A stretch of DNA of 64,000 nucleotides, from positions 1-64,000 of the forward strand of contig JAAVFP010000018.1 in the NCBI GenBank assembly GCA_014800735.1, read 5' to 3'. Below are positions 1-64,000 of the stretch, in pieces. Source of the DNA: Bacteroidales bacterium. GTDB lineage: Bacteria > Bacteroidota > Bacteroidia > Bacteroidales > Muribaculaceae. Numbering within the stretch: the stretch's first letter is position 1; each line of letters opens with the position of its first letter. The notes beneath the pieces are model-generated. The model saw only the letters and a list, made by a program, of their open reading frames with translations, did not search any database and was not told the origin of the DNA. The position numbers were made by a program, and so were the translations under genes.

Positions 1-320
1 GCTGGGTCTCATATTTCGGAGGGGATTTTTCGCTGACGTTGAAGGAGTGTACTCAATGTACACGACTGAAACAAAGCGGAAAAGGCACCCGAAAGATGAG
101 AGACAACAAGTAACTTAAAAGCAGGGAAAAGCTTGCTATTACATAAAAATTAAGATATTAATTAATATTGACTATTGTTAAATACCCATCGCCGGCCATT
201 CTTTGGCGCTTTTGGCTTAATTTTGCGGTCGAGTGCCAAGCGGCACACTCCCTTATCATTAAGCCAAAATCACTCAAAGACTGGCCGCCCAGAATTTAAC
301 AGTAGTTATTAAACAAGCTC

Positions 321-734
321 TTACTCACCCACTACGGTTATCACGATATTCCGCGGCCCTCCACAGTCGCGGAATTCGCACATATATATGCCCTGCCAAG
401 TGCCCAGATTGAGACGGCCATCAGTGACGGGAAGGGTGAGCGAAGCTCCGACGATAACCGATTTGGCATGCGCCGGCATATCGTCGCTACCCTCGAACGT
501 GTGCAGGTAGTAAGGGGCGTTTTCGGGCACCATGCGGTCAAATATCGCAGCAAGGTCGGTGCGCACATCAGGGTCAGCGTTCTCGTTCAGGGCAAGAGCT
601 GCGGATGTGTGTTTTATCATCACGTTGCAGATTCCGGTGGCTTTCAGCCCGGCAAGCTGGCGGGTGATGTAGGCGGTGATTAAATGAACACCCCGCCCCA
701 TCGGGGGCAGGGTGATTTCACGTTGGAGTATCAT
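321..734 (-). CDS. YjbQ / UPF0047 family protein
   Basis: Internal ATG (MILQREITLPP...) is a better start than the 839 start in the track; MIKHTSAAL...NENADPDV and LGTWQGIYMCEFRD...R motifs typical of YjbQ. The start overlaps the stop of the upstream gene (ATGA). Confidence 0.85.
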   Translation of the reverse strand: MILQREITLPPMGRGVHLITAYITRQLAGLKATGICNVMIKHTSAALALNENADPDVRTDLAAIFDRMVPENAPYYLHTFEGSDDMPAHAKSVIVGASLTLPVTDGRLNLGTWQGIYMCEFRDCGGPRNIVITVVGE

Positions 735-2614
735 AACTGCAGATAAGTGCGTTCGTAGTAATCGACAAATGCACGGTTCACCATCCGTGTGCCGCCGGGC
801 GTGGGATAGTTGCCCGAGAAGTACCAGTCGCCCGGGCAACCGGGAACGGCTTCGTGCAGATTTTCGAGGCTCTGGAACAGGATGTCCACTTTGGCGTTGA
901 TTTCCGGGGGTGTGAGCATATCGGCCATGCGACGCGCAATTTCATCATCCGTAAAGGGCGCGTAAAGCTCCTTGGCTGCGTTCACCTGTCGGTCGGCCGG
1001 AAGGTCAAGGTTGGCCTTGCAATCGGCGTAAACGCCGTCTATGAGGCTCTGACGGCCACTTTCGCGCAGCAGGTCGATGCACGCGCGGAAGGCGGCAAGC
1101 TCCTCAAGCTTGGGAAGATCAATTCCGTAGTAATCCGGGAAACGAACCTGGGGCGATGACGACACCACGATGATGCGCTTGGGCCCGAGGCGGTCAAGAA
1201 TACGCAGGATGGACTGGCGCAGCGTGGTGCCACGCACAATGGAGTCGTCGATAATCACCAGAGTATCCTTGCCGGCGTTGACACAGCCGTAGGTCACGTC
1301 GTAGACGTGCGTGGCAAGGTCGTTGCGCTGTGTACCCTCGGCAATGAAGGTGCGTAGCTTGATGTCCTTGATGGCTATTTTCTCCACACGCACTTTGCGG
1401 CGCAGAATGTCGGTGAGGCGTTCGTCGGTAAGTTCGCCGGTCTTGGCAAGAGCGCTGATTTCGTCGCGGCGACCGCGGTCGAGCACACGGTTGAGCTCGT
1501 CGCGCATGCCCATGAAAGCAACCTCGGCCGTATTGGGGATGAATGAGAACACGGTGGTGTCAAAGCGTCCGTCAATCATACGAACCAAATCGGGCACGAT
1601 ATTGGCTCCGAGGCGCTTGCGCTCGCGGTAGATGTCGGCGTCCGAACCGCGCGAAAAATAGATGCGTTCGAACGAGCAACGCTGGTTGCTTAGCTCCGGC
1701 AAGATGCGCTTCACGCTGAAGTCGCCGCCGGGAGTCATCAGGATAGCGCAGCCGGGCTGAAGTTCCTTCACGTCGTCGAACTCGACGTTGAACACGGTCT
1801 GTATGACGGGGCGCTCGGACGCGGCCACGATTATTTCATCGTCGGCATAGTAGAACGCAGGACGCACGCCGTGAGGGTCGCGAAGCACGAACGAGGAGCC
1901 GGAGCCCGATGTGCCACAGATGGTGTAACCTCCGTCCCAGCTCGGAGCCACAGCGCCGAGCACATTTGCCATGTCGATTTCCTGTTCGATACGGCGCGCC
2001 AGCTCGGGGCCTTCCAGGGAGTCGCGGTACTGGCGGTACACACGGTGGTTTTCTTTGTCAAGGCTGTCGCCGAGCTGTTCGAGCAGCAGCACGGTGTCGC
2101 TGTAGATGCGCGGATGCTGGCCACTGGCCACGATGCTGTCGAAAATTTCCTCGACATTGGTCATGTTGAAGTTGCCGCACAGCATCAGCGCACGCGAGCG
2201 CCAGTTGTTGCGGCGCAGAAATGGATGGGTGTACTCGATGCCGCTGCGGCCGGTGGTGCTGTAGCGCAGGTGGCCCAGATAGATTTCGCCCAGGAAGGGA
2301 GTCTGGGTTTCCACTTCCTCGGCCGGAAGCGAGTTCAGCTTGTGAGGCAGACGGCTTCCGATGGCTGCGAAAATCTCGTCGATGGCACCGGTGCCCAGTG
2401 CGCGCTCGCGGTACACATATTCGTGACCGGGAGCTGAATTGAGCTTCACGACGCCCACACCGGCCGCTTCCTGACCGCGATTATGCTGCTTTTCCATCAG
2501 CAGGTAAAGGCGGTCAAGAGCGTAGGTGTAGGAACCGTATTTGCGGCGGTAGTAAGAGAGAGGTTTGCGGAGGCGGATCATCGCCACACCGCATTCATGT
2601 TTGAGTGGTTCCAT
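731..2614 (-). CDS. Amidophosphoribosyltransferase-like protein (class II glutamine amidotransferase + PRTase)
   Basis: N-terminal HECGVAMI and C-terminal PRPP-binding motif VIIDDSIVRGTT; 627 aa. Confidence 0.85.
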   Translation of the reverse strand: MEPLKHECGVAMIRLRKPLSYYRRKYGSYTYALDRLYLLMEKQHNRGQEAAGVGVVKLNSAPGHEYVYRERALGTGAIDEIFAAIGSRLPHKLNSLPAEEVETQTPFLGEIYLGHLRYSTTGRSGIEYTHPFLRRNNWRSRALMLCGNFNMTNVEEIFDSIVASGQHPRIYSDTVLLLEQLGDSLDKENHRVYRQYRDSLEGPELARRIEQEIDMANVLGAVAPSWDGGYTICGTSGSGSSFVLRDPHGVRPAFYYADDEIIVAASERPVIQTVFNVEFDDVKELQPGCAILMTPGGDFSVKRILPELSNQRCSFERIYFSRGSDADIYRERKRLGANIVPDLVRMIDGRFDTTVFSFIPNTAEVAFMGMRDELNRVLDRGRRDEISALAKTGELTDERLTDILRRKVRVEKIAIKDIKLRTFIAEGTQRNDLATHVYDVTYGCVNAGKDTLVIIDDSIVRGTTLRQSILRILDRLGPKRIIVVSSSPQVRFPDYYGIDLPKLEELAAFRACIDLLRESGRQSLIDGVYADCKANLDLPADRQVNAAKELYAPFTDDEIARRMADMLTPPEINAKVDILFQSLENLHEAVPGCPGDWYFSGNYPTPGGTRMVNRAFVDYYERTYLQL

Positions 2615-2622
2615 TCAGTGTT

Positions 2623-4809
2623 TTAACGGATAAACAGGAGCTCGCGGTACTTGGGCAGAGGCCACATTTCGTTGTCCACCATCAGTTCGAGCTTGTCGAT
2701 GTTGTAGCGGATGGTTTCCATTGCGGGCACCACGTTGTCGTGGTAAGCGATGGCGCGCTCGCGCAGGTCCTCGATGGCATTGGCCTTCTTGCGGGCTTCA
2801 ACCATCTCCGACACGGTTTTCTTGATATTGCCGATGTGGCGCGAAATCTTCTTGACAGTATCCAGGTTGGCCTCGATGCTTTCAGAGGCTTCGTTGCCGA
2901 GCAGTTCCTTGATTTTGCTCACATTGTCCACCAGCATGGTCTGATACTTCGTTGCCACGGGGATGATGTGGTTAAGGGCAAGGTCGCCGAGCACGCGGGC
3001 CTCAATCTGGATTTTTTTCACGTACATTTCCCACTTCACTTCGTTGCGGGCCTCGAGTTCGACCTCCGAAAGCACGCCGGTGCGCTTGAACATATCCACC
3101 GACGAGGGCTTGAGGTAGGCATCAAAAATGAGCGGTGCCGAGGTTTCGCAGTCAAGACCGCGGCGGGCGGCTTCTTCCTTCCATTCGTCGCTATAGCCGT
3201 TGCCGTCGAAGTGGATGGGCTTGGACTGCTCGATGAGTGTGCGGATTTCAGCCAGAAGTGCGTCCACCAGTTCCTCGCCGTTGGCGCGGCGCTTCTCGAT
3301 TTTCTCGTAAAAGTCGTTGAGCTGGTCGGCCACGGCGGCGTTGAGGGCAATCATGGCTGCGGCACTGTTGGCCGACGAACCTACGGCACGGAATTCGAAG
3401 CGGTTGCCGGTGAAGGCAAAGGGCGACGTGCGGTTGCGGTCGGTGTTGTCGCGCATGATTTCAGGAATCTGCGACAGGCCCAGCGACAGCTCGTTCTTGG
3501 AGCGGAGGTCGGTCAGGTCGGCATCGTTCTTCAGAATCTTGTCGAGGACGTCCGAAAGTTGGGTGCCGCAGAAAATCGAAATGATTGCAGGAGGTGCCTC
3601 GTTGGCACCAAGGCGGTGTGCGTTGGTGGCCGACATGATGGAGGCCTTCAGCAGGCCGTTGTGCTTGTGCACGGCTGCCATAACGTTGACGATGAACGTG
3701 ATGAACTGAATATTATCTTTCGGAGTGCGGCCTGGGGCAAAGAGCATCGCGCCGCGATCTGTGCCGAGGCTCCAGTTGTTGTGCTTGCCTGAACCGTTCA
3801 CGCCGGCAAAGGGCTTTTCATGCAGCAGCACACGGAAGTTGTGGCGACGTGCTGTTTCCTCCATAATCGACATCAGGAGCAGATTGTGGTCGTTGGCCAG
3901 ATTGGTTTCCTCGAAAATAGGAGCCAGCTCGAACTGGTTGGGTGCAACCTCGTTGTGGCGGGTTTTCACAGGGATGCCCAGTTTGTGGGCGCGCAGTTCG
4001 AGGTCAAGCATGAAGGCCTCCACGCGCGAGGGAATGGCACCGAAGTAGTGGTCCTCGAGCTGCTGGTTCTTGGGGCTCTCGTGACCCATCAGGGTGCGAC
4101 CGGTCATCACCAGGTCGGGGCGGGCGCTGTAGAGCGACTCATCCACCAGGAAATACTCCTGCTCCCAACCCAGGAAGGATGTCACGTGCTTAACTTCGGG
4201 GTCGAAGTAGCGTGCAACTTTAGTAGCGGCTTTATCCACGGCGTTGAGCGCCCGCAGCAGGGGCGTTTTGTAGTCAAGCGACTCGCCGGTATAGGAAATA
4301 AATATAGTGGGAATGCAAAGTGTTTTATCCAGGATGAATGCGGGCGACGAAATGTCCCAGGCCGAGTAGCCACGAGCCTCGAAGGTATTACGGATGCCAC
4401 CGTTGGGGAAGCTGGAGGCATCGGGTTCCTGCTGCACAAGGAGCTTGCCGGAGAATTCCTCCACTACTCCGCCCTCGCCGTCGTGCTCCACGAAGGCATC
4501 GTGCTTTTCGGCCGTGCCACCGGTGAGGGGGTGGAACCAGTGAGTGTAGTGGCGAGCACCATTGTCGATGGCCCAGCGGCGCATACCCTCGGCAACACTG
4601 TCGGCAAGTTCGCGGCCGATGGGCTGCTTGTTTTCAATGGCATTAATCAGCGCCGAGTAGGTGGCTCGGGGCAGATACTCCATCATTTTACGACGGTTGA
4701 ACACCAGTTCGCCGTAGTACTCCTCGGGACGCTCGGTGGGAACGTCAACCTTCACGGCTTTGCGGTCGAAAGCCTCTTCGACCATCTTGAAACGCAGTTT
4801 TGCAGACAT
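2623..4809 (-). CDS. glnN: Glutamine synthetase type III
   Basis: 728 aa; GLLKASIMSATNAHRLGANEAPPAIIS, KHNNWSLGTDRG and related GSIII motifs. Confidence 0.95.
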   Translation of the reverse strand: MSAKLRFKMVEEAFDRKAVKVDVPTERPEEYYGELVFNRRKMMEYLPRATYSALINAIENKQPIGRELADSVAEGMRRWAIDNGARHYTHWFHPLTGGTAEKHDAFVEHDGEGGVVEEFSGKLLVQQEPDASSFPNGGIRNTFEARGYSAWDISSPAFILDKTLCIPTIFISYTGESLDYKTPLLRALNAVDKAATKVARYFDPEVKHVTSFLGWEQEYFLVDESLYSARPDLVMTGRTLMGHESPKNQQLEDHYFGAIPSRVEAFMLDLELRAHKLGIPVKTRHNEVAPNQFELAPIFEETNLANDHNLLLMSIMEETARRHNFRVLLHEKPFAGVNGSGKHNNWSLGTDRGAMLFAPGRTPKDNIQFITFIVNVMAAVHKHNGLLKASIMSATNAHRLGANEAPPAIISIFCGTQLSDVLDKILKNDADLTDLRSKNELSLGLSQIPEIMRDNTDRNRTSPFAFTGNRFEFRAVGSSANSAAAMIALNAAVADQLNDFYEKIEKRRANGEELVDALLAEIRTLIEQSKPIHFDGNGYSDEWKEEAARRGLDCETSAPLIFDAYLKPSSVDMFKRTGVLSEVELEARNEVKWEMYVKKIQIEARVLGDLALNHIIPVATKYQTMLVDNVSKIKELLGNEASESIEANLDTVKKISRHIGNIKKTVSEMVEARKKANAIEDLRERAIAYHDNVVPAMETIRYNIDKLELMVDNEMWPLPKYRELLFIR

Positions 4810-4860
4810 ATTCTAAAAAGTATGCATTAGTTTGATTATTCATTGATAATGAGCACCAAT

Positions 4861-4898
4861 AAAGAAAAACCCGGCTGAGAGTGGTAGCTCGGTCGGGT
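4861..4898 (-). terminator. Terminator-like hairpin + U-tract in the glnN leader
   Basis: Minus strand ACCCG...GAG...CTC...CGGGT followed by TTTTTCTTT, between the leader and the glnN start. Confidence 0.5.
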
Positions 4899-5054
4899 GC
4901 GTGCAGTGATTGGTGCGTATGCGGGTGCTCACAAGGCGAGGAAGCGAAATGCCCGACTTGTGCCGAGCCATCATAGGTACGATTTTTAAAATCGTTTTCC
5001 TTTCAACATAACCGAAGTTAGTCAAATCCATCTTCTTCACCTGAGATTATGGAT

Positions 5055-5086
5055 GCAAAATTACACCATATTTCCGAAACCGCAAA
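5055..5086 (-). promoter_or_regulatory. Bacteroidetes-type promoter for the glnN leader transcript
   Basis: Minus strand TTTG-N19-TAATTTTG, matching the -33/-7 consensus TTTG/TAnnTTTG. Confidence 0.6.
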
Positions 5087-5158
5087 AAAATCCGACAAAT
5101 TTATCAAGAAAAAATCCCCGCCCCTCAAATCACCTGTTACCTCAGCCCGATGACTTCA

Positions 5159-6262
5159 CTAAACAGGAATGACGAGCATGGGGATGTCGGTGCGGAAGAG
5201 GATGTTGTGGGAAAGACCGGGATTGAAGAGGCGGCTGAAGGCATTGCGGCGACGGTTTGGGATGACCACGAGGTCGAAATGGCCGTTGGCGCGAATATTT
5301 TCGAAGTCGGCGTCGCTGCTAAGTCGCACCGGGTTGCGGACACTGAAAGTATAATCAGTGAAGTTTGCACGACTGTATTCGCACAGGCGTTCCATGGCTT
5401 TGGCTGCCGCGGAGTCGGCCATGCGTTTACGTTGCGGAAAATAGGCTAATTCAACTTTTATGTTTCCCGGGTAGAGCCTGTAGAGGGCGTCCAAGGCCAG
5501 AATGTCGTCCTGGTCAAGGTTGCTGAAGAACAGAATACCTGACGGATGTATTGAGGTCTCGGCCGTCAGAGGCTCGGGCACGGTAAGGACTGTGAAACGA
5601 CCTTCGTCGAGCACCTCGGCGGTGACACTTCCGATCATGTCGCGCTCTTTCCGGGCTGCACTTCGGGTGCCCATCACAATGAGATGAGGCGAAGCCATTT
5701 TGGCATAGTCCACGATGGCGTCCTCGGGTACGCCCTCCACCACTTTTTGCGTGAACGGCACCACGGGCACTTCGCCCCGCTTCATGGCTCCGCGCAGACG
5801 CTCGGCGAAGTTTTCCATCAGCCTGCGTGCGTTCTGCACCAGGGCTTCGCGCGCACCGGTTTCGCCAATCTCGTAGGTGAGCGAATTTGAGAACTGCACG
5901 TTGCCGGCAATGTAAGGGTCGAGATAACTATAAAGCAGGGTCATGGAAGCATCATCGCGTTTGGCAATCCTGGCCGTGACGAGTGCAGCCTTGAACGAAT
6001 GCTCGCTGAAATCCACCGGCACGAGGTAGTTGTGACGATGAGCGTCATCGCCTGTTGGTTGCAGGAACAATTCTTTGTTCTCGATGATGCGGAGTGCCAG
6101 CGGCAAGTCGTGCTCGCGGATACGCACCCTGACCCCCGACGAAAAGCCGGGTACCTCGAGGTTCACATTGTTGAGCTCGACGTCGATTCCCTCGCTTTCA
6201 AGCAGGGAACGGAGGGCAAGAGCTTTTTCGTAGGTGTGGATTGCAACAGTGATGAAACGCAT
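5159..6262 (-). CDS. Universal stress protein family protein with DUF2007-like N-terminus
   Basis: NYLVPVDFSEHSFKAALVTARIAKRDDASMTLLYSY and HLIVMGTRSAARKERDMIGSVTAEVL USP-type motifs. Confidence 0.8.
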   Translation of the reverse strand: MRFITVAIHTYEKALALRSLLESEGIDVELNNVNLEVPGFSSGVRVRIREHDLPLALRIIENKELFLQPTGDDAHRHNYLVPVDFSEHSFKAALVTARIAKRDDASMTLLYSYLDPYIAGNVQFSNSLTYEIGETGAREALVQNARRLMENFAERLRGAMKRGEVPVVPFTQKVVEGVPEDAIVDYAKMASPHLIVMGTRSAARKERDMIGSVTAEVLDEGRFTVLTVPEPLTAETSIHPSGILFFSNLDQDDILALDALYRLYPGNIKVELAYFPQRKRMADSAAAKAMERLCEYSRANFTDYTFSVRNPVRLSSDADFENIRANGHFDLVVIPNRRRNAFSRLFNPGLSHNILFRTDIPMLVIPV

Positions 6263-6348
6263 GGTGAAATTCAGAATTTACTATTAGCCCCCACAACCGT
6301 GGATGCGGTAGCGGGGGCCTGATGGGTGCTTGTGTCTACGAACAGGGC

Positions 6349-6606
6349 TTATTCAGCTTCCTGAGCCTGGAGGATTTCCACGGCCATATCGTAGATGGTG
6401 CTGTCGTCGAGAACCACTATACCACCGTCGGGACCGGGTTCGATGTGCACGCCACAGTTCTTACCGAATTCGTAGTTGCTGCCGCCGAAGTAGTTGCGAA
6501 CTGTCTGTGCGGTGGTATTGAGTCTGTCAGCAATCAGGCTCATCGAGCCGTCGGGAAGACGGTCTTTGATGCTGCGGAGTTCGTTGAAGGTGATTGTCTT
6601 AGTCAT
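6349..6606 (-). CDS. Small DNA-binding (HTH-like) protein
   Basis: 85 aa; LPDGSMSLIADRLNTTAQTVRNYFGG reads as a helix-turn-helix. Confidence 0.7.
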   Translation of the reverse strand: MTKTITFNELRSIKDRLPDGSMSLIADRLNTTAQTVRNYFGGSNYEFGKNCGVHIEPGPDGGIVVLDDSTIYDMAVEILQAQEAE

Positions 6607-6771
6607 ATCTCGATAAGTTTTAGTATTTGATATTCGGGTTGATATTTCTTTCTGGTGACTAAGTTAGTACCTTTTTATGACAACTGCAAACAAATCGGCA
6701 ATAACTTTTTATGTTCTACAACACAAAGTGGGTAAATGATTTAATATACTGCTGTTTATGAGGCGGCAGAC

Positions 6772-7554
6772 TTATATTCTCTCCACGTCCGACGCGCGCA
6801 GCCAGGCCTTGGTGCTGTTGTTGATTTTCACGTTGTACCATCGCGGTGACACGGGGTCGTCGGGCGTGGCCACGGAATCAACAATCTCGACCTTGGTGCC
6901 TTCGTGGATGGTGACAACTTTGTCATTTGCCGTTTTGGCCGCACGCGGTGTGGACGAGAGCTGTGTGTTAGGCACAATCACCACGGCTGAGTCGTGGTTC
7001 TGAGCATAGTCCGCACTGTCCGAAGCGAGCATCAGTGTGTAGGCGAACACACAAATCAACACAATACCACCGAAGAAACCGGTCTTGCGAAAAGCAACAT
7101 TGGTGGAAAAGATGTAGAGCCCCACAGCGCCTGCAAAAAGCAGGAAAATGATGAATGCTGTCCAGGCCCAGGCATTGGGAGTCATGGCCGACATCAGTGA
7201 ATGGTGGAGGTTGGCCAGGAATGCCGAATCGTCCTCAGGGCGGTCCTGAATACGCGAGTTGACGAATTCAAGGTTGGTGCGTGCATCGGCATTGGTGGGA
7301 TTGAGGCGCAGTGCGCGCTCGTAGTTCACCACGGCTTTACCGAGATTGTCGTTGCGGTAGTAGGCATTGCCGAGATTATAGTAAATGTCCGATGAGCGGC
7401 CTTCCTGCTCGATGGACTGCTTGTAGAGCTCGATTGCCTGGCGGTAGTCCTCCTTGTTATAGGCCGAGTCGGCGCGCTCGCCGATGGTGAGCGCCGATGC
7501 CGACATACCCATTGCCAGAAGCAGCGAAAATATGATGGATTTTTTCATCTTCAT
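6772..7554 (-). CDS. batE: BatE-like TPR + SH3 protein
   Basis: Signal peptide, TPR repeats, TM, C-terminal SH3-like EGTKVEIVDS; in the bat operon. Confidence 0.8.
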   Translation of the reverse strand: MKMKKSIIFSLLLAMGMSASALTIGERADSAYNKEDYRQAIELYKQSIEQEGRSSDIYYNLGNAYYRNDNLGKAVVNYERALRLNPTNADARTNLEFVNSRIQDRPEDDSAFLANLHHSLMSAMTPNAWAWTAFIIFLLFAGAVGLYIFSTNVAFRKTGFFGGIVLICVFAYTLMLASDSADYAQNHDSAVVIVPNTQLSSTPRAAKTANDKVVTIHEGTKVEIVDSVATPDDPVSPRWYNVKINNSTKAWLRASDVERI

Positions 7555-9380
7555 CGTTTTTTTACGTCTTCAATGTTCTTGATAGCTGCGGTAGCCTTGT
7601 CGTAGAGCCCGGCAACTTCTTCCTGCGAGTGCTGGGGTGTGAAGCGCGCCATCTCGCACTCGTCGAGCACTTCGAGCACACCCTTGGTCTGCTCAGCCGA
7701 AAGGCCATAGGCTTCGAGCTTACCGGCCACGTTCTCGCGGGTGAGCTGCGAGGGTGCGATGTTGAGCTTGTCGCTGATGTAGCCCCACAGTGCTTTGGCC
7801 AGCGACTGATAGAATGCATCCGTATGACCGGCCTGCATTTCGGCGCGGGCCGACTTGAGGCGCTTGGTGGCTACGCTGCCAGCTTTGGCAAGTTTGCGGC
7901 CTGCCACATCGGCATCCAGACGTATCTGCCGACGATACACGAACACCACACCGATGAACACCAGCACCACGAGCACGTAGAGCAGCCAGTAGAATGTTTT
8001 GTTGTAAGTGTAGGAGAGCTCGGTGTTCTGCTTTGCAAGCTCGGTGGGCTTGATGTGAAGGATATCCTCAATCTTGTGGTCGATGGCGGTTTGCTGCGGA
8101 GCAGCCGCTGCGGAGTTGCCTCGGAGCACACGGATGGGCATATCGGGCACGTTGATAGTTTCGTACTTATGGCTCTCGAGGTCGAAATACACGAAAGGTG
8201 TTCCTTCTATCGTGAAGTTGCCAACTTCCTGAGGCACGATGGTGAAATCAGTGCGGAATGTACCGCTCATGTTAGTGCCACCTGCGGTTACAACGGCGTT
8301 GATATCGTTCTTGGGCGTGTAGGTGTCAATTCCGGCAGGGAACTGCACGTCGGGGTCCGAAAGGTACTTTATGTTGCCCGTGCCTTTCACAATGTAGGAG
8401 TAGACGGAAGCTTCGTTGGTGCGCATCAGCTCGGGTTCGAGCGCAGTGCTCACCGAGAAGCGGCCCACAGCACCCGAGAAGCCCGCAGGGCGGGGTTCGG
8501 GCAGGGCTTTCACCTGAAGGGTGGCGGCATTGGACGATGTGGTCACCTCGCGCTCAACGGGACGGGCGGTGCGGAAGAAGCCCATGTTCACCTGTTCGTA
8601 CTGCACGATAGTCACGTCGTACTTACCGGAGTTCACACTGAGTGCACCGGCTTTCTGTGGATAGAGCAGCAAGCGCTTGAGTACTGCCGTATGGTAGTTC
8701 TGACCGTTGTAATGCTCCATTGAGGTTTCAAGGGTCACGGGGAGTTCCTCGCACAGGAAGCCTTCGAAAGCCGGCTGTGTGGTGACCATGAACGACGAAA
8801 TATCGTACTTGGTGTAGACCTTGATTGTGGCCACTACGGGTTCCTGCTCGTAGACGCTGGATTTGGAGAATGATACACGCACCAGGAGGTCCGAAGCCGA
8901 GATGTTGCCGGGAGTCTGGGTGGAGGGGTCATCGGGACTAACAGCCGGACGAGCGCTCTGCCCTGCTCCACCCTGACCCTGTGCGTTGGAGTCGCCGGGG
9001 AGAATCTGGAATGTTGCAGCACGCGAGCGCAGGGTCTGGCCGTTGCTGCTGACAGATACTTCGGGCACCTTGACCGTGCCGGCCTTATCGGCTCGGTACA
9101 TGAAAGTGAAGTCCACGGAGTAGCTCGAGGTCATGCGGCCGTTCACAATTTGTGTGCTCTGCATGGTGGATGTGGAGGGACCGTAGAGAAGTGTGCAGCC
9201 ATCAAGTTGAGGTGCAGCCGGCGGATTGGCTTCGCCGTCGGCCAGGCGGAATGTGAGGCTGAAGTTGCGGCCTTCAATCACATTACGCGGCTGAATGAGC
9301 GAGAAGGACGCCTGCTGACCCATGGCCATAAGGGCGGCGGACGCTATCAGCCAAAATAGTATGAAACGTTTGTATGTCAT
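7551..9380 (-). CDS. batD: BatD-like protein
   Basis: 609 aa; FSLTFRLADGEANPPAAPQLDGCTLLYGPSTSTMQST typical of BatD; operon context. Confidence 0.85.
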   Translation of the reverse strand: MTYKRFILFWLIASAALMAMGQQASFSLIQPRNVIEGRNFSLTFRLADGEANPPAAPQLDGCTLLYGPSTSTMQSTQIVNGRMTSSYSVDFTFMYRADKAGTVKVPEVSVSSNGQTLRSRAATFQILPGDSNAQGQGGAGQSARPAVSPDDPSTQTPGNISASDLLVRVSFSKSSVYEQEPVVATIKVYTKYDISSFMVTTQPAFEGFLCEELPVTLETSMEHYNGQNYHTAVLKRLLLYPQKAGALSVNSGKYDVTIVQYEQVNMGFFRTARPVEREVTTSSNAATLQVKALPEPRPAGFSGAVGRFSVSTALEPELMRTNEASVYSYIVKGTGNIKYLSDPDVQFPAGIDTYTPKNDINAVVTAGGTNMSGTFRTDFTIVPQEVGNFTIEGTPFVYFDLESHKYETINVPDMPIRVLRGNSAAAAPQQTAIDHKIEDILHIKPTELAKQNTELSYTYNKTFYWLLYVLVVLVFIGVVFVYRRQIRLDADVAGRKLAKAGSVATKRLKSARAEMQAGHTDAFYQSLAKALWGYISDKLNIAPSQLTRENVAGKLEAYGLSAEQTKGVLEVLDECEMARFTPQHSQEEVAGLYDKATAAIKNIEDVKKR

Positions 9381-9381
9381 A

Positions 9382-10242
9382 TCACCAAGGTTTCTCGGGG
9401 TTCGGACGACCCGTTGCGGGAGCTTCCTGTTCCTTTACTTTCTTGCGGGTCTGATTTTCTTTGTTTTGCATGGACTGCAGAATCTGTTGTGCGGACTGGG
9501 TCATCTGCTGCTGGGGCTGTTGTTGCTGTTGTTGCTGCTGATCCTGGTTCTGGTCCTGATTCTGTTGGTCCTGCTGATCTTGCTGCTGCTGTTGATCCTG
9601 ATTTTGCTGCTGATCCTGGTTCTGGTCCTGATTCTGCTGGTCCTGATTTTGTTCCTGCTCTTCTTTCTTGAGCTGGGCCAGACGCAGATTTTCGCGGGTT
9701 TGCAGATTATCGGGGTTTATACGCAGTGCGCTCTTGTACATTTCGATGGCCTGGTCGTACTGTTCGTCGTTAAACGCAACGTTGCCCAGATTGTAGAAAC
9801 TTTTTTCGGCAATGCCCAGGTCGTAGTTCTTGGCATCGGGGATAAGCTCGGCAAACAGGCGCTGAGCCTGGATGCGGGGATCGTTCTCCGTGCCCTTGTT
9901 GTCCTCCGATTGGAGCTGTAGCAGAGTGACTGCCTTGTTGTACTTGGCACGGATGGAACCGGAGTTTACGGCCAGGGCCTTGTCGTACTCCTCAAGCGCT
10001 TCGTGGTACTTCTCTTTGTTGAAAAGGTCGTTGCCGCGGCGGATGTCGTTGCGCTCCTCCTTGTAGGACTGGGAGGGCGTGTTGTGCTTGGCCTGAACTG
10101 CCGGAGTGGCGGCCTGCTGCTGGGTGCTCCCGTCATTCTGCTCCGTGGCAGCGGTTGCATCGGCGTCGGGCATGCTCAGTTGGGCATGGCCCATAAGCGC
10201 CACGCCGGCAGCGAATATAATGATTGCGAATTTCTTGTTCAT
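9382..10242 (-). CDS. batC: BatC-like TPR protein with Q/N/D-rich C-terminal tract
   Basis: Signal peptide, TPRs, long QNQDQQ low-complexity region; operon context. Confidence 0.8.
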   Translation of the reverse strand: MNKKFAIIIFAAGVALMGHAQLSMPDADATAATEQNDGSTQQQAATPAVQAKHNTPSQSYKEERNDIRRGNDLFNKEKYHEALEEYDKALAVNSGSIRAKYNKAVTLLQLQSEDNKGTENDPRIQAQRLFAELIPDAKNYDLGIAEKSFYNLGNVAFNDEQYDQAIEMYKSALRINPDNLQTRENLRLAQLKKEEQEQNQDQQNQDQNQDQQQNQDQQQQQDQQDQQNQDQNQDQQQQQQQQPQQQMTQSAQQILQSMQNKENQTRKKVKEQEAPATGRPNPEKPW

Positions 10243-11273
10243 TTCTTCTTGTCGTTAGAGTCTTTGGTGAAGAAATTGATGCCTCGGAGCCAGCTGATTT
10301 TGCGCTCAACAACGAATACGTCGATAAGCAGGAACAGGAAGGCAAGGAAGGCGAATGTGGGGAACTGTTCGGCTCCGGCTGTATATGTCACAGCACCGAA
10401 TTCGGATTTCTGCAGCGTGTCGAGCTGCGAGGTGAGCTCCGACAGGGCCGAAGGCGAAGCGCCATTCACGTAGATGCCGTCGCCGGCTTTGGCTATATCA
10501 GCTGCCAATTCCTCGTTGAGGCGGGTCACCACGGGTTGGCCCTCATTGTCCACAAATCCGGGCAGGACAGCACCCTGCGAGGTACCCAGACCGATAACGT
10601 CCACCTGAATGCCGTTCTCGGCGGCTACTTTGGCGGCCTGTACGGCAGCGCCCTCGTGGTCCTCCGAGTCGGTGATCAGGATGATTGCTTTGCGCATATC
10701 CTCGGCGGGCGAGAAGCCGTTCATGGCCATTTTGATGGCATTGGCAATGTCGGTACCCTGGTAGGAGATGAGCGAAGGATTGAGCTCGTTTAGGTACATT
10801 TTCGCGGTGTAGAAATCCGATGTTAGGGGTAACTGCATTTTGGAGGTTCCGGCAAAAATGACGAGGCCCACCTTGTCGTTGTCGAGCTTGTCGACGAGTT
10901 TTTCAAGCAGCAGGCGCGCGCGGTCCAGGCGGCTCACACCGTCGGGGCGTTCGGTCGAGGATGCAAGCATCGAGTTGGACACGTCGAAAGCAATCATCAC
11001 CTCGATGCCGGCGGCCGATTCCTGCTGTACGGTGGCACCCGCACGCGGGCGCGCGATACAAATAACAAGAGCCGCCAGGGCAATCATCATGAGTGTGATT
11101 TTGATGGCCGGGGTATAGCGCGAAGCATCCGGCATGAGCTTCTGCACTATCTCCGGGCGTCCGAAACGGCGCAATTTCAGCCTGCGTGCCGCGCGAGCCA
11201 GCAGGAACAGCACCACGAAAGCGGGCACCAGGAGGAGCAGATATAAGTGCGAGGGATAGGCGAAATCAAACAT
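10239..11273 (-). CDS. batB: BatB-like VWA-domain membrane protein
   Basis: MIAFDVSNSMLASS MIDAS motif; start chosen at MFDFAYPSHLYL rather than the track start. Confidence 0.85.
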   Translation of the reverse strand: MFDFAYPSHLYLLLLVPAFVVLFLLARAARRLKLRRFGRPEIVQKLMPDASRYTPAIKITLMMIALAALVICIARPRAGATVQQESAAGIEVMIAFDVSNSMLASSTERPDGVSRLDRARLLLEKLVDKLDNDKVGLVIFAGTSKMQLPLTSDFYTAKMYLNELNPSLISYQGTDIANAIKMAMNGFSPAEDMRKAIILITDSEDHEGAAVQAAKVAAENGIQVDVIGLGTSQGAVLPGFVDNEGQPVVTRLNEELAADIAKAGDGIYVNGASPSALSELTSQLDTLQKSEFGAVTYTAGAEQFPTFAFLAFLFLLIDVFVVERKISWLRGINFFTKDSNDKKK

Positions 11274-11275
11274 AA

Positions 11276-12262
11276 TCAGGGAATTGAGCGGAGAACAGTG
11301 TAACGGAGCAGAAGTTCGATGGCCACGAAGGCGAAGGCCAGCCAAGCCCAGAACATATAGTCGTCCTCGGTGTGCGAGAAGTGGCGTACGTCCATCTGGG
11401 TCTTTTCAAGAGCGTCGATTTCGGCAAACACCTCTTCGAGCACCTTATTGCCGGTGGCGCGGAAGTATTTGCCTCCGGTGATTTCAGCAATAGTGCGCAG
11501 GGTGGCCTCATCAATCACCACGGGCTGGGGTGTGAACTCGATGCGGCCCGTCAGGGTGCGCGTCGGGTAGGGAGCGCTGCCGTTGGTACCGATGCCGATG
11601 GTGTAGATTTTCACGCCGAGTTCCTTGGCTACCTCGGATGCTGTGACGGGTGCCACAACGCCGGTATTGTTGCTACCGTCCGTGAGCAGGATGATGCTCT
11701 TGCTTTTGGCTTTGCCTTCCTTGAGGCGGTTGAGCGAGGTGGCGATGCCGTCGCCGATTGCGGTGCCATCCTCCAGCACGTTCATGTTGAGGTTCTGGAG
11801 GTACTGGAGCAGCTGGGAGCGGTCCACGGTCATAGGCACGCCTGTGAGGCTTTCGCCGGCGAACACCACGATACCGATATTATCGCTCTCGCGGCCGGAA
11901 ATAAACTTGGCAGCCACCTGCTTGGCAGCCTCAAAGCGATCGGGGTCGAAGTCGCGCGCAAGCATCGATGACGATACGTCGAGTGCCAGCACAATGTCGG
12001 TACCCTCGGTAGAGGTTGTGCGCCAGCTGTCGCGCAACTGGGGGCGCGCCATCACCACAATCAGGCATGCCAGGGCGGCCATGCGCAGGATGAAAAGCAA
12101 ATGACGCAGCGATTGCTTCCACGAGCGAGGAATGCGCGCGAAGGCCGCCGACGATGAAATCGACATCGTGGCGTGCATGTTGCGCTGCTTCATTACATAC
12201 CACACAATGAGCGGTATGAGTATGAGAAGGGTCCAGAGGAATTTCGGGTGTGCGAAGTGCAT
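11276..12262 (-). CDS. batA: BatA-like VWA-domain membrane protein
   Basis: DIVLALDVSSSMLARDFDPDRFEAAK and LLTDGSNNTG motifs; operon context. Confidence 0.88.
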   Translation of the reverse strand: MHFAHPKFLWTLLILIPLIVWYVMKQRNMHATMSISSSAAFARIPRSWKQSLRHLLFILRMAALACLIVVMARPQLRDSWRTTSTEGTDIVLALDVSSSMLARDFDPDRFEAAKQVAAKFISGRESDNIGIVVFAGESLTGVPMTVDRSQLLQYLQNLNMNVLEDGTAIGDGIATSLNRLKEGKAKSKSIILLTDGSNNTGVVAPVTASEVAKELGVKIYTIGIGTNGSAPYPTRTLTGRIEFTPQPVVIDEATLRTIAEITGGKYFRATGNKVLEEVFAEIDALEKTQMDVRHFSHTEDDYMFWAWLAFAFVAIELLLRYTVLRSIP

Positions 12263-12264
12263 CG

Positions 12265-13290
12265 TTATTTTGATTTGTTAGAGTCAATAGGTTTGGCAGG
12301 CTCTTCAGTTTCAGGCTCGGGAGCGGGTTTGGTCTGCTCCACGAAGGCAGTGGCGCGGTTGAAGGCCTTCACATTGTCGTCCGGCAGCGGGCGCACCTTG
12401 GCAAACTTCACGAAGTCGGCAATCGAAAGCACGGCACGCATCTCGTCGGCAGTCATGCGGGTTTCGGGGTTGCTGCGGAGCGATTTCACAATCTGTGTGG
12501 AAGTCATCTCCATTGCGTTGATACCGAAGCGGCCCTGGAGGTACTGGCGCAGGATGTCCACAAGTTCGGTGTAGTACTGCTTCTCGCGGCCGGTTTCGGG
12601 CAGGTTCTGCGATTTGAGTCGGTTCAGGCGCGACACAGCCAGCTCGTAGGGCGGGATGGGCGGATTCTTGCGCAGCTCGATGGTCTCCTTTGCCTTACGG
12701 AAATAGAAGAAGGCCCATGCTCCCGCTGCACCAAGAGCGAGCACAAGGAGTGTCCACAGCAGCCAATTGGGGATGTAATCGTACCAGCGACTGTTGGGAC
12801 TCACGATTGACTCGATGGGGTTGAGTGTGGCGAGCGAGTCAAGCTCCACGGGCAGGACCTTGAAAGTTACCACGTTGGAGAATGCCGTATCGGCACCGGG
12901 TGTAGCGACTACTGCAAAGGGCGGAATGGTGACGGTACCGGGGTCGAAAGCCTGGATGGTAAAGTCGAATTTGATACGCCGTTTTTCGCCATCAATATTC
13001 GTTGCACTATCGGAAGCCACAACATCCACTCCGTTGAATTCCAGATACTCGCGACCAGGTGGGAGGATGGGAAAATCCACCAGCCGGGCCGACTTGGCTA
13101 CGGCCTGAGGCATATCCACGTTTACCCTGAGGTGAGCGCGGTCGCCCATCACAATCACTGCGCTGTCAATGCTCGCAGTCACACTCACACCGCCGGCCGG
13201 GCGGTTAGCGGCGGCTTGGGCGGCAAGAATTGAGCACGCTGCAAGAGCGGCGGCGATAAGTCTTTTCGGTTTGCGGACGTTGGTCATCAT
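12265..13290 (-). CDS. Bat-operon associated membrane protein (BatD N-domain-like/DUF4381-like)
   Basis: Signal peptide, beta-rich N-terminus, one TM; located between batA and the DUF58 gene. Confidence 0.6.
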   Translation of the reverse strand: MMTNVRKPKRLIAAALAACSILAAQAAANRPAGGVSVTASIDSAVIVMGDRAHLRVNVDMPQAVAKSARLVDFPILPPGREYLEFNGVDVVASDSATNIDGEKRRIKFDFTIQAFDPGTVTIPPFAVVATPGADTAFSNVVTFKVLPVELDSLATLNPIESIVSPNSRWYDYIPNWLLWTLLVLALGAAGAWAFFYFRKAKETIELRKNPPIPPYELAVSRLNRLKSQNLPETGREKQYYTELVDILRQYLQGRFGINAMEMTSTQIVKSLRSNPETRMTADEMRAVLSIADFVKFAKVRPLPDDNVKAFNRATAFVEQTKPAPEPETEEPAKPIDSNKSK

Positions 13291-14162
13291 ACGGTAGCTC
13301 GGGTTTTAAACAGCCCCATCAGGGCACGTACGTAGTCTTCGTTGGTAGCGACGGATGCAAAATCCACTCGCGAGCTGCGCAGGGTGCCGATCATGGCCTG
13401 CTGGCGGTCGTACCACCATTTATTATATGCCTTGCGAGTGCGGCTCGACGAGGTGTCAATCCACCGCACGGCGCCTGTTTCCAGGTCCTGCACCTGCATC
13501 AGTCCCACGTCGGGCATCTCGCTGTCGCGCTTGTCGTAGACCTGGATTGCCATCACGTCGTGGCGCGACTGGGCAACGTTGAGCGGCGTTTTGTAGTCCG
13601 ATTCATCAATGAAGTCCGAAATCAGGAACATGGTGCATCGGCGCTTGAGCGCGTCGCTGAAGTAGCGCACAGCCTGGGCAATGTCGGTGCCGCGGCTTTC
13701 GGGCTGGAATTCAAGAAGCTCGCGGATGAGGTAGAGAATGTGCTTGCGGCCCTTCTTGGGCGTTATGAATTTTTCGACGCGGTCCGAGAAGAAGATAGCG
13801 CCGATTTTATCATTGTTCTGAATAGCCGAGAAAGCAATGGTTGCGGCAATTTCGGCTATCATCTCGCGTTTTTCCGGACCCACGGCGCCGAAGTTGCGGC
13901 TGGCGGACACATCCACAAGCAGCATCACTGTGAGCTCGCGTTCCTCTTCGTAAACCTTCACGAAGGGCTTGTTGTGGCGCGCGGTAACGTTCCAGTCGAT
14001 ATCGCGGATATCGTCGCCGTACTGATACTCGCGCACCTCCGCAAACATCATGCCTCGGCCTTTGAAAGCCGAGTGGTATTCGCCGGCGAAGATATTCTGC
14101 GACAGGCCGCGAGTTTTTATTTCTATCTTGCGGACCTTTTTAATTAGTTCGTTCGAATCCAC
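13287..14162 (-). CDS. DUF58 domain protein
   Basis: GRGMMFAEVREYQYGDDIRDIDWNVTARHNKPFVKVYEEERELTVMLLVDVSAS; GTG start. Confidence 0.92.
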   Translation of the reverse strand: MDSNELIKKVRKIEIKTRGLSQNIFAGEYHSAFKGRGMMFAEVREYQYGDDIRDIDWNVTARHNKPFVKVYEEERELTVMLLVDVSASRNFGAVGPEKREMIAEIAATIAFSAIQNNDKIGAIFFSDRVEKFITPKKGRKHILYLIRELLEFQPESRGTDIAQAVRYFSDALKRRCTMFLISDFIDESDYKTPLNVAQSRHDVMAIQVYDKRDSEMPDVGLMQVQDLETGAVRWIDTSSSRTRKAYNKWWYDRQQAMIGTLRSSRVDFASVATNEDYVRALMGLFKTRATV

Positions 14163-14201
14163 GAGGATGTAATTTATTTATAGTGTTTAAGAAAATGGTA
14201 G

Positions 14202-14221
14202 GGACGCGCCGAGGCGCGTCC
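14202..14221. repeat. Perfect short hairpin GGACGCGCC-GA-GGCGCGTCC
   Basis: Arms 14202-14210 and 14213-14221 are exact reverse complements, in an intergenic spacer. Confidence 0.8.
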
Positions 14222-14271
14222 ATGCAGCGAATTGTAACTTAATATCACAATTTCGCGGGTCAGCGATGAAA

Positions 14272-15267
14272 TCAGGGCACCTGAACTTTGTCCAGAATGT
14301 CGGTGATAATCATGTCGGTGGTGAAGTTGTTGGCTTCGGCTTCGTAGGTCAGTCCGATACGGTGGCGGAGCACATCGTGGCACACCGAGATAACATCCTC
14401 GGGAATCACGTAGCCGCGCTGGTGCAGGAAAGCATAGGCACGGGCGGCACGCGCCAGCGAAATCGAAGCACGAGGCGAAGCGCCGAATGAGATGTAGGAA
14501 GCGAGGTCGTCAAGGCCGTATTCCTTCGGATCGCGGGTGGCGAAGACGATGTCAACGATATAGCGCTCGATTTTCTCATCCACATAAATCTGCTCCACAA
14601 CTTTCTGAGCGGCGGTCACCTCCTCGGGCTTGAGCACGGGGACAACGGGGCGCTGTTCGCGAGCAATATTCATGCGGATAATCTCGCGTTCCTCGTCCTT
14701 GGTCGGGTAACCGATCACCACCTTCATCAGGAAGCGGTCCACCTGCGCCTCGGGCAGCGGGTAAGTACCCTCCTGCTCCACCGGGTTCTGGGTGGCCATG
14801 ACCAGGAAGGGTTTATCCAGGGGGAAAGTGTTGTCGCCGATGGTCACCTGGCGCTCCTGCATGGCTTCAAGCAGCGCGCTCTGCACCTTGGCCGGAGCGC
14901 GGTTGATTTCGTCGGCCAGCACGAAGTTGGCAAAAATCGGGCCTTTCTTCACCTGGAAGGTTTCGTTTTTCACACTGTAGACCATAGTGCCCACAACGTC
15001 GGCAGGCAGGAGGTCGGGGGTAAACTGGATGCGGCTGTACTTGGCATCCACCAGCTGGGCGAGAGTCTTGATAGCAAGGGTCTTTGCAAGGCCGGGCACA
15101 CCCTCAAGCAGCACGTGGCCGTTGGCCAGGAGTGCAATCAGGAGGCTTTCCACAAGGTGTTTCTGGCCCACGATGGTCTGGTCCATGCCGTGAGTCACCA
15201 TTGTGATAAAATCGCTTTTGCTGGCAACCAACTCATTGAGTTGGCGAATGTTTACGCTTTCGCTCAT
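14272..15267 (-). CDS. MoxR-family AAA ATPase
   Basis: GHVLLEGVPGLAKTLAIKTLAQ Walker A; FVLADEINRAPAKVQSALLEAMQERQVTIG Walker B. Confidence 0.95.
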   Translation of the reverse strand: MSESVNIRQLNELVASKSDFITMVTHGMDQTIVGQKHLVESLLIALLANGHVLLEGVPGLAKTLAIKTLAQLVDAKYSRIQFTPDLLPADVVGTMVYSVKNETFQVKKGPIFANFVLADEINRAPAKVQSALLEAMQERQVTIGDNTFPLDKPFLVMATQNPVEQEGTYPLPEAQVDRFLMKVVIGYPTKDEEREIIRMNIAREQRPVVPVLKPEEVTAAQKVVEQIYVDEKIERYIVDIVFATRDPKEYGLDDLASYISFGASPRASISLARAARAYAFLHQRGYVIPEDVISVCHDVLRHRIGLTYEAEANNFTTDMIITDILDKVQVP

Positions 15268-15598
15268 AGTGTTTTGTATCTGTTTTTAGTCGTTTATTTT
15301 CTATGATAATGAAGCAGCCGTGCATGCCGCAGGCTGTTCGATCCTTTTATTCTTCTACAAAATTAATCATCTGAAATTAATAAAGTTCAGCGCAAAATGT
15401 TAATTTTAACTACTAAGTCTTTAACGCTCTAAACATTTAAAGATTTTTAGCTTAACTCTTTCTATCTTTTCTTGCTTTCCGACGTTAAGAGAAAGCCGCG
15501 AGTTTGGTCATTAAAACCAAAAAAATCTTAAATTGCATTGCTCTGACTCAAAATTTTTGTAATTTTGTATGCTCAATAACACTATTGCACAACATTGA

Positions 15599-16297
15599 AT
15601 GATTAAAGCAGCACTCGAAAAAGTAATAAACGAGGATATGGCCGATATCTGGTCGGTGCTGTCAGCCGAGGAAAAAAGACTTGTGGCGGAGAACCTGCAG
15701 CTCCACACTTTCAAGAAAAATCAGCTGATATACGCCGAAGGCGACCAACCCGAGTTTTTGTGGTGCCTCTTCAAAGGTAAGGTAAAAAAGACGAAAGAAG
15801 GCGTCGGCGGTCGCACTCAGATTCTGCGACTTATCCGCCCGGTGCAGTACTTCGGCTATCGCGCCTACTTTGCGGAGGAGCCCTACGTGTCCAGTGCCTC
15901 GGCTTTTGAGCCGTCGGTAATCGGTGCACTGCCCCTTACACTCGTACGCCAACTGATTTCCAACAACATAAACCTCGCCTGGTTCTTCATTAAAGAACTG
16001 TCCACGAACCTCGGCGGTTCCGACACGCGCATCGTCAACCTCACCCAGAAGCACATCCGCGGGCGCCTGGCCGAGGCCCTGATGGTGCTCCTTGACAACT
16101 ACGGCTACGAGGACGATAACTCTACACTCAAGATTTACATGGCACGCGAGGATCTGGCCAATCTATCCAACATGACCACCTCCAACGCCATCCGCACCCT
16201 TTCCACTTTCGTGAACGAAAAGCTTCTGCTTGTGGACGGGCGCCGCATCAAAATCATCAACGAAGCTCAACTGCGTAAAATCAGTAAATTCGGCTGA
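15599..16297 (+). CDS. Crp/Fnr family transcriptional regulator
   Basis: Cyclic-nucleotide-binding-like N-terminus and C-terminal HTH MAREDLANLSNMTTSNAIRTLSTF. Confidence 0.9.
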   Translation: MIKAALEKVINEDMADIWSVLSAEEKRLVAENLQLHTFKKNQLIYAEGDQPEFLWCLFKGKVKKTKEGVGGRTQILRLIRPVQYFGYRAYFAEEPYVSSASAFEPSVIGALPLTLVRQLISNNINLAWFFIKELSTNLGGSDTRIVNLTQKHIRGRLAEALMVLLDNYGYEDDNSTLKIYMAREDLANLSNMTTSNAIRTLSTFVNEKLLLVDGRRIKIINEAQLRKISKFG

Positions 16298-16330
16298 TTT
16301 CATTCAACACATACCCTCCCCTCCCACACA

Positions 16331-16358
16331 TCCCGGACGTTGTCGTCCGGGATTTTTT
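16331..16358 (+). terminator. Intrinsic terminator after the crp/fnr gene
   Basis: TCCCGGACG-TTGT-CGTCCGGGA then a T-run. Confidence 0.85.
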
Positions 16359-16435
16359 ATTTCTTCCCCCCGCTCTGCAACAATTTTTTTCAGAATTATC
16401 ATCTTTCTTCGCGTGCGATTTGTTAAATTTGCACT

Positions 16436-17026
16436 ATGTTACAGATAATGATTGAAACCAACGAACGCTACTCTGTTGCCGAATCGGCTCAGATAGCTAT
16501 TGAGGCCGGTGCACAGTGGCTTGTTCTCCGTGCCGATACTATTGACGAATCCGAGCGCCGCGACATCGGCAAACAGGTTGCCGACCTGTGTCGTGAGAGC
16601 GGTGTGATACTAACGGTGGATTCCGATATTGAATTTGCCCGCGAGCTCGGCATTCACGGCGTGCTGTTGCGTCCCGGCTCAAAAGCGCCCGCTGCCGTGC
16701 GCGAGGAACTTGGCCCCGAGGCTATTATCGGCGTTGAAATCTCGAGCGCCGACACGGCCCTGGCTCTTGAAAGGAATGATATTGACTATGTGGCTCTCAG
16801 TGCCGATATGCAGCTTGACAGGGTCGCCGAACTTATCGCCGCCGTGCGCAAAGCCGAAGGCAAGATTGCTTTCGTGTCGCTTGGTGAGCAGCCTACGCTC
16901 GATGGTGAGTATATCGACGGTCTGAAAGCTGCCGGTATCGCGGGTCTGTGCTGCGGCAAAGCTCTTTTTGCCGCGCCCGACCCTGTTGTAGCCATCGAAA
17001 ACCTCATGTCCGAACTAATGGCCTGA
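16436..17026 (+). CDS. ThiE-like TIM-barrel protein (thiamine phosphate synthase family)
   Basis: TIM-barrel pattern ending GIAGLCCGKALFAAPDPVVAIENL. Confidence 0.55.
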   Translation: MLQIMIETNERYSVAESAQIAIEAGAQWLVLRADTIDESERRDIGKQVADLCRESGVILTVDSDIEFARELGIHGVLLRPGSKAPAAVREELGPEAIIGVEISSADTALALERNDIDYVALSADMQLDRVAELIAAVRKAEGKIAFVSLGEQPTLDGEYIDGLKAAGIAGLCCGKALFAAPDPVVAIENLMSELMA

Positions 17027-17029
17027 CGG

Positions 17030-18067
17030 ATGAGCAGCGAATTGTCGAAAACGCTCTGGCGCACTACAATTCCGCTCGCACTGGGTATCGGTGTGGGTGT
17101 GTGGCTGTTCAAGCGCGACATCGACGTGACAACGCTCCGCGCAATTTCGCTTGACACGCACACGGTCATCGGCCTCTGCCTGGCCCTGCTGTTCGTGGTG
17201 GGGCGCGACTTCGGTCTGTCCTGGCGCTTCCACACTATTGCCGACGGCAAACTGACATGGAAGCGAGCAATCCGCACCGACATAATGTGTGCCTTCACCT
17301 CGGCCATCACACCCTCGGTTGTCGGCGGCAGTGCTCTTGCCATATTCTACCTCAACCGCGAGGGCATCAAGATAGGCCGGGCTACCACGCTCACGCTCAC
17401 CACACTGTTTCTGGACGAGCTTTTTTTCGTGATTTTCTGCCCCGTGATAGTTGCCATAGTGCCGTTCGACTCACTCTTCGGCAGTCCGGCCATGCAGTCG
17501 GGCGATATGTTTCTGAGCGGTGTCCAGATAGTGTTCTGGCTCGTATATGCCGGTATAGTGGTCTGGACAACAATCCTCTACTTTGCCATCATCGCCAAAC
17601 CCGAGGCCTCGGAGCGGCTCATAAAAAAGATTGCGAGCTGGCGGATGATGCGCAGATTTTCGGGTAAGCTCGAAGGCATAGCCGACAATATGGTGGCAAC
17701 TTCGCACTGGGTGAAAGGCCGTGGCCGCAGCTGGTGGCTGAAAGTGTTCGGCGCCACGGTGCTGTCGTGGTTTTCGCGCTATTTTGTTGTCAATGCCCTG
17801 TTCTGGGCCTTTGTACCGGGCTCGTCGGCTGTGCTTGTTTTCGCCCGCCAGTTTGTGGTGTGGGTCGTGCTCATGGTAAGCCCCACTCCCGGCGGCAGCG
17901 GCATCAGCGAGTGGCTGTTTTCCAGCTACTATGGCGACCTTATCGGCGACCTCGGCCTGGCAGCCGTCCTTGCGCTGGTGTGGCGCCTGTTCAGCTACTA
18001 CATCTATATAATTGCGGGTTGCCTGCTTCTGCCCGGTTACTTCAATAAGAAAGAAAAGACCAACTGA
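17030..18067 (+). CDS. Lysylphosphatidylglycerol synthase TM-region / UPF0104 flippase-like membrane protein
   Basis: Multiple TM helices; PTPGGSGISEWLF motif typical of the family. Confidence 0.85.
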   Translation: MSSELSKTLWRTTIPLALGIGVGVWLFKRDIDVTTLRAISLDTHTVIGLCLALLFVVGRDFGLSWRFHTIADGKLTWKRAIRTDIMCAFTSAITPSVVGGSALAIFYLNREGIKIGRATTLTLTTLFLDELFFVIFCPVIVAIVPFDSLFGSPAMQSGDMFLSGVQIVFWLVYAGIVVWTTILYFAIIAKPEASERLIKKIASWRMMRRFSGKLEGIADNMVATSHWVKGRGRSWWLKVFGATVLSWFSRYFVVNALFWAFVPGSSAVLVFARQFVVWVVLMVSPTPGGSGISEWLFSSYYGDLIGDLGLAAVLALVWRLFSYYIYIIAGCLLLPGYFNKKEKTN

Positions 18068-18075
18068 CTGCGAAT

Positions 18076-19398
18076 ATGAAACGTTTTATCACGCTATTCC
18101 TCTCTATGCTCGTTGTTGCTCAGCTCTTTGCAGCCGAGCGTGTGTTTGTGATTCCTGTTGAAACCGAAATCAACATGAGTGCGTTTCATCATTTCCGCCA
18201 GGCTTGCACTGATGCCCGCGAAAGGAATGCGCAACTGGTGGTACTACACCTGAACACTTACGGAGGTGCCCTGGATGCCGCCGACTCCATCCGCTCCACT
18301 CTGCTGCGCCTGCCGTTGCCAACGGTAGCGTTCGTGGACACCAATGCCGCCTCGGCCGGTGCCCTTATAGCGTTGGCTTGCGATAGCGTTTATATGGCTC
18401 CGGGTGCTTCTATGGGTTCCGCTACGGTGGTCAACGGCTCCGGCGAGCCTATGCCTGAAAAGTATCAGAGCTACATGAGCACCATAATGCGTGCTACGGC
18501 CGAGCACCACGGTAAGGTGGCCGAGGGCGACTCGCTTCGCTGGCGCCGCGATCCCGCCATTGCCGCCTCGATGGTGAATCCTGAGATTTCCGTTTCGCTC
18601 ACCGGAAATCAGGCCGTGGAGTGCGGGTATGCCGACGGTGTCGCATCCAACCTGAGCGAGGTGCTCAGCGACCTGAATATCCACGAGCCCGAAATCGAAT
18701 ACTACCAGAGTACCCTGGCCGACGATATTCTCGGCTTCCTTTCGGATACTGCTGTGCGAGCCGTGCTGGTGATGCTGATTTTGGGCGGTATCTACATGGA
18801 AATGCACACCCCCGGCCTTGGTTTCGCGGCCGTAGTAGCCACTGTGGCCGCTACGCTCTATTTCCTGCCCATGCTCATCGGCGGCACTATGCCCGGCTGG
18901 GTTATCATCACCTTTATTATGGGTGTGATACTGATAACGATGGAGGTTTTTGTGATTCCTGGCTTCGGAGTATGCGGAGTTGCAGGTGTACTGGCCATTA
19001 TCGCCTCGCTTGTCGGTGCGATGGTCAACAATGACGCTATCACCGGGGTGGATTTCCGTGCCGTGGTCAATTCCTTCGGCGTGGTGTTCATCGGCATGTT
19101 TCTGGCGGTTATCGCGGTGTGGTACCTCACCTCATCGCATGGCCCGAAATGGGTGCGCCGCCACTCCGAGCTGATGACCGAACTGAAAAACTCCGATGGC
19201 TTTGTTGGAGTTGACATGGGACCGGCCAAGCTGGTTGGCTGCGAGGCCAAAAGCGTGACAGTGCTCCGCCCTGCAGGCAAGATTGAGATTGACGGCACGG
19301 TGTATGATGCCGTTTCAGTGGGCCCCTTTATTTCTGCCGGACGTACAGTGAAAGTTCTTAAATACGAAAATGCCCAGTTATACGTGACTGAAGAATAA
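18076..19398 (+). CDS. NfeD-like membrane serine protease (ClpP-class)
   Basis: VVLHLNTYGGALDAADSIRSTLL, VDTNAASAGALIALACDSVYMAPGASMGSA; C-terminal NfeD OB-like domain. Confidence 0.92.
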   Translation: MKRFITLFLSMLVVAQLFAAERVFVIPVETEINMSAFHHFRQACTDARERNAQLVVLHLNTYGGALDAADSIRSTLLRLPLPTVAFVDTNAASAGALIALACDSVYMAPGASMGSATVVNGSGEPMPEKYQSYMSTIMRATAEHHGKVAEGDSLRWRRDPAIAASMVNPEISVSLTGNQAVECGYADGVASNLSEVLSDLNIHEPEIEYYQSTLADDILGFLSDTAVRAVLVMLILGGIYMEMHTPGLGFAAVVATVAATLYFLPMLIGGTMPGWVIITFIMGVILITMEVFVIPGFGVCGVAGVLAIIASLVGAMVNNDAITGVDFRAVVNSFGVVFIGMFLAVIAVWYLTSSHGPKWVRRHSELMTELKNSDGFVGVDMGPAKLVGCEAKSVTVLRPAGKIEIDGTVYDAVSVGPFISAGRTVKVLKYENAQLYVTEE

Positions 19399-19399
19399 T

Positions 19400-20158
19400 A
19401 TGCTGAAATTTATAGGTATTATCCCCGCCCGCTACGCCTCGACGCGTTTTCCGGGCAAACCTCTGGCCATGCTTGGCGACCGCTCCATGATTGAGCGTGT
19501 GTATCGCCGCGTGGCCGCAGTACTTCCAGAAGTTGCCGTCGCTACGGACGACGAACGCATAGTGCGCGCCGTCGAGGCTTTCGGCGGAAAAGTTGTAATG
19601 ACGTCCGACGCTCACCGCAGCGGCACCGACCGTTGCCGTGAGGCATACCATCTGCTTGGCAGCGATGCCGATGTGGTAATCAACATCCAGGGTGATGAAC
19701 CCTTTATCGCACCCTCGCAAATCCAGGCGCTGATGGACTGCTTCGAGGATAAGGAGGTGCAGATAGCCTCGCTTGCACGGCCCTTCGATTCTGCCCGCGG
19801 CTATGATGCCCTTGCGGATCCCAACACGCCCAAGGTGGTGATGGACAACAGACTCAATGCGCTCTATTTTTCGCGCTCGGTCATCCCCTATGTGCGCGGC
19901 AAGGAGAAGGCCGAATGGCCCGCTTCCGTGCAGTTCTACACCCACGTGGGGCTCTACGGCTATCGTGCAGATGTGCTCGACCGTCTGAGCCAACTGCCGC
20001 AGACACCGCTTGAACTTGCCGAGAGCCTCGAACAGCTTCGCTGGCTCCAATCGGGCTACGGCATCCGCATGGCTCTGACCACAGAACCTACCATAGGCAT
20101 CGACACTCCGGCCGATCTTGCCGCAGCACTCGAATATCTCAAGACAATAGAAGAATAA
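19400..20158 (+). CDS. kdsB: 3-deoxy-manno-octulosonate cytidylyltransferase
   Basis: IIPARYASTRFPGKPLAMLGDRSMIERVYRR; NIQGDEPFI. Confidence 0.96.
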   Translation: MLKFIGIIPARYASTRFPGKPLAMLGDRSMIERVYRRVAAVLPEVAVATDDERIVRAVEAFGGKVVMTSDAHRSGTDRCREAYHLLGSDADVVINIQGDEPFIAPSQIQALMDCFEDKEVQIASLARPFDSARGYDALADPNTPKVVMDNRLNALYFSRSVIPYVRGKEKAEWPASVQFYTHVGLYGYRADVLDRLSQLPQTPLELAESLEQLRWLQSGYGIRMALTTEPTIGIDTPADLAAALEYLKTIEE

Positions 20159-21435
20159 TGGCAGCAGACCGCACCGTAGCCCCCGAAATCCGGCCTTTCG
20201 CGCCGATGTCCATCCCGGATGAAAGAGTAGAAGTGTTGCCCAACGGACTGACGCTGCACACCTACAGCGGCGGCGACCAGCCGGTGTGCCGCCTGGTGAT
20301 GCTCGTGCCCTACTCCGCCGCCTCACTCCCTTCGCAGGCTCTGCCCACCCTCCTGCCAATGATGATTCTTGCGGGCAACCGCAACATGACGGCAGAGGAA
20401 ATTGACGACCGGCTGGACTTCTGCGGCGTGCGTCCGTCCGGTAAATCTTCGCCACGCTATCTCCAGTTCACGGCTAATATGCTCACCGGGCATGCCGCCG
20501 AGATTTTCATGCTGCTTGCCGAAACCTATTCGCAGCCGGCCTTCGACGCCAGCCGCCTGGAGGCATGCAAAACCCGTGTGGCTGCCGGCATCCTCACATC
20601 GCGCTCTCAGCCCATCACTCTGGCTACTGAGAAACTCAACCAGCTCTACTACGGCCCGGACAACTGGAAGGCCGCCGTGCTTATGCCCGAGCAAGTCGCT
20701 GCAGTGACTGCTGCCGACCTCCGCAAATTCCACAGCGAGGTGTTCAAGTCCAGCGGCATACACCTGTATCTCTCAGGCCTGATTGATGAAGAAACAATAG
20801 GCTACACCCGCGAAGCCTTCGGCGCTATCACTGCCGACGGGCCGGCTCAGGAACCCTCGCTTGCGCCCGCACACCCCGTGGCGACACCCTGCGCGGCACA
20901 AGTAGCGAAGCCCGATAGTTTCCAAAGCGCTGTCACCATTGGTATCCCCTCCATTGGCCGCAACCACCCCGATTACATATCCCTGCGCTACACCGTGATG
21001 GCTCTTGGCGGTTACTTCGGCAGCCGTCTGATGAGTAATATCCGCGAGGACAAAGGCCTGACGTACCATATTTCAGCCGTACTGATGGGCGAACACAACG
21101 AAAGCATGGCTCTCGTTTCGGCTCTTTGCGATAAATCGTCCACAGAGCAGGTGGTGGCTGAAATTTCGGAAGAACTGCGGCGCCTGGCGGCCAATCCTCC
21201 CGAGGGCGAGGAACTGAGCCGCCTGAAGCTGCACGCCATGACCGACCTTGCTGAAATGCTCGACAATCCCGCCAATGTGATGAGCTACTACATCACTCAA
21301 CTGCTGGTAGGCACTCCGGTCGATTATTTCGCAGCCCAGCAACAAGCGCTCAGGGCCTTAACCCCCGAAATAATATCCGATATGGCCGCGCGTTATCTTA
21401 CACCCGAAAAGATGATAACGGTCACCACCGTATGA
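20158..21435 (+). CDS. M16-family peptidase-like protein
   Basis: M16-like fold motifs (YFGSRLMSNIREDKGLTYHISA); the HxxEH zinc motif is not evident, so it may be an inactive subunit. Confidence 0.8.
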   Translation: MAADRTVAPEIRPFAPMSIPDERVEVLPNGLTLHTYSGGDQPVCRLVMLVPYSAASLPSQALPTLLPMMILAGNRNMTAEEIDDRLDFCGVRPSGKSSPRYLQFTANMLTGHAAEIFMLLAETYSQPAFDASRLEACKTRVAAGILTSRSQPITLATEKLNQLYYGPDNWKAAVLMPEQVAAVTAADLRKFHSEVFKSSGIHLYLSGLIDEETIGYTREAFGAITADGPAQEPSLAPAHPVATPCAAQVAKPDSFQSAVTIGIPSIGRNHPDYISLRYTVMALGGYFGSRLMSNIREDKGLTYHISAVLMGEHNESMALVSALCDKSSTEQVVAEISEELRRLAANPPEGEELSRLKLHAMTDLAEMLDNPANVMSYYITQLLVGTPVDYFAAQQQALRALTPEIISDMAARYLTPEKMITVTTV

Positions 21436-21548
21436 CACTTTTTTGAGCGTAGGTAACACTTATTCACAATTTCACTGCGGAAATATCGCAAATTTTTAGT
21501 TACTTTGCACTTTATAAACCGAACAACAAAACATTTCACCATAAAACA

Positions 21549-23195
21549 ATGAAAAAAAGCGCTTTACAGAAAGCACGTGCTGCTTATCAGCCCAAGCTCC
21601 CTATCGCCCTCACCGGTGCTGTGAAGGTGGTTGAAGGTCGTCCCACCGAATCGGTTGCCGACCAGGACGCTATCCGCAAACTCTTCCCCAACACCTATGG
21701 TCTGCCCGAAATCCGTTTTGAAAAGAACACCAACCCCACTCCCGGCAAGCCCGTCAACGTAGGCGTAATCCTTTCCGGCGGCCAGGCTCCCGGCGGCCAC
21801 AACGTTATCTCCGGTCTTTTCGACGGCATCAAGAAAATCCACCGCGACAGCCGCCTGTTCGGTTTCCTCATGGGCCCCGGCGGTCTTGTTGACCATAAAT
21901 ACATTGAGCTCACCGCTCCTATCATCGACGAGTACCGCAACACCGGCGGTTTCGACATTATTGGTTCCGGCCGTACCAAGCTCGAAAAAGTTGAGCAGTT
22001 CGACAAGGGTCTCGAAATCCTGAAGGAACTCGGCATCACCGCAGTTGTTATTATCGGTGGCGACGACTCCAACACCAACGCCGCTATCCTTGCCGAGTAC
22101 TACAAGGAAAAGAACACCGGCATTCAGGTTATCGGCTGCCCCAAGACCATCGACGGCGACCTGAAGAACAATGTTATCGAAACCTCCTTCGGTTTCGACA
22201 CCGCCACCAAGGTTTACTCCGAGGTTATCGGTAACATCCAGCGCGACTGCAACTCGGCCAAGAAGTACTGGCACTTCGTGAAGCTGATGGGCCGCTCCGC
22301 CAGCCACATCGCTCTTGAGTGCGCACTCCAGTGCCAGCCCAACATCTGCCTTATCTCCGAGGAAATCGAAGCTAAGGACATGAGCCTTGCCCAGATTGTG
22401 AAATACATCGCCGACATCGTTACCGCCCGCGCCAAGGAAGGCAACAACTTCGGCACCATCCTCATCCCCGAAGGTCTCATTGAATTCATTCCCGAATTCA
22501 AGCGCCTCATCCGCGAGCTCAACGAGCTCCTCGGTGCCAACGCCGAAAAGGTTGCCGGCATGAACCACAAGGAACTCACCGAGTTCATCCTTGCCAACCT
22601 CTCGCCCGAGAACGTGGCCGCGCTCGAAACCCTCCCCGCTTCCGTTGCCCGCCAGCTGATGCTTGACCGTGACCCCCACGGCAACGTGCAGGTATCGCTC
22701 ATTGAAACCGAAAAGCTCCTCAGCGAAATGGTTGGCGAATACCTCAAGAAGAGCGAGGAATTCAAGGCTGCCAAGGGCAAATTCTCCGCACTCCACCACT
22801 TCTTCGGCTACGAAGGCCGCTGCGCCGATCCCTCCAACTTCGACGCTGACTACTGCTACTCGCTGGGCTACAACGCCGCTGCCCTGATCAACGCAGGTGT
22901 AACCGGCTATATGTCGTCCATCCGCAACCTGGTGAAGCCCGCTATCCAGTGGATTCCCGGCGGTATACCCATCACCATGATGATGAACATCGAACGCCGC
23001 AACGCCGAGGACAAGCCCGTAATCCAGAAGGCACTCGTTCGTCTGGACGGTGCACCCTTCAAGAAGTTTGCTTCGCAGCGCGAGGAATGGGCTCAGAACA
23101 CCTGCTACATCTACCCCGGCCCCATCCAGTACTTTGGCCCGGCCGAGGTGTGCGACCAGCCCTCGATGACTCTCAAATACGAGTCGCAGCACTAA
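21549..23195 (+). CDS. pfp: Diphosphate--fructose-6-phosphate 1-phosphotransferase
   Basis: [48 protein letters not shown]. Confidence 0.96.
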
Positions 23196-23275
23196 TCGCT
23201 CCACGAAAAAACGTCAGGAGCTGTCGATTTAATCGTTCGGTCCCCTGATTTTATAATCCTTCTAACACAGCTTGC

Positions 23276-23313
23276 AAAACACCCGGACTTCCTTGCGGAA
23301 ATCCGGGTGTTTT
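23276..23313. terminator. Bidirectional terminator between convergent genes
   Basis: AAAACACCCGGA (23276-23287) / TCCGGGTGTTTT (23302-23313), perfect 12-bp stem. Confidence 0.85.
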
Positions 23314-23330
23314 CTTCGTGGTTGTAGATT

Positions 23331-26300
23331 TTATATTTCGGTCGGTTTCTGGGTGTCATCGGCCGCTGAGGTTCCGGTGGGATTGGTATCTTCGTCAGCG
23401 AATACCTTGGATAGATATTTCTCCTGGAACTTCTGTAGCATCTCCCACATGGAGGGAACAAAGAGTGTGCCGAGCACTGCGTTGATTGCCATGCCGAACA
23501 CTACTGCCGTGCCGAGCGAAACTCGGCTGGCCGCACCGGCACCGGTGGCGAAGAGCATAGGCATCACACCGAACACGAATGCGAGTGCCGTCATGGCGAT
23601 AGGACGCAAGCGCACATCGCCGGCCGATTCGGCTGCCTGGCGGATAGGCTGCCCTGCCTTGCGGTAGTCCATGGCATACTCCACAATCAGGATGGCGTTC
23701 TTGGCCGCCATGCCCAGCAGCAGGATGATGCCAATCTGGGTGTAGATACTGATGCTCTGGCCCATGAAAAGGCAACCTATCACGGCCCCGAGGATTGCCG
23801 TCGGGGTGGTGATTACGACGGCTACAGGGTCGGTCCACGATTCATACTGCGCGGCAAGCACAAGGATGGTGAGGATGATGGCAAAGATAAGTACGGCCGA
23901 CACTGTGGTGCCCGACTGGGTTTCCTGAAGGGCCTCGCCCGTCCAGGCGTAGGAGAAATTCTTACCGATATCTTCCTTCATTATCTTCTCCATAGCTGCG
24001 ATGGCCTGCGATGAGCTTGTGTGGGGTGCCACACTGGCTGTGACGGACGTCGTGGTGTACATATTGTAGCGGTTCACGGTTGACTGCCCAAGAGTGGGTA
24101 CAATCTCGGCAAAGGAGCCGAAGGGCACCATCTCGCCACTGGCATTGCGCACGCTCAGTGAAAGCACATCCTGGGGACTCTGGCGTGCAGCAGGGTCGCC
24201 ACTCAGTGTCACCTGATAGGTTCGCCCGAACTTCACGAAATCGTTCACATAGTCGCTGCCCATGAAGGATGACAGCGCACCGTAGACGCTTTCAAGCGTC
24301 AGGCCGTACATTTTCACCTTGTCGCGGTTGAGCTGCACGGTGTACTGCGGCACCTCGCCCTGATAGAGCGATGTCACCTTGGAAATTTCAGGATACTTTT
24401 TGGCGGCGTCCTGAATCTGGGCCACGGCGGATGCAATCTGCTCCGGACCCAGGTTGTTGATGTCCAGCAGCTGCATTTCAAGGCCGGAACTCATGCCAAG
24501 GCCAGGGATGGCCGGCGGATTGAGCGAGAACACTATGGCCTCCTGAACCGGCGCTGTGATTTCATCCACCTTGGCGATGACCGACGAAACATCGTTGTCC
24601 TTTCCCTTACGCTCCTTCCATGGTTTGAGCACCACGAACATCGAGCCCAGGTTGCTGCCGGCACCGCCGGCCATGAACGACATGCCACTGATGCTGATAA
24701 CGTCCTTCACCTGAGGCAGGCTACGGATGTCGGCTTCCACACGCCGCATCACACTGTCAGTGCGCGTGAGCGAAGCACCGGTGGGCAGCTGTACGGAGGT
24801 CATAAAGTAGCCCATATCTTCCTGCGGCACGTAGCTGGTAGGCATTTTGGAGAAGCCGAAGAAAGCGGCACCGATAATTGCGGCGAACAGGATAAATGCA
24901 ATAGCGGGCTTGCGTAGCAGTCGGCCGACGGTGGAATTGTAGGCCTTACGCACTACTTCGAAGCCGTTGTTGAACCAACGGAACAGAATGAAACGTACGG
25001 GTTTGGTGCGACGGCGCAGGAACAGCGCGCACATGGCTGGGGTGAACGTAAGCGCGTTGAAGCCCGAGAAGGCTGTCGATACGGCAATGGTGAGGGCGAA
25101 CTGTTTGTAGAGCTCACCGGTAATACCCGAAATGAAAGCCGTGGGGATGAACACGGACAGAAGCACAAGTACTTCGCCGATTACCGGGCCCTGCAGTTCG
25201 TCCATGGCCTGAAGGGCGGCATCCTTGGGCGAGAGCTTGCCCTCGCTCAATATTCGGGCACAATCCTCCACCACAACAATGGCATCGTCGACCACAATGG
25301 CGATTGCCAGCACAAGGCCGAACAGCGTGAGCGTGTTGATGGTGAAGCCGAGCAGCTTCATCACGGCAAAGGTGGCGATGAGCGATACCGGAATCGTAAT
25401 CATCGGGATAATCGTTGCACGCCAGTTCTGCAGGAACAGCATGATGACGAGCATAACGATGAGCGTTGTTTCAAGGAAGGTCACCAGGACATCATCGATC
25501 GATGCGGTCACAAATTCTGTGGTGTCAAGAATCACACGGTAGTGAATTCCGGCGGGGAAGTATTCGCTCAGCTCGCCCATGCGCTTTTCAACCGCCTTGG
25601 CCACGCTCAGTGCGTTGGCTCCGGGCAGCTGATAGATGCCGATAAGGCCGGCGTTCTTGCCGGAGACGTGCGAAATCTGACTATAGGACTGGCTACCGAG
25701 GTCAACAGTAGCAACGTCGCTCAGGCGCAGCAGCGAGCCATCGTCGCCGGTGCGGATAACGATATTGGCGAATTCCTCGGCATTATCCAGGCGTCCGGGT
25801 GATGTAAGGGTGAATTCGAAGGGGGTGTTGCCGCCAGTAGGAGGCGCACCGGCTGAACCGGCCGAAACTTCCATGTTCTGGTTCTGGATGGCTGTCATGA
25901 CATCGGTGGCAGTAATGCCTCGCACCTGCATTTTTTCGGGGTCGAGCCACACACGCATGCTGTACTCGCCTGAGCCAAAAGCACTCACGCCGCCCACACC
26001 GTCCACGCGCGAGAGCTCGTCCACGATGTTGAGCTGCGCGTAGTTGGTGAGGAACAGGCCGTCGTAGCGCTCTGCGTCGTCGCTCTCAAGGGCAATAAAC
26101 AGGATGATGTTGGACGAGCGCGAGGTGACCGACACACCCTGCTGTTTCACAGCCGTAGGCAGTTGAGCTTCGGCCTGGGCAACGCGGTTCTGCACTTTCA
26201 CCTGGGCCATGTCAAGGTCGGTGCCGTTCTCGAATGTAATCTGGAGCGAGTACGAACCGTCCGACGACGAGTTGGAACTCATGTAGAGCATGCCTTCCAC

Positions 26301-26516
26301 ACCGTTCACCTGCTCCTCGATGGGAACACCGATAGTTTCGGCCACAGTCTTGGCATCGGCGCCGGGATAGCTTGCCGACACCATTACGGTGGGAGGTGTA
26401 ATGTCGGGGTACTGCGCAACAGGCAGTGTGCGCACTGTCAGGATACCGGCCAGAATCATGATGATGGCCAGGACAGTGGCAAATATGGGTCGGTTGATAA
26501 AAAATTTGCTTAACAT
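23331..26516 (-). CDS. RND efflux pump inner-membrane permease (AcrB/MexB-like)
   Basis: 1061 aa; MLSKFFINRPIFATVLAIIMILAGILTVRTLPVAQYPDITPP and other HAE1 motifs. Confidence 0.96.
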   Translation of the reverse strand: MLSKFFINRPIFATVLAIIMILAGILTVRTLPVAQYPDITPPTVMVSASYPGADAKTVAETIGVPIEEQVNGVEGMLYMSSNSSSDGSYSLQITFENGTDLDMAQVKVQNRVAQAEAQLPTAVKQQGVSVTSRSSNIILFIALESDDAERYDGLFLTNYAQLNIVDELSRVDGVGGVSAFGSGEYSMRVWLDPEKMQVRGITATDVMTAIQNQNMEVSAGSAGAPPTGGNTPFEFTLTSPGRLDNAEEFANIVIRTGDDGSLLRLSDVATVDLGSQSYSQISHVSGKNAGLIGIYQLPGANALSVAKAVEKRMGELSEYFPAGIHYRVILDTTEFVTASIDDVLVTFLETTLIVMLVIMLFLQNWRATIIPMITIPVSLIATFAVMKLLGFTINTLTLFGLVLAIAIVVDDAIVVVEDCARILSEGKLSPKDAALQAMDELQGPVIGEVLVLLSVFIPTAFISGITGELYKQFALTIAVSTAFSGFNALTFTPAMCALFLRRRTKPVRFILFRWFNNGFEVVRKAYNSTVGRLLRKPAIAFILFAAIIGAAFFGFSKMPTSYVPQEDMGYFMTSVQLPTGASLTRTDSVMRRVEADIRSLPQVKDVISISGMSFMAGGAGSNLGSMFVVLKPWKERKGKDNDVSSVIAKVDEITAPVQEAIVFSLNPPAIPGLGMSSGLEMQLLDINNLGPEQIASAVAQIQDAAKKYPEISKVTSLYQGEVPQYTVQLNRDKVKMYGLTLESVYGALSSFMGSDYVNDFVKFGRTYQVTLSGDPAARQSPQDVLSLSVRNASGEMVPFGSFAEIVPTLGQSTVNRYNMYTTTSVTASVAPHTSSSQAIAAMEKIMKEDIGKNFSYAWTGEALQETQSGTTVSAVLIFAIILTILVLAAQYESWTDPVAVVITTPTAILGAVIGCLFMGQSISIYTQIGIILLLGMAAKNAILIVEYAMDYRKAGQPIRQAAESAGDVRLRPIAMTALAFVFGVMPMLFATGAGAASRVSLGTAVVFGMAINAVLGTLFVPSMWEMLQKFQEKYLSKVFADEDTNPTGTSAADDTQKPTEI

Positions 26517-26533
26517 AACGCTTCGGGATTACC

Positions 26534-27655
26534 TTATTTAACAACGTTGGGTTTCACGGTCATTCCGTCGCGCACTTTCAGTAGAGCCTTGGTCACATAA
26601 CGGTCACCGGCCTTGATACCTTTGGTTACGATGCGGAGCGTGTCCTGGTAGGTTTGACCGACCTCAATGGGTGTGTAGACAACCTTGTTGGAGTCGTTGA
26701 GCACGTACAGGTACTTGCCCAACTGGTCGGTGCCGATCGAAGCATCTTTCACCAGGATTGCATCAGGGTCAATGCCGTAGGGAATATCCATCACAACGTA
26801 CATGCCGCTGCGCAGTTCGCCGTAAGGATTCTGGATACTTGCCTGGAACAGCATGGTGCCCGTGGAAGTGCTCACGTGGGGGTCGGTGTAGCTCAGTTTG
26901 GCGGTGTACTCGTGCTGGAGGGTATCGGTGAAGCTCACAGGTATATTATCGAAGTCAATCCGGCTCTCCTCGATTGCCTTGCGGAGGTCGGCCAGATAAG
27001 TAGCGTCTTCGATATTGAAATTCGCTGTCACCTTGGCATCGTTGTAAAGGCTTGCAAGCACCACCGGCGAACCAGCTCCCGAAAGGTAGGAGCCGGTTGT
27101 ATAGGGTGAGTTGGACATATGTCCGTCCTGCGGGGCTGTCACGGTGCAGTAGGACAATTGGGTCTGGGCAGTCTGAAGCGCTGCGCGGGCAGTCTTGATG
27201 TTGGCTTCGCTCTGCTCCAGATTGCTGCGGGCCTGTATTACTTCCATCTCGCTCACAGCATCGGATTTGAACGCCTCGGTCATGGCCTCGTAGCGGCTGG
27301 CGGCGTACTTGTTTTCAGCCTCGGCAGTGGCCAGAGCCGCCTGAGCTTTGCTCACGGCATCGCGGTAGTTGCGGTCCTCGATTCGGAACAGGACGGTGCC
27401 TTTGCGCACGAAGTCGCCGGCCGTGTAGTCCTGGCTCACCAGGTAGCCGTCCACGCGGGCAACGAGCTGAATTTCGTGGTCGGCCGACAGATGGCCAGGA
27501 TAGGATTTGCGGAGCACCACCGAGTCCTGCACGGGAAATGCCACGTCCACTGTCATAACTTCGGCAGCCATGTCGGCATCCTTGCGGTTGCGGCTGCATG
27601 AGCTTGCGGCCACCACAGTTGCCGCAGCAAGAAGGAAGAAAACTGATTTATTCAT
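26534..27655 (-). CDS. RND efflux periplasmic adaptor (AcrA-like)
   Basis: Lipoprotein signal, biotinyl-lipoyl-like and hairpin regions; adjacent to the permease. Confidence 0.93.
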   Translation of the reverse strand: MNKSVFFLLAAATVVAASSCSRNRKDADMAAEVMTVDVAFPVQDSVVLRKSYPGHLSADHEIQLVARVDGYLVSQDYTAGDFVRKGTVLFRIEDRNYRDAVSKAQAALATAEAENKYAASRYEAMTEAFKSDAVSEMEVIQARSNLEQSEANIKTARAALQTAQTQLSYCTVTAPQDGHMSNSPYTTGSYLSGAGSPVVLASLYNDAKVTANFNIEDATYLADLRKAIEESRIDFDNIPVSFTDTLQHEYTAKLSYTDPHVSTSTGTMLFQASIQNPYGELRSGMYVVMDIPYGIDPDAILVKDASIGTDQLGKYLYVLNDSNKVVYTPIEVGQTYQDTLRIVTKGIKAGDRYVTKALLKVRDGMTVKPNVVK

Positions 27656-27670
27656 ATCGGTAGAAGTATT

Positions 27671-29086
27671 TTATTCCACCCAGCCGCCGCCGAGTGCTTT
27701 GTATAATTCAATAAGTGCGGTCAGAGCCTGGCCCTTGGCCGAAACAAGAGTATTCTGATAGTTGAGATAGTCAAGTTGGGCATCCACAACGGGAGTGAAG
27801 GATGAGAGGCCGTCCTTGTAGAGCTCCACTGATTTATCGAGCGACTCATGGCTGTTTTCCACTACTTCGTTGATCGAGGCGATATAGCGGAGTTCGGCCG
27901 AATAGCGAGCCATGGCGTTGCGCACTTCCTCGATAGCCGTCATCACGGTCAGATTGTAGGCATCCACCTCGGATTCCATGGCCTCGCGTGCGGACACAAT
28001 ATTATACTTGCGAGCGAAGCCGTCGAACAGCGTCCACGACAGCGTTGGCGCAATAGAGTAACCGATGCTTGCACGGCTGAACAGGTCTCCGAAGTTGTGG
28101 GCGTCAGTTCCCAGAGTAGCCTGGATGGAAAGCGATGGCAGGTAGTCCTTCTTGGCTATGCCGAGGTCGGCAGCTGCAATTTCAATGGAGCGTTGGGCTT
28201 CCACAATGTCGGGGCGGCGGCGCAGAAGGTCCAGCGGCACACCCATGTCCACCAGGCGGTATTGGCTCGGAATGTCCTTTGCTTGATAAACACTTGCGGG
28301 AAGCTCGGCACGAGGAGTGCCGGTAAGCACTGCCAGGGCATTGTATGACGCTTCAATCTGAGCTTCGAGCAGCGGAATCTGCGCAACTGTGGAATAGTAG
28401 ACCGTGCGGGCCTGGGTGACGTCGAGTTTCGATGATAGTCCGGTTTTGTAGCGCACTTCGGTCATGTGCACTGTCTGCTCCTGGCTTTCGGAGTGTGTTC
28501 GGGCTATTTCGAGCTGCGTTTTCTGCACGAGAAGTCCGATGTAGGTTTCGGCAATCTCGGCATCGAGCGCGAGAATCACCGACGCATATTCGGCAGCACT
28601 AAGCTTCACCTGCGATTTGGCCTTGCCAACCTGAGCGGTGATTTTGCCGAACACATCCACTTCCCAATTCATGGTGGCAGCACCGCTGAAGTAGCTCATG
28701 GTTGTAGCCGCGCCCTCGCTTCCGGCCATACGGCCCGATGTGCGGGTGCGGTTCCAGCCTGCCGATAGCCCTATCTGCGGATAGTAGGCACTACGTGCCG
28801 ACCCCACAGCTGCCCGGGCAGCGTTGATGCGGCGTGCGGCCATAGTGGCGTTGTAGTTGTTCTGCTCACCGATGGTAATAAGAGAATCAAGCAACTGGTC
28901 ATCGAAAGTTTCCCACCAACGGGCGTTGGAAGCATCCACCTCGCTTGCTGCGGGTGTGCCTTCGGGCACTACCCAGTGTTCCGATGGAGTGAAATTCATG
29001 TAGTCGCCTTTGTCGGCAGCGAATGCACCGGTACCACCCAGTAGACCTACGGCAGTCAGGAGATAGCTTAGTGATGAATATTTCAT
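27671..29086 (-). CDS. TolC-family outer membrane factor (NodT/OprM-like)
   Basis: Start chosen at MKYSSLSYLL; RRPDIVEAQRSIEIAAADLGIAKKDYLPSLSI; adjacent to the RND genes. Confidence 0.93.
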   Translation of the reverse strand: MKYSSLSYLLTAVGLLGGTGAFAADKGDYMNFTPSEHWVVPEGTPAASEVDASNARWWETFDDQLLDSLITIGEQNNYNATMAARRINAARAAVGSARSAYYPQIGLSAGWNRTRTSGRMAGSEGAATTMSYFSGAATMNWEVDVFGKITAQVGKAKSQVKLSAAEYASVILALDAEIAETYIGLLVQKTQLEIARTHSESQEQTVHMTEVRYKTGLSSKLDVTQARTVYYSTVAQIPLLEAQIEASYNALAVLTGTPRAELPASVYQAKDIPSQYRLVDMGVPLDLLRRRPDIVEAQRSIEIAAADLGIAKKDYLPSLSIQATLGTDAHNFGDLFSRASIGYSIAPTLSWTLFDGFARKYNIVSAREAMESEVDAYNLTVMTAIEEVRNAMARYSAELRYIASINEVVENSHESLDKSVELYKDGLSSFTPVVDAQLDYLNYQNTLVSAKGQALTALIELYKALGGGWVE

Positions 29087-29333
29087 AAGTAGGAATAGTT
29101 TTTTGTTAACTTTATAACAAGTGAATAGGGAGGGAATTTGAGTGTTTAACAAAATTTAACCACAAGCCAAACTACCATACTTTTTTCAGCCAACGTAAAA
29201 AGTATAGTAATGACTACTCAATATTCATGCATGACAAGCGACTGAAAAGTCCGGCAAATTATGTGATAAAAAAGGAATTTTAGATATTAAGGAATAGATA
29301 ATTGCCGATAATTCCTATGGGAAAATGATAGTG

Positions 29334-29511
29334 ACTCTTAATAAGAGATATTTAAACATCTAAAAGATCTTGCACTCAGAAATATAAACAAAGTGTGTGT
29401 TTTGAAATCCTATATATGAATACAGATTTACCGATTTTTTTGTTTAGATAAAACCTCATTCAAAATTAATTACTACCTTTGCAACACATTTGTATATCTC
29501 TTATTAAGAGT
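29334..29511. repeat. 18-bp perfect inverted repeats bounding a 142-bp spacer
   Basis: ACTCTTAATAAGAGATAT (29334-29351) and its exact reverse complement ATATCTCTTATTAAGAGT (29494-29511). Confidence 0.9.
29474..29481 (+). promoter_or_regulatory. -7-like promoter element inside the inverted-repeat segment
   Basis: TACCTTTG(CA) matches TAnnTTTG; no convincing -33 TTTG at the usual spacing. Confidence 0.5.
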
Positions 29512-29546
29512 GAATATCGCTCTAAAATTATCTAACACCAATTTTC

Positions 29547-30863
29547 ATGAAGAAAATTTTACTTCTAATCGCGGCTGCCGGTCTTATGGCCGGTTCTGCA
29601 TCGGCTGCCCAGCGTGCAGCCAGCCCTGCCAAGCAGGCTATTGCCAAGGCGAACAAAGCAGCCAAGGCAATCCGCAAAATCAACGACCAGCACTCGGAAG
29701 CACAATGGCGCCCCGGCACTATCGCTAACTACGCTATGGAAGATGGCGAATGGGTAGGCCCCTTTAACCAAAAGTGCACCTACACCCCCGAAGGTCGCAT
29801 TGCAAGCCTTGAAGTTGAAAATCAATCCAAGGTCCTCTATACATACAACGAGGACGGTATGATTGCCACCGAGGTACAGTCTTATTATAATGAATGGGAC
29901 GAAAAGTGGGTTGAGTCCTCCAACATCACTTACACCTACGACAGCGTTGTGAAGGATTTTGTGGTGAAGCAAGAGACTAAAGCCGAATGGGGCACCTACG
30001 TGAATGGTTACAAGATTGAACGCAACGCCGAAGGCAATGTAACCTCAGTTACCGAATATTCCAGTTCGGATGATTATTACTACGAGTACGCTACTGTGCG
30101 TTACTACTACGGCACGGACGGCAAGGTGAATAAAATGACCACGGAGGACGAGGACGGCGTGTACCACTGGGTGGACAACATCACCTGGGAGAACACCGAC
30201 GGCCAGATTCTTGAGTTCGAGTACGATGAGTACGAAGCCAACCTCTACTTCGGCGCCAACCGCATCAAGAGCGGCGACATCATGGACGATGATTGGCCTT
30301 CGCTGGGCAAACTCACTGTGGAATACAAGGGCAAGGACTACAAGAGTAAAATTTTGGTGGACGATACGACCGTCCTTGACATCGACTACAAGTGGGTTGA
30401 CGATTTCGGCAGCTACGACGTGAAGATGTCCGACACCGATATCGACGAGGACGAGGGCGAATACTACGTTGACTATACCGATATCTCCACCATCAGCTTC
30501 CGCGTGGATGCTTACGGCATCGTGCTCCTGGAGAAGACTGAGAGCGAGTGCATCTACAGCAACGAGAGTTACGAACCCAGCTACGAAGTGGACGGTTACC
30601 GCCGCGAAGTGACCTACGACGAAGAGTTCGGCTATCCTCTGGAAGTGCTCGAATACGAAATCGAAGAGGACGAGGAGGAATTGTGCGGCAAAACCGTTTA
30701 TTCCGACTACGCTGAGTACGAGCCTACCACTGCTATCGAAGAGGTGACTGTTGAAAATGCTCCCGTTGAATACTTCACAATCCAGGGTATCCGCGTAGAA
30801 AATCCCGGCAAGGGTCTTTATATCCGTCGCCAGGGTGCAACAACCACCAAAGTAATCTTCTAA
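29547..30863 (+). CDS. Secreted Tyr/Asp/Glu-rich protein with Bacteroidetes C-terminal tail motif
   Basis: Signal peptide MKKILLLIAAAGLMAGSASA; YFTIQGIRVENPGKGLYIRRQGATTTKVIF tail. Confidence 0.8.
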   Translation: MKKILLLIAAAGLMAGSASAAQRAASPAKQAIAKANKAAKAIRKINDQHSEAQWRPGTIANYAMEDGEWVGPFNQKCTYTPEGRIASLEVENQSKVLYTYNEDGMIATEVQSYYNEWDEKWVESSNITYTYDSVVKDFVVKQETKAEWGTYVNGYKIERNAEGNVTSVTEYSSSDDYYYEYATVRYYYGTDGKVNKMTTEDEDGVYHWVDNITWENTDGQILEFEYDEYEANLYFGANRIKSGDIMDDDWPSLGKLTVEYKGKDYKSKILVDDTTVLDIDYKWVDDFGSYDVKMSDTDIDEDEGEYYVDYTDISTISFRVDAYGIVLLEKTESECIYSNESYEPSYEVDGYRREVTYDEEFGYPLEVLEYEIEEDEEELCGKTVYSDYAEYEPTTAIEEVTVENAPVEYFTIQGIRVENPGKGLYIRRQGATTTKVIF

Positions 30864-30883
30864 TACATAGTCCTACACAAACC

Positions 30884-30919
30884 AAATCCGGCTCAGCCAT
30901 CTCTGGTTGAGCCGGATTT
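30884..30919. terminator. Bidirectional terminator
   Basis: AAATCCGGCTCAGCC / GGTTGAGCCGGATTT, 15-bp stem with one wobble, flanked by A/T-runs, between convergent genes. Confidence 0.85.
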
Positions 30920-32152
30920 TTATTTTTCTTTCAGCAGCGGGAGGATTTTTCCGTAGGTGAGCATGCGCCACACCCATTCCAAAGGACCGAAGCGGAAATA
31001 TGAGAGCCAGGCTCGGCTCAGCAGCATTTCGAGCGCGAAAACTCCGACGGCAACGAGCTCGGTCTGCGTGAGGCCCATGGATGCTCCCAGGCCAAGACCG
31101 ATGCCATAGAAAAGGAAGATGCCGATGACGGACTGGCCGATGTAGTTGGTGAGAGCCATTCGGCCCGGAGCGGCAAACCAGCGCCAGATGACCAGATTGC
31201 TCCGGCCGATGCAAAACAGGCCCAGCAGGGCCGCGTAGGCGAAGCCGAGGGGATAAACACTTACGGTGTAGAGGGCGGTATGGGCAACGCTGCCCCAAGG
31301 GTGAGATGCTACGCCGCTGTAGGCATAGAAAAAGGACAGGGGGATGCCGATTGCGCAGCCCCAGACGGCAACTTTCACCAACAGTGCCCGGTGAGCGGCA
31401 AGGTCGGCGTAAATTTTATGCCGGCCCACCACAAATCCAATCAGAAACAGACCCATGACCTTGAAATAGCGGTTGCCGTCGATGAACTCGTACATTCGTT
31501 CCCAGGCTCCCTGAATGAGGAATTGGAACACTTCGCGGTAGGTGTGGGCGTCACGAAGCCAGGTGCCGAAGTTATCCTCGGTGATGCCGTAGGCAGCGGC
31601 ATAGCGCCACCATTGCGCGTAGGGGAAGGCGGAGAGATTCACGCCTGTAGCGGCGCAAAACCCGTCAACAGCTATGGGGATGAGCAGGAGCACGGCTGCC
31701 ACAGTGAGGATGGCACGGTCGGTCATGCGGCGGAACAGTGGCAGCAGCATGCCGAGCACGGCATAGAGCAGCAGGATGTCGCCGCTCCACAGCAGCATAA
31801 GGTGGGCGAAGCCAATCAGGGCCAGGATGGCCATGCGGTGGTAGAAGATGCGGAAGCCGTTGGCACCGCGACTGGCTGCATTGGCAATGATGATAGAAAA
31901 GCCAATGCCGAAAAGGAGAGAAAAAAGTGTGTAGAATTTTCCGTCAATTAGCAGGTACTGAGCAAATTTGGTGATGCGGTCAATACCGGCTCCGGGCAGC
32001 GTGGCTGCCACGGTGTCGGGCTGGAAGGTGTAGAGCGAAAACTCGGGATAGTTGGCCAGGCACACGCCTAAGAGCGCGAAGCCACGGAGGGCATCGAGGA
32101 AAATATGGCGCTTGCCGTCGGCTACCGGGGCGCCGCTGTGAGTGCTATTCAT
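30920..32152 (-). CDS. DUF418 domain membrane protein
   Basis: RHIFLDALRGFALLGVCLANY start; PGRMALTNYIGQSVIGIFLFYGIGLG. Confidence 0.9.
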   Translation of the reverse strand: MNSTHSGAPVADGKRHIFLDALRGFALLGVCLANYPEFSLYTFQPDTVAATLPGAGIDRITKFAQYLLIDGKFYTLFSLLFGIGFSIIIANAASRGANGFRIFYHRMAILALIGFAHLMLLWSGDILLLYAVLGMLLPLFRRMTDRAILTVAAVLLLIPIAVDGFCAATGVNLSAFPYAQWWRYAAAYGITEDNFGTWLRDAHTYREVFQFLIQGAWERMYEFIDGNRYFKVMGLFLIGFVVGRHKIYADLAAHRALLVKVAVWGCAIGIPLSFFYAYSGVASHPWGSVAHTALYTVSVYPLGFAYAALLGLFCIGRSNLVIWRWFAAPGRMALTNYIGQSVIGIFLFYGIGLGLGASMGLTQTELVAVGVFALEMLLSRAWLSYFRFGPLEWVWRMLTYGKILPLLKEK

Positions 32153-32600
32153 CTTCCATCAGCGACTGGTCCACCTCAGGGGCAATGATTGACAGCATTT
32201 CGTCGTACTCGGCCCAGTCGGGGTCGTTTTCAGCGTAGATTTTGAGGGGAAGAAGCGGCAGGTTGGCCAGGGCGCGGTTCAGGAATGAGCCGAAAACATC
32301 GGTGCTGAAAGTGTAGAACACCCAGTTGCGCTCGCCTGCGCCGGTGTAGATGCCGGTGAGGAATGCAGCGTTTTTGCCCTTGAGAGCTGCCTGGAAGGCA
32401 TCAGTCACTTGTTCAAGCTGCTCGGCCGTGGCATCGTCCGGGAAGCCCAGGGGGCCTTCGGGAGTGTACGGAAGAGTGACTTCCACACGGATGTTGTTGC
32501 GCTCGCGGCTGCGGTAGGCCTCCACGTCCACTCGGCCGGTTACAATGATCGTGTGCCCCTCATCGTCGGTTGTAGGGCAGGTAATCCATTCGTTTTTCAT
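32145..32600 (-). CDS. DUF695-like hypothetical protein
   Basis: RVEVTLPYTPEGPLGFPDDATAEQLEQV ... GERNWVFYTFSTDVF pattern; 4-nt-type overlap region with the next gene. Confidence 0.65.
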   Translation of the reverse strand: MKNEWITCPTTDDEGHTIIVTGRVDVEAYRSRERNNIRVEVTLPYTPEGPLGFPDDATAEQLEQVTDAFQAALKGKNAAFLTGIYTGAGERNWVFYTFSTDVFGSFLNRALANLPLLPLKIYAENDPDWAEYDEMLSIIAPEVDQSLMEDE

Positions 32601-32627
32601 ATCTTAGTAGTGTTTTAAATATAAAAA

Positions 32628-33013
32628 AGTATGGTCGGAGTATAAGCCGGGTTATGTGGACCGGCACTTTCCCCGCTGAGGGGGAGTTGTCGGCTTCCGT
32701 CCGTCATTTATCTAAGGGCCTGAGCCCCCTTTGCGCAGTCTACCCCCCGGCAATGGGCGAGCAACCCTTGAATGCCGGTATACTTGACCTTGCAACCCAT
32801 AAGATGTGCGGCACACTATGTCGCCATAGCGCCCGGTGAGCTCTTACCTCACCTTTTCACCCTTACCTCCACCGGAGTGGAGGCGGTAATTTTCTGTCAC
32901 ATTACTCTACCGTTACCGATAGCTTGCCGTTAGCAAATATGGTGCTCTGCGTTGCCCGGACTTTCCTCACGACCTTTATATATAAGTCGCGCGACGGACC
33001 CTCCGGCCATACT
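32628..33013 (-). ncRNA. rnpB: RNase P RNA (class A)
   Basis: Minus strand GAGGAAAGTCCGGGCAACGCAGAGCACC, GGTAAGGGTGAAAAGGTGAGGTAAGAGCTCACCG, GATAAATGACGG; P1 formed by AGTATGGCCGGAG / CTCCGACCATACT. Confidence 0.96.
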
Positions 33014-33031
33014 TTTATTTTTTTCAATATG

Positions 33032-33805
33032 TCAATATCCACGCACAATGCCGCGGTCGGCCTTGCGGATGAAGTCGAGGATGGTGTCGCGGATTTCGCC
33101 GGGTTCGAACTCTGCCTCAAGCTGCATCAGAGTGTCGCGGAGCACTGTGCCGCTGGTGTAGAGGGTTCGGTAGATGGCCGAAATCAGCTCAATCTGGTCG
33201 GCGGTGAAACCGTGGCGACGCAGCCCGATAGCATTCACACCAACGTAGGAAATAGGCTCGCGGGCGGCCTTGACGTAGGGCGGAATGTCCTTATTCACGA
33301 GTGCGCCACCCTGGAGCATCACGTAGGAGCCGATGTGGCAGAACTGGTGGATGAGGCTGCCGCCGCCAATCACGGCGCAATCGTCCACCTGCACCTCGCC
33401 GGCCAGCTGGGTGGCATTGCTGATAATCACACCGTTGCCGACGATGCAGTCGTGAGCAACATGGGAGTAAGCCATGATAAGACAGTTGGAGCCCACCACG
33501 GTGCGACCTTTGGCAGCGGTACCGCGGTTTACTGTCACACATTCGCGCAAGGTGGTGCCGTCGCCGATAATGGCTGTGGTTTCCTCGCCGCGGAACTTGA
33601 GGTCCTGCGGGATAGCGCTCACCACGGCGCCGGGGAAAATACGGACGTTCTTGCCGATGCGGGCACCGGGGAAAATCGTCACGTTGTTGTCAATGCGTGT
33701 GCCGTCGCCGATTTCAACATTCTCGTGAATAACTGTGAAGGGGCCTACCTCCACGTTTTCGCCTAGCTTGGCTTCGGGATGCACACAGGCAAGAGGATGA
33801 ATCAT
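33032..33805 (-). CDS. lpxA: UDP-N-acetylglucosamine acyltransferase
   Basis: Hexapeptide repeats; IHPLACVHPEAKLGENVEVGPFTVI; lpx context. Confidence 0.95.
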   Translation of the reverse strand: MIHPLACVHPEAKLGENVEVGPFTVIHENVEIGDGTRIDNNVTIFPGARIGKNVRIFPGAVVSAIPQDLKFRGEETTAIIGDGTTLRECVTVNRGTAAKGRTVVGSNCLIMAYSHVAHDCIVGNGVIISNATQLAGEVQVDDCAVIGGGSLIHQFCHIGSYVMLQGGALVNKDIPPYVKAAREPISYVGVNAIGLRRHGFTADQIELISAIYRTLYTSGTVLRDTLMQLEAEFEPGEIRDTILDFIRKADRGIVRGY

Positions 33806-33826
33806 GCGTTTTGGTTATGTTGTTGG

Positions 33827-35209
33827 TTACTTGTTCTTTACAATCTGAGCCATGAACTCGCACTCGCACACCAGTTTTTCACCCACGAACGCGCGGCCTT
33901 TCATCACGGCCATACCGCGGCGCATGGGGGTGAGGAAGGAAACATGGAACAGGAGGGTGTCGCCGGGCACCACTTTCTGGCGGAACTTCACGTTGTCAAT
34001 CTTCATGAAGTAGGTGGAATAGCGCTCGGGCTCGTCAACAGTGCTGAGCACCAGCAGACCACCGGTCTGGGCCATGGCTTCAACCATGAGCACACCGGGC
34101 AGCACAGGCTCCTGGGGGAAGTGGCCCAGGAAGAAGGGCTCGTTGGTAGTGATGTTTTTAACGCCGACGATGAAGTTGTCCGACTTGTCGATTACCTTGT
34201 CCACCAGCAGGAAGGGATAGCGGTGAGGGAGCAGACGGCGGATTTCGTTGTTGTCCATCAGCGGCTTGGCATTGGGGTCGTAGTTGGGTGCCTGGATGTC
34301 GTTGCGCTTGATTTCGGAGCGGATGTTCTTGGCCAGCTGGGTGTTGATGGTGTGGCCGGGCTTTGTGGCGATGACGCGGCCCTTGAGGGGACGGCCGATG
34401 AGAGCGAGGTCGCCGATGAGGTCCATCAGTTTGTGGCGTGCAGGCTCGTTGTCGAACATCAGGGGGTCGGTGTTGATGTAGCCGAACTCGTTGGCGTCGT
34501 GGTGAGGCACACCCATCATGTCGGCCACGTGGTCGAGTTCTTCCTGAGTCTTGGGGCTTTCGTAGATTACGAGGGCGTTGCTCAGGTCGCCGCCCTTGAT
34601 GAGGCCCGCGCTGAGCAGGGGCTCAACTTCGCGCACGAAAACGAACGTGCGGGCCGGAGCGAACTCGGCTCCGAAATCAGCGATGTTATCGAGGGTGGCA
34701 TACTGGTTGGCCAGCACAACGGAGTCGAAGTTGATTTTCACGTCCAGGCTGAAGTCGTCGTCGGGCAGGAGCATAATCTTGGAGCCGGTTTCGGGGTCGG
34801 CTACCTCGATTTTGTGCTTCACGTAGTAGAAGTCCTTGTCGGCGTTCTGCTCGGCGATGCCCACGCTCTGAATACCATCGAAGAAAGGCTTGGCGCTGCC
34901 GTCGAGAATAGGCAGCTCGGCGCCGTCAACCTTGATAAGGCAGTTGTCGATGCCGCAGGCATAGAGGGCTGCCATAGCATGCTCGATGGTGCTCACGGTC
35001 ACGTCGCCACGGCCGATTACGGTGCCACGGGTGGTGGCTACGACATTTTCGGCAAGAGCGTCGATGATTGGCTGGCCTTCGAGGTCGATGCGCTGTATTT
35101 TATAACCGTGGTGTTCGGGTGCGGGGCAGAAAGTTGCCGTCAGTTGGGCGCCGGTGTGGAGTCCCTTGCCGGCAAGGGTGAATTCACCCTGGAGTGTTGT
35201 TTGCTTCAT
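33827..35209 (-). CDS. lpxC/fabZ: Bifunctional LpxC/FabZ
   Basis: LpxC N-terminal half (TLQGEFTLAGKGLHTG, STIEHAMAALYACG) fused to FabZ (RRLLPHRYPFLLVDKV, FPQEPVLPGVLMVEAMAQTGG). Confidence 0.96.
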   Translation of the reverse strand: MKQTTLQGEFTLAGKGLHTGAQLTATFCPAPEHHGYKIQRIDLEGQPIIDALAENVVATTRGTVIGRGDVTVSTIEHAMAALYACGIDNCLIKVDGAELPILDGSAKPFFDGIQSVGIAEQNADKDFYYVKHKIEVADPETGSKIMLLPDDDFSLDVKINFDSVVLANQYATLDNIADFGAEFAPARTFVFVREVEPLLSAGLIKGGDLSNALVIYESPKTQEELDHVADMMGVPHHDANEFGYINTDPLMFDNEPARHKLMDLIGDLALIGRPLKGRVIATKPGHTINTQLAKNIRSEIKRNDIQAPNYDPNAKPLMDNNEIRRLLPHRYPFLLVDKVIDKSDNFIVGVKNITTNEPFFLGHFPQEPVLPGVLMVEAMAQTGGLLVLSTVDEPERYSTYFMKIDNVKFRQKVVPGDTLLFHVSFLTPMRRGMAVMKGRAFVGEKLVCECEFMAQIVKNK

Positions 35210-35239
35210 TGCGAATCGAGAAATTCGATATGTGGTTTA

Positions 35240-36271
35240 TTAATTTTTATCTTTAAGCAAGTGCTCCAGCTTGTCCACGCGGGCCATGAGAGCAACGAGT
35301 TTTTTCTGGGCCACCACCATTCGGGCATAGTCGCCGATTGGCATGGCGGGCGAACCCATCACGCGGCTGTCGTCCGGGAGGCCCTTGGGCACACCGGTCT
35401 GTGCGGCGAATTGCACGCGGTCGCCGATAGTGATATGGCCAGCAATACCCACCTGGCCGCCAACCATGCAGTTGGCACCGATTTTGGTGGAACCGGCCAC
35501 ACCGGCCTGCGAGGCCATGACGGTGTCGTGGCCCACTTCCACGTTGTGAGCAATCTGGATGAGATTGTCGAGCTTCACACCGCGGCCTATGTGAGTGCGG
35601 CCCATCGTGGAGCGGTCCACAGTGGTGTTGGCACCGATTTCCACATCGTCGTCAATCTCGACAATGCCGATTTGTTCAATTTTGTGGTAAACGCCCTGGG
35701 CATCGGGAGCGAAGCCGAAGCCATCGGCACCGATCACAGCACCTGAATGGAGGATGCAGCGCTTGCCGATGCGGCAGCCATGGTACACTTTCACGCCGGG
35801 ATACAGAATGGTGTCGTCGCCTATTTCGGCGCCGGCACCCACGTAGCACTGGGGATAAATCTTCACGTTCTTTCCTATGCGGGCTCCATCGGCCACATAG
35901 GCAAAAGAGCCGATATAGACGTTTTCGCCTACTTCGGCACCGGGGCACACCCGGCTACCCTCCTCTATTCCCACCGGGTTGGGGCGGATGGCGGACTGGG
36001 CAAGCTGAAGCAGCGCGGCCAAAGCCGTATAGGGGTCGTCCACGCGGATAAGCGTGGCCTTCACAGGGTGCTCGGCCTGGAAATCGCGGCGCACAAGCAC
36101 CACGGAAGCCTCGGTGGTGTAGATGTGATGCGTATATTTCGGATTCGCAAGAAAGGTGATGGCGCCCGGCTTTGCTTCCTCGATTTTTGCGAAAGTGAAG
36201 ACAGTTGCATCTCCCTGTCCCTCAACCTCTCCGCCGAGGTGACGAGCTATTATGTCGGCTGTAAATTGCAT
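35240..36271 (-). CDS. lpxD: UDP-3-O-acylglucosamine N-acyltransferase
   Basis: Hexapeptide repeats; [33 protein letters not shown]. Confidence 0.95.
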
Positions 36272-36406
36272 TTGGTCTAAACGTTGGTATGGCTAAAAAG
36301 CCAGTATTCAACGTGCAAAGTTAGCAATTATGGCTGAATATGCCGCATATTTATAATGAAAAAGTGACCCTATAAGTAAAAAAGGCCACTTTTTCAAACT
36401 GATAGC

Positions 36407-37240
36407 TCAGGCTTTACTGATAATTCCTTCGGCCGAGATGGTGATTTTGTGCTCTTTATAAAGCATCCCGACGGCTTTTTTGAAATCTTTTTTGCTGCAG
36501 CCGAAAATCATCGAAATAATTTCGGGAGCGGTTTTGTCGCCCACAGGTACGGCATCAGGTCGGTCAAGATATTCCATTATTTTCTCCGAGGTCGAAGCTG
36601 TGCGGAGTTTGGCTTTGTCGCTGAGAGTGAGGTCGATTTTGCCGTCGGGGCGAACCTGTTTCACAAATGCGGTCACGGATTCCTCAAGCTCGATGGGGCG
36701 GAAAATTTCGTTGGAGTAAATCATGCCGCGGTGCTTATCATCCACAATGGCCTTATAGCCGATGTCATTGTGTTCGTAGACAAGAGCTTTCACTTTGTCG
36801 CCGGGCTTATAGTCAGGGTAGGCATTGCCCAGGAAGTGCTCGATTTTTGCGGAGCCCACAATGCGGCCCGAGGCATCGTCCACATACACGTACACCAGGT
36901 AGATGCCACCTCGGCGCATCTTATATTTCTGTTCGCTGTAGGGCACCAGCAGGTCTTTGCTCAGGCCCCAATCCATGAAAGCGCCTACGTCATTGACCTC
37001 GTTGACGGCCAGGAAAGCGAACTCACCCACGATAGCGAAGGGATGTTCGGTTGTGGCCACAGGGCGGTCCTCGGAGTCTTTGTAAACGAATACTTCAATA
37101 GAATCGCCTTTCGAAAGATTTTCAGGCATATAACGTGCGGGCAGGAGTACTTCCTGCTTGCCTTCGGGTTCGCTGAGATATGCGCCGAAATCCACAAGGC
37201 GGCTGACCGTTAAGGTCTGATATTTACCAAGCTGTATCAT
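36407..37240 (-). CDS. cvfB: CvfB-like S1 RNA-binding protein
   Basis: Start chosen at MIQLGKYQTL; S1-like repeats, DWGLSKDLLVPYSEQ, VYEHNDIGYKAIVDDKHRGMIYSNEIF. Confidence 0.88.
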   Translation of the reverse strand: MIQLGKYQTLTVSRLVDFGAYLSEPEGKQEVLLPARYMPENLSKGDSIEVFVYKDSEDRPVATTEHPFAIVGEFAFLAVNEVNDVGAFMDWGLSKDLLVPYSEQKYKMRRGGIYLVYVYVDDASGRIVGSAKIEHFLGNAYPDYKPGDKVKALVYEHNDIGYKAIVDDKHRGMIYSNEIFRPIELEESVTAFVKQVRPDGKIDLTLSDKAKLRTASTSEKIMEYLDRPDAVPVGDKTAPEIISMIFGCSKKDFKKAVGMLYKEHKITISAEGIISKA

Positions 37241-37387
37241 ATTAAATGCAATTTGAGGGTACAAATTAAGTTATTTTTAGTGAATATTCCGCTATGCAAG
37301 TGAATATATCTGCAATACTTTGCGTATATTTGCATACGCTTACTTTCCCAACATTTTACTGCGAAAGATTGTTTTTTGAACTGAATA

Positions 37388-38020
37388 ATGGACGAAATAT
37401 TAAAATACTTTCCTAATCTGAGCGAGGCGCAGCACCTGGCGTTTGCGAAGCTCGGTGAGCTCTATGCCGACTGGAACGCGAAAATCAACGTTATCAGCCG
37501 TGCCGACATAGATAACATCTACGTGCGCCACATCCTGCACTCGCTGGCTATCGGTGCGTTTTTCGGCGAGCTGACCCCCGGCACACGCATCCTGGACCTT
37601 GGCACGGGCGGTGGCTTTCCCGGCATACCTCTTGCTATCCTCTACCCCGAGGTGCATTTCCACCTGATTGACCGCATCGGCAAAAAAATCCGCGTGGCCA
37701 CCGAGGTCGCTGCAGCCGTTGGCCTGAGCAACGTGACCTTTCAGCACGGCGATTCGGGCGAGTGCCGTGAGAAGTTCGACTACGTGGTGAGCCGCGCCGT
37801 AATGCCGCTCGACGGACTGGTGAAAGCTTGCAACCACGCTATCAACCGCCGGCCCTCGCTTCAGAACCGCTACGCTCCGGGCATCGTTTGCCTTAAAGGC
37901 GGTGATCTGGAAAAGGAAATAGAGGCGGCCGACCGTCCGGTGGTTGAAATTCCTATCACGGATTTCTTCAACGAACCCTTCTTCGACACGAAGGAGATTG
38001 TCTACGTACCCTTTAAATAA
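37388..38020 (+). CDS. rsmG: 16S rRNA (guanine527-N7) methyltransferase
   Basis: NVISRADIDNIYVRHILHSLAI, ILDLGTGGGFPGIPLAIL. Confidence 0.95.
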   Translation: MDEILKYFPNLSEAQHLAFAKLGELYADWNAKINVISRADIDNIYVRHILHSLAIGAFFGELTPGTRILDLGTGGGFPGIPLAILYPEVHFHLIDRIGKKIRVATEVAAAVGLSNVTFQHGDSGECREKFDYVVSRAVMPLDGLVKACNHAINRRPSLQNRYAPGIVCLKGGDLEKEIEAADRPVVEIPITDFFNEPFFDTKEIVYVPFK

Positions 38021-38028
38021 ACTACTAT

Positions 38029-38676
38029 ATGCTAAAAGTCAAACAATTTGTATTCAATCCGGTGGGCGTCAATACTTTTGTTGTTTATGACACCGACACG
38101 CTGGATGCCCTGGTAATCGACCCGGGTATGCTCCGGAGCGAGGAGCATGAGGAATTCGACAAATTCATCAGCGACAATAAACTCAAAGTGCAGCAGGTGG
38201 TGAACACCCATCTGCACTTCGACCACTGTTTCGGCGATAATTACGTGCGCGACCGCTACGGCGTGAAAGTAGCCGCATCGGTCGGCGATGATTTCCTGGG
38301 GAAGAATATGGCTGCCCAGGTGCGCAGTTTCCGTATTCCCATGGCAACAGATGCCTCCGACATCGAAATAGACGTAAAGCTCACCGAGGGCGACCGCATC
38401 GAGGTGGGTGAATATGAGTTCGAAGTGCTCGAGGTGCCCGGTCACTCACCCGGCAGCATAGCGCTCTACTGCGCAAAGGCCGGCATTGTGTTCGTGGGCG
38501 ATGCACTTTTCCGCGGTTCAATCGGGCGCACGGACCTTGCCGGAGGCGACCACGATACATTGATTCGCAATATCCGCGAAAAATTGCTCACGCTGCCCGA
38601 CAACACTATCGTTGCCCCGGGTCACAACGGTCCTACGACTATCGGCGAGGAAAAGGCAAATAATCCGTATCTTTAA
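38029..38676 (+). CDS. MBL-fold metallohydrolase (glyoxalase II-like)
   Basis: VVNTHLHFDHCFG, PGHSPGSIALY, VFVGDALFRGSIGRTDL. Confidence 0.93.
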   Translation: MLKVKQFVFNPVGVNTFVVYDTDTLDALVIDPGMLRSEEHEEFDKFISDNKLKVQQVVNTHLHFDHCFGDNYVRDRYGVKVAASVGDDFLGKNMAAQVRSFRIPMATDASDIEIDVKLTEGDRIEVGEYEFEVLEVPGHSPGSIALYCAKAGIVFVGDALFRGSIGRTDLAGGDHDTLIRNIREKLLTLPDNTIVAPGHNGPTTIGEEKANNPYL

Positions 38677-39254
38677 TTTTCAAGCAGGTAGTCAGCTTCC
38701 TGGGTCAGTGAGGCGGCAACGGCAGCCGTGAGGCGCGAGGGCCTTGCAGCGATGCACGCGGCCACTTCTCGTGCCTTGGCCGGGTGTTCTCCAACGAGGT
38801 TAAACATAAGCCGCAGCGCCGTGTACCGGAGCATTTCGCAATTTGCGGTACCTTCCTCGGCGTCCGCGCGCTCTATCAGCTTGTCAATAAGCTCAAGCGC
38901 ATAAGGCTGGCGGCGCAGAAGCTTCAGGCACAGGACATCGACAACCTCTGCTGCCGGGATTGTGGCAATCCAGCGTTCGGCATCCGCAAGCGTGAAATTA
39001 TCCTCCGGCTGAATCATGGGAGCTATCAGCATGCTCTCGCGCGTGGCCGGGTTGGCCCAGAGCTGCTCGGCCAGTTCGGCCGACTGCCCTACCTGGGCCG
39101 CAATGTCGCGTAACTGCGGAAGGTTTACTCCGAAAATAAAACGGAAAGGCGAACCGGCCTTGCGGAGCGCATCGGCAATCACGCCGTTGCGCATGGCAAA
39201 AAACTGCCGTTTCACAATCTGCATACTATTATAATTAGGTGTAGAATCCGTCAT
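38673..39254 (-). CDS. HEAT-repeat / DNA alkylation repair-like protein
   Basis: AlkD-like helical pattern (FIFGVNLPQLRDIAAQV ... ALELIDKLI); ATG at internal MQIVKRQFF also possible. Confidence 0.6.
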   Translation of the reverse strand: MTDSTPNYNSMQIVKRQFFAMRNGVIADALRKAGSPFRFIFGVNLPQLRDIAAQVGQSAELAEQLWANPATRESMLIAPMIQPEDNFTLADAERWIATIPAAEVVDVLCLKLLRRQPYALELIDKLIERADAEEGTANCEMLRYTALRLMFNLVGEHPAKAREVAACIAARPSRLTAAVAASLTQEADYLLEN

Positions 39255-39417
39255 GAGCGTATATTTCTTCTGTTTTCGGGCGCAAAGTTAGCTTTTTCCG
39301 TAATTTTTTTGACTACGCCCGAATGGAATATTTGCACATAAGGAAAAAAATAATTAATTTTGAACTAAAGAAAACCGCCCTGCTCTCCTGCGGCGGTGTA
39401 AAATAAAGGAAAATTTT

Positions 39418-40113
39418 ATGGAAAAGAATGATTTCAGAGATTTTGCCGTCCATCATTTGAATATGAGCGGCTCCGCGCTCGACCAATACGCCAGCTTTAC
39501 CTCGAAGGCCGCCGCCCCGGTGGCTTCCTATATAAGCCCTACCATCATCGAGGAGCGTTCGCTCAACGTTGCTCAGATGGATGTTTTCTCGCGTCTGATG
39601 ATGGACCGTATCATTTTCCTCGGAACCGAGGTGAATGACTATACCGCCAATGTGATTCAGGCCCAGCTGCTCTATCTTGACTCCGCCGACCCAGGCAAAG
39701 ATGTGAGCATCTACATCAATTCGCCCGGTGGCTCGGTGTATGCCGGCCTGGGTATCTACGACACGATGCAGTACATTTCGTCCGACGTCACCACCATATG
39801 CACCGGCATGGCAGCATCTATGGCAGCCGTTCTGCTGGTGGCCGGTGAAAAGGGCAAGCGCTTTGCGCTCAAGCACTCGCGTGTGATGATTCATCAGCCC
39901 ATGGGTGGCGCCCAGGGCCAGGCTTCGGATATTGAAATCACCGCCCGTGAAATCAAGAAACTGAAAGCCGAGCTCTACCACATTATCGCCGACCACTCCG
40001 GCCAGCCCTTCGAAAAAGTTGAGCGTGATTCCGACCGCGACTACTGGATGACCGCCGAAGAAGCCCTGGAATACGGCATGATTGACCGCGTTCTGGTGAA
40101 GAATAACCGATAA
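39418..40113 (+). CDS. clpP: ATP-dependent Clp protease proteolytic subunit
   Basis: [52 protein letters not shown]; followed by clpX. Confidence 0.97.
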
Positions 40114-40168
40114 AACTGTTCAAAGTGGAATCGGGCGTGCGCTCACGCCCGGTTCCTTAATAATTTAT

Positions 40169-41455
40169 ATGGCAAAAAAACGCTATTTACCCCACTGCAG
40201 TTTCTGCGGACGCTCGGAACAGGACGGAGCCACCATCCTGCCCTCGCCCTCGGAAGAAGCAGGAATATGCATCGACTGTATCGAAACAGCCGCCGGCATG
40301 CTGGGTATGATTCCGGAATCGGACCAGGACGCTACTATTGCCCGTGCACGCGCCAATAAGCGCGGCGGTGCCGTGGCTGCCAAACCTGCCGAGAACCGCC
40401 CGATCCCCAAGCCTGCCGAAATCAAAGCTTATCTGGACCAGTATATCATCGGTCAGGATCAGGCCAAGAAATATCTGGCCGTGGCTGTCTACAACCACTA
40501 CAAACGCCTCGACCAGCCCACATCGGCCGACGATGTTGAAATCGAAAAGAGCAATATCATCATGGTGGGTTCCACCGGTACGGGCAAAACTCTCATTGCG
40601 CGCACCATCGCCAAGCTGCTCGACGTTCCGTTCACTATAGTTGACGCTACGGTGCTGACCCAGGCCGGCTATGTGGGCGAGGACATCGAGAGCCTGCTGA
40701 CCCGACTGCTCCAGGTGGCTGACTACGACGTGAAGCGTGCCGAGCGAGGCATTGTGTTCATCGACGAAATTGATAAAATCGCACGCAAGGGCGACAACCC
40801 CTCCATCACCCGCGACGTGGGTGGCGAAGGTGTGCAGCAAGGTTTGCTGAAGTTGCTGGAAGGCTCCATAGTGAACGTACCCCCGCAAGGAGGCCGCAAG
40901 CATCCCGAGCAGCCCATGATAGCCGTGGACACGAAGAACATTCTCTTCATCTGCGGCGGTGCTTTCGACGGCATCGAGCAGGCTATCGCCCATCGCCTCA
41001 ATTCGAGCTTCGTGGGCTTCTCCACCGCTGCTGGCAAGAGCCGTGTGGACCGCGAGAACATCATGAAGCATGTGGCTCCGCAGGACCTCAAGACCTTCGG
41101 TCTCATTCCCGAAATCATTGGTCGACTGCCCATCCTGACCCACCTGCTGCCGCTGGACCGCGAAGCACTGCGCCGCATCCTCACCGAGCCCAAGAACGCA
41201 ATCACCCGCCAGTACGTGAAACTCTTCGCCATGGACGGCGTTGAACTGGAATTCACGCCCGAGGCTCTTGATTTCATTGTGGACAAAGCAATTGAATTCA
41301 AACTCGGTGCACGCGGACTGCGCTCGATTGTGGAAACAATAATGATGAATCCGATGTACGAACTTCCGTCCACCGACCAGAAGAAATTTATCGTCACACC
41401 GGAACTCTGCGCCCGCCAACTCGAATCCGCGCATTTCGATGCAGAATCAGTATAA
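40169..41455 (+). CDS. clpX: ATP-dependent Clp protease ATP-binding subunit
   Basis: N-terminal Cys4 zinc region; GSTGTGKTLIARTIAK; GYVGEDIESLL. Confidence 0.97.
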   Translation: MAKKRYLPHCSFCGRSEQDGATILPSPSEEAGICIDCIETAAGMLGMIPESDQDATIARARANKRGGAVAAKPAENRPIPKPAEIKAYLDQYIIGQDQAKKYLAVAVYNHYKRLDQPTSADDVEIEKSNIIMVGSTGTGKTLIARTIAKLLDVPFTIVDATVLTQAGYVGEDIESLLTRLLQVADYDVKRAERGIVFIDEIDKIARKGDNPSITRDVGGEGVQQGLLKLLEGSIVNVPPQGGRKHPEQPMIAVDTKNILFICGGAFDGIEQAIAHRLNSSFVGFSTAAGKSRVDRENIMKHVAPQDLKTFGLIPEIIGRLPILTHLLPLDREALRRILTEPKNAITRQYVKLFAMDGVELEFTPEALDFIVDKAIEFKLGARGLRSIVETIMMNPMYELPSTDQKKFIVTPELCARQLESAHFDAESV

Positions 41456-41526
41456 CGAAACATAAACCCAACCGGACCGACACCCCAAGCATCACTCAAA
41501 TCGTTCATCTAATCCCCTCGCCCCCA

Positions 41527-43713
41527 ATGGACAAATCGCAATCATTATCCGACGCCTTGAAGATTCACTTTGGATTCGACAAATTCAAAGGTAATCAGGA
41601 AGCCATCATCCGCAGCCTCCTCAGCGGACAGGACACCTTTGTGATTATGCCCACAGGCGGAGGAAAATCCTTGTGCTACCAGCTGCCGGCGCTCATGAGC
41701 GAAGGCACGGCCATTGTGATTTCGCCCCTCATCGCACTGATGAAAAATCAGGTGGACGCAATGCGAAATTTCAGCGATAAGGACTCGATTGCCCATTTCC
41801 TGAACTCGTCGCTCACCCGCTCGGCCATCGAAGCCGTGAAGAGCGATATCGTGGCAGGGAAAACGAAGATGCTTTATGTCGCCCCGGAATCTCTAACGAA
41901 AGAAGAAAATATTGAATTCCTCAAAACAGTTTCTATTTCGTTCTACGCTGTCGACGAGGCCCACTGCATTTCCGAGTGGGGCCACGACTTCCGTCCGGAA
42001 TATCGCCGCATCCGCCCTATAATTAATGAGATAGGTGCTCGCCCCGTGATAGCCCTCACAGCCACAGCCACCCCCAAGGTGCAGCACGACATCCAGAAAA
42101 ATCTGGCTATGGTCAATGCCGCTGTGTTCAAATCGTCGTTCAACCGCGAGAACCTCTACTACGAGGTTCGCCCGAAAACGGCGACCATCGATCGCGACAT
42201 TATCCGCTTCATCAAGCAGCGCCCTGGCAAGTCGGGTATCATCTACTGCCTGTCGCGCCGTAAGGTTGAGGAGCTCACCGAGCTTCTGCGTGTGAACAAC
42301 ATCCGCGCCCTGGCCTACCATGCCGGCATGGATGCCAATACACGCTCCAACAACCAGGATGCCTTTCTGATGGAGCAGGTGGATGTGATTGTGGCCACTA
42401 TTGCCTTCGGCATGGGCATCGACAAGCCCGATGTGCGCTTTGTGATTCACTATGACATCCCCAAATCGCTCGAGGGCTACTACCAGGAAACGGGCCGCAG
42501 CGGCCGCGACGGAGGCGAAGGCGTATGCCTCACCTTCTACGCCCGCAAGGATCTCCGCAAAATGGAGAAGTTCATGCAAAGCAAACCCGTGGCCGAGCAG
42601 GAGATAGGCAAGCAGCTACTGGTGGAAACGGCATCCTACGCCGAGTCGTCGGTGTGCCGTCGCCGTTCACTGCTGCACTATTTCGGCGAGACTTTCGACA
42701 AAGAGAACTGTGGAAACTGCGACAACTGTCTTAACCCCAGAAAGAAAGTGGAAGCAAAAGATGATTTGTCGGCGGCATTGGAAACTATTGCCGCTCTGAA
42801 AGAAAAATTCAAAACTGAATATGTGGTGGATGTGATGATTGGACGTGCGTCGGCCGACGTGCGCAACTACCGCCACGAGGACCTTGAGGTGTTCGGCTGT
42901 GCCGAGGGTACGCCCGTGCCTCATATCAATGCTGTAATTAACCAGGCCATTCTCGATGGCTACCTTGAGCGCGGAATCGAGGACTATGGTATTCTGCGCA
43001 TCACCCCCAAGGGTCGCAAGTTCCTGGAGAAACCGGTGTCCTTCAAGATTGTTGAGGACAACGAGTTCAACGAGGACAATCTGGACGAAGAACCCATGAT
43101 TAAGAGCGGCAGCGGATGTGCCGCCGACCCGGAACTATTCGCCATCCTTTCGGCTCTCCGGCGCAAGATTGCATCCGGCCTCAATTTGCCGCCGTATGTG
43201 ATTTTCCAGGACCCGTCGCTCGAAGCTATGGCCACCACCTACCCCATCAACATCGACGAGCTTGCCAACATCCCCGGCGTGGGTATGGGCAAAGCCAAAC
43301 GCTACGGCGAGGAGTTCATCAAGGTTATAAATACCTATGTGGTGGATAACGAAATCGAACGTCCCGAGGACCTGCGCGTGCGCACCGTGGCAAATAAAAG
43401 CAAACTCAAGATTGCCATCATTCAGAGTATCGACCGCAAAATCGACCTCAACGAAATCGCTTTCTCCAACGGCATTGAGTTTGATCAGTTGCTGGATGAA
43501 ATCGAGGCCATCGTTAATTCTGGCACCCGAATCAATATCACCTACTTCATCAACGATGTGATTGATCCCGACGACCAGGCAGATATTTTCGACTACTTCC
43601 GCCAGAGCGATACCGACAGTCTCAACGAAGCCTACAAAGAACTGTGCTCCGACTTTTCGGAAGAAGAAATACGACTGGTCCGCATAAAATTCCTGTCCGA
43701 CCTGGGCAATTAA
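41527..43713 (+). CDS. recQ: ATP-dependent DNA helicase RecQ
   Basis: MPTGGGKSLCYQLPAL, DEAHCISEWGHDFRPEY, QETGRSGRDG, HRDC domain. Confidence 0.96.
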   Translation: MDKSQSLSDALKIHFGFDKFKGNQEAIIRSLLSGQDTFVIMPTGGGKSLCYQLPALMSEGTAIVISPLIALMKNQVDAMRNFSDKDSIAHFLNSSLTRSAIEAVKSDIVAGKTKMLYVAPESLTKEENIEFLKTVSISFYAVDEAHCISEWGHDFRPEYRRIRPIINEIGARPVIALTATATPKVQHDIQKNLAMVNAAVFKSSFNRENLYYEVRPKTATIDRDIIRFIKQRPGKSGIIYCLSRRKVEELTELLRVNNIRALAYHAGMDANTRSNNQDAFLMEQVDVIVATIAFGMGIDKPDVRFVIHYDIPKSLEGYYQETGRSGRDGGEGVCLTFYARKDLRKMEKFMQSKPVAEQEIGKQLLVETASYAESSVCRRRSLLHYFGETFDKENCGNCDNCLNPRKKVEAKDDLSAALETIAALKEKFKTEYVVDVMIGRASADVRNYRHEDLEVFGCAEGTPVPHINAVINQAILDGYLERGIEDYGILRITPKGRKFLEKPVSFKIVEDNEFNEDNLDEEPMIKSGSGCAADPELFAILSALRRKIASGLNLPPYVIFQDPSLEAMATTYPINIDELANIPGVGMGKAKRYGEEFIKVINTYVVDNEIERPEDLRVRTVANKSKLKIAIIQSIDRKIDLNEIAFSNGIEFDQLLDEIEAIVNSGTRINITYFINDVIDPDDQADIFDYFRQSDTDSLNEAYKELCSDFSEEEIRLVRIKFLSDLGN

Positions 43714-43726
43714 TCCTATTTTGAAC

Positions 43727-45169
43727 ATGCAGCTTACCTCACTGACCAAACTTTACCAAGATGTGCGCGGAGTGCTTCCCGCCAAAGTAACCGAACTGCC
43801 ATCGTCGGGTTCGAATCGCCGCTATTTCCGCCTTTCGGCCGACGATGGCTCGGATAGCCTTATCGGTGTTATCGGAACTTCGGTGGAAGAAAATCGCGCG
43901 TTCATATATATGTCGCGCCATTTTCTGGAGCAGAAATTGCCTGTGCCCGAAGTACTGGCCGTGAGCGACGACGAGGTGTGCTACGTGCAAACCGACCTCG
44001 GCGACACGCTGCTGTTCAACACCATTGAGAAAGGTAGGGCCACACGCTCGTTCTCGGTGGAAGAAAAGGATTTGCTTGCGAAAACTATCGCCCTACTCCC
44101 CGACGTGCAATTTGCCGGAGCAAAGGACATGGATTTCAGCGTGTGCTACCCTTCGGCTTCGTTTGATGAGCGCTCAATCCTGTGGGATTTGAATTACTTC
44201 AAATACTGCTTCCTCAAGGCCACCGGTATTGACTTTCTGGAGGATAAGCTGGAGGACGACTTCAAGGCTATGGTGGAAGTGCTGATGCATGCACCGTGCA
44301 ACACGTTCATGTACCGCGACTTCCAGAGCCGCAATGTGATGATTCGCGATGGACAGCCGTGGTTCATTGACTTTCAGGGCGGTCGCCGCGGCCCGTTCTA
44401 CTACGACGTGGCCTCATTCCTGTGGCAGGCAAAGGCTAATTTCCCCGACACCCTTCGCCGCGAGTTGCTGGATGTCTACCGTGAGTCGCTCAACAAATAT
44501 GTGGACGTAAGCGCCGAGGAATTCCACTCCACCCTGCGCCACTTCGTGCTGTTCCGCACTCTTCAGGTGCTTGGTGCCTACGGCTTCCGCGGCTATTTCG
44601 AAAAGAAACCACACTTCATGCAAAGTGTGCCCTTCGCTATTGCCAACCTGCGCGAGCTGCTCAACGAGCCCTACGAGGAGTACCCTTACCTCAACGAACT
44701 GCTGCACCGCCTGGTGAACCTCAAGCAGTTCACTGATGACCTGGGCAAACGCCGTCTGACGGTGCGTGTGATGAGTTTCGCCTATAAAAAAGGCATACCC
44801 AACGACCCCTCGGGCAACGGCGGCGGCTTCGTGTTTGACTGCCGCGCCATCAATAATCCGGGAAAATACGAGCGCTATAAGCCATATACTGGATTGGACT
44901 CCAAGGTGATACAATTCCTGGAAGATGATGGCGAGGTTTTCGGCTACCTTGACCACTGCTATGCGCTGGTGGATGCAAGTGTGGAGCGCTATATTGAGCG
45001 TGGATTTACCAACCTGATGATATCGTTCGGTTGCACGGGCGGTCAGCACAGGTCGGTTTACTGCGCGCAGCACATGGCTGAGCACCTTGCCCGCAAGTAC
45101 AGCAGTATCAAGGTTGAACTGGTGCACCGCGAGCAGGACATCGAGCAGACTTTCAACGCTAAAATATGA
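43727..45169 (+). CDS. AmgK-like aminosugar/aminoglycoside phosphotransferase fused to RapZ C-terminal-like domain
   Basis: APH-like kinase (MYRDFQSRNVMI, FIDFQGGRRGPFYYDVASFL) + RapZ C-domain (MSFAYKKGIPND, VFDCRAINNPGKYERYKPYTGLD, SFGCTGGQHRSVYCAQHMAEHL). Confidence 0.9.
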   Translation: MQLTSLTKLYQDVRGVLPAKVTELPSSGSNRRYFRLSADDGSDSLIGVIGTSVEENRAFIYMSRHFLEQKLPVPEVLAVSDDEVCYVQTDLGDTLLFNTIEKGRATRSFSVEEKDLLAKTIALLPDVQFAGAKDMDFSVCYPSASFDERSILWDLNYFKYCFLKATGIDFLEDKLEDDFKAMVEVLMHAPCNTFMYRDFQSRNVMIRDGQPWFIDFQGGRRGPFYYDVASFLWQAKANFPDTLRRELLDVYRESLNKYVDVSAEEFHSTLRHFVLFRTLQVLGAYGFRGYFEKKPHFMQSVPFAIANLRELLNEPYEEYPYLNELLHRLVNLKQFTDDLGKRRLTVRVMSFAYKKGIPNDPSGNGGGFVFDCRAINNPGKYERYKPYTGLDSKVIQFLEDDGEVFGYLDHCYALVDASVERYIERGFTNLMISFGCTGGQHRSVYCAQHMAEHLARKYSSIKVELVHREQDIEQTFNAKI

Positions 45170-45933
45170 AAGCAATCGTTTTTGCTGCCGGAGTTGGTTC
45201 GCGGATGAAACCGTGGACCGACTCTCACCCCAAAGCGCTCGCTCCCATTGGTGGAGTGCCCATGCTTCAGCTGGTGCTTGAAAAGCTGAAAGCTGCCGGC
45301 GCTGATGGTGTTGTGGTGAACGTGCATCACTTCCCTGAGCAAATCAGGGAATTTCTGGCCGAGAACCGAAATTTCGGGCTCGACATCGAAATCAGCGACG
45401 AATCCGACCGCTTGCTGGAAACCGGTGGTGCTCTTGCAAAAATTTTCCGTGAGAGCAGAATCATACGCGAAGCTTCGGACGCAGAGGCCATCGTGGTGCA
45501 CAATGCCGACATTCTCACCGACTTCCCCGTGCAGGAACTCGTTTCCAAGCTCAACGATAACGAAGCTGCTCTGCTCATCGACCCGCAGCGCGACAGCACC
45601 CGCCGTTTTCTGTTCAACGCCCACTGGCGCCTTGCGGGCTGGACCAACCTCACCAATGGTGCAGTTCGCCCCGAGGGATTGAATCCTGCCGGGCTTCAGC
45701 GTGGAGCTTTCGGTGGCGTTCACGCCATGAACAAACGAACATTAGCCGACGTCAGCCGCTACTGCGGAGCTGAGCTAAGACCCTTCAGTATCGTGGATTT
45801 TTACCTCGATATATCCCCCACAAAGCCCGTGAGCGCCTTTGTGCCTGCGCAGCCCTACATGTGGTTCGACATCGGCACAAGTGAAAAGCTCGCCGCTGCC
45901 GAAAAAGCATTTGCTGCAAAGAGCGCAGAATAA
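45166..45933 (+). CDS. MurU-like sugar-phosphate nucleotidyltransferase
   Basis: KAIVFAAGVGSRMKPWTDSHPKALAPIGGVPMLQ; ATGA overlap with the AmgK-like gene. Confidence 0.88.
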   Translation: MKAIVFAAGVGSRMKPWTDSHPKALAPIGGVPMLQLVLEKLKAAGADGVVVNVHHFPEQIREFLAENRNFGLDIEISDESDRLLETGGALAKIFRESRIIREASDAEAIVVHNADILTDFPVQELVSKLNDNEAALLIDPQRDSTRRFLFNAHWRLAGWTNLTNGAVRPEGLNPAGLQRGAFGGVHAMNKRTLADVSRYCGAELRPFSIVDFYLDISPTKPVSAFVPAQPYMWFDIGTSEKLAAAEKAFAAKSAE

Positions 45934-45967
45934 GGTTTGTGACAATGAATTCCGAACAGAATTTTCT

Positions 45968-46048
45968 AAAAGTTTTCCCAAATTTTTCGTATGTCGTTGT
46001 AAATCAGCGATGCAATTTTGAGTTTAACTCGAAAAGTTTTCCCAAATT
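45968..46048. repeat. 17-nt exact direct repeat (two copies)
   Basis: AAAAGTTTTCCCAAATT at 45968-45984 and 46032-46048, 64 bp start-to-start, upstream of nrdD. Confidence 0.85.
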
Positions 46049-46079
46049 AAAATTTTAAGAAAATTTTATCGCTCAAAAA

Positions 46080-46112
46080 TTTGTTGAATTTGAAAAGTAT
46101 GCACTATCTTTG
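46080..46112 (+). promoter_or_regulatory. Bacteroidetes-type promoter for nrdDG
   Basis: TTTG (46080-46083)-N21-TATCTTTG (46105-46112). Confidence 0.7.
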
Positions 46113-46118
46113 CAGTGC

Positions 46119-46148
46119 AAAAAGGACGCTCCTGATTGCGTCCTTTTT
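46119..46148 (+). terminator. Promoter-proximal terminator-like hairpin upstream of nrdD
   Basis: AAAAAGGACGC / GCGTCCTTTTT (11 bp) plus T-run, starting a few nt after the predicted TSS. Confidence 0.7.
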
Positions 46149-46201
46149 TTGTGCAAGTTATATATTTCAACCAATAAAATCTATTATAATTCCATCATAA
46201 A

Positions 46202-48409
46202 ATGATACAGGTAGTTGTCAAGCGCGACGGACGTGTGGTCGGCTATAACGAAGAAAAAATCAAGTCGGCAGTCCGTAAGGCTATGCTCACAACCGAGCTC
46301 GGCGAGGACGAATCGCTCATCCACAAAATCGCCGTGCGCGTCAGTGCCCGTGGCTCCGAGCGCATGACAGTCGAGGAAATTCAGGACATGGTGGAACTGG
46401 AACTCATGGACAGCCCCCGCAAGGAAGTGGCCAAGCGTTACATTGCTTATCGCGATCAGCGCAACATTGCCCGCAAGGCAAAGACCCGCGATATGTTCCA
46501 TGAAATCATCGAGGCCAAGAACAACGACATCACCCGCGAGAATGCGAACATGAACACCGATTCTCCCGCAGGCATGATGATGAAGTTTGCCTCCGAAACA
46601 ACCAAGCCTTTCGTGGATGACTATCTGCTCACCCCCGAAGCCCGCGACGCAGTGCGCAACAATTACCTGCACATTCACGACAAGGATTATTACCCCACAA
46701 AGAGCCTTACCTGCGTTCAGCATCCGCTGGACAATATCCTGTCCTACGGTTTCATTGCCGGTCATGGCGAATCGCGCCCGGCAAAGCGCATCGAAACGGC
46801 CAGCACCATCGCTTGCATCTCGCTTGAAACCGCACAGAACGAAATGCACGGCGGCCAGGCAATCCCGGCCTTCGATTTCTATCTTGCTCCCTTTGTGCGC
46901 ACCACTTTCAAGGAGGAGGTGAAGCACATCGAAGCACTCACGGGCGAGGACCTCTCGGATATTAAAGAACGTGAATTCAAGGATTACGAAACCCGTAGCC
47001 TCGAAGGCCTCGAAGGTCACGACCGCCTGTGCCAACACGCTATGAACCGCACCGTGAGCCGTGTGCATCAGGCCATGGAAGCGTTCATTCACAACATGAA
47101 CACTATCCACAGCCGGGGTGGCAATCAGGTGGTTTTCAGTTCAATCAATTATGGCACTGACACTTCGGCCGAGGGCCGCTGCATCATCCGTGAGCTGCTC
47201 AATTCAACCTACGAGGGTGTAGGCAACGGTGCCACCGCCATCTTCCCTATCCAGATCTGGAAGAAAAAACGCGGTGTGAGCTACCTGCCAGAGGATCCCA
47301 ACTACGACCTCTACCGTTTGGCCTGCAAGGTGACCGCCCGCCGCTTCTTCCCTAACTTCGTGAACCTGGATGCCACCTTTAACCAACACGAAAAGTGGCG
47401 TGCCGATGACCCGAAGCGCTATCTCTACGAAGTAGCCACCATGGGCTGTCGTACCCGTGTGTTCGAGAATCGCTATGGCGAGAAAACTTCCATCGGTCGC
47501 GGCAACCTGTCGTTCTCCACTATCAATCTTCCGCGCCTGGCGCTTGAATGTCGTTCGCTTCAGGACCGCGACGAACGTATAGCCCTATTCTTCACTAAAC
47601 TCGACAACGTTCTGGAAATCACAGCTCGCCAGCTCAACGACCGCTTCAATTTCCAGAAAACAGCCCTGGCCAAGCAGTTCCCCCTGCTCATGTCCAAACT
47701 GTGGAACGGCGGTAGCACCCTTAACCCCGAGGATACCATCGAGCCTGTAATCAATCAAGGCACTTTGGGCATCGGCTTCATCGGTTTGGCCGAATGTCTG
47801 ATTGCACTTGTAGGCAAGCACCACGGCGAGAGCGAGGAAGCTCAAGCGCTCGGTCTGAAAATTGTGAGCCGGATGCGCTCGCGCGTCAATGAATTCTGCG
47901 AACGCTATCAGCACAACTTCTCGGTGCTCGCCACTCCGGCCGAAGGACTCTCGGGCAAGTTCACCGCCAAGGACCGCAAGAGCTTCGGCCTGGTTCCCGG
48001 CGTGACTGACAAGATTTATTACACCAACTCCAACCACGTGCCGGTGTACTACCACTGCTCTCCCCGCCACAAAGCCGAAGTGGAGGCTCCTTATCACCCC
48101 CTGACCGGAGGCGGCCATATCTTCTATGTTGAAATCGATGGCGATGCCACTCACAATCCTGAAGCAATATCGGCTATCGTGGACCTGATGGACGAATACA
48201 ATATTGGCTATGGCTCGGTGAACCACAACCGCAACCGCTGCATGCACTGCGGCTACGAGGATGCCAGCGCCGAACTGCACGAATGTCCCAAGTGCGGCAG
48301 CCGCGCTATTGACCGGCTTCAGCGAATCACAGGCTACCTGGTGGGTACAACCGACCGATGGAACAACGCTAAACTCGCCGAGCTCAACGACCGTATCGTT
48401 CATGAATAA
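46202..48409 (+). CDS. nrdD: Anaerobic ribonucleoside-triphosphate reductase
   Basis: N-terminal ATP-cone; HGGQAIPAFDFYL; C-terminal glycyl radical/Zn region RNRCMHCGYEDASAELHECPKCGS. Confidence 0.96.
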   Translation: MIQVVVKRDGRVVGYNEEKIKSAVRKAMLTTELGEDESLIHKIAVRVSARGSERMTVEEIQDMVELELMDSPRKEVAKRYIAYRDQRNIARKAKTRDMFHEIIEAKNNDITRENANMNTDSPAGMMMKFASETTKPFVDDYLLTPEARDAVRNNYLHIHDKDYYPTKSLTCVQHPLDNILSYGFIAGHGESRPAKRIETASTIACISLETAQNEMHGGQAIPAFDFYLAPFVRTTFKEEVKHIEALTGEDLSDIKEREFKDYETRSLEGLEGHDRLCQHAMNRTVSRVHQAMEAFIHNMNTIHSRGGNQVVFSSINYGTDTSAEGRCIIRELLNSTYEGVGNGATAIFPIQIWKKKRGVSYLPEDPNYDLYRLACKVTARRFFPNFVNLDATFNQHEKWRADDPKRYLYEVATMGCRTRVFENRYGEKTSIGRGNLSFSTINLPRLALECRSLQDRDERIALFFTKLDNVLEITARQLNDRFNFQKTALAKQFPLLMSKLWNGGSTLNPEDTIEPVINQGTLGIGFIGLAECLIALVGKHHGESEEAQALGLKIVSRMRSRVNEFCERYQHNFSVLATPAEGLSGKFTAKDRKSFGLVPGVTDKIYYTNSNHVPVYYHCSPRHKAEVEAPYHPLTGGGHIFYVEIDGDATHNPEAISAIVDLMDEYNIGYGSVNHNRNRCMHCGYEDASAELHECPKCGSRAIDRLQRITGYLVGTTDRWNNAKLAELNDRIVHE

Positions 48410-48890
48410 TCATAAAATGCGCATACTCCGGATTGTCGAGGGTACTTCCGTCGACGGTCCGGGGCTTCGCACGTCCATCTACTTCGCCGGATGTCGTCAC
48501 GCCTGCCCCGGGTGCCACAATCAGCAGTCGTGGGATTTTGCAGGAGGACAGGATTACACAGTGGAAGATGTAATGAAAATCGTGAGGTACAACGGTTTTC
48601 CTGTCACATTTTCAGGGGGCGACCCAATGTATCAGGCCGAAGCTATCCTACCCCTTGCTCGGCAACTGCATGCCGAAGGCTTTGGTATCTGGTGCTACAC
48701 GGGCTTCACGCTCGACGAACTGCTTGCGGACGGCGATGAAAATCAGCGGGCCGTCCTCAAGCTTCTTGACGTGCTTGTGGACGGCCCGTTTGTGCAATCG
48801 CTCCGCGACACCGACCTGCGCTTTCGTGGTTCGTCCAATCAGCGCCTGATTGATGTCCGCACCCCTGATTTCAAGGAATGGGCGGATTGA
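48402..48890 (+). CDS. nrdG: Anaerobic ribonucleotide reductase activating protein
   Basis: Start chosen at MNNHKMRILR; SAM-radical CRHACPGCHNQQSW; adjacent to nrdD. Confidence 0.93.
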   Translation: MNNHKMRILRIVEGTSVDGPGLRTSIYFAGCRHACPGCHNQQSWDFAGGQDYTVEDVMKIVRYNGFPVTFSGGDPMYQAEAILPLARQLHAEGFGIWCYTGFTLDELLADGDENQRAVLKLLDVLVDGPFVQSLRDTDLRFRGSSNQRLIDVRTPDFKEWAD

Positions 48891-48893
48891 GGT

Positions 48894-49691
48894 TTATTTC
48901 TTGATATTCAGAAGTCGGAGGTTGTCAAGAACGGTATTCTGCCCCACTTGCTGAAGAAATTCGGCTTCGACCGGAGCCAACCCGGCATTGAAATCCGTCT
49001 GGAAATGGCGGGGGAACATCGTTGCGTAGATTGTTACCGCGTTGAGGTAAGTTCCGGCCACAGCGGGGTGGAACGTATCCTGATTATAAAGGATAATATC
49101 GGGGCGCTCTTCCCGAACCTCGGCCCATGCCATGCCTACAGGAGCACAGATGGCATTGTTCTGGTAGGTCATTTCAAGATACGAAGTTTTCAGTCGCTCC
49201 TGCATCCCCTCGAAAGTGTCGCAAAGAGGATAGCCCTCGCGCGGACGTATATTTCCGTATTTGTGTCCCCAAGTCATGTAGAAAACCACTTTGACGTCGG
49301 GGGTTCCGGCGTGGGCAAGGCTGTCAATAGTGTGAGCGTAGGGATACACCTCGCGCCTCACATAGTCGGTGTCGTAGGCAGGCAGCGAGCTGTTCTCCTG
49401 CACCACCACATAGTCCCAGCCACCCTTTTTGAGCAGTTCGCCCAAACGGGGATTTTCAAGGTGTCCCTTCAGTCGCTCTCCGCCTTTTAGCACCTCGGTG
49501 TAAGCCATTTTCACGCCGTTTGTCTTGGCAATGTTCTGCACCATCGCCGGGAGATCGTTGAAGAAAGTGTAGCTGTTACCAATCCAGAGCACGCGCACGG
49601 AATCGCCCTCATTAGCCGCCGCGCGGCCTGCAAAAGCCGTCATAAGCATTAAAGCTGCGGCAAAAAAACGAATGATGTAATCTCTTTTCAT
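48894..49691 (-). CDS. Secreted SGNH/GDSL hydrolase-like protein
   Basis: Signal peptide; VLWIGNSYTFFNDLPAMV; DTFHPAVAGTYLNAV. Confidence 0.75.
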   Translation of the reverse strand: MKRDYIIRFFAAALMLMTAFAGRAAANEGDSVRVLWIGNSYTFFNDLPAMVQNIAKTNGVKMAYTEVLKGGERLKGHLENPRLGELLKKGGWDYVVVQENSSLPAYDTDYVRREVYPYAHTIDSLAHAGTPDVKVVFYMTWGHKYGNIRPREGYPLCDTFEGMQERLKTSYLEMTYQNNAICAPVGMAWAEVREERPDIILYNQDTFHPAVAGTYLNAVTIYATMFPRHFQTDFNAGLAPVEAEFLQQVGQNTVLDNLRLLNIKK

Positions 49692-49774
49692 TGTTACTTA
49701 AGGTTATACATCGGCAAAGTTAATAAAAAATCAAGAATCACAACTCTCAACCGCACAAAAAAACGTAACAAGGC

Positions 49775-49805
49775 TTTGCACGTACAAAAAAAATCACTAA
49801 ATTTG
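49775..49805 (+). promoter_or_regulatory. tRNA promoter
   Basis: TTTG-N19-TAAATTTG immediately upstream of the tRNA. Confidence 0.65.
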
Positions 49806-49823
49806 CACTCACAAAAATCAAAT

Positions 49824-49896
49824 GCCGCAATAGCTCAGTTGGTAGAGCATTTCATTCGTAACGAAAAGGTCGTGGGTTCGAGTCCCACTCGCGGCT
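49824..49896 (+). tRNA. tRNA-Thr (anticodon CGT)
   Basis: Cloverleaf GCCGCAA TA GCTC AGTTGGTA GAGC A TTTCA TTCGTAA CGAAA AGGTC GTGGG TTCGAGT CCCAC TCGCGGC T; two A-C mismatches; followed by CCT, not CCA. Confidence 0.88.
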
Positions 49897-49902
49897 CCTG
49901 AA

Positions 49903-49932
49903 GGGAGATGGAAATATCTCCCTTTTTCTTTT
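49903..49932 (+). terminator. Terminator after the tRNA
   Basis: GGGAGAT-GGAAAT-ATCTCCC then TTTTTCTTTT. Confidence 0.8.
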
Positions 49933-50142
49933 AATAGTCAAGCACTTACGCTGTCAACCAACACTTTACATTTTCCTGGAGGGGCCCTGAAATAGGGCAA
50001 TTTCTTCCGCTTTTTGTCCGCTGATTTCCGAAATATTCGGGGTCGGGGTTACTCGGGGTTACTATTTTTTTACCCCATTTTTGCCAATTGGTAACCCCGA
50101 TTTAAAATCATTGATTTTGCTCAATATTGTAAAGTAAAAATA

Positions 50143-51252
50143 ATGGAAACAGATGTAAAGGTAAGACTGGTGTATAACCGAAAAAAGAATGCAACTCTTA
50201 GAACTGCCCCGGTGCCAAAAACGGGGGTGGTAGAAATTGTGGTGTCCGAAGGACGTAAGCGTCGACTGACTTCTACGGGTATAAAGCTATATCTGGACCA
50301 ATGGAAGGATGGCATGGTGGTGAATCACGTTGATGCTGCTGATATGAATATAAAGCTCCGCAGGCTCTACGAGGAGGCTGTGCAGTCGGTGAACGATATG
50401 GGCCTGGCTGCTGTGGCCGACGCTCAGATGGGCAAGAAGGATTTCTGCGACTGGATGCAGGAGCAGATTGAGGACCGTACGGATATTGCCGAGATAACAC
50501 GAAGCGCTCATTTACGCACGGTGGCGTATCTGAGGGAGTCGGGCCTGTTCCGCCGTTTCTCGGACCTGACGGAGCGTAATATCACGCTATGGGACCAGCA
50601 GCTGAAGAAACGCCTGAATAAGCAGTCGGCCGTTCATGGCTACCACAAGCGCTTAAAGACGTACATTTCGCGTGCGATGCATCTGGGCCTGCTGAAGGAG
50701 AGCCCGTACAGGTTTGTGCGTGTTCCCAAGGGCAAGAGTGATGGCATTAAGTATCTGACGCCGGAGGAGCGCGACCGTGTGGAGGCGCTGGAGCTGACGG
50801 GCACGTTGGCTGTGGTGAGGGATATGTTTATCTTTGCGTGTTATACGGGGCTTGCGTACTGCGACCTGGTGAGGGTGAAGGATTGCGTGGTGCAGGAGCG
50901 CGGGGCGTGGATAATAGACAGTAGCCGGCTTAAGACGAATGTGCGCTACAAGCTGAAGGTGTTGCCGAAGGCGTTGGAGATTTTGGAGCGGTACGATTTT
51001 GATCTGAATCTGATGTCGAATCAGAAGTGTAACATGAATCTGAAGGCTATCCAGGCGATGGCGAAGATTCAGACGAACATGAGTATGCACGTGGGGCGCC
51101 ATACGTTCGCTACGTGGGCATTGTCGATGGGTGTACCGCTGCCGGTGGTGTCGAAGATGCTTGCGCATACGAATATTGTCACTACGCAGATTTATGCCAG
51201 GGTGCTTCAAACCGAAGTTGAGAAAGGTTTTGACACACTTATGGGCTGTTGA
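50143..51252 (+). CDS. Site-specific tyrosine recombinase (integrase)
   Basis: C-terminal catalytic block MHVGRHTFATWALSMGVPLPVVSKMLAHTNIVTTQIYARV; next to the tRNA. Confidence 0.93.
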   Translation: METDVKVRLVYNRKKNATLRTAPVPKTGVVEIVVSEGRKRRLTSTGIKLYLDQWKDGMVVNHVDAADMNIKLRRLYEEAVQSVNDMGLAAVADAQMGKKDFCDWMQEQIEDRTDIAEITRSAHLRTVAYLRESGLFRRFSDLTERNITLWDQQLKKRLNKQSAVHGYHKRLKTYISRAMHLGLLKESPYRFVRVPKGKSDGIKYLTPEERDRVEALELTGTLAVVRDMFIFACYTGLAYCDLVRVKDCVVQERGAWIIDSSRLKTNVRYKLKVLPKALEILERYDFDLNLMSNQKCNMNLKAIQAMAKIQTNMSMHVGRHTFATWALSMGVPLPVVSKMLAHTNIVTTQIYARVLQTEVEKGFDTLMGC

Positions 51253-51257
51253 GTAAG

Positions 51258-51294
51258 CGGGCTCCGGATTAGGAATTTCCGGGGCCCGTTTTTT
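51258..51294 (+). terminator. Terminator after the integrase
   Basis: CGGGCTCCGG / CCGGGGCCCG (one wobble) then TTTTTT. Confidence 0.8.
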
Positions 51295-51565
51295 CTTTAC
51301 CTCCATTCTGCCGATTTCATAAAAAGATTGAGATGAGATTTATTTGGTTGTTGATGTCGGAGCGCGTGAGCGCGATGTTCGTTTTCTACATCATCAGAAA
51401 ATATCTTCTTTAGATATTTTCTACTTCCTTATCCATATCCTTATCCTATTTCCTATTTCCCTATCCATTACGCGCGCACGCGAGTTTACGGTTTGCTTTG
51501 GGTGTGCTTTGATTTTGGTTTCGTTTTGGTTTGCGTGTGCTTTCGGTTTGGTTTTTGGAGGGTGC

Positions 51566-51604
51566 AAAAAAATGGTGTGACTATCCGTCGCGGACGGTCA
51601 CACC
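51566..51604 (-). terminator. Minus-strand terminator downstream of the terminase-small-like gene
   Basis: GGTGTGA/TCACACC outer stem with CCGTC-GCG-GACGG inner stem; T7 run on the minus strand. Confidence 0.7.
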
Positions 51605-51677
51605 GGGGGTTGTAAAAATCATCGGTCTATGTAGTTAGGTTTGTTTGCACGGTTCTAAAGTAGACGAAATAGACGGA

Positions 51678-52106
51678 TTAGTCGTCGTCATCGTCGATGC
51701 CGCAGAGGGCGGCCAGGGTGTCCTCGATGGTTCGGGGGCCTACGTTGACTTCCATGTTTATGTCCTGGGATTTCATGCGCGGGGTGTGGAATTCGAGGAT
51801 CTTGAGTTCGGCGGCGACACGCTCGGAGGGGTCGAGTGCGAGCATATCGGCTTCGAAGTCGGACATCTCCAGGGGTATGCCGTCGGCATCGGCCAGGGGA
51901 ATCAGGTCGATTACTTTGCGGATGAGTCCGTCGGGGTCCTGCACGAGGCGCCCTCGTTGGATGAGCCGTGGCTGTCCGCTGACTTGGTCTATTTGCAGGC
52001 GGCGGGAGAAGTATTCGGTTGAGTGGTTGATGAGAATACCTTTTATGGGGTTGTTGCGGTTAGGCGTTCCTTTCTGTCGGCCGCCTGTCTTATATCCTTT
52101 TGCCAT
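51678..52106 (-). CDS. Phage terminase small subunit-like protein
   Basis: MAKGYKTGGRQKGTPNRNN N-terminus and DPSERVAAELKILEFHTPRMKSQDI; start chosen internally. Confidence 0.55.
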   Translation of the reverse strand: MAKGYKTGGRQKGTPNRNNPIKGILINHSTEYFSRRLQIDQVSGQPRLIQRGRLVQDPDGLIRKVIDLIPLADADGIPLEMSDFEADMLALDPSERVAAELKILEFHTPRMKSQDINMEVNVGPRTIEDTLAALCGIDDDDD

Positions 52107-52223
52107 GGTGGTGCATTTTTTTGAGGGGGTGACACAACGGTTAAAAGTGGAATACAAAGATAGGGACTTAACTTAGCGGGATAATTTTAAGTATTGTATT
52201 TCATATCATATAACCGCATTATT

Positions 52224-52721
52224 ATGGGACTTTTAGGAGGCATTATCGGAGGCGCAGCAGGAATTGCCGGCAGTATCTTCGGTGGCATCAGCGCGTCGAA
52301 GGCCATGAAGAAGGTGAAGAACAGCCTTAATGAGCAGAAGAGTGCTAACCGTGACTGGTTCGACCAGCGCTATAATGAGGACGCGACGCAGCGGGCCGAT
52401 GCGCAGGCTATACTGACCAAGACGGAGGAAACTATCAAGGCGCGCAACCGTGCTGCCGCGGGCGCTGCTGCGATGATGGGTGGCACGGAGGAGAGTGTGG
52501 CGGCCACGAAGGCGGCCAACTCCCAGGCTCAGGCCGAGGCTGCTGCGCAGATTGCAGTGAACGCAGACCGTCGCAAGGATGCAATCGAGCAGCAGTATCA
52601 GCAGCGTGACGCCCAGTTGCAGAATGCACTCGATAATGTTGAAGTGAATAAGGCTCAGGCGGTGAGCCAGGCTATAGGCGGGGTTGCGTCGGCCGCAGGT
52701 AATATTACCGGTGCATTTTAA
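52224..52721 (+). CDS. Phage internal-virion / ejection-type protein
   Basis: MGLLGGIIGGAAGIAGSIFGGISASKAMKK glycine-rich hydrophobic N-terminus then a long Ala/Gln coiled-coil, as in DNA-ejection/pilot proteins. Confidence 0.5.
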   Translation: MGLLGGIIGGAAGIAGSIFGGISASKAMKKVKNSLNEQKSANRDWFDQRYNEDATQRADAQAILTKTEETIKARNRAAAGAAAMMGGTEESVAATKAANSQAQAEAAAQIAVNADRRKDAIEQQYQQRDAQLQNALDNVEVNKAQAVSQAIGGVASAAGNITGAF

Positions 52722-52726
52722 GTGCG

Positions 52727-53839
52727 ATGGGTATGATTGAGGATAAAATAAGTATGCCCTCCTCTACTCCGGGGTTTGCTCCTGAGATTGCGGGGGCGCC
52801 CGGGGCTTCATCGAAGCCGGTGGAAAAACCGGTGGAGAAGCCGGTTCAGGAGGAGGATTCGTCGCTTCGCTCCGAACACAGTGGGGATGATGAGCTGGTG
52901 GGCTATGACAAGCAGATAGCTGCACTGGAAGCTGCGGCCGCTCAATTAGCTCCTGAAACAGAGGAGCAACGCAAAAAGCGTGAGCGACAGGAGCGCTCTA
53001 AGAAGATTATTGCTGCGATGACGGATGGTGCTATGGCACTATCCAATCTCTATTTTACCACACAGTATGCTCCTAACTCTTACCAGCCTCAGCACTCGCA
53101 GTTGGGTAAGGTGAACGAGCATATCGAGGCCATGAAGGCGGAGCGACGTGCTGACGGCGACCGATACAATAATTACATACTGAGATTGGGTGACTTACAA
53201 AATGCCAAGGCGCGGACGCTGCGGGAGATGCAGGCGCAGCATGAGGCTCAGAAGCTGGCAAGGGAGAAAGCGGCCCGCGAGGCTGCTTTGCATCCGTTTG
53301 CGATGGCGGAGGCTGAGGCCACGGCCAAGAGGCGGGAGCAGGAGGCGCTTTCGGCGCAGTATGCAGCGGAGTATGCCCCGGCCATGCAGGAAGCTAAGTT
53401 GGCTACTGAGCATGAACGAGCCGGAGCACAGAAGGCCTCGGCGACGGCGTCGTATGCCAAGGCTGCGGCTGCGGGCGGTAATAGAACGGTGTACGGCCGC
53501 TTTGACGGGAAGGATTATTATAACAAGCGCGATTATGACAAGGCTGTGCTTGCGGCTGCCGATGAGTATAATAAACGGCATCCGCAGTCTAAGCTGGTGC
53601 AAGAGGTGGTGTACGATGATGAGGACATGACTAAGGGTGGGCAGAAATGGGTTAAGAGGCCTACGGAGTCGATTGCGACTACGTGGGAGGATTGGCACGG
53701 CGACCCCAAGGATTATGATACGGCAAAGATTGCATCGCAGCTTGAGCGCGCGCTCCAGGAGGAGCGGAATGGGCAAACCACAGGACAGACGCCAGAAGGA
53801 GGCCAGGCGGCCGGATATAAGGACAGTCCCACAGCATAA
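52727..53839 (+). CDS. Phage virion-associated coiled-coil protein (putative ejection protein)
   Basis: Ala/Glu-rich coiled-coil with N-terminal DSSLRSEHSGDD repeat shared with the next ORF; context. Confidence 0.45.
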   Translation: MGMIEDKISMPSSTPGFAPEIAGAPGASSKPVEKPVEKPVQEEDSSLRSEHSGDDELVGYDKQIAALEAAAAQLAPETEEQRKKRERQERSKKIIAAMTDGAMALSNLYFTTQYAPNSYQPQHSQLGKVNEHIEAMKAERRADGDRYNNYILRLGDLQNAKARTLREMQAQHEAQKLAREKAAREAALHPFAMAEAEATAKRREQEALSAQYAAEYAPAMQEAKLATEHERAGAQKASATASYAKAAAAGGNRTVYGRFDGKDYYNKRDYDKAVLAAADEYNKRHPQSKLVQEVVYDDEDMTKGGQKWVKRPTESIATTWEDWHGDPKDYDTAKIASQLERALQEERNGQTTGQTPEGGQAAGYKDSPTA

Positions 53840-56800
53840 AATTATAAATAAATGGCACAAGATAAAATAAAAGCTCTCTATGATACATTTGTCAAAGAGG
53901 GATATAAAATGGAGAGTGAAACGGATTTCCGAAAGAATTTGACTGACCCTATCAAGCGTAGGAGAGCATATGATGCGCTTATAAAAGAAGGATATAATAT
54001 GGAGGCTTTTGATGCCTTTGAAAATAACCTGGGATTTGGACAGATGTCGACGAAAAGGCTGACAGGGGCAAGAGAAGCAGTTTCTTCGATGCTGTTCGAC
54101 GAGGACGTGAAACCTATTGCTGCGGCTGAGACGGGCGCAGCGCCTGAGCGTGCATGGGAGCCTACGGCGCAGGAGAAGCTTTTTCTTTCCTCGCTGCGCT
54201 CGGAACACGGTGAGGAGGCATCACAGGTTACGCCTGACACACAAGCAGCCGCTGCGAGGCCGTGGCAGACTGCTGAGCAGCGTGCGCTGACCGGGCAGTA
54301 CATGAGCGATATGATGGCGGATTATAATGCGCAGTCGCGGCAGCGTGTGGAGCAGGTCGGGCGAATGACGGCCAGTGTTACGCCTGAGGGCCGGCAGAAG
54401 CAGAAGGCTGCCGAGATGCAGGCACGCCTGGCGGGCGCTCCGGTGAAGCTGCGTGGCCTGGTGAGCGACCAGGCTACGGAGGGCGATATTCCCGCTCAGG
54501 GACAAAAGGACGAACAGACACGATCGCGGCGCGGCCCGGTGGTCTATGACACGGTGCTTCAGGATGGCAAGCAGGTGACGCGATGGCTTATGCCGGATGG
54601 CAGCCTGACAACGAATTTGGGCGAGGCTGAGCGTGAGGCTTACGGTGCCCGACGTGCGCGGCTGATGGATGAGTTCGTGGGCCGCATGCGTGAGAATGGC
54701 CTTGACCCCGCCAAGGAGGAGGATGTTGAGGCCCAGCAGCGCAAGGATAAACTTGGTGTCCTGGAGAGTCGGGTTGATGATCGGCTGGCCAGGAATGAGA
54801 AGAATATCCGTGAGATTCAGGATGCGCGGTCGGAGCGCTTCGATGAGTCGGCTAAGTGGGATGACAATGAGGGTTTCTGGGATAATATCGCACGAATCCT
54901 GGGCGGGAGTGTGCGACGGAGCGTTGAGACTCAGCACCCGGTGAACCGCCCTGCTCATACCCTTACCGAGGAGGATAAGGATTTGCGTGTTCTGACGGCT
55001 GAGAACCAGGTGCTGGCAGAGGCGCGCAAGCTGCTTGATACGCGCAAGTTGAAGAAATCGGATGGCTTTATGGGCGGTTTCTGGAATTTGCGCAATAACC
55101 TGAGGAATATGGGCATGGGTGCCAAGCACACCCTGGGCGATGCGGACTTTTATGCCGGCGGTATAATGTCGCTGCAGAAAGCTACGGAGCTGATGGCAAT
55201 CGAGGATAAGCTCAAAAGCGGTGGTAAACTTTCGGACCGCGAGGCGGAGTTTGTGTATTCTACGATGCTGGGGCAGGATGTGGCCGCTAATGCAGATGTA
55301 CCGAATGGCTACACGGCTGCTCAGGTGACGGTTGAAATGTTCCCGTTCATGGTTCAGATGGCAACGAACCCTGCTTCGGGGCTTAGCCGTGCACTGGTGA
55401 GGAAATACGGCAAGAACGGCCTGAAGAAGGTTGCACTGACTGTGGCGGGAGATGTGGCCGAATCGGCCGTACTGGCCAACACTATGCAGGCACCGAAGGT
55501 TGCGGCTGACGCTATGGGACGTTATCAGGGCGATGCGGTTCAGGACGAGAACGGCAATATCAGTTTTGACGGCAGCCATAACTGGGCCAGCGCAATCGCC
55601 AAGGCCGAGGGTGCCGCTGTGATAGAGAATTATACTGAAATGCTGGGTAGCCATTTCGGCGTGATAACGGATAAGGCCGGACAGCTTCTGGGCAGCGGAG
55701 TCAGGAAGCTGGGTGGTGGCCAGGTTGTGGATGGCGTGAGCAAGCTTGTGACGCAGGTCCGGAGCACGGACTGGGCCAAGGCTATCGGTAATATCGAAAG
55801 CCGCACCCGCTGGAGCGGAAGTGTGGGCGAGGTCCTGGAAGAGGAAGCGGGCATTGTGTTGAATTCGATGTTTGTGGGTGACAACAAGATTTCGGATTTG
55901 TGGGACGCTGACGTGCAGACGGATATTGTTCTGGGCGTGGGATTGTTCGGCGGCTTTGTGTCGGGAGTGAAAAGTGCGGGTTATCCGTTTGCCCGTGCCA
56001 AGGCGAAGAGCAATCTACGCAAGCGCGAGCAGGTGGCGGCTTATCGCTTCGGCGAGGATTGGGCACCGATGCGCGAGGCCATTGACCAGGCCGAGGAGCC
56101 GGCACTGAATGAGACTGTGCGGACGCTAATCCGTGAGCGTGCAAATTCGCCTGAACAGGCACGAGCGATTATGGAGTACGCTCACTCGCTGATGAACGCG
56201 CGCGGTTTTGAGCTTGCGGCCGCCAGTGCCAGGGCGGAAGGAGCCATAACGCCTGAGCAGCAGGAGGCGGAAGAATCCTATAATGATGGTGCCGAGGTGT
56301 TCCAGCAATATTCCGAGACTACAACCGAAGCAAGCTCTCCTGGCGAGGCGGAGGCTCCTGTAGAGAATGCTCAAGAGGCAGCCGGGGCAGCCATGACCGA
56401 GATGCAGGCGATTTCGGCACGGTTTAAAGCTGCGAGTGAATACTGTGAGGAGGTTTTTCCGGAGGATACGGAGATGTATATGGCCCAGGTGAGGGAGAAT
56501 CCGTGGGGTGTGCTCCAGGACCGCACTCTGACCGATGACCAGAGGGAGGCGGTGCTCTACTTCATCAATTCGAAGGCGGCGCTTGAGGGTATGCTGGATG
56601 CTTCCAACGAGGCTGCCGAGCAGAAGCGCGAGCAGGTGCGGATGGAGGTTGCACACCGTGTGCATCAGCAGCGCGGTGTGATTTTGCCTGCGACATTGAA
56701 GGTGGATGATAAGCCGGTGTATATTGTCAGCGGCGAGGTGGCCATGTTCCCCGACGGTAGCGGTGTGGATGTGGAGAGAACCAAAGCGCTCAATCCTACG

Positions 56801-59800
56801 GGTGTGATATACGTGCTTGACGAGAGCGGCGAGTACAGGCCTGTGAGCGCGGACCAGATTTTCAGCGTTAGTGAGGCTATTGACCCTGAGAGTGAGCTGA
56901 ACCAGGCTTATGAGGAGATTAACCGCGGGCAGGAGGCGCTGGTGAGTGCCATGTCGGAACGGCCGGGCGAAGATACCCGAGCGGATTCCTCGCTGCGCTC
57001 GGAAGACAGTGAGGCACAGGCCCCGGCACCCGTGCCTGCTGAGGAACTGGAAGCTGAGGCGCCCCCAGCGGAGCCGGAGGAGGTGGATTTCTCGCTGCGC
57101 TCGGAACACAGTGAGGAGCCTGCGGCTCCTGTTGCTGCGGAGGGTTCGGCACTGAGCCTGGTTCCCATGAATGAACGCGGCGAGCCGGACCTGACACATG
57201 AAAGCGTGGATGCCGGCACAGCATGGGACGCTACCAAGGAATTTTTCGGCGATGCGGAGGATGCACTGAGCTATGTTCAAGCGGAAATCAAGAAAGCCGA
57301 GGATGATGTCACTATGGCTGAAAAGGCCGTGAGCAAAGTTAAGCCGACCGGTGGGATGATTAAATACCGTGACGATAAGGCAGCAGCACGTGCAAGGGTT
57401 GATGCAGCCAAAGCACGGCACGCCAGATGGAAGGCTATCGAGGAGGCGCAGGCCCGGCAGAAGGTAGACGAAGAGGCACGTATTGCGGCCGAGCGTGCGG
57501 CTCAGGCCGAGAATGAACATGACGATGCCGTTGCCCGCTTCGAGGAGGAGCAGCGAGTGAAGGCTGAACAGGCGGCCGAACAGGCAGCTGTGGGCACACA
57601 CAATGTGCATCCGAAAATCCGCGAGCGCTGGGAGGCGGCTCCGAAGGTTGAGGGTGAAGCTGATGTGATTACCCTGCCCGACGGTTCGACTATCAGTGGC
57701 CGTTATGTGCTGACGGAGGCCGGTGCGGCCAGTGCCAGCCACGATGTGAATAATGCTTTTGCTCCGACTGAGGGTTTCCCGGTTGACGAGAACGGCCAGA
57801 GTGTGAACGACCGCGACTATCAGCGCGACGGCGACGCACAGCAGATTGTGAAGACGATGGCCGACGCTTACGACAGCCGAGCATTGCAGAGTCCTGTGCT
57901 GGTGAGCAAGGACGGCATTGTGCTTTCGGGCAACAACCGCACGATGAGCGGTGATATGGCGGCCGGCCAAGGCACGGACGCGGCATACAATGAATACCTG
58001 AGCAAGTTCGGGCGAAAGTTTGGTGTAACGCCTGAGGATGTGGCCAAGTTCCAGCACCCGCGCGTGGTGTTTGTGCCTGACGAGGATATACCCTACGATG
58101 CGGCGACGTTTGCCCGCTTCAATGCGCAGGAGATGAAAAGCCAGAGTAAGCCGGAGGCGGCCGTGAAATTGGGCAAGGTAGTGAGCGATGATGTGTTCGG
58201 CAGCATCGTGACCGACCTGAGCCGATACGACCGCATGAGCGATTTTTATGCCGACCAGGAGGCCACGGCCCGCACGCTCGGTGCCCTTGTAGAGGCAGGT
58301 GTTATCAACGACAAACAGCTTCCTGAGTTGCGCACGGGCGATGCCCTTTCGGCCAGCGGCAAAGAGCTTATCGAGAATACGCTTATCGGCAAGGCTTTCC
58401 AGGCTGAGCCGGATGCAGTTCGCATGATTATTTCCATGCCGTCGATGCGCCAGGGTGTGATTATGGGCCTGAATGAGATTGCGCACAACCGCACGCTTGC
58501 CGAGAAAGGTTATGATTTGTCGGCCGAGCTGTCAAGAGCTGTGAAACTGGTGTTCGATGCGAAACGCTCGGCACCGGATATCTACAAGGACGGCATGCCG
58601 GTGAGTCCCTTCGGCCGTCAGCAAGGTCTGTTCGACGATGAATTCGGAGAGAGTCGAGTGAGTGACGGTACTACCCTACTTCTGGCCGATATCCTCAATA
58701 GCGGAAAGCCGGGCGATATGCGCAAAATACTTGCAATGTACAATAAAGAAGCTGCCGAGGGCGCAAACGGCCAGATGGATTTATTTACGGGCGACGTAGC
58801 GAACAAAGAAGATATATTGAAATCAGTAAATGAACTATTCAGAAATGCAACCTCAAAAGAACAACAGGCACTCTTGGACACTGCCATTGCGGAGCGCAAG
58901 CGTAGAGCCGAAGAAGAACAGCGTGGCGGAGGACAGGGAGTTGAACAAACTCCGAATGGTACTGAACGCGGTGCAGAGTCTCAACAGCCTGCCGCAGGAG
59001 CAGACGATGAACTGACCCCCGAAGAGCAGGCTCTCGCGGCCCGTGTTGAGGTAACCGACAATGACTGGGCAGAGGGCGAGGGCGACAAGCCTACCTATAA
59101 ACGTGAAATCATCATTGACGGAACTCACAAGGCTACGCAGATTGACGCACCCGATGAGGGCGGACACTACACCGGTTCATACTTTGAGTTTGACGGCAAG
59201 CGTTTCGGCGACATCGCCGAGATTGCCCAGTACATTGACGGCGGTATGAAGTCCGAGCCTACCGAGGCGCAGAAAGCCGCAGGCAACTACAAAATGGAAC
59301 ATCGCCGTGTTGACGGCCATAACATCAGCATAGAGAATCCGAAAGGTTCTGTGAGACGTGGTACCGGTGCCGATGGCAAGCAGTGGGAGTCGACCATGCA
59401 GAATGATTACGGGTATATCCGTGGTACTGAGGGTGTGGACGGCGACCATATCGACGTGTTCCTTTCCGATACTCCTGAGCAGGGTGATGTGTTTGTGGTT
59501 GACCAGGTGAACAAGGACGGGTCGTTTGACGAGCATAAGGTTATGTACGGCTTCCCCTCGGTTGAGGCCGCACGCGAGGCGTACCTCTCCAACTATGAGC
59601 AGGGGTGGACCGGCCTCGGCGCGATTACCCAAGTCAGCAAGGACGAGTTCAAAAAGTGGGTGCAGTCGAGCCGGCGCAAGACTAAGCCGTTTGCGGAATA
59701 TAAAGGTGTTAAGACCGTAAGTAACAATCCTGCGGCCTCCACTACCCTATACACTGTTAAGCCTACTCATTACACCAACAAGGCAGGTAAGACCACACCG

Positions 59801-62800
59801 ATGCACAGCATCCAGTTCTCAACTCCACCTACCTACGAACAGCGCAAGGCGTTGGCCGCTTTTGCTCGTGAGAAGGCAGACGGCAAGAAATCTCGTGGTT
59901 GGTGTTCGGACAAAGACACTTATTCAGAGTGGCTTTTCCGTTCGGAGGAAGATGCACGCAGGGCAGGCGAAATGATTGCCGACCAGTCGGGCGAAGCCGT
60001 TGCAGACGCACAGCCTATTACCGCCGAGGAACTCCGCGAGGCTGTTGCGCCTATCAACAATGTTGAGAGCAAGACACCTACTAAGGCTTCTAAGGCAAAG
60101 AAAGCACCTATCAACCGCGTCGGCCTTGAAGATGTAATGACCGACCTCTCCACCAAAGGAGAAACACAGTTTAGCAACCATGCAGAGCCCATGGTCGAGC
60201 CGGAGGTACAGCACGAAATCTCCGATGATGAAATGCAGTCGTTGGCTAATGAGCTGCGCGACTTGCTCGGCATCGGAGAGGACGAGGGAGACGCTGACAT
60301 CAAATTCCGCGACCCCGGCGAACTCACACCGCAGGAGCGTCAGCGCATCCAGTCGGCAGGCATACGTCTTGCTATGGGCCTCGTTGAGCGTGGCACTACC
60401 TCTTTCCCCGACTATGCTACCAAGATGGTGGGATTGTTGGGCGATAAGATACGTCCGTGGCTCAAATCATTCTACGAGGGCGCACGTTGGACACCCGGCT
60501 ATGAAAATATCGCCTTTACGCCCTCAGAGGAGGTTGCACGCTTCGATGTGCAGAACTTCGACAAAGTACAGGCAAATCCTATCGAGCAAGCGGCCATGAT
60601 TGTTGAGGAAGACAAGGCCGCGGCCGCTTCGGCGCAGGCGCAGAAAGAATTAACCGAAATCCGTAATAATAACCGCAAGAAACGTGATGAACAAACAGCA
60701 GCAGATACAGAAATTATTACAAAGCAAGCAGCAGCTGTTGCAGGCAAGGCAGAAAATATCGCAAAAACTTCGGAAGATCCAGCCGAACTCAACCGAGCCG
60801 GAGAAGAAATAGACCAGACTATTGAGGAAATCAACGACCAACTCGCTCTTCTCGGCTACTATGAAGCCGTTAAGGATGATGCAAAATTCCATGAGAGTTA
60901 CGGCTATATGCTCACAGCAGAGAAGAAAGCCGTAGCAGACGCGACCGCACTTGCAAAGCAGCTGGTTAAAGACCTCGGCATTGACCTCAAAGTAACGAGT
61001 GCCACTACTCCCCTCGGACGCAAAAGCGTCAAGAAAGACACTGCGGTCAGAGCAAACATCGCTCCTGCCGGAGGTGATGTTATAATAAACCTCCCACTCA
61101 ACGAGGGCAGACAACTCGCTATCTACATCGGCCTTGAACCTGTTGCGGAGAAAGGCTCTCGCAGGCGTGGCGATAATCTTGCCGTTGAGCACATTATGTA
61201 TCGTGTTGAAAATCCCGAGGGCAAAGGCATGGAACGTTACGGCCATAATATGTATGCACCTGTTAAGTCAACCTATGCCGATTTCCTCCGTAGAGTTAAG
61301 GAGATTACTCGCAATTATCTACCTGAACAGATGGCAGAAGAAAGTCATAACGGATACAAGCGTGGCGATGAAGTCATGTGGGACCGTTATGGTAACGGCA
61401 AGTGGGAGAAAGTCAAGATTGAAGATTTTGACACTGATGGCAGTCCTATCTTTGAGTCTATCAAAGGTATCATGTCCGAAAAGGGCGATTGGAGCCGCAT
61501 AAAGCCTGCAGACGGAGTGTTCGGAGAGGCCAAGCGCGTTATGACAGAGGCTGAGGCCGTACGTAAAAAGGCACAGAAGCCAACTGATAACGATAGGAAA
61601 TCTCGGGGAAAAGATGTAACTTTGGACGCGAATGAGCCGATAGGCGGCCTGTTCGCTGACATATTTGAAACACCCAACAGCAATGGAAAGAAAACTGACT
61701 TACAATCTCGCTCCAGCACTGCCGAGCGAGAAAGAGGACACAAACCTCAATCGGATGAACCGTTGGGAGCGAGCCAGCGGGATGAAGCTGAAAGACCTGA
61801 CGGACGAGGAATGGATAGACGTGATATCGGTGATACTGTGTATGACGCGCAGCGAGGCCGAGGGCTATCTTTGGAGTCAGCGAAATCAAATCTGGTAGAA
61901 CAGTTGCCGGAAAGCGAACGCAAGAATGTTCGCAACAATCATGCCGAACGCGGTGTTGACTATGCCCCTAAAGGCGATGACGCACGTATCAAGGCTAACA
62001 TAGAGGCTATTGAACTTGCCAAGCGCTTGCTTGATGCAGGAGAGACCGCCACATCCGAACAAATGGAGGTACTCCGGAAATTCAGCGGTTGGGGAGGTCT
62101 TGGCAAGGCGTTCAATGATAACGGTAATAATCCGACAACTAAACGACTGCGCGAACTATTAGGCGAAGATGGCTATAATGATGCCGTGATGAGCCGCAAC
62201 AGCGCATACTTCACTCCTGCTCCAGTCATTGATGCAATGTGGGATGTTGCAAGAGCATTGGGTTTCAATGGTGGCAATGTGCTTGAGGGTTCAGCAGGCA
62301 TCGGCAATATCCTCGGACTTATGCCTACCGATATGAGCGAACGCAGTAATATCCACGCGGTGGAAATTGACCGCACCACAGGCGGTATCCTGTCGTTGCT
62401 GTACCCTGATGCACAGGTTGACATTCAAGGCTTTGAGAGGACAAAGGTCCGTAACAACAGCGTTGACCTCGCTATTACCAATGTGCCTTTTGTAACCGGT
62501 CTGCACGTCAAAGATGATACCGGGGATAAAGACCTATCCAAGAAATTCCGCAACATCCATGATTTCTGCATCGCCAAGAATATACGCAAACTCCGCGAGG
62601 GCGGTCTCGGCATCTTCATTACCTCGAGCGGAACAATGGATAACTCCAAAGAACTTCGCCGTTGGATAATCAACGAGGGCAATGCCGATGTGATTGGCGC
62701 ATTCCGTATGCATAACAAAACATTCGGAGGAACCGGGGCAACCTCGGACATCATCGTTGTACGCAAGCGCGTTAATGGCAAGCCGTCGCCCAATGCCATA

Positions 62801-63109
62801 GATGTTGCCGACGTGACAGGCGTGCGTGTCGTTGACTATGACACCGGAGATACCCGTAAGGTCAAAGGGCAGGAAATCCCCATCATCAAGCCATACAGCA
62901 TGACCTATAACAAGTATTTTGCCGAACACCCGGAGAATATGGCAGGTGAAATGCTGTTCAATTTTGAGAGAGGTGAGACACGTTTCCCGACAAGTCGCGC
63001 TCTTTTCCCCTCCGCCGACAAACCGCAGGAGAAGATGTTGAGCGAGTGGGCGGCCCGCTTTGCGGATATGAAGGAAGAGTCTTCACTTCGTTCAGACCAC
63101 GATATTGCA
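52856..63109 (+). repeat. Five dispersed in-frame copies of an (S)SLRSEHSEE-encoding hairpin repeat
   Basis: 52856-52891, 54188-54220, 56984-57016, 57086-57121, 63077-63109; DNA core TCCTCGCTGCGCTCGGAACACAGTGAGGA. Confidence 0.85.
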
Positions 63110-64000
63110 GAAGAGGTTACCCGCATCAATGAAAAACTCGGCGAGGGCGTAAAGGAAGGTAGCATGGTGCTAAATTCCCAGGGCGAGCTGTGCATGGCAC
63201 GCATGGGCGAGGCTGTTCCTCTTGGATTGAACAAAAATAAGGTCAAGGGTCACACAAAGGCTGAATGCTTTGTAGACTACACTGCCATAAAGAAAGCGTT
63301 GTCAGATGTGTTGGAATATCAATCAACCAATGAGGATAACACAGGACTGGAGCCGCTGTTGAAAGAATTGAACCGTGCTTTTGACACATTCACAAAGAAA
63401 TATGGCAACCTCCACAAGAACCCAGCTATTTCATTCCTCCGCAATGATGTTGATTTTTCAAGCATCATGGCTCTTGAAACCTATTCGGAGCGTGGCGATA
63501 AGAAAGGCAATAAGGTAGTCAAGGTTGGCAAGACTGATATATTCAGCCGCCGTGTGATTGAGACTGAGAAAGAGCCACAGCCTACCACTATCAAAGACGG
63601 TATTCTCGCAAGTCTTTATAAGAGCGGAGGTATTGATGTCGATTACATCAGTGATGCCCTCGGCAAATCAGCCGATGAGGTCAAGCGTGAGATTGTGAAG
63701 AGCGGTCTCGGCTATGAAAATCCGGCATCCGGCATAATGGAGGTTTCATATAAGTACCTCTCCGGCAATGTCCGTGAGAAACTGCACATCGCGCAGGAGA
63801 ATAACGAGGACGGCAGATATGATGCAAATATCGCGGCTCTTGAAAAGGTTATCCCGATGACTATTCCTGCGCACCTCATTGAATTTGCCCTCGGCTCTTC
63901 ATGGATTGAGCCTAAACTCTACGAAGATTTCGTCTATGACAAGACCGGTATTCGTGTGAGACTGACAAATGTCGGTGGCACATGGTTCATGAAAACTCCG
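53852..64000 (+). CDS. Giant polyvalent protein (partial): virion-protein-like N-terminus, ddrB/ParB-like, InPase-like and N6-adenine DNA methylase modules
   Basis: Starts ATGGCACAAGATAAAATAAAAGCTCTC; frame (coordinate mod 3 = 2) followed through spot checks at many points to the last base; absent from the ORF track because no stop occurs in the window. Motifs: VLVSKDGIVLSGNNRTMSG; GTEGVDGDHIDVFLSD; FSGWGGLGKAF...YFTPAPVIDAMW...LEGSAGIGN...ITNVPF. Confidence 0.9.
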   Translation, partial: MAQDKIKALYDTFVKEGYKMESETDFRKNLTDPIKRRRAYDALIKEGYNMEAFDAFENNLGFGQMSTKRLTGAREAVSSMLFDEDVKPIAAAETGAAPERAWEPTAQEKLFLSSLRSEHGEEASQVTPDTQAAAARPWQTAEQRALTGQYMSDMMADYNAQSRQRVEQVGRMTASVTPEGRQKQKAAEMQARLAGAPVKLRGLVSDQATEGDIPAQGQKDEQTRSRRGPVVYDTVLQDGKQVTRWLMPDGSLTTNLGEAEREAYGARRARLMDEFVGRMRENGLDPAKEEDVEAQQRKDKLGVLESRVDDRLARNEKNIREIQDARSERFDESAKWDDNEGFWDNIARILGGSVRRSVETQHPVNRPAHTLTEEDKDLRVLTAENQVLAEARKLLDTRKLKKSDGFMGGFWNLRNNLRNMGMGAKHTLGDADFYAGGIMSLQKATELMAIEDKLKSGGKLSDREAEFVYSTMLGQDVAANADVPNGYTAAQVTVEMFPFMVQMATNPASGLSRALVRKYGKNGLKKVALTVAGDVAESAVLANTMQAPKVAADAMGRYQGDAVQDENGNISFDGSHNWASAIAKAEGAAVIENYTEMLGSHFGVITDKAGQLLGSGVRKLGGGQVVDGVSKLVTQVRSTDWAKAIGNIESRTRWSGSVGEVLEEEAGIVLNSMFVGDNKISDLWDADVQTDIVLGVGLFGGFVSGVKSAGYPFARAKAKSNLRKREQVAAYRFGEDWAPMREAIDQAEEPALNETVRTLIRERANSPEQARAIMEYAHSLMNARGFELAAASARAEGAITPEQQEAEESYNDGAEVFQQYSETTTEASSPGEAEAPVENAQEAAGAAMTEMQAISARFKAASEYCEEVFPEDTEMYMAQVRENPWGVLQDRTLTDDQREAVLYFINSKAALEGMLDASNEAAEQKREQVRMEVAHRVHQQRGVILPATLKVDDKPVYIVSGEVAMFPDGSGVDVERTKALNPTGVIYVLDESGEYRPVSADQIFSVSEAIDPESELNQAYEEINRGQEALVSAMSERPGEDTRADSSLRSEDSEAQAPAPVPAEELEAEAPPAEPEEVDFSLRSEHSEEPAAPVAAEGSALSLVPMNERGEPDLTHESVDAGTAWDATKEFFGDAEDALSYVQAEIKKAEDDVTMAEKAVSKVKPTGGMIKYRDDKAAARARVDAAKARHARWKAIEEAQARQKVDEEARIAAERAAQAENEHDDAVARFEEEQRVKAEQAAEQAAVGTHNVHPKIRERWEAAPKVEGEADVITLPDGSTISGRYVLTEAGAASASHDVNNAFAPTEGFPVDENGQSVNDRDYQRDGDAQQIVKTMADAYDSRALQSPVLVSKDGIVLSGNNRTMSGDMAAGQGTDAAYNEYLSKFGRKFGVTPEDVAKFQHPRVVFVPDEDIPYDAATFARFNAQEMKSQSKPEAAVKLGKVVSDDVFGSIVTDLSRYDRMSDFYADQEATARTLGALVEAGVINDKQLPELRTGDALSASGKELIENTLIGKAFQAEPDAVRMIISMPSMRQGVIMGLNEIAHNRTLAEKGYDLSAELSRAVKLVFDAKRSAPDIYKDGMPVSPFGRQQGLFDDEFGESRVSDGTTLLLADILNSGKPGDMRKILAMYNKEAAEGANGQMDLFTGDVANKEDILKSVNELFRNATSKEQQALLDTAIAERKRRAEEEQRGGGQGVEQTPNGTERGAESQQPAAGADDELTPEEQALAARVEVTDNDWAEGEGDKPTYKREIIIDGTHKATQIDAPDEGGHYTGSYFEFDGKRFGDIAEIAQYIDGGMKSEPTEAQKAAGNYKMEHRRVDGHNISIENPKGSVRRGTGADGKQWESTMQNDYGYIRGTEGVDGDHIDVFLSDTPEQGDVFVVDQVNKDGSFDEHKVMYGFPSVEAAREAYLSNYEQGWTGLGAITQVSKDEFKKWVQSSRRKTKPFAEYKGVKTVSNNPAASTTLYTVKPTHYTNKAGKTTPMHSIQFSTPPTYEQRKALAAFAREKADGKKSRGWCSDKDTYSEWLFRSEEDARRAGEMIADQSGEAVADAQPITAEELREAVAPINNVESKTPTKASKAKKAPINRVGLEDVMTDLSTKGETQFSNHAEPMVEPEVQHEISDDEMQSLANELRDLLGIGEDEGDADIKFRDPGELTPQERQRIQSAGIRLAMGLVERGTTSFPDYATKMVGLLGDKIRPWLKSFYEGARWTPGYENIAFTPSEEVARFDVQNFDKVQANPIEQAAMIVEEDKAAAASAQAQKELTEIRNNNRKKRDEQTAADTEIITKQAAAVAGKAENIAKTSEDPAELNRAGEEIDQTIEEINDQLALLGYYEAVKDDAKFHESYGYMLTAEKKAVADATALAKQLVKDLGIDLKVTSATTPLGRKSVKKDTAVRANIAPAGGDVIINLPLNEGRQLAIYIGLEPVAEKGSRRRGDNLAVEHIMYRVENPEGKGMERYGHNMYAPVKSTYADFLRRVKEITRNYLPEQMAEESHNGYKRGDEVMWDRYGNGKWEKVKIEDFDTDGSPIFESIKGIMSEKGDWSRIKPADGVFGEAKRVMTEAEAVRKKAQKPTDNDRKSRGKDVTLDANEPIGGLFADIFETPNSNGKKTDLQSRSSTAERERGHKPQSDEPLGASQRDEAERPDGRGMDRRDIGDTVYDAQRGRGLSLESAKSNLVEQLPESERKNVRNNHAERGVDYAPKGDDARIKANIEAIELAKRLLDAGETATSEQMEVLRKFSGWGGLGKAFNDNGNNPTTKRLRELLGEDGYNDAVMSRNSAYFTPAPVIDAMWDVARALGFNGGNVLEGSAGIGNILGLMPTDMSERSNIHAVEIDRTTGGILSLLYPDAQVDIQGFERTKVRNNSVDLAITNVPFVTGLHVKDDTGDKDLSKKFRNIHDFCIAKNIRKLREGGLGIFITSSGTMDNSKELRRWIINEGNADVIGAFRMHNKTFGGTGATSDIIVVRKRVNGKPSPNAIDVADVTGVRVVDYDTGDTRKVKGQEIPIIKPYSMTYNKYFAEHPENMAGEMLFNFERGETRFPTSRALFPSADKPQEKMLSEWAARFADMKEESSLRSDHDIAEEVTRINEKLGEGVKEGSMVLNSQGELCMARMGEAVPLGLNKNKVKGHTKAECFVDYTAIKKALSDVLEYQSTNEDNTGLEPLLKELNRAFDTFTKKYGNLHKNPAISFLRNDVDFSSIMALETYSERGDKKGNKVVKVGKTDIFSRRVIETEKEPQPTTIKDGILASLYKSGGIDVDYISDALGKSADEVKREIVKSGLGYENPASGIMEVSYKYLSGNVREKLHIAQENNEDGRYDANIAALEKVIPMTIPAHLIEFALGSSWIEPKLYEDFVYDKTGIRVRLTNVGGTWFMKTP
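61683..61898 (+). CDS. Out-of-frame ORF nested in the giant gene (71 aa from ATG)
   Basis: MERKLTYNLAPALPSEKEDTNLNRMNRWERASGMKLKDLTDEEWIDVISVILCMTRSEAEGYLWSQRNQIW reads like a folded protein, whereas the giant-ORF frame here is linker-like. Confidence 0.4.
   Translation: MERKLTYNLAPALPSEKEDTNLNRMNRWERASGMKLKDLTDEEWIDVISVILCMTRSEAEGYLWSQRNQIW

Follow-up and report, generated by a model that had tools for sequence, protein, structure and literature searches.

The intergenic region at positions 29334-29511 of the 64,000-nucleotide stretch of Bacteroidales DNA analysed here (the window) is very probably a phase-variable promoter inverton; judging from sequence comparisons, we put the probability near 0.9. 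Its two sites belong to a set with CTCTT/AAGAG arms and are predicted to be flipped by a tyrosine recombinase of the Tsr type. Such an enzyme, encoded elsewhere on the chromosome, would recombine both inverted sites and flip the 142-bp promoter segment between them. In the assembled orientation the promoter would read out over the right site and drive the gene of the secreted protein, which starts at 29547 (ON). After inversion this gene would be without a promoter (OFF), and the promoter would face the leader of an RND efflux operon. An inverton had been proposed here by the initial annotation, and that reading is strongly supported by recurrent paired sites, spacers that match in every pair, recombinase genes adjoining such sites, a homologue in the opposite orientation, and a stereotyped gap between promoter and site.

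Table 1. Positions of the inverton, its flanking genes and the genomic clusters of CTCTTANTAAGAG. Positions are those of the window or, for C23 and C27, of the contig.
Feature	Position	Strand	Remarks
Left inverted repeat	29334..29351	+	Core recombination site CTCTTAATAAGAG at 29335-29347; extended imperfect arm 29327-29356
Right inverted repeat	29494..29511	-	Core site CTCTTATTAAGAG at 29498-29510; extended imperfect arm 29489-29518
Invertible segment	29352..29493		142 bp; 150 bp from core site to core site; 75% A+T; without a gene
Bacteroidales -7 promoter box TACCTTTG (TAnnTTTG)	29474..29481	+	Ends 16 bp before the right core site, pointing outward
Secreted protein, 438 aa	29547..30863	+	Signal peptide; probable output gene, ON in the assembly
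TolC/NodT-type outer-membrane efflux gene	27671..29086	-	ATG at 29086; TIGR01845, 309 bits
RND periplasmic adaptor (AcrA/MexE-like)	26534..27655	-	TIGR01730, 214 bits
RND permease (AcrB-like)	23331..26516	-	NF000282, above cut-off
CTCTTANTAAGAG cluster C18	Window locus		2 sites, 163 bp apart
CTCTTANTAAGAG cluster C23	44707, 44867, 45258		3 sites between two divergent susCD operons
CTCTTANTAAGAG cluster C27	2733, 2950		2 sites between an UpxY-family antiterminator-like gene and its neighbour

The perfect 18-bp inverted repeats (ACTCTTAATAAGAGATAT) and the 142 bp between them, as first annotated, are exact to the base. When mismatches are allowed, the arms extend to 30 nt and are 87% complementary. 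Resampling the intergenic region 200 times with a Markov model gave perfect long-loop inverted repeats of at most 12 bp, compared with the 18 bp observed. The core CTCTTANTAAGAG is found twice in the window (0.06 expected). The region holds a short, promoter-bearing intergenic segment within inverted repeats.

The promoter box TACCTTTG lies on the plus strand and faces the secreted-protein gene, as had been described; no clear -33 element was found at the usual spacing from it. The minus strand of the segment also has an exact TAnnTTTG, at 29468-29461. Its distance to the left site, 113 bp, does not fit the usual spacing, and this second box is probably fortuitous. In 32 pairs of related sites, the distance between a site and the end of an outward TAnnTTTG box is 14-17 bp in 24 pairs and 26 bp in 4. 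Among the first 16 invertons, 15 boxes lie 5-40 bp from a site, compared with 0.79 expected by shuffling. By analogy with the capsule invertons of B. intestinalis, whose transcription starts have been measured to lie in or near the proximal repeat (PMC8375218), transcription would be expected to begin there in this family too.

The sites recur in the genome, a 2.6-Mb draft assembly of 58 contigs that is 85.7% complete (contigs C27 and C32 contain N). Exact CTCTTANTAAGAG is present in 7 copies, compared with 0 for the reversed control, and every copy is clustered (Table 1). At C23 the SusC proteins are almost the same at their N-termini, and both segments have a TAnnTTTG box of their own. This locus is likely a small promoter shufflon with both susCD operons ON in the assembly; in the numbering of the excerpt L008 (G000 C23:36000-55000) its sites are at 8708, 8868 and 9259. 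The UpxY-like gene of C27 matches NF033644 (E 6e-14, 52 bits), under the curated cut-off of 100, and the neighbour on the opposite side is presumably gltD-like. In that locus (L009, G000 C27:1-15000) the inverton at 2733-2962 adjoins the UpxY-like gene at 1586-2599, whose product, at 337 aa, is longer than a typical UpxY. C56 carries a further site pair with a different spacer.

Summed over 149 genomes of the family, the exact motif occurs 73 times and its reversed control 43 times, a raw count from which it follows that the evidence lies in pairing and not in number. Many motif copies are at most about 160 bp from the end of a contig, as would be seen if invertons of mixed orientation interrupted assembly (G121 C4 and C15 position 105; G161 C107, C112 and C172; G149 C3; and L074, from G025 C45, at position 6). 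A literature search for the motif returned nothing relevant.

Pairing was surveyed with CTCTTNNNAAGAG sites less than 700 bp apart, found without requiring complementarity, at loci from the family of the host bacterium; the loci were chosen for holding the motif, often as pairs, and never by spacer. The 3-nt spacers are reverse-complementary within the pair in 32/32 neighbouring pairs, which represent 12 spacer classes. With the reversed control motif, the same survey yielded no pairs. The spacer differs among loci yet matches inside each pair. G078 C11 has two adjacent pairs (T/A, then C/G) whose inner neighbouring sites are unmatched, as expected if those sites belong to different invertons. 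The crossover region of a tyrosine recombinase requires complementary spacers, and operators have no reason to have them.

These observations bear on the possibility that the two sites are operators for a dimeric repressor or activator of the divergent genes, with no inversion. The palindromic character that the initial annotation ascribed to each repeat core is retained only in part, as a near-palindrome with one asymmetric centre base (A in the left copy, T in the right). A 13-bp, nearly perfect palindrome in each core and the divergent arrangement of the intergenic region would suit a pair of operators. Operators would not need alternating centre bases, yet all of the neighbouring pairs are complementary, with a spacer that varies by locus and is matched in each pair. 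Sites of this design also occur directly 3' of tyrosine recombinase genes, and homologous segments exist in opposite orientations. We consider two operators highly improbable, and we reject that model on the spacer complementarity and the recombinase link.

Under the inverton reading, the spacers could constitute a family-wide addressing code, in which Tsr enzymes share recognition of the CTCTT/AAGAG arms and the variable 3-nt spacer limits a site to its own partner. We offer this tentatively, at somewhat under even odds. Heteroduplex correction would keep the spacer identical within each pair; neighbouring invertons would flip independently, as at G078 C11, and shared spacers would make multi-site shufflons such as that of C23. 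The promoter box would be held 15-16 bp from the site or one helical turn further (26 bp). A site family with pair-matched spacers and a fixed promoter spacing was not found described in our literature search; the primary Tsr papers lay outside that search and newness is not claimed.

Opposite orientations are present in two relatives of the same family. G135 and G160 carry homologous invertons (L157 and L159) with collinear flanks, of which the left 150 bp are 90% identical. The first 60 bp of their inner segments are identical only as the reverse complement, and the whole segments are 74% identical as the reverse complement versus 48% in the same orientation. The centre base differs between the two genomes at both sites, and the segment has otherwise diverged. 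The difference at both sites indicates mutation and homogenisation within the pair in addition to inversion. Among the genomes compared, one per species, there was no strain of the host species itself with the opposite orientation.

Six proteins of the genome match Phage_integrase over the cut-off. Two of them we take to be XerC- and XerD-like, as read from sequence. The third is an integrase encoded at 50143-51252 of the window. The remaining three, on C16, C32 and C37, are Tsr-type recombinases of about 400 aa each, with mutual identities of 49-56%. The three Tsr genes have open frames and the Tsr-type domains Arm-DNA-bind_5, Phage_int_SAM_5 and Phage_integrase. A search of the Tsr against solved structures gave no match at E<=0.001. 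The C32 gene is directly followed on its 3' side by the repeat pair TCTCTAAATAAGAGA (loop of 169 bp), and the C37 gene likewise by CTCTTTCTAAGAGTACGTAAGAT (loop of 184 bp); no local repeat pair was found at the C16 gene. Repeat pairs of the same design are found 3' of homologous Tsr genes in seven further genomes of the same genus (L042, L048, L052, L055, L058, L059 and L061). The local promoter is directed away from the Tsr gene in L059, L061, L068 and L093, and towards it in L042, L069 and L162.

One site family is present both beside the enzyme genes and at distant loci. The C27 sites and the C37 recombinase locus have the extension TACGTAAG in common, and their segments are 80% alike over 75 bp; the shared extension and segments suggest that the C37 enzyme probably acts on the C27 inverton. 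For the window, the most informative relative is G030, which has only one Tsr gene (L029) and carries the same CTCTTAATAAGAG site pair. Its Tsr protein is about 69% identical to that of C32, 60% to that of C16 and 51% to that of C37. Because this single enzyme is nearest that of C32 and accompanies the same site pair, the C32 Tsr is the best candidate and likely the enzyme of the window inverton, with C16 as the second candidate. The C32 recombinase would flip the window copy, and expression would follow orientation.

Other sources of the enzyme were considered. The window integrase was rejected: it resembles the integrases of mobile elements, its identity to the Tsr proteins is about 25%, and none of these repeats lie alongside it. 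A serine invertase was dropped, since PF00239 has 0 matches in the genome (85.7% complete). Comparing the exact motif with Tsr presence across the genus was uninformative, Tsr relatives with varied sites being present in 39 of 49 genomes.

No Tsr gene adjoins the window inverton, only one orientation is known for the window copy, and the flanks beyond the 18-bp core have drifted between the arms. These features would also fit a former inverton that is now locked or nearly so, leaving an effectively fixed promoter for the secreted-protein gene. The 18-bp cores are still a perfect match, spacer included, and the genome encodes three candidate Tsr enzymes in open frames, and we therefore regard a locked element as quite unlikely.

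Several observations accompany the recombinase genes. In L068 (G000 C32, 2651-5970) the inverton 3' of the C32 recombinase faces an outer-membrane-efflux-like gene, followed by a gene with a SPOR-domain match, possibly another phase-variable envelope operon. A protein of about 470-490 aa is encoded opposite the Tsr gene across the local inverton in L132 (6776-8251), L069 (1137-2552) and L157 (1-1402). The L132 protein has a Phage_int_SAM_5 domain and no catalytic-domain match, and this group is possibly a phase-variable, catalytically dead relative of the recombinases. After the window integrase comes a protein with a weak match to phrog_805 (internal virion protein), and 50143-53839 may represent a small phage or mobile element that has integrated.

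The secreted protein gave no match in Pfam and NCBIfam searches; its C-terminal ~45 aa are common to many secreted proteins of the genus. Its homologues from other species, with 33-40% identity, lack an inverton and have a TAnnTTTG box at -37 to -73 relative to the gene. The window box, at -73, lies within this range, and the inverton therefore seems to have enclosed the gene's own promoter. This fits the earlier proposal that the promoter drives the secreted protein in the assembled orientation, and the gene is likely under ON/OFF control of the inverton.

The TolC/NodT-type gene is the first on the other side of the inverton and would face the promoter once the segment is inverted. Its nearest named relatives are from Muribaculaceae or Porphyromonadaceae MAGs (57-58% identity), which makes Muribaculaceae the likely family of the host. 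A 13-bp imperfect inverted repeat in the tolC leader (window 29173-29209, TACCATACTTTTT...AAAAAGTATAGTA) may serve the efflux operon as an operator or as a leader hairpin. The switch could serve mainly this operon, making drug or bile efflux phase-variable and leaving the secreted protein a bystander. No intrinsic terminator was found between the inverton and tolC, and this interval has no exact TAnnTTTG box, both of which would suit such a role. The missing box is uninformative, however, because most tolC relatives likewise have no obvious box, and these relatives also have no inverton. The leader would be ~250-260 nt long, and the inverton-free homologues of the secreted protein carry a box of this type in a comparable place. 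A switch mainly for efflux is accordingly unlikely. The initial annotation's claim that inversion would point the promoter at the RND operon holds for the geometry; switching-on of the operon is unsupported, although the geometry would allow the flipped promoter to control these tolC-acrAB-like genes.

The likeness to invertible promoters of Bacteroides that had been pointed out is borne out: by the features tested, the inverton belongs to the known Bacteroidales Tsr class. In B. fragilis, according to PMC4747536, which cites Nakayama-Imaohji 2009, Tsr0667 controls three SusC/SusD shufflons and nine other invertible regions. Four features are shared here: a tyrosine recombinase, dispersed short invertible promoters, a multi-site susCD locus and TAnnTTTG inside the segment. 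By this description, on which the comparison is based, the present system differs in its organism, its smaller set and its three Tsr paralogues versus one proven master enzyme. The Tsr19 (BF2766) system of B. fragilis comprises IVp-I and IVp-II (PMC4747536, PMC3090145). There, as here, an enzyme gene adjoins a local inverton and there are one or more distant ones (C37 local, C27 distant, with shared TACGTAAG). The targets of Tsr19 are an exopolysaccharide and an outer-membrane gene cluster; those found here are UpxY-like, susCD and secreted-protein/RND loci. The capsule promoters of Bacteroides inverted by the serine invertase Mpi have the repeat consensus ARACGTTCGTN (PMC8375218). They are likewise short, invertible and dispersed among loci, with transcription starting in or near the proximal repeat. 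In contrast, their recombinase is of the serine class, unmatched here, and their repeat is unrelated; ARACGTTCGTN-type repeats are absent from the inverton, whose repeats are ACTCTTAATAAGAGATAT.

Our literature searches found no published work on phase variation in the large gut Bacteroidales family of the host. One recombinase class ties together secreted-protein, SusCD and UpxY-like loci of one genome. Of greatest interest is the site family itself, in which spacers match within pairs and the promoter stands at a fixed distance, and the spacer-matching rule makes the partner choice of these enzymes directly testable. Phase-variable loci can be searched for from sequence alone by this signature: paired CTCTT-N3-AAGAG sites whose spacers are complementary, together with a TAnnTTTG box that is 14-17 bp from one of the two.
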